Shown here: piece after piece, positions 1-25,291 of the stretch
Numbering within the stretch: the first letter of the stretch is position 1
Layout: every line of letters begins with the position of its first letter
IMG/VR virus record: IMGVR_UViG_3300008220_000061
Location: 1 to 25,291 of that record
DNA length: 25,291 nucleotides
Source of the DNA: a virus
Strand: one strand, 5' to 3'
Notes under the pieces: model-generated
The model's database searches: none
What the model was told of the DNA's origin: nothing
The model's input: only the letters and a program-made list of their open reading frames with translations
Made by a program: the position numbers and the translations under genes

Positions 1-1377
1 AACAGAAGCACTAAAAGTATCATCAGCTTCTGCATATATTGAAGCTGCAACTAAGATAGCATCTGTACCATCACTTTCTAATGGAGCTTGGAAATCTATT
101 TTTCCTAATTTATCTCCATCAACAACTGTTAGTTCACCTGTAGTAAGTTTTAATAGACCAGGGCCTGCTGCTGTTGCTCCTCTTATATCAAGTAAATCTG
201 CTGATTCATCCCAGTGCATAAACGCACCTGCTGAAGCTCCGAAGAATTTTACATCATACCCAGTGTCATCAACGCCAACTGTGACTGTACCATCAATATC
301 AACTGTGCAAGTCTGGTAGAGAGTATCTGCTGACTCATCCCAAAAAACTTTTTGACCTGAAGTAGCTCCGAAAAAATTTACATCATGCCCTGTATCATCA
401 ACGCCAACAGTAAGTGGACAAGAGAATGTAGAAGTAGTGGTAAGAGCAATTAAATCAGAACCGCCAACCTCTATCGTTATGGTATCGTCTGCTGAAGCTC
501 TTATGCTAGTATCATTGTCAGTATCAAGATCAATACGATTGCCATTAGTGACCATATCAATATCGCCATTAACCAAAAGTGAATCAGCACTTTCATCCCA
601 AAGCATATACTTACCAGCGGTAGCACCAAAGAATTTTACATCTAATCCTGTATCGTCAACTCCAACTGTAATAGTGCCACTAAATTGTGAATTTCCTGAA
701 ACATCTAATGTTCCATTAAGATCAACTGCTGTAGCCGTTAAATCAATTTCATCAGTTGCACCTAAACTAAGTACAGTTGCACTTGAACCTTGTATGAACT
801 GACTAGCATCATTAAAACAAATTTTATTGGTTGAATTAAGAGTAAGTCCTGTTCCATCTGTATGTGTAAGAGTTGTATCATTATCCTCACCAAATCCTAA
901 AACTGCTGAGTCAGATTGAAGTTTTAAATCATCATCAACAAAAAGATCAGGAACAGCTAAATCTTGTAACATATCGTAAACAACTGCACCAGATCCAGCT
1001 CCATCTGTAGCAAGCATTTTAGTTTGACTTGCTAGTATTGCTACATTTGCTCCACTCCCTTGTGTAAAAGTAAGCGTATAACTGGTAGCGTTTTCTATAA
1101 TCCAAATTTTAGATGCTGTATTAGGTGCTAATGTAACTGTACAAGCTTGACCGCCTCCTGTAAGTTTAAGGTATATTCTTCTTGGCTCACTATTAGTTTC
1201 AGTTCCATCAGGGATAGTTAGTGTCGCTGTCGAAGCATCTGCTACTGCTTTAGTTGCATATCCAAAAGCTTCTCCAATAAGCGTCAAATTAGTATTGGTT
1301 GTTGTCCCCCAAGTTCCACTACCATCACCAGTAGCCATCTCGTTGAGTCTTAAATTATTTACGTATGTACTTGCCAT
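1..1377 (-). CDS. Phage tail fibre-like structural protein (partial, C-terminus beyond window)
   Basis: The reading frame is open for 459 codons from the ATG at 1377 to the window edge, so the C-terminus is missing. The start is preceded by AGGAAC about 7 bases upstream. The N-terminus (MASTYVNNLRLNEMATGDGSG) and the following Thr/Asn/Gly-rich region resemble N-terminal segments of marine phage fibre proteins. The middle and end are beta-rich and carry three near-identical copies of VGVDDTGxDVxFFGAxxG followed by a WDESADxL box, at residues 238-267, 324-353 and 367-396. This modular repeat is common in marine phage fibre or appendage proteins. It is the last gene of the late operon seen here. 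A role in the tail fibre or virion surface is inferred from family and position; the receptor is unknown. Confidence 0.8.
   Translation of the reverse strand, partial: MASTYVNNLRLNEMATGDGSGTWGTTTNTNLTLIGEAFGYATKAVADASTATLTIPDGTETNSEPRRIYLKLTGGGQACTVTLAPNTASKIWIIENATSYTLTFTQGSGANVAILASQTKMLATDGAGSGAVVYDMLQDLAVPDLFVDDDLKLQSDSAVLGFGEDNDTTLTHTDGTGLTLNSTNKICFNDASQFIQGSSATVLSLGATDEIDLTATAVDLNGTLDVSGNSQFSGTITVGVDDTGLDVKFFGATAGKYMLWDESADSLLVNGDIDMVTNGNRIDLDTDNDTSIRASADDTITIEVGGSDLIALTTTSTFSCPLTVGVDDTGHDVNFFGATSGQKVFWDESADTLYQTCTVDIDGTVTVGVDDTGYDVKFFGASAGAFMHWDESADLLDIRGATAAGPGLLKLTTGELTVVDGDKLGKIDFQAPLESDGTDAILVAASIYAEADDTFSASV
190..279 (-). repeat. Fibre repeat copy 3 (30 residues)
   Basis: Residues 367-396, starting VGVDDTGYDVKFFGASAG and ending WDESADLL. 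Copies 2 and 3 are only 13 residues apart, while copies 1 and 2 are 56 residues apart. Confidence 0.9.
319..408 (-). repeat. Fibre repeat copy 2 (30 residues)
   Basis: Residues 324-353, starting VGVDDTGHDVNFFGATSG and ending WDESADTL. It differs from copy 1 mainly in the GKYMLW/GQKVFW segment. Confidence 0.9.
577..666 (-). repeat. Fibre repeat copy 1 (30 residues)
   Basis: Residues 238-267 of the fibre-like protein, starting VGVDDTGLDVKFFGATAG and ending in a WDESADSL box. The other copies are at 319-408 and 190-279. Confidence 0.9.
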
Positions 1378-1432
1378 AATATGTTCCTATAATTTAACTA
1401 TAATAAATCAAAAAAGAAAAATTTTATAGTTT

Positions 1433-2002
1433 TTATGCAGCGATTTCATTCCAACTCGGACTTTGACTTTCACTTATTTCACTCCAACCTGGCGTTTGAC
1501 TTTCACTTATTTCACTCCAATCTGGAGTTTGACTTTCATCAATACGTGACCATATCATAACTGTTCCTACTGATCCTGTAGCACTTTGTCCAGTTGGATA
1601 TGCGTTTGCTTCTGCGTCTGGAGTTATAGATCCATTTGATCCAGTTGCAGCATTAAGTGTAACAGATAAATTGTTATTTGATATTGTTGTAGCTGTACCT
1701 AAAGCAGAAGTTCCAGCTTGTCCAGCGAGCGTTACATTCGCCTCACCATCAACTTCAACCGATACTGCCCCAACGCTACCAACTAAAGTTGGTAAAACGG
1801 CTATAGCTTGAGCATTTACACCAGCTGTTGGTGCTCCCGCTGTTCCTACTTGGCCTGATGGACTTACATTTGCAGCAGCAACTACGCTAGGAGTGCCTAA
1901 AGCAGAAGTACCTGCACTTGGTGCTGTAATTGTGACTGGAAGTGGTTCACCCCACGTGAGTTGGCCCCACGTGCCTCGACCCCAACCAGTTATATTAGCC
2001 AT
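1433..2002 (-). CDS. Conserved marine-phage structural protein with GWGRGTW N-terminus and SQTPxW C-terminal repeats
   Basis: A 189-residue protein. It begins MANITGWGRGTWGQLTWGEP, a signature I recognise from marine phage structural proteins. Then come degenerate Gly/Ala/Thr/Val repeats (AGTSALGT appears twice, at about residues 29-36 and 96-103) that look like short beta-strands of a fibrous fold. The C-terminus (about residues 153-186) has three tandem 11-residue units of the form I-D/S-ESQ-T/S-P-x-W-S/N-E. There is no clear ribosome site upstream, and the preceding gene stops 6 bases away, so translational coupling is likely. It lies directly before the fibre gene, which suggests a tail or fibre-associated role. 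Exact function is unknown. Confidence 0.75.
   Translation of the reverse strand: MANITGWGRGTWGQLTWGEPLPVTITAPSAGTSALGTPSVVAAANVSPSGQVGTAGAPTAGVNAQAIAVLPTLVGSVGAVSVEVDGEANVTLAGQAGTSALGTATTISNNNLSVTLNAATGSNGSITPDAEANAYPTGQSATGSVGTVMIWSRIDESQTPDWSEISESQTPGWSEISESQSPSWNEIAA
1445..1543 (-). repeat. Three tandem 33-bp repeats encoding the 11-residue SQTPxWSE unit
   Basis: The DNA shows tandem near-identical 33-bp units containing the word tttgactttcacttatttca. They encode the three consecutive C-terminal units of the preceding gene. Boundaries are approximate. Confidence 0.85.
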
Positions 2003-2008
2003 TTAAGG

Positions 2009-2437
2009 CTAGGCGATTCTTATAATCGCTGTGCTGGCTGCTGCCGCTGGGAATACAATAGTAAAGTCACCCGATGTAGATGTTTTATCTCCACCAAAGT
2101 CAATAGCTGCCACAGACTTGTTAGAGTCGCTACTATTGTAAATTAAACACCCTCTTGCTGTTACTGAGGCTGTGCCAAAAGTTAAGTCTGCAAAATCAGT
2201 AAACCCTGTGGTTCCTGATGAAGTTGGATCTACTCTTGTTAGATTTGCACCACCAGCAGTATAGTTTGTGCCTGATGCCTGTCCAGTAGTAACGTATACT
2301 GTGGTTGCAGCTCCAAGAGTAGCAGATGATGTATATAAAGCTAACTTAAAAGTGTCTCCACCTGAATTTTTAAAGTTGTGAATAGCTTCTAATAGTTCTT
2401 TTTTAAAACTGGTTGTTAATGTTGATGTGATTGCCAT
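2009..2437 (-). CDS. Conserved phage structural protein of unknown function
   Basis: A 142-residue protein starting MAITSTLTTSFKKELLEAIHNF and continuing with GGDTFKLALYTSSATLG. This combination recurs in marine phage late operons, usually next to tail genes. The N-terminal third looks helical; the rest is Thr/Ser/Ala/Gly-rich and probably beta. AAAGG lies just upstream of the ATG. The previous gene stops at 2439, so the two are effectively coupled. It is probably a virion component; the precise role is unknown. Confidence 0.7.
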   Translation of the reverse strand: MAITSTLTTSFKKELLEAIHNFKNSGGDTFKLALYTSSATLGAATTVYVTTGQASGTNYTAGGANLTRVDPTSSGTTGFTDFADLTFGTASVTARGCLIYNSSDSNKSVAAIDFGGDKTSTSGDFTIVFPAAAASTAIIRIA

Positions 2438-2438
2438 T

Positions 2439-2738
2439 TCAAATACCTTTGATTATTTTTGCTAAGTCTTCAGCATCTTTTTGAATTAATTCTTGAATCA
2501 AAGACGCTTTATAAGATTTTATAGCATTTTTAATATATATCAAACAAACTTTGTAAATTAAATCTTCATAAGCTCTAGCTTGGTCTTTAATGTGTTGAGG
2601 GCTATCATTTGAATAAGCTACTATTTTATCAGTTAATTGTTTCGCCCAAAACTCAGGTGGGTGTCCGCCAAAATTAGTTGTTGCAACTTCTACTATTCCT
2701 AATTCGGGCATTCCACCAGGAGTTAGTTGATCTACCAT
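2439..2738 (-). CDS. Small conserved phage protein of unknown function
   Basis: A 99-residue, mostly alpha-helical protein. The N-terminus (MVDQLTPGGMPELGIVEVATT) is followed by GGHPPEFWAKQLTDKIV and a helical C-terminal half. The HPPEFWA segment is typical of small proteins in marine phage tail regions. The start has AGGAGA about 10 bases upstream and lies inside the last codons of the preceding gene (7-base overlap). I cannot assign a function; linkage to adaptor and fibre genes suggests a virion or assembly role. Confidence 0.65.
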   Translation of the reverse strand: MVDQLTPGGMPELGIVEVATTNFGGHPPEFWAKQLTDKIVAYSNDSPQHIKDQARAYEDLIYKVCLIYIKNAIKSYKASLIQELIQKDAEDLAKIIKGI

Positions 2739-3475
2739 TTATTTGGTTCTCCTATCTTATTTTTTTTTAAGTGTCCATCATTTCTATCGATTAATGTTGG
2801 CTCTGGTGAAGCTTTGTATTGCATTACTTGACTTCTTTTTTTTGCAATCAAAATTCCTTTTTCGTCTTTAATTACAACCAAAGGATCATCTAGCCTGTGA
2901 TATCCATAAAGTTTTTCATCATCTGGAATTGATGTATCTAATAATGTGCTTGTAGCAGCAACTTCAACTTGTATACCTGCATGCATGCATTTACTCAACC
3001 AAAATTCTACAGATGCACGACCAGCTTCTGCAAAATAAAGATTACCCTTATAACCAAAATCTATTCCATAAAGTTTTAAATATCTAACTTTATTCCATAA
3101 AGCAAAAGCAATTGCATAAGAGACTGTATTATTTAAGTAATGACAACCACACGCACCCAAAACTTCTTCAATAGGATATTCAACTAAGCCCGGACATCGT
3201 TTATCTTTTTGACAAGTATATATTGGTCCCTTATGTTCTTTTAACATTTTAACCATGCTATCTGTTTGCATTCCAGCGTCTTCTGAATCTAAAAATCTTG
3301 ATGGGGGGTCCATCATAAAAATTCTATCGTGAAAAATAACAGAACCAACTGAATTAATTGCCCACACTTCATCGAAGTGTCCTCCATGAGATTTAGCTAA
3401 GTTATAATCAAACCAACTTCTTCCCAAACCAACAATAGCAACAGTCTTGCCTTCTAGCTTTGAAATGCGTTTCAT
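2732..3475 (-). CDS. MptE/DUF115-like Rossmann-type protein (possible pterin kinase-fold or glycosyltransferase-like enzyme)
   Basis: A 247-residue protein with a clear nucleotide-binding-type N-terminus: a beta strand then GLGRSW (residues 16-21), a helix, and DEVWAINSVG (35-44). Later come NTVSYAIAFAL (116-126) and LYGIDFGY (135-142). These positions match the pattern of the MptE-like/DUF115 superfamily, where a Ser-containing loop is followed by an hGxDhxY strand. That family includes 6-hydroxymethylpterin diphosphokinases and Maf-type flagellin glycosyltransferases. It has many Cys residues (88, 94, 109, 111, 163). It has a good ribosome site (AAAGGAGAGAG). It sits between adaptor and tail-like genes, which is unusual for an enzyme; surface sugar modification of a virion protein is one inference. 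Family assignment is moderate and the substrate is unknown. Confidence 0.5.
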   Translation of the reverse strand: MKRISKLEGKTVAIVGLGRSWFDYNLAKSHGGHFDEVWAINSVGSVIFHDRIFMMDPPSRFLDSEDAGMQTDSMVKMLKEHKGPIYTCQKDKRCPGLVEYPIEEVLGACGCHYLNNTVSYAIAFALWNKVRYLKLYGIDFGYKGNLYFAEAGRASVEFWLSKCMHAGIQVEVAATSTLLDTSIPDDEKLYGYHRLDDPLVVIKDEKGILIAKKRSQVMQYKASPEPTLIDRNDGHLKKNKIGEPNKW

Positions 3476-3487
3476 TGCTCTCTCCTT

Positions 3488-4174
3488 TTAAACAACTTGT
3501 GTTCTTAACGAATCATATCTGTACTCGTCTCTTCTTCCTCTGGCTTCTGCCATATTTTTTAATCTAGCAATTTCTTGTTGAAATCTGCTTTCATATAAAT
3601 TTATTAAATCTTGCTCTCCCTTCATAAACATATAAGACTCTACTAAACATCCATATAACAAAGCATTTCTAGCTACTTCAGATATCCAAGTTCCTGTCGT
3701 ATCAGTAACTAATGAATTTGGTTTATATAAATAATGTAATTCTGTGCTGTAATCAGAATCTGGTACTGGAGCTAAAATAAAAGTAGATCCAGTGCTTGAA
3801 GATGTTGATAACTCTTTATCAAAATCTGCATAATAAAGAGGTCTGCCTCTTTTTGATGAATCTGTAGGATCTGGAGCATATTCTTGCATAAAACTTGGAT
3901 GTTTTTTATCTAAATAATAATAGTCTCCATTACCATCAATAACAGCTAATGAGAAACTTAATTCAAAATCAGCTGGCGCTGTTAGAAATCTATTTCCAGT
4001 TGATACATTTCCGTTGACATTTTTTCTAAAATAATCAAATTGAACAATTTCAAATATTCTTTCTTCAGTATTTTTTATAATGTCATCTAATGTACTAACA
4101 AAAGTAGTTTCACTATTATCAACATAGTTTTGTATAAGTGTTTTTAATTCTGATAGTGTTAATGGACTGCTCAT
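3488..4174 (-). CDS. Head-tail adaptor protein, SU10-adaptor-like
   Basis: A 228-residue protein with the pattern of podovirus adaptors of the SU10 type. It has an N-terminal helical segment (LTLSELKTLIQNYVDNSE and TEERIFEIVQFDYFR), a central beta region, and a C-terminal helical part (LLYGCLVESYMFMKGEQDL, ESRFQQEIARLKNMAEARGR). The motif of ALLYGCLVESYMFMKGEQDLI followed by an Arg-rich helix is characteristic. Such proteins form a ring below the portal and connect it to the tail. It starts by a TAATG overlap with the preceding gene. Confidence 0.7.
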   Translation of the reverse strand: MSSPLTLSELKTLIQNYVDNSETTFVSTLDDIIKNTEERIFEIVQFDYFRKNVNGNVSTGNRFLTAPADFELSFSLAVIDGNGDYYYLDKKHPSFMQEYAPDPTDSSKRGRPLYYADFDKELSTSSSTGSTFILAPVPDSDYSTELHYLYKPNSLVTDTTGTWISEVARNALLYGCLVESYMFMKGEQDLINLYESRFQQEIARLKNMAEARGRRDEYRYDSLRTQVV

Positions 4175-4512
4175 TATGTAGTAATTGTAACGCTTCCAAC
4201 TGAACCTGTCATTTCTGATATTAAAAACTTAGTTCCTATGATATCTGAGTTTATATAATGAGGTTGATAAAGATTTGAATAAACTACAACAATATATCCT
4301 TGGCCAACTTCTTTATCGTTATTGGGCCTAGGCTCATATAATGCTTCTGGATCTGAAACATGTGGCAAAGGTTCTAGTTGTGGATGTTTTGGTTCCCAAC
4401 ATTCAGAACAAGTTTTTAAACCAGTCCATTCTTTTTTTAATTGATTTAATGGGTATTCAAATGCACACCTATCACATAGCGCTATTGCATATTTATCAGA
4501 AGCATATGCCAT
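4174..4512 (-). CDS. Conserved phage protein with Cys4 zinc-binding-type motif
   Basis: A 112-residue protein with CDRC at residues 13-16 and CSEC at 35-38, followed by WEPKHPQLEPLPH. The CDRCxFEY...LKTCSECWEPKHPQ arrangement is widespread among marine phages, always near head-tail connector genes as here. The four Cys could bind one zinc. The C-terminal part (SEMTGSVGSVTITT) is strand-like. It sits between two adaptor-like genes and overlaps the next one by one base (TAATG). A structural or assembly role is inferred; I know no experimental function. Confidence 0.7.
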   Translation of the reverse strand: MAYASDKYAIALCDRCAFEYPLNQLKKEWTGLKTCSECWEPKHPQLEPLPHVSDPEALYEPRPNNDKEVGQGYIVVVYSNLYQPHYINSDIIGTKFLISEMTGSVGSVTITT

Positions 4513-4514
4513 TA

Positions 4515-5186
4515 TTATAATCCTGGTTTATATGGAGATACTCTAAATGATGCTCTGTCTTGGTCTTGAGAAAGAGCTCTTTCAAACTCTTCTTCATATG
4601 TTTGTTTAAGTAGGACAACCCTATCTGGAGCTTTTTTAACTGCAATGTAATATGCAAGTCCAGCTGCAAAACATGGATAGAATCTAAAAGGCATATCCAT
4701 AGTATCTGTTCCTGCATCTGCATCATCCATTCTAACTATTTTATTAAAAACTAATATGTCAGTAGAATTTTCTGGCGATGGCCATATTTTTAATACAGGC
4801 GTTGTTAGTTTATCTAAAAAAAATTCTGATGGTCTTGATTTTGTTGCTTTGGTTGGAATATTTAAGTATTCACTCCTACTTATCATTGACATTTGCATGT
4901 CAGTTGTTGTTCCACCTGTAGTTCTTCTTAAAGAACAATCAAGAATGTCTATTACATTTGAATTTAAAGTGTAACTAGCAGTCCCCTCGGTAACAGTTTG
5001 AGTTGCTTGCTCAATAGTCCATTGATTTAAACCTCTATTAGCCCATTCAGCAAGCATAAGATTAATAGATCTTCTTGCTGTTTTTAAATCATAACCGGTT
5101 CTAAGTTCAAGGCCACATCTTTCAAATGCTTCCTCTACAAACTCAGCTACATTTGGTTCAAAATCTGTACTACCTGATAGCGCCAT
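4515..5186 (-). CDS. Putative head-tail connector / tail tubular A-like protein
   Basis: A 223-residue protein. Its N-terminal helical region (NVAEFVEEAFERCGLELRTG, then DLKTARRSINLMLAEWANRG and LNQWTIE) is highly conserved in marine podo-like phages. It is compatible with the helical bundle of gp11/adaptor-type connector proteins. The middle is beta-rich; the C-terminus is helical (FYPCFAAGLAYYIAVKKAP, then a YEEEFERALSQDQDR helix). It has the overall size and helix-sheet-helix layout of the second adaptor-like gene at 3488-4174, so the two may form successive neck rings. The role is inferred from layout and context, not from a catalytic motif. Confidence 0.6.
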   Translation of the reverse strand: MALSGSTDFEPNVAEFVEEAFERCGLELRTGYDLKTARRSINLMLAEWANRGLNQWTIEQATQTVTEGTASYTLNSNVIDILDCSLRRTTGGTTTDMQMSMISRSEYLNIPTKATKSRPSEFFLDKLTTPVLKIWPSPENSTDILVFNKIVRMDDADAGTDTMDMPFRFYPCFAAGLAYYIAVKKAPDRVVLLKQTYEEEFERALSQDQDRASFRVSPYKPGL

Positions 5187-5188
5187 TA

Positions 5189-5806
5189 TTACGCATGAAA
5201 AGCTGTCATTGTAGTAAACGTGCTAACTGTATATTGAATATATATTCCGCTTGTAAATAACACTCCATCTTCAGGCATACTTACATCACGAGTTACAGTA
5301 GCACTAGCCACAGTTCCAAGTTTCATTGTGCTTGTACCAGTTGGTGATGTAGTTAAGAAATCAATAGTTCCAGCTGTTGCTGAATTAACCATATAAGTTC
5401 CTTTTAATCTGCTCCTTCCTGCAAAAATTACATCTGCACAACTTGCGTTATGCCCAACTGAAAGATTTCCTGCTGCTGCTGCATCAATTGCAATTTGGGT
5501 GATTGTTTTAAAATACTTAGTACCAGTTTTAGTACCAGCATTAGCTGGAACTATTTCTTCTGTTTGTGAATCACCATTTACATCTGTGCCTGTAACAGTC
5601 AAAGTTTTTCCAGTATCATCGCCTGCGGAAAGGACTGTTAAGATCCTTCCCGCTGAATATGTTACTACGCCGCCAGATGCATCAGTTCCATTTAATGTAA
5701 GATTTCCTGCACCACTTGGTGTTTGAGCTTGGGCGGCACTATCAGCATCAAGTGCATTTGTGTCAGCAGTCAAAAAAACTGCTTGTACATCTGAATCTCC
5801 TGCCAT
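5189..5806 (-). CDS. Beta-rich structural protein of unknown function
   Basis: A 205-residue protein rich in Thr, Ala, Gly and Ser, with repeated strand-turn patterns (TGKTLTVTGTDVNGDSQTE, KYFKTITQIAID). It has no Cys-motif or enzyme signature. The pattern is that of an extracellular-type beta-sandwich domain, as in capsid decoration or tail proteins. The start has AGGAG ten bases upstream. Its place between the 305-residue virion-like protein and the connector genes supports a virion role. Confidence 0.6.
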   Translation of the reverse strand: MAGDSDVQAVFLTADTNALDADSAAQAQTPSGAGNLTLNGTDASGGVVTYSAGRILTVLSAGDDTGKTLTVTGTDVNGDSQTEEIVPANAGTKTGTKYFKTITQIAIDAAAAGNLSVGHNASCADVIFAGRSRLKGTYMVNSATAGTIDFLTTSPTGTSTMKLGTVASATVTRDVSMPEDGVLFTSGIYIQYTVSTFTTMTAFHA

Positions 5807-5819
5807 AATTTACTCCTAC

Positions 5820-6737
5820 TTATATGTTGAGCTTAATTAATGAGTAGTCAGTGGTTACATCAACCAACATGACAGTTCCTACAATATCAAGTATGTCACT
5901 TGTTGCGGGAGCTACGCCACCTGCAACTGTTGCTGATCTAACTGCGTTATGTCCAAGCACTAATGTTCCTACAGTTAATACTGCTGCTGGTCCATAAGTT
6001 TGGAACCAACCATAAGCACTTAATGCCATGTCAACAACGGGAACACCCATTACTGCACCTGTTTCTGCTGCTGGTGCAACTACAAGTCCAGACCAAGGAT
6101 CTGACATTAAAGAAACTTTAGATGAAGTTGTTATTGCTGTAGCCAATGCATCGTGACATGTTATTACAACTGAAGGGTCAGATGAATGATCGTGTGCTGG
6201 GTTAGAAGCAATTTTTAAACATTGCCCTTCACCTGCTGCATCATTTACATAAAGATAACCGCCTGCATATTGATTTAAAGTAAGGTCAGTTCCTGCTGTT
6301 TCTACTGAAATAGCATATTCACCTGCTGCGACATTTGCTGTTGGTGCTAAATCTTGGTGATCAGCTTTTGTTCCAACAATAGTTTGAACAAGTTTTCCTG
6401 CTGTTAATGCAACACCACCTACTTTACCATATCTAAATACTCTATCGCCGTAGTATAAAACTGATCCTAAAGGAATATCGTTGCCTAAAGCATCTGTTAT
6501 AGAAGTTGTCCCACTTGTAAAAGGGTTAATTACAGAATCAGGACTTGAGCCTTTACCTGTAAAAAAGTCTGTGGGGGCTGAACCTAATATTGAGCTACTA
6601 CCAGTAACACCACCAATTTGATAAGTGCCACCTTCTCTAGTTCCATAGGTAGTCTCTGCTCCTGTTGTGGAGTCGACTCTGTAGGTTATAAAGCCGTTTT
6701 GTGAACGGACGGGACCGCTAAAGCTCGATTTTGCCAT
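5820..6737 (-). CDS. Gly/Thr/Val-rich putative virion protein
   Basis: A 305-residue protein starting MAKSSFSGPVRSQNGFITYR. That segment (SGPVRSxNGF) recurs in phage structural proteins near the capsid gene. The rest is beta-rich with hydrophobic strands such as DILDIVGTVMLVDVTTDYSL at the end. It carries the strongest ribosome site in the late region (AGGAGGAAATT before the ATG), consistent with an abundant virion protein. About 100 untranslated bases lie upstream, so it is the first structural gene after the DUF1289 cassette. It may be a head decoration or tail component; which is not clear. Confidence 0.6.
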   Translation of the reverse strand: MAKSSFSGPVRSQNGFITYRVDSTTGAETTYGTREGGTYQIGGVTGSSSILGSAPTDFFTGKGSSPDSVINPFTSGTTSITDALGNDIPLGSVLYYGDRVFRYGKVGGVALTAGKLVQTIVGTKADHQDLAPTANVAAGEYAISVETAGTDLTLNQYAGGYLYVNDAAGEGQCLKIASNPAHDHSSDPSVVITCHDALATAITTSSKVSLMSDPWSGLVVAPAAETGAVMGVPVVDMALSAYGWFQTYGPAAVLTVGTLVLGHNAVRSATVAGGVAPATSDILDIVGTVMLVDVTTDYSLIKLNI

Positions 6738-6757
6738 AATTTCCTCCTGGGAAATAA

Positions 6758-6799
6758 GTTCTATTGTCTCGGCTTGTCTGCTAGGTCAGTCGATAGAAC
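6758..6799 (-). other. Hairpin-forming inverted repeat upstream of the virion gene
   Basis: GTTCTAT at 6758-6764 pairs with ATAGAAC at 6793-6799 across a 28-base loop, with possible wobble extension. On the minus strand it is followed by TTATTT. It could be a weak terminator for the DUF1289 transcript or a leader structure before the 5820-6737 gene. Confidence 0.4.
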
Positions 6800-6838
6800 A
6801 AATTAATTTATCCTAGATATTGAATTAAGTATATCAGA

Positions 6839-7264
6839 TTAGTCTAAATGTGGAAGTGTTTGTTTTGCCTCTAAAACACTTTCTCTAGATTGATATAGAG
6901 ATTTATATGTATTTTCTATGATAGGATTTGTGCCAAAAAAGTCTACTAAATCTTTTCCAACCATCTCTATTAAAGCTTGAATAGTAATTAATCGACCTTG
7001 AATATCTTTTAATTTTTCTCTTGAAATATTATTTTTCACAATAATTATTTTATCCTTTTTTTGTCTTATATTATATCCTTTTAACCAATTGGTAGTATTA
7101 ATTATTTTTTTTTCAAAATCTGAAAAAGATTCCCAGTCTCTTATTTGATCGACAGTTCTACCACATCCAATACATGTTTCATCGAATGGGGCCACAGATG
7201 TTGAACATACTCCAACACATGGAGAATTAGCTAAACTTATACATTCATGTAAGGCTGTATTCAT
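6839..7264 (-). CDS. DUF1289-domain protein with C-terminal helical extension (moron-like gene)
   Basis: A 141-residue protein. Residues 14-50 read SPCVGVC, then CIGCGRTVDQIRDW and a SDFEKK segment. This matches the DUF1289 pattern: two Cys pairs here at C16, C20, C31 and C34, then an R-T-x-(D/E)-(E/Q)-I-x-x-W box. Bacterial DUF1289 proteins are small presumed metal-binding proteins of unknown function and usually lack the long helical and Lys-rich tail seen here (about residues 65-141). The gene is more AT-rich than its neighbours in its 3' half. It lies between the capsid gene and other virion genes, but has its own promoter at 7288-7317 and is shielded from capsid transcription by the terminator at 7333-7361. 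That suggests expression out of step with the capsid genes. Function is unknown. Confidence 0.75.
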   Translation of the reverse strand: MNTALHECISLANSPCVGVCSTSVAPFDETCIGCGRTVDQIRDWESFSDFEKKIINTTNWLKGYNIRQKKDKIIIVKNNISREKLKDIQGRLITIQALIEMVGKDLVDFFGTNPIIENTYKSLYQSRESVLEAKQTLPHLD

Positions 7265-7287
7265 AAAACCTAAAATGTTTTTCTTGC

Positions 7288-7317
7288 ATTATACATTTAT
7301 TAATCAAAAATAAACAA
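7288..7317 (-). promoter_or_regulatory. Sigma70-type promoter for the DUF1289 gene
   Basis: On the minus strand, a -35-like TTGTTT (7312-7317) is separated by 18 bases from a perfect -10 TATAAT (7288-7293). The -10 is preceded directly by TG (TGTATAAT), as at the plus-strand promoters near 19004 and 21107. It lies just downstream of the capsid-gene terminator and 24 bases ahead of the DUF1289 ATG. Confidence 0.65.
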
Positions 7318-7332
7318 ATATTTTTTTTATGT

Positions 7333-7361
7333 AAAAAAAAAGGGAGCCGAAGCTCCCTTTT
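7333..7361 (-). terminator. Rho-independent terminator after the capsid gene (UUCG tetraloop)
   Basis: The minus strand reads AAAAGGGAGC-TTCG-GCTCCCTTTT followed by more T. This is a 10-bp stem closed by the very stable cUUCGg tetraloop with a U-tract (7333-7340 on the template). It ends the transcript coming from the capsid gene. Confidence 0.9.
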
Positions 7362-7364
7362 AAA

Positions 7365-7380
7365 TGAGGGTTTCCCCTCA
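7365..7380 (-). other. GNRA-tetraloop hairpin just upstream of the terminator
   Basis: The minus strand reads TGAGGG-GAAA-CCCTCA: a 6-bp stem closed by a GAAA tetraloop. It lies between the capsid stop codon and the UUCG terminator. It may protect the capsid mRNA 3' end or reinforce termination. Confidence 0.7.
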
Positions 7381-7393
7381 CCCCGGAAAAGGT

Positions 7394-8302
7394 TTATGCA
7401 CCTTGTGATGCAAAGACAGCTCTTGGGTTTGACCATCCGAATGAGTATCTTTCTCTAGCTTTGAATCTGACGTTGCCAGTATCAAAGTCACCTTCCATAG
7501 AAGTTGAAAGAGGAGATCTCTCGAAGTGTTTAAATCCATCAGGACAATCTGATAATAAATACCATGCATCGTTATCAGTTAAAAAATGATTAACTGAATA
7601 ACCATCTGGGACCATTCCCAGATTTTTAATTGCATTGATATCGTTATCAGATGTACTAACTCTCCCTGGTGATTTTAAAAGTCTATCAGCCACAAATTGT
7701 AATTGTGGTGGAATGATTAACTTTTTACCTTGAAGAGCAAGGATCATATTTTTGTCATCAACAAAAGTTGAAACAGAAATTAAAGCATCTTCTAAAGATG
7801 TTTCATTCAAGTCAGAGTAAGTGCTTGGTCTGTTACTAAATGTACCACCACCAGTTAATGGGTGGGCTGTGCTGATTAATGCAACACCATCTCCACCGGT
7901 ATAACTTGATGAAAAAGCATTATTTAATACAGATGCACCTTTTACTTGCTTCGTATGAGCCATAGATCTTGCTAGAGCCTTAGTGTATCTAGCACCCAAT
8001 CTGTCATAAAGATTATCTTCAATTGCTTCTTCTGTAAGAGCAAAAGCTAACGCAATAGTCTCATGTGAGTATCTAGCAGTATAACCTTCTGAAGCAGAAT
8101 CAAATGAGACTCCAGTTCCTTCTGGTTTTACTTGTGCGTTACCGAAACCTACTATTAAGGTTTCTTCTTCAAATGCTCTATCTGAAGATTCAGTTTCAAA
8201 GATTTCTTTATGTTCATCTTCGTACCTAGCGTATTCCATGCCAAACAAAGCATTTAAACCAGGTTCGAGTTCCTTAGCTAATTGTGAACGATTAATAGCC
8301 AT
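7394..8302 (-). CDS. Major capsid protein
   Basis: A 302-residue protein of the Mu gpT-like/marine phage major capsid type. The N-terminus reads MAINRSQLAKELEPGLNALF; the middle contains FALTEEAIEDNLYDRLGARY and the helix KALARSMAHTKQVKGASVLNNAF. Then come TAHPLTGGGTFSNRP and LQGKKLIIPPQLQFVADRLL, a strand-helix pattern typical of the HK97-fold P-domain. The C-terminus ends with RFKARERYSFGWSNPRAVFA, also typical. Length is normal. GGAG lies upstream of the ATG. Its position directly after scaffold and decoration-like genes, and the strong terminator behind it, fit a highly expressed capsid gene. Confidence 0.85.
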   Translation of the reverse strand: MAINRSQLAKELEPGLNALFGMEYARYEDEHKEIFETESSDRAFEEETLIVGFGNAQVKPEGTGVSFDSASEGYTARYSHETIALAFALTEEAIEDNLYDRLGARYTKALARSMAHTKQVKGASVLNNAFSSSYTGGDGVALISTAHPLTGGGTFSNRPSTYSDLNETSLEDALISVSTFVDDKNMILALQGKKLIIPPQLQFVADRLLKSPGRVSTSDNDINAIKNLGMVPDGYSVNHFLTDNDAWYLLSDCPDGFKHFERSPLSTSMEGDFDTGNVRFKARERYSFGWSNPRAVFASQGA

Positions 8303-8305
8303 GAT

Positions 8306-8887
8306 TTATACTCCAGTTGTTTGAGCGTAGAAGTGCTCGTTGATTTTGACAATCATATTGACGTTTGCTGAAGCTGATCCAGTACCTAAAGTGTTATTTT
8401 CAGGATCTTTGGAAAATCCAACGATTCTGAGTTGTGCAGTAGTAGCCGCTGTAGTTCCACTAATTTCAACACCAGATTGTCCATCAGATGTTGAACCAGA
8501 AGCATAAACAGAGTCGGCGTTATTACCAACAACTGTTTGTACTACAGAACCTGTAGCAGCGCTTTGCACTTCAAATAACATATTAGGGTCGTCACATATG
8601 AAAGCCACCGCGTCTGATGAAACTGTACCATTAGGCCAGTAAGAAGAATAAATTACTTCTCCACTCGCATTGGTAAATTTGCATCCCCTAAAGACTCCTA
8701 GCAGAGGATTATCCGTAGCACTAGCAACTAAAATAGTGCCAGCATTGGTCATCTTCACTAGGTCGCCTGAAAATATGTTTCCGCTTGCGCCTGAAGCAAG
8801 TGAGTATTCAGTAACGCCTTCGCTATTACTTCCACTTCCTTGCATTCTAATTGGCTTTAAGCCGAAAGCAGCATCTTGGTTAGCCAT
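8306..8887 (-). CDS. Conserved head-associated protein, decoration-like
   Basis: A 193-residue protein starting MANQDAAFGLKPIRMQGSG. The MANxDAAFGhxP opening followed by a GDLVKMTNAGTI strand region is a recurring phage protein encoded immediately upstream of the major capsid gene. The remainder is beta-rich and contains NPLLGVFRGCKFTNASGE. Such proteins are thought to be head decoration or minor structural proteins. The leader (TATAGGTACATATATT) closely resembles that of the fibre gene at 1377. Only 3 bases separate it from the capsid gene. Confidence 0.65.
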   Translation of the reverse strand: MANQDAAFGLKPIRMQGSGSNSEGVTEYSLASGASGNIFSGDLVKMTNAGTILVASATDNPLLGVFRGCKFTNASGEVIYSSYWPNGTVSSDAVAFICDDPNMLFEVQSAATGSVVQTVVGNNADSVYASGSTSDGQSGVEISGTTAATTAQLRIVGFSKDPENNTLGTGSASANVNMIVKINEHFYAQTTGV

Positions 8888-8932
8888 AATATATGTACCT
8901 ATAAAATTATTTTTTAAAAAAAGAGAAAAAAA

Positions 8933-9445
8933 CTAACTGCTTTTTTCTCCACCAAATGTAACCCTGGATTTCATATCTCTCGATATCGGCATCGCAGGAT
9001 TCTCTTCACGCATTAGGTCGTTTTCCACAGCTGTCATTTGGTTTTGGGTTTGTTGTTCAAAGAATTGATTTCTTTGATCTGCGATTTCTTTTGGTATTTT
9101 GCACAGTATCAAACCACCCACTCCAATAACTCCAGCGTGACGACCATCATCGACAATAGGCAACTCATGATATCCGGGGAGCTCTTCAGGTCTAACTGGA
9201 ACGAATCCTTCACGAAATCTTTTTGAGACATTCGTTTTGTCTTCAACTCCAGCTACCGATTCCCTCACCCAGTGATAAACAATACCTTGAGATTTGGCGG
9301 CATTTACTGCCTCTTCTGGTAATTCTAAGGCCGTTGGCATTTTCCATACTTTTGGCCTTTCTTCAGTCTTCCTAGTTTCTAATTCTCTAGGAGTCTTATC
9401 ATCATTACTGTTTGCTCTAGTTTCTCTAGTATCTTTATTACTCAT
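8933..9445 (-). CDS. Conserved phage protein between scaffold and capsid genes
   Basis: A 170-residue protein with a charged, disordered N-terminus (about residues 1-35, Arg/Lys/Glu-rich). A conserved core follows: YHWVRESVAGVEDKTNVSKR, REGFVPVRPEELPGYHELPI, HAGVIGVGGLILCKIPKEIA. A helical tail (RNQFFEQQTQNQMTAVENDLM) and a final SRVTFGGEKSS complete it. This layout recurs in many marine phages between scaffold and capsid, and it is probably a head morphogenesis protein. The start overlaps the scaffold stop codon (ATGA). Confidence 0.65.
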   Translation of the reverse strand: MSNKDTRETRANSNDDKTPRELETRKTEERPKVWKMPTALELPEEAVNAAKSQGIVYHWVRESVAGVEDKTNVSKRFREGFVPVRPEELPGYHELPIVDDGRHAGVIGVGGLILCKIPKEIADQRNQFFEQQTQNQMTAVENDLMREENPAMPISRDMKSRVTFGGEKSS

Positions 9446-10440
9446 GATTTTTGTAGCCTCGCTTTTTGTATTGCGTAATCTTTAAATGACACTCCAAGCT
9501 TTTTGGATAATGCCTGTTCGCTTGGCGTCAATTGAATACGATTTTTTTTGCGTCCGGTCGATGTATTGCGTGTTGGTGAAGCAACAGTCTGGACGGGTTT
9601 TTTATTTGCTTCCACGTTAAATTTGTGAGGCAACTCTTGTCGCACTCTCTTATCAATCTCACTATAATACTCATTGCTGTCTGTGTCAAAGCCTTCGTTC
9701 TCTAATTGCTTGTGAACTGCAAAAGCAACTGAGGTTGCAACTTGGTCTTGTCCAAACCAAGTATTGTTTTTTGCCCATTCACGAGCTTTAGATGATGGCT
9801 CTGCATAGTTCTCTTGAGGCCCAACAGACTGATAATCTATTTGGTTGGCTTGTTGTTCTAAATAAACTTTTTCTTGTTCTTCATATTGTTTTTGAGCTTG
9901 ACTATATTGTTCAAGCCTAGCTTTATCAGAAGCAGCTAAAGTTAGAGCTTCTGTAGCAGATGCTATAGCCTCAGAATCTCCAGATTCTGTTGCTTGTTTT
10001 AAAGCTTGTCTTGCTAAAGTCATTTGAGATTCAACTCGATTCGTGAATTCATTACTGTAACTGTTTGAAAAAGTTCTTTGTTGCTGTCTTAATTTTTCAT
10101 TTTGATCTTTTAGATCATTAGCATATTGCACAGCCATAAGCTCTCTTCTTTGAAACTCTTTGGCTTGGGCCACTGCTTTATTAATTCTATTTTGTGCAAG
10201 TGATGCTCTTTTTTCTACTTCAGATAAATCTTTAGCCTTTTCTTCTACTTGAGGAGAAACTTCAAAATCTTCTTTTATTTCATCTTCGGTTACAGGAGAA
10301 ACTTCTGATTTTTCATCAATAGAAATTTCAACTGGTTCATCACTAACGTTTTCTTCAACTCGTTTTTTTTCGGGCACTGCTGCCTTTTCAATTTTTTCGT
10401 CTGTGATTTCTATATCTAAATTTTCTGCTTCACTTGCCAT
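9442..10440 (-). CDS. Head scaffolding-like protein
   Basis: A 332-residue, highly charged protein with a long predicted coiled coil. The acidic N-terminus (about residues 1-70) is probably disordered. Then come a helical region with many Gln and Glu (residues about 75-200, for example RRELMAVQYANDLKDQNEKL), a conserved block (AREWAKNNTWFGQDQVATSV) and a basic C-terminus. Acidic, coiled-coil and basic-tail architecture upstream of the capsid gene is typical of scaffolding proteins, where the basic tail binds the capsid protein. The assignment rests on architecture, the WFGxD block and context. It has an AGAGAGG ribosome site. Confidence 0.7.
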   Translation of the reverse strand: MASEAENLDIEITDEKIEKAAVPEKKRVEENVSDEPVEISIDEKSEVSPVTEDEIKEDFEVSPQVEEKAKDLSEVEKRASLAQNRINKAVAQAKEFQRRELMAVQYANDLKDQNEKLRQQQRTFSNSYSNEFTNRVESQMTLARQALKQATESGDSEAIASATEALTLAASDKARLEQYSQAQKQYEEQEKVYLEQQANQIDYQSVGPQENYAEPSSKAREWAKNNTWFGQDQVATSVAFAVHKQLENEGFDTDSNEYYSEIDKRVRQELPHKFNVEANKKPVQTVASPTRNTSTGRKKNRIQLTPSEQALSKKLGVSFKDYAIQKARLQKS

Positions 10441-10452
10441 TTTTTACCTCTC

Positions 10453-10917
10453 TTATAAAGATTTAATATCATCAGGATCTAAAATAGTACCAATGATGTC
10501 ATCATCATTAATGATTCTAACCTCATAGTCATCTTCTAATTTAAAACGAGAACCAGCATATCTGCCAATTAACACCCAATCTTTTTCTTTACACCAGGGC
10601 TCGTTTCCATATTTTTCTGTTTCTTTATAGGCTAAAGGTCCAACCTTTAATACATAAGCAACAACAGTAGATAAAGATTCTCTATCTACAGTTTCTTTAA
10701 CAAGTTGAATACCGCCTTCAGTAACTCCTTTACCACGATAAGGTAGTACAAGAATACGCCATCCTGTCGGAGTTGGCATTCTGTCTAACAATGATTTTTT
10801 TAGTAGTGTTGGATCTAAAACTCTTGATTCTTCTTTAACAAAAGCCTGATCAATCTCTGAAAAGGGTTCTTCGTTTTCTTCTATTTTTTCTGCGACTTTG
10901 TCATTCATCGATATCAT
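10453..10917 (-). CDS. Phage GroES-like (Cpn10) cochaperonin
   Basis: A 154-residue protein with a roughly 45-residue acidic N-terminal extension and a GroES-like beta-barrel at about residues 48-150. PTGWRILVLPY aligns with the first strand. GKGVTEGGIQLVKETVDRES matches the mobile loop, whose GGIQL corresponds to the GroES GGIVL contact with GroEL. Then follow VAYVLKVGPLAY, KDWVLIGRYAG and EVRIINDDDIIGTILD, the final strand. It would cap the host GroEL to fold phage head proteins, as T4 gp31 and other phage Cpn10s do. It sits just before the scaffold. The start could instead be the ATG at 10908. It overlaps the preceding gene by 17 bases. Confidence 0.8.
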   Translation of the reverse strand: MISMNDKVAEKIEENEEPFSEIDQAFVKEESRVLDPTLLKKSLLDRMPTPTGWRILVLPYRGKGVTEGGIQLVKETVDRESLSTVVAYVLKVGPLAYKETEKYGNEPWCKEKDWVLIGRYAGSRFKLEDDYEVRIINDDDIIGTILDPDDIKSL

Positions 10918-11095
10918 CCATATGCAGCGTTTCTTTTAAATCGTCTATGAGTGAACGAATCGCTGATAACGCACCCATATGATACTTGTAATCTTCCATC
11001 GATTGTACATTCCCAGCTGAAAGACTGTCAACCAAATCTTGTTCTCTTTTGCGTAGAGCTTTAAAAAAATACTCTGCAAGTTTTATGCTATCCAT
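10901..11095 (-). CDS. Small helical phage protein of unknown function
   Basis: A 64-residue protein made of two likely helices (KLAEYFFKALRKREQDLVDS and the C-terminal MGALSAIRSLIDDLKETLH). The pattern of a helix, an Asp/Met-Glu-Asp-Tyr turn and a second helix recurs in short genes near phage head genes. GAGAG precedes the ATG. It overlaps the GroES-like gene by 17 bases, so the two are probably translationally coupled. I cannot assign a function. Confidence 0.65.
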   Translation of the reverse strand: MDSIKLAEYFFKALRKREQDLVDSLSAGNVQSMEDYKYHMGALSAIRSLIDDLKETLHMDDIDE

Positions 11096-11119
11096 GGCTC
11101 TCTCTTGCCTATGTGTGTT

Positions 11120-12028
11120 TTATGGTGTTGGTCCCAATCTTCTCTTTCTTCTGAATTTGTCAATTATATGACGGGGTATTTTAGGTATGGTAGGTACGTT
11201 AGGTACAAAGGGATTAGGTATGTTAGGTATTGTGGGTTTTACAATACTAGGAGGAATAAGTCCAGGTATACTTGGATCTTCAACAGAACCGGGATAAGGA
11301 CGATCTAAATCAAATGGTTCAGGAATATTTTGAATAGACTTTAAATCATCTGGTATTGGAATATCTTCGTCAAACGATTCAAAATCAGGAGTGACTGATT
11401 GCGGAGGTGGAGGCATTTGATAATTACGCATAATGTTATCGTAATCAAAACTCATATCAGGCAAGCCACTAAAGTCTAAGTTTTGTAAATAATCTGGTAA
11501 TCCCGGAAAAGTATCTTGGCCTGGTATATAAGGTACAGGTTGTAGAACTCCTGGAGGTGCATCAGGCATAGGCGTAGCCAACTGACCTTCTAGTTCTGCA
11601 ATGCGAGCCATCATTTCTTGGAATCTAGCATCTTGAGCCGCCATCTCTTCAGCACGCTTTGCTGCTTCAGCTTCTCTTATTGGGGCTTGACCAGCAATAT
11701 ACTGATCAACAAATTGTTGTCCCATAGGACTTTGAATTTGACGACTGAATTGCTGACCAATAGGGTCAGGCATGACATCTGTTGGCACGAAAGCTTCTGT
11801 CGGTTGGGGTGGAGCTTGAAAACCCGGAGGTGTGTAATAAGCAGGCCCACCTACAACTGCTGTAGGCCTACCTATTGGATAAGGTTCTGGCGGTAATGCT
11901 GGAGCCATATGTCCGGGCGCTTGATTTAAGCCTTGAGAATAACCAGGCACTCTAGAGGGTTGGCCATACATCTGATTTTGAATGCCTATAGGTGCTACTG
12001 GAGCACTCTTGCTGCTAAATAATGCCAT
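11120..12028 (-). CDS. Proline-rich, low-complexity virion-operon protein
   Basis: A 302-residue protein with high Pro, Gln, Tyr and Met content. Pro-rich segments occupy about residues 40-85 and 150-290, with a short helical, Ala/Glu-rich stretch (about 110-148, REAEAAKRAEEMAAQDARFQ) in the middle. The C-terminus is a run of I/V-P-x-I-P units (for example IPNIPNPFVPNVPTIPKIPR) ending in a basic tail, RRKRRLGPTP. No domain is recognised. Extended Pro-rich proteins between portal and scaffold genes may be ejected or internal head proteins, but that is inference. It starts by TAATG overlap with the upstream gene. Confidence 0.55.
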   Translation of the reverse strand: MALFSSKSAPVAPIGIQNQMYGQPSRVPGYSQGLNQAPGHMAPALPPEPYPIGRPTAVVGGPAYYTPPGFQAPPQPTEAFVPTDVMPDPIGQQFSRQIQSPMGQQFVDQYIAGQAPIREAEAAKRAEEMAAQDARFQEMMARIAELEGQLATPMPDAPPGVLQPVPYIPGQDTFPGLPDYLQNLDFSGLPDMSFDYDNIMRNYQMPPPPQSVTPDFESFDEDIPIPDDLKSIQNIPEPFDLDRPYPGSVEDPSIPGLIPPSIVKPTIPNIPNPFVPNVPTIPKIPRHIIDKFRRKRRLGPTP

Positions 12029-12201
12029 TAATAAACTCCGCTAAACTTAGTTCCTCTAAGAGCAGCTTTGCCGCCTCTACATTTACCAGCGCCATATGGT
12101 TTTGGTGCAGATGGATTTGCAATTTTTTCTGGTGTTGGATACTTGACAGTACCTTGATCTTTAATATTAACGCTTGCTTTTACGTTTTTTACTTTTTCCA
12201 T
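12028..12201 (-). CDS. Small basic Gly-rich phage protein (57 aa)
   Basis: A 57-residue protein starting MEKVKNVKASVNIKDQGTVK. It continues with YPTPEKIANPSAPKPYGAGK and CRGGKAALRGTKFSGVY. The GAGKxRGGxAAxRGTKF ending is typical of tiny proteins near phage portal genes. It lies in another frame from its neighbours: it overlaps the previous gene by 35 bases and the next by one base (TAATG). The conserved ending and tight coupling support a real gene. It is basic; a DNA-binding or virion role is possible but unproven. Confidence 0.65.
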   Translation of the reverse strand: MEKVKNVKASVNIKDQGTVKYPTPEKIANPSAPKPYGAGKCRGGKAALRGTKFSGVY

Positions 12202-12343
12202 TTTTCTTTACCTTTTTATTTTTTGACTTCTTTGCTTTTTCTAATGCAATAGCAATAGCAGTCTTTTGTTTTTTACCTTTACCAATTAATTCTTTTATAT
12301 TAGCAGATATTACCTTCTTACTACTACCTTTTTTTAAAGGCAT
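12167..12343 (-). CDS. Small Lys-rich phage protein (58 aa)
   Basis: A 58-residue protein starting MPLKKGSSKKVISANIKELI and containing QKTAIAIALEKAKKSKNK. The MPLKKGxSKKVISxNI...K.AIAIAL pattern recurs in phages next to portal genes (DUF6496-like). By hand count it has 24 Lys/Arg and only two acidic residues. The helix around the AIAIAL segment is the only hydrophobic stretch; the C-terminal 20 residues are almost all Lys, Ser and Arg. It starts by TAATG overlap with the preceding gene and runs into the next gene by 35 bases. Confidence 0.75.
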   Translation of the reverse strand: MPLKKGSSKKVISANIKELIGKGKKQKTAIAIALEKAKKSKNKKVKKNGKSKKRKSKR

Positions 12344-12588
12344 TACTTTTTCTTAACTACTTTGGCCTTAGCCTTAGAGACAGTTTTAGGCTTTTTGGAT
12401 TTAGACTTAACTTCTTTGGTTGCTTTCGCAAGGACTTTGTCCGCTTCTTTGTCGACCTTTTTGGCGATCTTGTCGATGTCGATATTTGCATTCTCATTGA
12501 TGATCGGTTGATTGCCATTTAATTTTGCCTCTTCTTCTTTCATTGCAGCTTTATTCACTGCTGCCATTTTTTGTCTAACTGAACTCAT
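12343..12588 (-). CDS. Small Lys-rich, Ala-rich phage protein (81 aa)
   Basis: An 81-residue protein. The N-terminal half is mixed (MSSVRQKMAAVNKAAMKEEE, NENANIDIDKIAKKVDKEAD). The C-terminal half is a basic, Lys/Ala/Val-rich tail of the histone H1-like type (SKSKKPKTVSKAKAKVVKKK). It overlaps the portal stop codon (ATGA) and the following small Lys-rich gene (TAATG), so the three are translated in series. No known domain is visible. A nucleic-acid-binding role is plausible from composition only. Confidence 0.65.
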   Translation of the reverse strand: MSSVRQKMAAVNKAAMKEEEAKLNGNQPIINENANIDIDKIAKKVDKEADKVLAKATKEVKSKSKKPKTVSKAKAKVVKKK

Positions 12589-15050
12589 TTGTTGCCTCGC
12601 ATGATATCCATTGCTTTAAATTGATTTTGCTGCTCGATTCTTTCACGAGCAATTTCGTCTTTCATCATAGCAATTTCTTTTTGAATTTGTAACCTTTGTT
12701 CTGCAATCTCATTACCTTGCATTGCTTTCATTGCATCAAACTGTTGTCTTTGTGAAAATTCTTCACGTTTGCGTTGCACATCATCAGCTTTAATATCTAA
12801 TTCCTTACCCCTTAATTCAACCAATGGATCAGGCATTGGAGGGGGTGGCATAAAGACTGAATTGATTTGCTCCATTAATTGAGCAACAACTGCTGCCACA
12901 TCACGAGCCACAGTTTCTTGTAATTGTTGTTGATAACCCATAGAAACTTCTGGTGGCAATTGATTAATTTGTTGTAACATTTCTTGGAATTCTGGATTTT
13001 GTGCATTTTGTTGATCAACAATTTCAGCAGCCCTTAAAGATATATGTTGATAAACATGTGCTTGAATTAAAGATAAAACTACTGGATTAGTTTGAGCAGT
13101 AACAGTTCCATATAAAGATAAATGAGAATTGATATGTGCATCATGATCTTGTCCTGCAAATGCTTGTTGAACTGTACCTGAGATAAGCCCTGCATTTTCA
13201 TTAGCAGGATCTACTGGTTGTGGTTGTGGAGGAGGCGGTAATAATTGCTCAATATTTTGTACCCCCATAGAAGAATACATTCTTCGATAAGCTTCATAAA
13301 TTCCATCGGGCCCATGTATCTCTGGATTACTTTGTACTGTCGTAAGTAACTCTTGTGCCATCATAACCCTTTGACTCATTGAAAAAGTATTTGGATCTGA
13401 AACTGGTAATACATCTACTCTTTCATCGAAGTCCATAGACTTAATTATTTGATTGCCATTAGTAGTAAGGTATGGATAGTTTTCTGGTAAATATTCACTA
13501 AATACTTTAGCAAGCAAAGTAAATTCTATACGTTGACTTGCATGCAATCTTTTGTGAATTGCAGACATAACTCTAGTACCACGCTCCAATAAAGCAACTG
13601 TTGTACCAACTGGAGCATTAGTATTTGCATCTCCAACTTGCAAGTCAGCAATAGATGCGAAACGCCGGCCACTATCTACAAGGATTCCCAGGAGAGAAAG
13701 GAGAGTTTGAGAGGGTTCCTTAAACGGCAGTGGCACAAAGGCGTCTCGCAAACTTCCACCGGGAGCATCCATATCTCGGAACTCACCTGGTTGTAAGGGT
13801 TGATCGTCATTGCGAATACGAATTCCACGAGCTTTAAAGCCAGCTGGTAAATTAGATAAAGTACCAGCGTCAATAAGCTGACGCAAAATTGAAGTTGAAG
13901 CTTTTGACAAGCCTCCGATCATATGAGTTAAACCAAAGCCATAGAACCCTAGGCCTGGTAAAAACTTATAATGTACAAAATAATTAATGCGTTGTTTTAA
14001 AGCATCGTTTTCTTTGTAATTTTTTCTTATAGATAAAACTTTGTCATTAGCAATAGTAACAATATATGGAAGTTTAATTCCTGTTTCTTCGCCATTAGCA
14101 TCTAAATCTTCATATCCTGGTATTACACAGTCTGTATGTATTTCATAAACTTGACAAGTTTCATCATCTGAATAACTAGGTTTAATTCCTTGAATGTCAT
14201 CAATCTCTTCTTGTACTTCATTTTGATCATTTTGATCTACGCTTCCATAATTAAGTTTTATATTTTTATAAAATCCAACTTGTTGCAATTTGCGTATGTC
14301 ATTCATAGACATATTAACCAAGTGAGTGATACGACTTGCGCTATGTAAATCAGTAGACCCATAAGGGACAATTAAATCTTCGCTTGGGATAAATTTAGAA
14401 ACAGCTCTGCCAACTGTTTGATCATAATAAACTTTTCTAAAAGCTGAACCAGAAAGTGGTAAATAAAACAACATTTGATCTGTTTCTGGATCATATTCTT
14501 TCATCACTTGCATAAGCTGATAGTTCATAAACTCTTGAACTCTTGATGCTTGCTGGTCTATTTCTGGAGTTGACATTCCAATAACTTGAGTTTTTACAGG
14601 ACCTTGAGAGGGTAAAACTTCGTTATATGCTTGCGCTTGGAACTGAGTTACAGATTCTGCAAGCAATGGATGCATAACACCAGATGCGCCTTCAAACGGC
14701 TGCGATCTTTCTTCATATTTCATGCCAAGATATTCAAGGCCATCACGATAAGTTTTTTCCCATTCTCTACGTGAATCTTTATCAGCTTCAACATTACCCA
14801 TTAAATCATTTTTAATAGACGCAAGATCTTGATCGTCCATAGTTTCAGCAAGGTTTGCATAAAAATCTGTATCTTCTAATGGTGGTGTTACTGCTCCAAA
14901 GACAAGAGTGCCATCATCGAGTTGTTCAAATGCATCTAGCTCTGGTTGTTCTTCTTGAATATCGACTTCGATATCCATGCCTTTAGATCTATCTCTTACT
15001 TTAAGATCTACTTGTTCGTCAATTGTAATTGCTTTGTCTACTGTTGCCAT
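12585..15050 (-). CDS. Portal protein (P22/SU10-like)
   Basis: An 821-residue protein of the usual length for large podovirus portals. The acidic N-terminus (about residues 1-85) is followed by the conserved portal core. REWEKTYRDGLEYLGMKYEE, PFEGASGVMHPLLAESVTQF and a PLSGSAFRKVYYD segment are characteristic, as is FLPGLGFYGFGLTHMIGGLS later on. The C-terminal third is a long, Gln-rich helical and coiled-coil region (PPPPQPQPVDP, then QQINQLPPEVSMGYQQQLQE and a charged helix at about 745-815), as in portals with a barrel. The portal ring is the DNA entry and exit channel and docks the terminase. It overlaps its neighbours by TAATG and ATGA. Confidence 0.85.
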   Translation of the reverse strand: MATVDKAITIDEQVDLKVRDRSKGMDIEVDIQEEQPELDAFEQLDDGTLVFGAVTPPLEDTDFYANLAETMDDQDLASIKNDLMGNVEADKDSRREWEKTYRDGLEYLGMKYEERSQPFEGASGVMHPLLAESVTQFQAQAYNEVLPSQGPVKTQVIGMSTPEIDQQASRVQEFMNYQLMQVMKEYDPETDQMLFYLPLSGSAFRKVYYDQTVGRAVSKFIPSEDLIVPYGSTDLHSASRITHLVNMSMNDIRKLQQVGFYKNIKLNYGSVDQNDQNEVQEEIDDIQGIKPSYSDDETCQVYEIHTDCVIPGYEDLDANGEETGIKLPYIVTIANDKVLSIRKNYKENDALKQRINYFVHYKFLPGLGFYGFGLTHMIGGLSKASTSILRQLIDAGTLSNLPAGFKARGIRIRNDDQPLQPGEFRDMDAPGGSLRDAFVPLPFKEPSQTLLSLLGILVDSGRRFASIADLQVGDANTNAPVGTTVALLERGTRVMSAIHKRLHASQRIEFTLLAKVFSEYLPENYPYLTTNGNQIIKSMDFDERVDVLPVSDPNTFSMSQRVMMAQELLTTVQSNPEIHGPDGIYEAYRRMYSSMGVQNIEQLLPPPPQPQPVDPANENAGLISGTVQQAFAGQDHDAHINSHLSLYGTVTAQTNPVVLSLIQAHVYQHISLRAAEIVDQQNAQNPEFQEMLQQINQLPPEVSMGYQQQLQETVARDVAAVVAQLMEQINSVFMPPPPMPDPLVELRGKELDIKADDVQRKREEFSQRQQFDAMKAMQGNEIAEQRLQIQKEIAMMKDEIARERIEQQNQFKAMDIMRGNK

Positions 15051-15328
15051 TATTTTTTTTCTATGCCAAAACCTTTTATAGCTGCTCTGTTTGATGGAGT
15101 GTATTTTTTATTTTTTTTCCCTTGCTTAGCTTTTTTTTCTTTCTTTCGCTGTCTATAATCTAGAGCTCCTGCGGTTCCCACAAACGCTGCCAAGTGACCC
15201 ATTTCCACAGCATCTGCCCCAGTTTCTCCATATCTTTCGATACGTCTTTTACGTCTTGCAGCTTTTTCATCTTTAAGCTTATCTATAGTTTTTTTAAGGA
15301 AATCAGCGCCTTTTTTTATTTTTCCCAT
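15050..15328 (-). CDS. Small basic protein between terminase and portal (92 aa)
   Basis: A 92-residue, strongly basic protein (MGKIKKGADFLKKTIDKLKD, then a Lys/Arg-rich helix). There is a short hydrophobic stretch (EMGHLAAFVGTAGALDYR, about residues 42-59) and a basic tail (KKEKKAKQGKKNKKYTPSNR). AGGAG sits 8 bases before the ATG. It overlaps the portal start by one base. No family recognised. The central hydrophobic stretch is too short and too polar to be a confident membrane span. Confidence 0.6.
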   Translation of the reverse strand: MGKIKKGADFLKKTIDKLKDEKAARRKRRIERYGETGADAVEMGHLAAFVGTAGALDYRQRKKEKKAKQGKKNKKYTPSNRAAIKGFGIEKK

Positions 15329-15345
15329 TCCATATTCTCCTGTGT

Positions 15346-15870
15346 TTATCTTTTAGATTTTAAGAAAGCCTTACCCTGTCCTTTAATGGCTATGCCACCG
15401 CCAGCTAGCTTTTTAGGTTTGGCTTTAATTTTAGGAACTTTAGTTGGCCCTGGTTTAACTGTAGATTTATTTTTGGGAACTTTAGTCGGCGCTGGTTTCG
15501 TGCCAGTCGCCTTCTTAGGTTTTATGGATTTTTTGTTTCTTAACTGTGTCATTGGAGAAAGAACAGTCTTCGTGCCAGTCGCCTTCTTAGGTTTGCCTGA
15601 TAATAAATCTTCAGCCATCTTGGTAAGTTCTTTGTTTACATTGCCACGAGCATCTCTAATGATGGGAACACCTTTTTCTGTGGTAACAGTTTCAATCTTG
15701 GTGGGCTTGCCAGTCGCTGGTTTCGTGCCAGTCAGCTCATCAACTTTTTTGTTAAGGGCTGCTTGAATTTCTGGATCTTTTGACTTCATGACCACTTTTC
15801 CGTCTTTGATTCTTTCAGCCATATCCTTTGTCATTCTAGAGATGCTCTTTATAAATTTTATTTTGCTCAT
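15346..15870 (-). CDS. Lys/Pro-rich low-complexity protein with internal repeats
   Basis: A 174-residue basic protein. A helical N-terminus (about residues 1-45) is followed by a Lys/Thr/Pro-rich region with repeated units: KKATGTK occurs twice, related TGTKPATGKP once, and PTKVPKxK twice. The end (LAGGGIAIKGQGKAFLKSKR) resembles tails of small phage basic proteins with Gly-rich segments. DNA repeats underlie the protein repeats (15497-15522 and 15569-15594). No known domain is seen. It is flanked by other Lys-rich genes. Confidence 0.6.
   Translation of the reverse strand: MSKIKFIKSISRMTKDMAERIKDGKVVMKSKDPEIQAALNKKVDELTGTKPATGKPTKIETVTTEKGVPIIRDARGNVNKELTKMAEDLLSGKPKKATGTKTVLSPMTQLRNKKSIKPKKATGTKPAPTKVPKNKSTVKPGPTKVPKIKAKPKKLAGGGIAIKGQGKAFLKSKR
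15497..15594. repeat. Exact 26-bp direct repeat, 72 bp apart, in the Lys-rich gene
   Basis: The sequence starting ttcgtgccagtcgccttctt occurs exactly at 15497-15522 and again at 15569-15594. A shorter related copy (gctggtttcgtgccagtc) is shared by 15491-15508 and 15716-15733. The 72-bp spacing keeps the reading frame. Confidence 0.9.
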
Positions 15871-15872
15871 GA

Positions 15873-15986
15873 TTATTTCTTTTTCTTTTTATACGAAACT
15901 TTTTTACCTTTTTTCTTTGCAGCAGCTTTAGCCATTGCAATCCCTTTAGGCGTATATGAGTAATGTTTCTTTCCTACTTTTGGCAT
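15873..15986 (-). CDS. Tiny Lys-rich phage protein (37 aa)
   Basis: A 37-residue protein starting MPKVGKKHYSYTPKGIAMAK and ending in KKKKK. The opening MPKVGKKxxxYTxKGxAxAKKA is a pattern I recognise from tiny genes next to phage terminase and portal genes. By hand count it has 15 Lys and no acidic residue. AGAGG lies 9 bases before the ATG. It fills the gap between terminase and the next gene. Function unknown; binding to DNA or RNA is plausible from charge. Confidence 0.7.
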   Translation of the reverse strand: MPKVGKKHYSYTPKGIAMAKAAAKKKGKKVSYKKKKK

Positions 15987-15997
15987 TGTTATTACCT

Positions 15998-17470
15998 CTA
16001 ATAATAAATTCGTTGTATTGGTATTAGTTCATCATCATCTTCGTCTGAATCCAATTTCACAAAATTACCTTGACGAAATCTTAGTATAGCCTGTGTTGTC
16101 GAATCTACAAAGTCATCATTTTCCCCATACGGAAAAGCTGCACATTCTTCTATGACCTCTTCTGCAAAAATAGCGTCAGGAGCCCATACCATCCCCGCTT
16201 CAAATACAGGCGAGGCGCTATGCACTCTAGTAACTTTATCCTTCCCTTTAGTGGGTCGATAATTCACCACAGGTATACCCATCATTCTCAGCTCATGCGT
16301 CAAAGGCATACCACTTGCTTGAGATTCTATCAAGACCATGTCCGGTTGCCAACACATATATTCATCATAAGCTTTCGTTTTAAGATCCGGAAAGTCCCAA
16401 CGGCCCCTCTTGGCATCAAGCAAAATAATAGATTCAGGCGCTCCATCGCTAGGTTTAAAAACACCCCAAGTGGTAATGGCACTATAGTCAGCAGTTTCTT
16501 TGGCACTAAAAGCTGTATCATAAGATTGAAGTATATAAGAACATGGTGGTGGATCATCATGCTCCCACATTTGCCACCACTCACGTTTGATCAGCGCCCC
16601 TTCCTCAGAGGTGGGGTTTTGCATATATTGAGCATTCCACTTAGCAACAGGCAAAGATGCTTTAACTGATTCAAGCTCTTTAATATTCCAGTAGCCGGGC
16701 CACAAAGGTTCTCCACTTTCTAAAATGGCAGGTAGCTCTACAATCTCCCATTGATCAGCGTGTGGCTCAGCCATTCTGCGAATCAACTTTTCAGTAAGAT
16801 CAAGAGTGCTCCATCTTGTCATCACAATTACAATCGTACCTCCTGGCTGTAAACGCTGGCGGGGTCCAGAGGTATACCATTCATACGCTGACTCAAGTGC
16901 AGATGGTGACAGGGCATCTTGCTCAGAATGTGGATCATCAATAATCAGTAAGTCAGCGCCTCGACCTGTAATCGCGCCACCGACTCCGGCAGCAAAATAC
17001 TCACCGCCTTTATTCGTCTCCCACCGACCTGCGGACTTGGAGTCAGCTGATAAGCTAACGTTTTCAAATATTTGTTTGTATTCATTAGTATCCATAAGGT
17101 TTCTCACCTTACGCCCAAACCTTGCCGAGAGTTCGGCGGTGTGAGTTGTTTGCATGATTTTCATGTCGGGCTTGAGTCCCATGACCCAGCTAGGAAAGTA
17201 AATAGATGCAAACTCAGACTTAGTATGACGTGGGGGCATGTTAACGATTAGGCGTTTGCACTTGCCTTGAGCTACAGCTTCGAGCTTTTTCGCAAAGAGC
17301 TTGTGGTGTTCGCCTTCGATGAAGCCGTCCCATACTTGATTGACATAATGAATAAAGTCTTTCTTGGCTTTACTGCTGGTTTTAAGTTTCTTGATGCGAT
17401 CTTGAATAGCTACTATCTCTTTTAGAGCATCATCTGGTACATGGTCTAGTTTTGTATTTTGTGCAGGCAT
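15998..17470 (-). CDS. terL: Terminase large subunit
   Basis: A 490-residue protein with both terminase domains. ATPase: Walker A-like MPPRHTKS (residues 78-85), Walker B LLIIDDPH (174-181) and the coupling motif MTRW (217-220). Nuclease (RNase H-like): D318 in SYDTA, E382 in LIESQASG, and D453/D456 in DDFVDSTTQA, the metal ligands expected for the family. It cuts concatemeric DNA and drives it into the prohead through the portal. It is the first gene of the late operon, after a 255-base control region. No separate small terminase subunit is recognised in this window. No strong ribosome site precedes the ATG; only weak GAG is seen. Confidence 0.9.
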   Translation of the reverse strand: MPAQNTKLDHVPDDALKEIVAIQDRIKKLKTSSKAKKDFIHYVNQVWDGFIEGEHHKLFAKKLEAVAQGKCKRLIVNMPPRHTKSEFASIYFPSWVMGLKPDMKIMQTTHTAELSARFGRKVRNLMDTNEYKQIFENVSLSADSKSAGRWETNKGGEYFAAGVGGAITGRGADLLIIDDPHSEQDALSPSALESAYEWYTSGPRQRLQPGGTIVIVMTRWSTLDLTEKLIRRMAEPHADQWEIVELPAILESGEPLWPGYWNIKELESVKASLPVAKWNAQYMQNPTSEEGALIKREWWQMWEHDDPPPCSYILQSYDTAFSAKETADYSAITTWGVFKPSDGAPESIILLDAKRGRWDFPDLKTKAYDEYMCWQPDMVLIESQASGMPLTHELRMMGIPVVNYRPTKGKDKVTRVHSASPVFEAGMVWAPDAIFAEEVIEECAAFPYGENDDFVDSTTQAILRFRQGNFVKLDSDEDDDELIPIQRIYY

Positions 17471-17575
17471 CTCAAAATGTTTTTTCTCTATGTGAAATAT
17501 GGTACCTCAATAGGGGTCCCAATTGAAGAGGGGGGGGTGAAATGTATTTTTTTGGTAATTGTTTGAGTAAATAGT

Positions 17576-17583
17576 TATTTATA
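17576..17583 (-). promoter_or_regulatory. Possible late promoter element TATAAATA
   Basis: The minus strand reads TATAAATA, the consensus of T4-type late promoters, between the tandem terminators and the terminase start. No -35 box lies 17-18 bases upstream. It could be a late promoter or simply AT-rich DNA. Confidence 0.3.
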
Positions 17584-17588
17584 AGGTC

Positions 17589-17625
17589 AAAAAAAATCGC
17601 CACACCCATATATGTGGGGGTGTGG
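17589..17625 (-). terminator. Terminator-like hairpin upstream of terminase
   Basis: CCACACCC at 17600-17607 pairs with GGGTGTGG at 17618-17625. On the minus strand the stem is followed after CGA by eight T (17589-17596). It is the second minus-strand terminator after the 17726-18229 gene. Confidence 0.65.
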
Positions 17626-17676
17626 GTTAAACAAAAACACGTCAGCAAAAAATGGCCCTTATATCAATAGAGACCC

Positions 17677-17710
17677 AAAAAAAAAGGGGATCTCATGATC
17701 CCCTTTTTTT
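17677..17710. terminator. Bidirectional Rho-independent terminator
   Basis: GGGGATC-TCAT-GATCCCC (17686-17703) is flanked by nine A on the left and seven T on the right, so it reads as a terminator on both strands. On the minus strand it ends the 18579-17726 unit. Confidence 0.9.
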
Positions 17711-17725
17711 GTATTGGATTTAACT

Positions 17726-18229
17726 TTAATCCATATCCATGAGATTAAAGGTCCCCTCCTCACCCTCATAGCAAACATCCCAAGATAGATTAAGATTATG
17801 CTGTTCGCAATACTCTCTCATCTTCTCAAAGATTTTAATTGGAGCTCCCCAAGCGGTTAAAAATTTAACTGTTAGCTCATCATCAAAGTTAGCACAGATA
17901 TTAACATCGTAAGAGTTCCACTTGGTGTCCCAATTATTCCAACTCCAATCGTACCAATTATCGAACCCATGCTCTTTAATCCAACGCTTGCGAATCAAGA
18001 TATCTCTAGGCACATAACAACCACCCTCGTTTTTATAATCACTTGGGCAATTATCTAAACCATAATCTAGCACTTTTTTTAATTCTTTAGGCATTGGGAT
18101 TATTCCATCGAAATCAAACTCCCCATCAAAGATAGAAAGTTTGGTTTTCAATTCAGCAAGAGCAACTTGCTCTTTTTCGCAACCACTGTTGACTGAAACA
18201 TCAACATCATTAAAAGTATGATTTGGCAT
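17726..18229 (-). CDS. YubB/Api92-like (DUF1281-type) ferredoxin-fold protein
   Basis: I start at 18229 (MPNHTFNDVDVS) rather than at the ATG 9 bases upstream, because AGGTGG lies about 5 bases before it and family members begin MPN. The 167-residue protein has the family pattern: IIPMPKELKK (about 42-51), then YDWSWNNWDTKWNSYDVN, and LTVKFLTAWGAPIKIFEKM with a closing LSWDVCYEGEEGTFNL. YubB/Api92-like proteins occur on plasmids and phages; their molecular role is not established to my knowledge. Stop and start overlap the upstream gene as TAATG. It is read from the divergent region at 18580-19044 and ends in the terminator at 17677-17710. Confidence 0.75.
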   Translation of the reverse strand: MPNHTFNDVDVSVNSGCEKEQVALAELKTKLSIFDGEFDFDGIIPMPKELKKVLDYGLDNCPSDYKNEGGCYVPRDILIRKRWIKEHGFDNWYDWSWNNWDTKWNSYDVNICANFDDELTVKFLTAWGAPIKIFEKMREYCEQHNLNLSWDVCYEGEEGTFNLMDMD

Positions 18230-18579
18230 TATGACCACCTCTCGATTTTTAACATTGATGAAGTTTTAATCTCATAAGGCGATCTATGATTTAGCTTAAA
18301 TGTAGCCAAAGACTTATCACCTTTAAGAACACCACTGAATGTCTTTTTATCTCTAGACATATGGGCGTCAACAATATTGACATCAATAAATGGAGTTAAT
18401 GTTTTTCTAACACCAAACCCATTGTCTTTTAGTATTAAATGACAAACAATATCATTTCTAATACTTGATCTTAATGATTGTATCATTTTGTTAATTTCTA
18501 GAAATTCTTTTACCTTTGGAATTTCCCCCAATACTTCAAGCTCATCTTGAAGTTTTTTTAATTGATCTAATCTTTTCAT
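18229..18579 (-). CDS. Unknown protein with N-terminal helix, first gene of minus-strand unit
   Basis: I choose the ATG at 18579 because GGAGGAG lies 6-9 bases upstream; an ATG at 18594 in the same frame would place that ribosome site inside the gene. The 116-residue protein begins MKRLDQLKKLQDELEVLGEI, a likely coiled-coil helix over about the first 45 residues. A mixed C-terminal half (ILKDNGFGVRKTLTPFIDVN, GVLKGDKSLATFKLNHRSPY) looks like strands. No family recognised. It is coupled to the YubB-like gene. Confidence 0.6.
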   Translation of the reverse strand: MKRLDQLKKLQDELEVLGEIPKVKEFLEINKMIQSLRSSIRNDIVCHLILKDNGFGVRKTLTPFIDVNIVDAHMSRDKKTFSGVLKGDKSLATFKLNHRSPYEIKTSSMLKIERWS

Positions 18580-18628
18580 TATTAGCTCCTCCATGTTAGT
18601 TATTGTAATGTTTGATTATTTAATTACT

Positions 18629-18647
18629 AACTAAACTATGTTTAGTT
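18629..18647. promoter_or_regulatory. Palindromic operator candidate
   Basis: AACTAAAC-TAT-GTTTAGTT is a perfect 8-bp inverted repeat with a 3-base centre. It begins 5 bases downstream of the minus-strand -10 box at 18652-18657, so it covers the expected start site. This is a typical position for a repressor site. Confidence 0.5.
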
Positions 18648-18651
18648 TAGC

Positions 18652-18657
18652 ATTATA
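18652..18657 (-). promoter_or_regulatory. -10 box of the minus-strand two-gene unit
   Basis: A perfect TATAAT on the minus strand, about 73 bases before the start of the 18229-18579 gene. Only a weak -35 (TGTAAA at 18-base spacing) is visible. Confidence 0.45.
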
Positions 18658-18837
18658 TTAAACAAATTAATACATTTTACATACATTAATTTACATATAA
18701 ATTAATCTTTATTTTTTATAATTTCGCCTGGTGCTCCAAAGGACCTTATGATAATTCAAGTAATTTCATATGTATGGGCCACAATCTAACTAATTTTTAA
18801 AACTGATGCAGCAGTTTTTAAGATCCTGGAATAAAAA

Positions 18838-18881
18838 AACCTAACAACTGGCTTAACTTCGTTAAGGGTAAAGGTTAGGTT
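18838..18881. other. Long two-part hairpin
   Basis: AACCTAAC (18838-18845) pairs with GTTAGGTT (18874-18881). Inside it, CTTAAC (18852-18857) pairs with GTTAAG (18861-18866) around a TTC loop, leaving an internal loop of 6 and 7 bases. The minus strand continues into TTTTT, so it could terminate minus-strand RNA; alternatively it is part of a structured plus-strand RNA. Confidence 0.55.
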
Positions 18882-18890
18882 GATGTAAAA

Positions 18891-18936
18891 GAACGCAGTA
18901 GAACGCATCAGGTGAGGCCGCTTTTTAAAAAACGCA
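18891..18936. repeat. ACGCA repeat module 1
   Basis: Two 10-bp direct repeats (gaacgcagta gaacgcatca) place ACGCA at 18893-18897 and 18903-18907. CATCAGGT (18906-18913), AGGCCGC (18915-18921) and a third ACGCA (18932-18936) follow. The same words recur at 20841-20981. Confidence 0.6.
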
Positions 18937-18971
18937 AAAAAAAGGGGCGTAATGCCCCTTAACATTTTTTT
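18936..18971. terminator. Bidirectional terminator-like hairpin
   Basis: AAGGGGC (18942-18948) pairs with GCCCCTT (18954-18960). Eight A on the left make it a canonical minus-strand terminator. On the plus strand seven T follow after a 4-base gap. Confidence 0.65.
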
Positions 18972-19001
18972 GCATTAAAGTGTTATATTTATCTTAAAGC
19001 A

Positions 19002-19016
19002 TGTATAATTAAGGTA
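19002..19016 (+). promoter_or_regulatory. Plus-strand early promoter P1 (-10 and start region)
   Basis: TGTATAATTAAGGTA, with a perfect TATAAT at 19004-19009 and no good -35. It matches P3 at 21105-21119 in 13 of 15 bases. ATTAAAGTGT lies 20 bases upstream of the -10. Confidence 0.6.
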
Positions 19017-19044
19017 AACCAACCATAAACCACAGGGGGACATT

Positions 19045-19452
19045 ATGGGTAATAGAGCAGTAATCTCATTCAAGGATGAGTATTATAAAAAAGAAGATAG
19101 TCCAAGTATTTATTTACATTGGAATGGTGGGAGAGATTCAGTTGAAGCTTTCCTGGACGCATCAAAAAGGCTAGGCATTAGAGGGAATGATTCCACCTAT
19201 TGCATGGCTAGAATGACGCAAATAATTTCTAATTGGCTTGGAGGTGGTCAGACAGGAATTGGCATTGGTTGTTATTCTAGTATCGACACCAACAACGGCG
19301 ACAATGGGACTTATTGGATTAAAAACTTTGAGATTGTTGAGCGTGAGTTCTACGATGGAAGAGAAGAACAAAAAGAACATAGCCATGAGGCAATGGTTCA
19401 AGAAATACTCAAAGCTAATGAGCCAATTTTTGGCAAGGTGAAAAATGCATAA
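19045..19452 (+). CDS. Conserved phage protein, MGNRAVI / YLHWNGGRDSVEAFL family
   Basis: A 135-residue protein starting MGNRAVISFKDEYYKKEDSP and followed by IYLHWNGGRDSVEAFLDASK. MGNRAVI together with LHWNGGRDSVxAFL is a conserved signature that I recognise from many phage early genes. ARMTQIISNWLGGGQTGIGI and NGTYWIKNFEIVERE also fit. The function of the family is not known to me. The gene has a strong ribosome site (AGGGGG) and follows promoter P1. It overlaps the next gene by 8 bases. Confidence 0.75.
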   Translation: MGNRAVISFKDEYYKKEDSPSIYLHWNGGRDSVEAFLDASKRLGIRGNDSTYCMARMTQIISNWLGGGQTGIGIGCYSSIDTNNGDNGTYWIKNFEIVEREFYDGREEQKEHSHEAMVQEILKANEPIFGKVKNA

Positions 19453-19816
19453 GCTAACTTTCAAATCTAATAAAACTTTAAGGTCTCTTGCAAAAGAGAC
19501 TTTAAATTCTAAAGAATTTCATCTTCCTTATACAAAAGAAACAACAAATACTAAAAGTATTTTTCTTGTTAAAGATGAAGGCATTTATTTGATGGACGCA
19601 TTCTGCCACAAAGATGAATTAAAATATGTTGTTTATGCTAGTGGATACAATCCCAAGTATGACAAGCACAATGACCTATGGGAAAGAACATACGAAGTTA
19701 GTAGAGATGACTTTGGCGAAAGCATTCCATTTGAAGAAGAGGCACTTATGCGAATTGCTAGTGGTGGAGATATCACCATTAATTTAAGTGAAACTCAAAT
19801 AGAGGTGACCGCATGA
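19445..19816 (+). CDS. DUF3085-like phage protein
   Basis: A 123-residue protein. The pattern FHLPYTKETTNTKSIFLVKD then EGIYLMDAFC, followed by YVVYASGYNP and SRDDFGESIPFEEEALMRIA, resembles the DUF3085 family found in phages and plasmids, where a strand reading LVxDEGhYLM is typical. The function is unknown. It is the second gene of the 19045-20156 operon and its stop overlaps the next start as ATGA. Confidence 0.5.
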   Translation: MHKLTFKSNKTLRSLAKETLNSKEFHLPYTKETTNTKSIFLVKDEGIYLMDAFCHKDELKYVVYASGYNPKYDKHNDLWERTYEVSRDDFGESIPFEEEALMRIASGGDITINLSETQIEVTA

Positions 19817-19971
19817 AACAAGGATATATATTTGGCCTACTTACCGCATTCGCGGTAAGTGTCCCGGTGATCCTAGTCGATCACTTTGCCATCATTCCTG
19901 CGTTCCTGGTTTTCTTATCAGGATCTCTATTTGGGATATGCGTTCGCAAATTTTTTAAAGGGGGCGCATGA
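19813..19971 (+). CDS. Small two-span membrane protein (52 aa)
   Basis: A 52-residue protein starting MKQGYIFGLLTAFAVSVPVI. It has two hydrophobic stretches, about residues 5-22 and 28-45, joined by a short polar turn (DHF) and ended by a basic tail (RKFFKGGA). The gene is too short for simple gene finders, but it is bracketed by ATGA overlaps on both sides, which strongly supports translation. A two-span protein this size could be a holin-like or superinfection-exclusion protein. Because it is in an early-type operon and not beside a lysin, a holin is only one possibility. Confidence 0.65.
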   Translation: MKQGYIFGLLTAFAVSVPVILVDHFAIIPAFLVFLSGSLFGICVRKFFKGGA

Positions 19972-20156
19972 TGAAACCATATGATGCAATTGCAATCATT
20001 GAAGACATTGATGATGGTGTTTACAGTGAAGAGGAATATCTGGAAGCATGGCAGCTGTTAGTAGACACTGGTATAGCTTGGACACTTCAAGGTTCTTATG
20101 GCCGAACAGCGCACGCACTAATTGAAGATGGTTTAATTAATGCGCCAGCACAATAG
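19968..20156 (+). CDS. Small conserved phage protein with LQGSYGRTA motif
   Basis: A 62-residue acidic protein containing YLEAWQLLVDTGIAWTLQGS and YGRTAHALIEDGLI. The combination LIDTGLAWxLQGxxGRTAxxLIxxG is a signature of tiny proteins found in very many tailed phages (DUF7417-type). Function is unknown. It overlaps the membrane protein stop as ATGA (a second ATG follows at 19971). It is the last gene of the operon; the terminator at 20267-20294 follows. Confidence 0.75.
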   Translation: MMKPYDAIAIIEDIDDGVYSEEEYLEAWQLLVDTGIAWTLQGSYGRTAHALIEDGLINAPAQ

Positions 20157-20165
20157 TTTCCTCCA

Positions 20166-20182
20166 GGGGGTGAAAGTCCCCC
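20166..20182 (+). other. GGGGG/CCCCC hairpin after the operon
   Basis: A 5-bp all-GC stem with a TGAAAGT loop, ten bases after the last stop codon and without a T-run. It resembles the terminator stem about 100 bases further on and may be a diverged copy or an mRNA 3' stabiliser. Confidence 0.5.
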
Positions 20183-20266
20183 GCCTATTTACATACTAAG
20201 TCGCAAATGTTAAAGTTCGGACATGTCTATTTTCATAGATTAGTTTTTCTCCAAAAACAAATATTA

Positions 20267-20294
20267 GGGGGGACGCAAGTTCCCCCTTTTTTTT
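20267..20294 (+). terminator. Rho-independent terminator
   Basis: GGGGGGA (20267-20273) pairs with TTCCCCC (20280-20286, one G-T wobble) around loop CGCAAG, followed by eight T. It ends the 19045-20156 operon. Confidence 0.9.
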
Positions 20295-20326
20295 ATCCAA
20301 CTAGATCTAAATTAGCGGCGCGCAAA

Positions 20327-20348
20327 CTTGGGCCCAGTTGTTTGTAAA
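20327..20348. promoter_or_regulatory. Imperfect palindrome upstream of promoter P2
   Basis: The sequence caaacttgggcccagttg is near-palindromic about GGGCCC (ACT-T-GGGCCC-AGT). It lies just before the -35 of P2 (20355), so it is a candidate operator or activator site. Confidence 0.35.
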
Positions 20349-20354
20349 AAAGTG

Positions 20355-20384
20355 TTGGAAGTTTGTTTAATAATTGTTTATAAT
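20355..20384 (+). promoter_or_regulatory. Plus-strand promoter P2
   Basis: TTGGAA (20355-20360), 18-base spacer, TATAAT (20379-20384), then ACAGTA. It is 21 bases before the start of the 20406 gene. Confidence 0.65.
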
Positions 20385-20405
20385 ACAGTATGGAGGTGAA
20401 GTAAT

Positions 20406-20768
20406 ATGAAACAAGCAGTTAAAACATTTAACTACGATGAAACTTTAGATCCAGGTTTATTGCCGGATCTATCTAGCAAAGCTGTACCAAAAGAAAAAGC
20501 AGCTAACATGTTGTATCAAGCTTTGCGCACGCAAGCTAAACGCATGGGTTTTGATCCAGATACTGAAGTCTTTATGACTAATGACCATAAAAATTATTCA
20601 GAGATAGATGAGGGTGATATTTGGGTGACTTTTGAGGCCGGTCCATGGGAATGGGGTGTTGCTTATTCTTTAAGCTCTCATCCAGAAAGCTATGATATGT
20701 TTAGCAATCCCAACGACTGGTATTTAGAATGCTATTATGGCTTTGATGTAATCTTTACTGATTGCTAA
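20406..20768 (+). CDS. Conserved phage protein of unknown function, single-gene unit
   Basis: A 120-residue acidic protein. The segment ANMLYQALRTQAKRMGFDPD is a helix typical of small phage early proteins. FEAGPWEWGVAYSLSSHPES and NDWYLECYYGFDVIF follow, rich in Trp and Tyr. AEMLYQALRTQAKRMG with GPxEWGV and WYLEPYxxxxVxF resembles proteins seen in marine phages; the function is unknown. The ATG has a good site (TGGAGGTGAAGTAAT). It has its own promoter (20355-20384) and terminator (20788-20813), so it is likely under separate control. Confidence 0.6.
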   Translation: MKQAVKTFNYDETLDPGLLPDLSSKAVPKEKAANMLYQALRTQAKRMGFDPDTEVFMTNDHKNYSEIDEGDIWVTFEAGPWEWGVAYSLSSHPESYDMFSNPNDWYLECYYGFDVIFTDC

Positions 20769-20787
20769 GTAAGCTTAACAACAATCA

Positions 20788-20813
20788 AGCCCGGTTAACG
20801 CCGGGTTTTTTTT
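20788..20813 (+). terminator. Rho-independent terminator
   Basis: CCCGG (20790-20794), loop TTAACG, CCGGG (20101 offset into 20101-type numbering avoided: 20801-20805), extended by AG/TT pairs and followed by eight T. It closes the 20406-20768 unit. Confidence 0.85.
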
Positions 20814-20840
20814 GCCTGGAGCTCTATCAGATCCAACCAG

Positions 20841-20981
20841 CACGCACGCAAATGAACTAGCACGCACACATCAGGTCGCAAAAAGATTTTTTATTTTTGG
20901 CTAACGTGCAAGGCCGCAAATTATATGTTCTTAAAAAAACCCTACGCTACTGGTCACAGGGCCAGAACGCACAAGGACGCA
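20841..20981. repeat. ACGCA repeat module 2
   Basis: ACGCA occurs at 20842-20846, 20846-20850, 20862-20866, 20967-20971 and 20977-20981. CATCAGGT (20869-20876) and AGGCCGC (20911-20917) lie between. The last pair has a 10-bp spacing (gaacgcacaa ggacgcaaaa), as in module 1 at 18891-18936. Confidence 0.6.
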
Positions 20982-21104
20982 AAATATTTGCCAGTTCTCT
21001 TTGTAAGAGGTGGAAAAAGCAAATAAATATATTTTTCCTGAAGTTTTTTTTATCGCTACTTATCAATTAAAGTGTAATTTTTTCTTAAATTCATATTAAA
21101 ATAG

Positions 21105-21119
21105 TGTATAATCTAGGTA
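21105..21119 (+). promoter_or_regulatory. Plus-strand early promoter P3
   Basis: TGTATAATCTAGGTA, with TATAAT at 21107-21112. It is the likely promoter of the 21267-25291 cluster. ATTAAAGTGT lies upstream (21066-21075), as near P1. No good -35. Confidence 0.6.
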
Positions 21120-21164
21120 TGTGGTACTTTTCAAAGGTTGGTTTGATCAGCCAATACCTAGATT
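21110..21164. promoter_or_regulatory. 11-bp inverted repeat overlapping P3
   Basis: AATCTAGGTAT (21110-21120) is a perfect inverted repeat of ATACCTAGATT (21154-21164), 33 bases apart. The left arm overlaps the -10 box, so the pair looks like an operator (two half-sites) or a transcript-leader stem. Confidence 0.55.
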
Positions 21165-21266
21165 AAATTCGGGGTTGAATAAGGGAGAAGCTAAGTTAGT
21201 CAGTTAAAACACTTGCATACCGAGACTGATAAGCCACGCTTTTTAAGGAGAAAGAGGGGGTAACAA

Positions 21267-21641
21267 ATGAGTAGCAAAAATAATGATCGCAAAAGAGAAT
21301 ATACTTTCGAGATGGATATTGCTGTTGTTGAGGAGTGTAAAGTAGTAGCTAATTCGCCAGAAGAAGCCGAAGAAATTATGCTCGATGGTGATGTAGATTG
21401 GAAAGAAATAAAATCCGAACCTGGAGATTGGGAGTGTGTTGATTCAAAAATCTATAAAAAGAACGAAGAAAATATGAATAAGACCATGTGTTGTTCTGTT
21501 TGTAAGCAAGATAATATTTCTTGGCGAGTATGGGCAGATGAATTAAATAATGTTAATGGCAGTTGCGAAGATCCATATGCTTATTGTGATGATTGCGAAG
21601 ATCAAACTAGGCCTATTATTAAGGATAAAGATGAAACTTAA
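21267..21641 (+). CDS. Two-part protein: DpnD/PcfM-like segment plus Cys4 zinc-ribbon-like domain
   Basis: A 124-residue acidic protein, first gene of the right-hand cluster, with a strong ribosome site (AGGGGGT). Residues about 15-65 (EMDIAVVEECKVVANSPEEA, then EEIMLDGDVDW) follow the strand-helix-strand pattern of DpnD/PcfM-like small phage proteins. Residues 75-110 contain C76, C79, C107 and C110 (CCSVC...YCDDC), a zinc-ribbon-like arrangement with WRVWADELNNVNG between, a pattern common in tiny phage proteins. The two parts may be a fusion. Function is unknown. Confidence 0.6.
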   Translation: MSSKNNDRKREYTFEMDIAVVEECKVVANSPEEAEEIMLDGDVDWKEIKSEPGDWECVDSKIYKKNEENMNKTMCCSVCKQDNISWRVWADELNNVNGSCEDPYAYCDDCEDQTRPIIKDKDET

Positions 21642-21864
21642 AACAGTAAGAATTACAGCGATTATGGAAACTGATTTAGAGTATGTATGCAACATACCAA
21701 AGGATATGTCTCTAGAAGATTTTAAAGACTATTGTAAAAATGATGATAGTGTTGCGGGCGGTATGTGGGAACAGGGAGAAAGTATGTTTTCTGGTTCTTG
21801 GAATTGGGGTGAAGTGCAAGAGTTAGATTTTGATAAAGACGCCATAAATGAGGAAATCAAATGA
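21631..21864 (+). CDS. Small acidic phage protein (77 aa)
   Basis: I use the ATG at 21631 (AAGGAT before it, 11-base overlap with the preceding gene). An in-frame ATG at 21550 would add a hydrophobic, unconvincing N-terminus that is only the shadow of the preceding gene. The protein begins MKLKTVRITAIMETDLEYVC and ends in an acidic, Trp-containing stretch (MFSGSWNWGEVQELDFDK). The opening strand resembles other small proteins of this cluster. Function is unknown. Confidence 0.6.
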   Translation: MKLKTVRITAIMETDLEYVCNIPKDMSLEDFKDYCKNDDSVAGGMWEQGESMFSGSWNWGEVQELDFDKDAINEEIK

Positions 21865-22070
21865 CAGTTAAAACATTTAAAGTATTTACGAAGTGGACAG
21901 GTTATTCAGAAATAACTGTTCAAGCTGAAACAAAAAGACAGGCTTCTGATTTAGTTGAGGAGAAAAACTTTGATCCTAACAACGAAGTTTGGACAGGCAG
22001 TGGGCTTGATTATGGTTATGAAAATGAAGAAATTATTGAAGTTGAAGAAATAGAGGAGAGAGGTGTCTAA
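21861..22070 (+). CDS. DpnD/PcfM-like small acidic protein (69 aa)
   Basis: MTVKTFKVFTKWTGYSEITV is followed by QAETKRQASDLVEEKNFDPN and an acidic end (EEIIEVEEIEERGV). The order strand, VxAeTxxqAsdLV helix, strand matches DpnD/PcfM-like proteins of mobile elements and phages. The start overlaps the preceding stop as ATGA, so it is translationally coupled. Confidence 0.6.
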   Translation: MTVKTFKVFTKWTGYSEITVQAETKRQASDLVEEKNFDPNNEVWTGSGLDYGYENEEIIEVEEIEERGV

Positions 22071-22310
22071 ATGAAAACATCAGAACAATTTGAAATAACA
22101 GAAATGCGAACTAGAACTTTTGAATTAAATGCAAAATATTTACCAGCATTAAATAAAAAGGATGGCGACACTTATACTATGTCAGATAAAGAATGTCATA
22201 TATTTATAGCCGATAATGGTAAATTAATTGAAGATATAAGAAATTGCGATTGGAAACAATATGAAAATTCTTGGGTTAATTTAACACGGTATGGAGTTGA
22301 GAAAAGATGA
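22071..22310 (+). CDS. Small phage protein of unknown function (79 aa)
   Basis: MKTSEQFEITEMRTRTFELN begins directly after the stop of the previous gene (TAA ATG), with GAGAGGTG upstream. It has a charged N-terminal part, YTMSDKECHIFIADNGKLIE, and a Trp/Tyr-rich C-terminus (WKQYENSWVNLTRYGVEKR). No family recognised. Its stop overlaps the next start as ATGA. Confidence 0.55.
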   Translation: MKTSEQFEITEMRTRTFELNAKYLPALNKKDGDTYTMSDKECHIFIADNGKLIEDIRNCDWKQYENSWVNLTRYGVEKR

Positions 22311-22615
22311 GTGATATTAATTTCAAATTAGATGATGAACTTGATATTGATATTGAAAATCATATGAAGTTTTATTGGTTCGATACTGACGCTTACAAAT
22401 TTAATGGAGACGATAACGAGGGGTATTTTTTTGGAATTGTATCTTGGTATGGTCAATATGATCTTGATACTGTTCTTGATTATTATAATAATGACGGCTC
22501 AGATATTTCTTGGCAGTGGTTTAAAACTGAGCAAGAAAGAGATAAATCATTCAACGATTTAACTGGTAGGAAGTTTAAAAGATTTTTAAGGGAGGTGAGA
22601 AATGATAATAGCTGA
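22307..22615 (+). CDS. Acidic, aromatic-rich phage protein (102 aa)
   Basis: MSDINFKLDDELDIDIENHM is followed by Trp/Tyr/Asp-rich segments (FYWFDTDAYKFNGDDNEGYF, SWYGQYDLDTVLDYYNNDGS). A basic C-terminus (RKFKRFLREVRNDNS) gives the protein an acidic-front and basic-tail layout. No family recognised. It is coupled to its neighbours (ATGA upstream, 14-base overlap downstream). Confidence 0.55.
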   Translation: MSDINFKLDDELDIDIENHMKFYWFDTDAYKFNGDDNEGYFFGIVSWYGQYDLDTVLDYYNNDGSDISWQWFKTEQERDKSFNDLTGRKFKRFLREVRNDNS

Positions 22616-22931
22616 ATTACCTACATACGCAAATGATATAGAGTTTGAAAATTTTGAAAGTAATATAAGTGATTACTTTAGAAATTATCTAGGCAAAGAG
22701 GTTTTTGTTATAGGAAAAAATTTAGGTTATGAAAATTTAACAGGTGAAAAAAATTTCACTCTTGAAAAGACAGACCAAATATGGCGAGAAATAACTCCTG
22801 ATACGGACATTAGTTTTAAGATTGAAAATACGAATGATGATCATGTATTCAAGGCCAGATGTTCGCATCACGATAGCCCAACAGGAGAGCATTTTACTTT
22901 ATATATAATTGAGCAGAACGAAGATGACTGA
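22602..22931 (+). CDS. Acidic small phage protein of unknown function (109 aa)
   Basis: It starts MIIAELPTYANDIEFENFES with one of the best ribosome sites in the cluster (GGGAGGTGAGAA). A helical region (YFRNYLGKEVFVIGKNLGYE) is followed by strands (ISFKIENTNDDHVFKARCSH, HFTLYIIEQNEDD). No family recognised. The start lies in the preceding gene and the stop overlaps the next start by 8 bases. Confidence 0.55.
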   Translation: MIIAELPTYANDIEFENFESNISDYFRNYLGKEVFVIGKNLGYENLTGEKNFTLEKTDQIWREITPDTDISFKIENTNDDHVFKARCSHHDSPTGEHFTLYIIEQNEDD

Positions 22932-23097
22932 TGGAGTAAAAATGCCACACTATAATTTACTAGATAAAGATATTAGAACATGTAACAAGTGTGGGACAGT
23001 AACCGATATACATATTTGCTGGACTGATGATGGAGAATATTGGTGTAGTGATGCTTGTGTACCTGAATGGAAGTGGATAGAAATGTTTGGAGAGTAG
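22924..23097 (+). CDS. Small Cys-rich zinc-ribbon-like protein (57 aa)
   Basis: C20-x2-C23 and C41-x3-C45, with H30 and C32 between, suggest a small zinc-binding fold: CNKCGTVTDIHICWTDDGEY, then WCSDACVPEW. The start is chosen at 22924 because its leader (gagcagaacgaag ATGA) is nearly identical to that of the next gene at 23105. An alternative ATG at 22942 has GGAG 5 bases upstream. Zinc-finger domains this small are common in phage host-takeover proteins, but nothing more specific can be said. Confidence 0.6.
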   Translation: MTDGVKMPHYNLLDKDIRTCNKCGTVTDIHICWTDDGEYWCSDACVPEWKWIEMFGE

Positions 23098-23104
23098 AAC
23101 GAAG

Positions 23105-23566
23105 ATGAAACTATATAACATATATTGGCATGATGGTTGTGGTAATCGTGACTATGTAGCTACTACTAATAACCTTGATAAGTGGTTAGAAGATAACAAC
23201 AAAGATAGAGAAGAACCTGAAACTCTTGATGATTTTGAAATAGAAGAAGTTGATTCTTATATTTATGAGAAACCTGTTTATGTAATGCAATATATTGACG
23301 ATGATATAGGGTTAGATTTTGAGTGCGTAACAACAGATGTTGATGCTTACTTAGATGAATATAACGAGGAAAGAGGTTTTCAACCAAGAGACTTTGACGA
23401 AGATAAGGATGATACAGATGACTATGACGGAGAATTTGTAGGTAGAGATTATTTTGATATTCAAGAGGTTTATGTTCGTAGTTATGAGGAGAACAAAGAT
23501 GAGTGTTCGGATTCAAGACCGAATGAAATTAAATTGTATTATAAAAATTATAAGGATAATGAATGA
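23105..23566 (+). CDS. Strongly acidic protein with an internal duplicated domain (153 aa)
   Basis: By hand count 48 Asp/Glu and 16 Lys/Arg. It begins MKLYNIYWHDGCGNRDYVAT. Two related halves are visible: (a) YNIYWHDG..DYVATTNNLDKWLEDNNKD, then DDFEIEEVDSYIYE; (b) YVMQYIDDDIGLDFECVTTD, then VDAYLDEYNEERGFQPRDFD and DYFDIQEVYVRSYEE, separated by a very acidic linker (residues about 97-110). The repeated (W/Y)L(E/D)xxN and DxF(E/D)IxEV boxes suggest tandem duplication. Such charge is seen in DNA-mimic counter-defence proteins, but this is only inference. The start is at 23105 (ATG after GAACGAAG), not the TTG at 23087. Confidence 0.6.
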   Translation: MKLYNIYWHDGCGNRDYVATTNNLDKWLEDNNKDREEPETLDDFEIEEVDSYIYEKPVYVMQYIDDDIGLDFECVTTDVDAYLDEYNEERGFQPRDFDEDKDDTDDYDGEFVGRDYFDIQEVYVRSYEENKDECSDSRPNEIKLYYKNYKDNE

Positions 23567-23784
23567 TCAGTAAATACAGCGAAGAATTAAAAAGTGCAGT
23601 AATGGATTTTGTAAAAGACGAAAGATATATGGAAGAAAATCCAAACTTTATTCCTAATGAGTTTGCTTTACCTAAAGAAGATTTCCCAGCCGAATGTAAA
23701 AATTATAAAACAGATTGGGTGGATGAAGATTATTTTTTAGTAGAGTTTGAAGATATTATTAAAATTGTAGATAAGGGAGAATAA
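23563..23784 (+). CDS. Small acidic phage protein (73 aa)
   Basis: MISKYSEELKSAVMDFVKDE is followed by a Glu/Asn/Pro-rich middle and a final strand-like stretch (DWVDEDYFLVEFEDIIKIVD). No family recognised. It overlaps the preceding stop (ATGA) and has AAGGAT nearby. Confidence 0.5.
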   Translation: MISKYSEELKSAVMDFVKDERYMEENPNFIPNEFALPKEDFPAECKNYKTDWVDEDYFLVEFEDIIKIVDKGE

Positions 23785-23916
23785 ATGATGAAAGTTAGAG
23801 AGCTAATAAAATGTTTAGAGGTTTTTGATGACGAAGAAGATATTAAGAATACTCTTTTATGTACAGAAGAAAAAACTTACCACATTATAGTTAAGGAGCA
23901 CAAAGATGAGAGTTAA
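23785..23916 (+). CDS. Tiny protein of the MKVKELIE-type (43 aa)
   Basis: MMKVRELIKCLEVFDDEEDI then NTLLCTEEKTYHIIVKEHKD. The start follows directly on the preceding stop (TAA ATG ATG), with AAGGGAG upstream. M-K-V-+-E-L-I-x-x-L-x-x-h-(D/P)-x-D-(A/E) is a widespread opening of tiny phage proteins. The next gene has the same type of N-terminus, so the two may be paralogues. The stop overlaps the next start by 11 bases. Confidence 0.6.
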   Translation: MMKVRELIKCLEVFDDEEDIKNTLLCTEEKTYHIIVKEHKDES

Positions 23917-24205
23917 AGAATTAAAAGAAATTATCAATGGATTAAGTGATGATTGTCGAATTGATTTTTATGTAGTCCCAAGCTATCCAGATAAGTTTGA
24001 TGCAGAAGAAGATGAAAGATTCGATATACCTTTATTAGAGGGTGGAGAAATTTGCACTTATATGGCAGACGATTACGATAATCCAAATATTGAGATTGGT
24101 TTTAGAATTGATAGCCATAATAGATTTGGATATAAGATTAATCATAATATTAATAAAAAACAAAACTATTGGGAGGACGAACCTAAAGAGAGGGCAAATG
24201 GATAA
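23906..24205 (+). CDS. Protein of the MKVKELIE-type, longer form (99 aa)
   Basis: MRVKELKEIINGLSDDCRID matches the opening of the preceding 43-residue protein in register (VRELIKCLEVFDDEEDI). It is followed by FYVVPSYPDKFDAEEDERFD and ends with a polar, Asn-rich stretch. AAGGAGCACAAAG precedes the ATG. Function unknown; this type of opening is common among phage early genes. Confidence 0.6.
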   Translation: MRVKELKEIINGLSDDCRIDFYVVPSYPDKFDAEEDERFDIPLLEGGEICTYMADDYDNPNIEIGFRIDSHNRFGYKINHNINKKQNYWEDEPKERANG

Positions 24206-24350
24206 AAAAGAAATGATTGAAGATATAGAAACTTTAATTAAAGCTAACAAAGATAATGATAACTGCTCTATATATTGGTTAGCAGATATGATTAAGGAAA
24301 TTGTTGATAGTTCAGATTTAAAAGAGGAGGTGCCTCATGAAACAATATAA
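24198..24350 (+). CDS. Small acidic helical protein (50 aa)
   Basis: MDKKEMIEDIETLIKANKDN is followed by SIYWLADMIKEIVDSSDLKE. I use the ATG at 24198 (AGAGAGGG before it); an in-frame ATG at 24042 would add 52 mostly hydrophobic residues that shadow the preceding gene. Two helices are likely. The stop overlaps the next start. Confidence 0.55.
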   Translation: MDKKEMIEDIETLIKANKDNDNCSIYWLADMIKEIVDSSDLKEEVPHETI

Positions 24351-24414
24351 AAAAGTTTATAAATGGGTACAAGAAAACCGCAGCAATCAAAAGAGCGAAG
24401 ATGATAACAGTTGA
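24337..24414 (+). CDS. Tiny basic protein (25 aa)
   Basis: MKQYKKVYKWVQENRSNQKS ends in EDDNS. It is very short, but it has a strong ribosome site (GAGGAGGTG seven bases before the ATG), and the next gene starts inside it after GAAG. A real peptide or a coupling ORF for the downstream gene is possible. Confidence 0.4.
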   Translation: MKQYKKVYKWVQENRSNQKSEDDNS

Positions 24415-24583
24415 CGCAGTAAAAGACTGGCTAGATAAATTTGATGGCGGTTCAGGGGTGGGCTTGCTTGCATCTATTGCTAACAATAAGATATCAATAC
24501 CTGAAATGGTTGATTCAATTCATGCTCACCATATTGGAGAAGATAAGATCGCAAAAGATTTTTATAAAAGAATGTGGAAATAG
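24401..24583 (+). CDS. Small phage protein of unknown function (60 aa)
   Basis: MITVDAVKDWLDKFDGGSGV then GLLASIANNKISIPEMVDSI and a helical C-terminus ending KDFYKRMWK. Predicted to be mostly helical. The leader gagcgaag ATGA resembles those of the 22924 and 23105 genes. No family recognised. Confidence 0.6.
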   Translation: MITVDAVKDWLDKFDGGSGVGLLASIANNKISIPEMVDSIHAHHIGEDKIAKDFYKRMWK

Positions 24584-24604
24584 CAATCATATACGCAGTA
24601 CCAG

Positions 24605-24706
24605 ATGGTCCTAGAATCTTTATATCAAAAGTATATAGATCTAGGTTATGAGGACGCAGAAGCTTTGGAGCTGGCGACCAAAGAATTTGAAAAAAATAGT
24701 GATTAG
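24605..24706 (+). CDS. Tiny helical protein (33 aa)
   Basis: MVLESLYQKYIDLGYEDAEA then LELATKEFEKNSD. The LGYxDAEALELA pattern, an amphipathic helix-turn-helix, is typical of tiny marine phage proteins, which supports the gene despite the poor ribosome site. It ends directly before the ATG at 24707. Confidence 0.5.
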   Translation: MVLESLYQKYIDLGYEDAEALELATKEFEKNSD

Positions 24707-24739
24707 ATGTATATTAATTGTAAGAAGGTAGGAGAAAAT

Positions 24740-25027
24740 ATGACACAACACACAGAAAAAGTAATACGCCAAGATAAATTAAACAAATTAGCAGAATGGC
24801 GAAAAGGAATTAAATATATTATAGGAGAACGCAAAAAAAAAGGTAGTGTAGTAGTAGTTCATCAAACAATTTACAAAGATGATAGTGAGTCAATAGAATA
24901 TCTTAAATCAAAACGTAAAACAAAATTCATACCCAGCCCGCACTCAGATGATGACTTAATTTATGAAATGGAAAGAGAAGACTATGATAAACATAGATCT
25001 TTATTTGATAAGAGCAATAAGATATGA
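24740..25027 (+). CDS. Basic/acidic mixed phage protein of unknown function (95 aa)
   Basis: The start is at 24740 (MTQHTEKVIRQDKLNKLAEW): AGGAG lies 7 bases before it, whereas the ATG at 24707 lacks a site. A Lys/Arg-rich region (RKGIKYIIGERKKKGSVVVV) precedes a strand-like stretch (VVVHQTIYKDDSESIEYL) and an acidic end. No family recognised. Its stop overlaps the next start as ATGA. Confidence 0.55.
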   Translation: MTQHTEKVIRQDKLNKLAEWRKGIKYIIGERKKKGSVVVVHQTIYKDDSESIEYLKSKRKTKFIPSPHSDDDLIYEMEREDYDKHRSLFDKSNKI

Positions 25028-25291
25028 GCGAACTTACGTCTGGAGAAAATACAATACCGGGTTGTGAGTATGTATTAATTATTCAACAAGGAGATCCTAA
25101 TTCTCATCTACCATTAGGCATAGCATTTGGGCCTTTCCCAAGTGAAGAGGCAGTAGAAGATTTTATAAATCAATTTTACACAGGCATTAATGTAATCGTA
25201 AATATTTATCCTTTAAATTCTGCGTTCCCTGAATCAGCAGCTGAATTAGATATAGATTTTTTCCCAGACTTTAATAAAAAAAATAAAAAGG
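25024..25291 (+). CDS. Unknown phage protein (partial, C-terminus beyond window)
   Basis: MSELTSGENTIPGCEYVLII then QQGDPNSHLPLGIAFGPFPS and EEAVEDFINQFYTGINVIVN. The frame is open to the window edge (89 codons). It has an ATGA overlap with the preceding gene. FGPFPSEEAVEDFI looks like the FGPFxSxxxAExF segment of short phage proteins. No function is assigned. Confidence 0.55.
   Translation, partial: MSELTSGENTIPGCEYVLIIQQGDPNSHLPLGIAFGPFPSEEAVEDFINQFYTGINVIVNIYPLNSAFPESAAELDIDFFPDFNKKNKK

Follow-up and report, generated by a model that had tools for sequence, protein, structure and literature searches.

Mu-gpT-DE (Rfam RF03012) is an RNA family whose Rfam and ZWD versions differ (PMC7657543), and the ZWD version may already include a pseudoknot. 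In our collection, RF03012 matched the loci L068 and L075 and Roseobacter phage CRP-901, and the 3′ strand of its P1 helix overlaps the Shine–Dalgarno site. For phage leader pseudoknots more broadly, a 2010 review described that of T4 gene 32 as possibly the only viral case for translational autoregulation (PMC3014915). On the protein side, the sole experimental lead that we found for the DUF1289 family, and a lead only, is that overexpression of ydhL in E. coli leads to higher resistance to H2O2 and HOCl (PMC8228696).

The window, by which we mean the whole stretch of DNA analyzed here, is a 25.3 kb IMG/VR virus record with genes for TerL, an SU10-type portal, a Mu-gpT-like capsid protein, two SU10 adaptors, and a GroES-like protein. 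Between the window and Pelagibacter phage HTVC023P, the capsid proteins share 68% identity and the gene order is the same. With this capsid, the SU10-type portal, the adaptors, the GroES-like gene, and the common order, the window falls among the HTVC023P-like/SU10-like podophages. One related phage contig, L266, carries a glutamine riboswitch (RF01739) at 12397–12446. The features of the region around the window's capsid gene, listed from 5′ to 3′ along the minus strand, are as follows.

7394..8302, minus strand: major capsid protein gene (Phage_capsid_4/Mu gpT-like; Pfam PF25209, 44 bits; PHROG 371, major head protein)
7333..7361, minus strand: intrinsic terminator of the capsid transcript, AAAAGGGAGC-UUCG-GCUCCCUUUU plus a U tract, conserved 3′ of the capsid gene with or without DUF1289
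7288..7317, minus strand: sigma70-type promoter-like element, TTGTTT-N18-TATAAT, with TG directly before the −10 box (15 distinct 30-mers compared)
6839..7264, minus strand: DUF1289 gene, 141 amino acids, with a Cys4 pattern C16-x3-C20-x10-C31-x2-C34 and a helical C-terminal extension (Pfam, alignment A1, structure model, dN/dS)
6828..6836, minus strand: TGaTATACT, an extended −10-like box that belongs to the next gene and stops 11 nt short of helix a (such a box in 26/35 leaders)
6812..6816, minus strand: 5′ strand of leader helix a, CUAGG, pairing with 6781–6785 (5/5 pairs with double-sided changes, 96.6% of cells paired)
6758..6799, minus strand: leader helix P1, GUUCUAU 6793–6799 with AUAGAAC 6758–6764 (7/7 pairs with double-sided changes, 96.3% paired)
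6787–6789 and 6778–6780, minus strand: leader helix P2 inside P1, CUG with CAG
6781–6785, minus strand: P2 loop CCUAG, which is the 3′ strand of helix a
within 6758..6799, minus strand: leader core ACAAGCCGAGAC, enclosed by P1
6739..6755, minus strand: hairpin AUUUCC-CAGGA-GGAAAU enclosing the Shine–Dalgarno site (p = 0.04 for the window sequence; arms co-vary in relatives)
5820..6737, minus strand: next gene, 305 amino acids, N-terminus MAKSSFSGPVRSQNGF, probable capsid cement/decoration protein (N-terminal motif, gene order)

A first-pass annotation of this DNA had read the DUF1289 gene as a moron, separately transcribed between the UUCG terminator and an inverted repeat. The terminator itself is real as a sequence feature, being strong and the top terminator-like site of the region in our scan. 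As a cassette boundary it fails. Looking no farther than 150 nt from the capsid stop codon, we found a terminator in 84/84 loci with DUF1289 and in 73/77 loci without it, compared with 3/770 shuffles, and it is present in L048–L050, whose capsid proteins are 88–90% identical to that of the window and which lack DUF1289. Because it is kept in phages with and without DUF1289, the terminator is the capsid gene's and not that of DUF1289. The capsid transcript of HTVC023P/SU10-like marine podophages would then end at a terminator of its own. A sequence search of the PDB with the capsid protein gave no useful match.

The claim that an extra gene has been inserted between late genes was borne out by comparison of relatives. 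In 91 of 98 DUF1289 loci, a count that includes a few duplicate contigs, the gene lies immediately 3′ of the capsid gene; of the remainder, two are too near a contig end to judge, and L047, L107, and three cultured phages (L128–L130) carry it elsewhere. In a tree of capsid proteins, all 45 rows with DUF1289 fall in one clade of 50 (five without the gene), with three to four changes in all, which is best read as one gain and a few losses. At one and the same site the gene is present in L216, L223, L224, and L230 and absent from L048–L050, where the same terminator leads directly to the same leader; L048, for example, has the terminator, a −10-like box, the CTAGG...GTTCTAT...CCTAG...ATAGAAC block, and then the next gene. 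In a sample collected by the leader and not selected for DUF1289, the interval was readable in 194 loci: 30 have the gene (24 CCGAG-type and 6 CTAGG-type), and long inserts of other kinds occur in 12; these counts include some duplicate contigs, and the deduplicated DUF1289 count is 22/152. Other cargo at the capsid–cement site includes GIY-YIG nucleases, Hsp20, and an NT5C nucleotidase, and the cultured phage HTVC027P has two small ORFs there, gp60–gp61. DUF1289 is genuinely accessory: it is restricted to a single capsid clade, within which it has been lost secondarily. The gap between capsid and cement genes would serve as a cargo site that takes extra genes with neither unit broken, the window's cargo being DUF1289.

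Three loci depart from the usual arrangement. L107 has a short DUF1289 gene of 60 amino acids (4956–5138) 3′ of its portal gene and none after its capsid gene. L047 carries the gene away from the capsid (5833–6171), and the next downstream reading frame appears integrase-like by eye. In L046 (8077–8334), whose capsid gene is 100% identical to that of the window, the DUF1289 gene stops at about residue 74 and is followed by unrelated DNA; this break is either an assembly chimera or a recombination point.

A profile check of the 141-residue protein upheld its assignment to DUF1289, with residues 14–55 scoring 46.4 bits against PF06945, above the Pfam gathering cut-off of 27. C16, C20, C31, and C34 are all present, and they are invariant across the 26 sequences of alignment A1. 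The predicted helical extension held in part, as the C-terminal half is helical in a model that is weak (AlphaFold, pLDDT 67). That model gave no usable match in a Foldseek search of the PDB, a PDB sequence search returned nothing useful, and the C-terminal extension had no match in a bacterial genome collection. The gene is under purifying selection (median dN/dS 0.10, with 0.08 for the capsid gene). Relatives of the Cys4 domain are cellular proteins, and the cysteine pattern suggests a metal site. Most likely, the product would be a soluble, non-virion, metal-binding protein (Zn or Fe–S) acting as a host-directed or redox-stress factor; our working guess, a low-confidence one, is that during infection it acts on the host in a redox or regulatory capacity.

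The sigma70-type promoter proposed at 7288–7317 also stood in part. TTGTTT, the 18-nt spacing, and TATAAT are present and conserved, and the −10 box is perfect; the −35 box is poor, matching TTGACA at only 3/6 positions, and a strict promoter scan omitted the site. Across 15 distinct 30-mers, the TG and the −10 box are invariant and TTGTTT occurs in 14, and both boxes with their spacing are kept in 25 distinct capsid–DUF1289 spacers (44 loci). Two quite different sequences precede the gene in other DUF1289 phages: a GATTCT-N6-AGAATC palindrome, possibly an operator, over a TAGAAT box (L035, L038, L053, and L056 among others), and TTGTCA-N17-TTAAAC in another group. An own promoter for DUF1289 is plausible from these spacers, and it would not be uniform among DUF1289 phages because their upstream sequences differ. 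In the window, the gene would be read from a host-sigma70-type promoter, which is conserved and presumably active. No terminator follows DUF1289 before the next gene begins, so the DUF1289 transcript is expected to continue into the cement gene. Elsewhere in the window, TGTATAAT boxes resembling the DUF1289 −10 lie 5′ of plus-strand genes at 18980–19009 and 21083–21112 (+).

An independently promoted insertion is therefore supported as anatomy, judging from sequence. Of the moron reading, what survives is an accessory gene at one site with a conserved promoter-like element; it loses its terminators, as the upstream one is the capsid gene's and the downstream repeat is helix P1 of the leader. 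On the classic form of that reading, a lysogen would express DUF1289 from the gene's own promoter, and the product would alter the host while the phage stays silent. The promoter-like element and the patchy presence at one site fit this, but the gene lacks a terminator of its own, and support for a prophage is wanting: the tyrosine-recombinase integrase family PF00589 had no match in eight related contigs (18–58 kb, all fragments), while the control matched all 14 genomes, and the cultured relative HTVC027P has been described as lytic (PMC12753301). We regard a classic moron as quite improbable. It is also unlikely, if less strikingly so, that DUF1289 is an ordinary late gene, transcribed along with its neighbors, whose product is a minor part of the virion or helps to assemble it, and that the element before it resembles a promoter through AT-rich chance. 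Its strand, its place among virion genes, and its persistence within the clade are as this would predict; however, it is absent from the close relatives with 88–90% identical capsids, the −10 and −35 boxes recur throughout the 25 distinct spacers, and the related Cys4 domains belong to cellular proteins.

At 6738–6837, the window encodes a leader RNA for the probable cement gene; it is conserved and pseudoknotted, and Rfam does not contain this form. The leader is 75–80 nt long and has, besides P1, an H-type pseudoknot and a helix covering the Shine–Dalgarno site. A box matching TATAAT at five or six of six positions ends 7–11 nt 5′ of helix a in 26/35 leaders, and because of this spacing the RNA probably begins with the pseudoknot. 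Helices a, P1, and P2 were derived from a pseudoknot search and an alignment of 35 leaders (A2), in which 13 of 15 pairs show double-sided changes, including every pair of helix a and P1. The covariation score was 0.663, compared with 0.236 after shuffling (0/500) and 0.07–0.161 with partners slid. Paired cells made up 96.8% of A2 against 75.9% in shuffles, a percentage that is partly built in, since pseudoknots were the criterion by which A2 was assembled. Folded without the pseudoknot, the leader is not unusually stable (z = 0.21). An RNA model, R1, scored 89.5 bits at 6758..6799 (minus strand) and found one copy per genome in 7/10 contigs and zero in the other three. The inverted repeat of the first-pass annotation is exact in its arms, GTTCTAT/ATAGAAC, but it does not end a cassette: it is the strongly covarying P1 of the next gene's leader and occurs also in phages without DUF1289, which rules it out as a terminator or DUF1289 boundary. 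A moron bounded by terminator and inverted repeat was rejected on both ends.

The leader travels with the gene that follows it. The gene after the leader was readable in 217 further loci, and in all of them it has a [ST]TF.GPVRS-type start; the pattern scans behind these loci were limited to the P2 hairpin with its loop and the P2–P1′ core, and the loci are independent support for the leader beyond the pseudoknot-selected A2. In L266, L269, L306, and L335, leader and gene lie as a unit 3′ of the portal gene rather than 3′ of the capsid gene, and because the two move together, the leader belongs to the downstream gene. Searched by itself, that gene matched nothing in Pfam or the PDB. It is probably a capsid cement protein, based on gene order and on one record, phage DSL-LC04, in which the gene in the same position is annotated "cement protein." It would restart transcription from its own promoter, with the structured leader at its 5′ end.

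The leader also appears to place the cement Shine–Dalgarno site in or beside a helix, as indicated by covariation. In window-type leaders, a hairpin 3′ of P1′, which formed in the fold of the window leader, encloses the site with arms that change jointly (AUUUCC/GGAAAU, AUUAAG/CUUAAU, AUUUUUC/GAAAAAU, AUUCUC/GGGAAU). In other lineages, the P2–P1′ strand pairs either with the site itself or with flanking sequence (CCUAG/CUAGG, CCUAAA/UUUAGG, CUUACCAAG/UUUGGUAAG, CUCC/GGAG). These helices were sought post hoc with two modes accepted, and the single-sequence p values are modest. Because helices lie in or beside the Shine–Dalgarno site, we infer translational control: the leader most likely adjusts how much cement is translated to the supply of capsid protein, possibly via a bound protein. 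More speculatively, the leader would act as a pseudoknot switch, sensing a protein or the ribosome and keeping cement synthesis in step with that of the capsid throughout a very abundant marine phage group, with lineages having re-evolved ways to hide the Shine–Dalgarno site (own hairpin, P2–P1′ pairing, P1 overlap) and the Rfam Mu-gpT-DE as one branch. We put this forward tentatively, as a possibility that falls short of probable. A rather doubtful alternative makes the leader a stabilizer or processing signal at the 5′ end of the cement mRNA with no translational switch; helix a does lie near the predicted 5′ end, but the helices at the Shine–Dalgarno site, with their matching two-sided changes between lineages, count against it. 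The adjacent DUF1289 protein, with its four cysteines, might itself bind the leader and regulate cement translation, as the T4 zinc protein gp32 does on its own leader pseudoknot (PMC3014915). Yet 164 of the 194 leader loci with a readable interval lack DUF1289, and both leader types co-occur with it, making this very improbable.

The proposal as a whole, namely separate capsid and cement units with DUF1289 as cargo between them and a pseudoknotted leader tuning cement translation, seems to us probable by a modest degree. What looked like a moron is thereby replaced by two statements open to test, one about an accessory-gene slot between the capsid and cement units and the other about a pseudoknotted leader RNA. 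An annotated but unexplained family, Mu-gpT-DE, can also be identified as the downstream gene's leader. The leader can be tested because two cultured pelagiphages, HTVC023P and HTVC027P, carry it.

Compared with described systems, the locus resembles prophage morons and accessory loci in having an extra gene among late genes with its own promoter-like element, but it differs in that DUF1289 lacks its own terminator and the contigs, which are fragmentary, show no sign of lysogeny. The window's Cys4 domain passes the Pfam cut-off for the DUF1289 family (PF06945, E. coli YdhL) and is 35–53% identical to bacterial relatives over the domain, whereas the C-terminal extension of about 85 helical residues sets it apart.

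The leader shares the Mu-gpT-DE architecture of P1, P2, a single strand, and P1′, with an adjoining Shine–Dalgarno site and start codon at its 3′ end near the capsid gene. It has GAC before P2 and ACA..AGCC..GAC after, and the gap between the capsid gene and the next gene is the same place that the family occupies in L068, L075, and CRP-901. A permuted-strand relation was dropped after P2 (CUG/CAG) was recognized, as plain P1–P2 fits both. In the window form, P2 is only 3 bp long and its loop makes the pseudoknot by pairing with a strand lying upstream; the P1 sequence also differs, the Shine–Dalgarno hairpin is separate, and leaders of this type are shown here to accompany the downstream gene, not the capsid gene. 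The RF03012 model did not match the window at its gathering threshold, nor over this region at E up to 5, and R1, built without the pseudoknot, had no match in L068 or L075 at E up to 0.5; because of the latter, homology rests on architecture, core motif, and place. We class the window element as a variant with a mode of action like that of Mu-gpT-DE, although by the Rfam model it is not a formal member. Like the T4 gene 32 leader, it is a phage mRNA leader pseudoknot 5′ of a ribosome binding site (PMC3014915), but it precedes another gene and is built differently, with one helix enclosing a small hairpin whose loop makes the pseudoknot.
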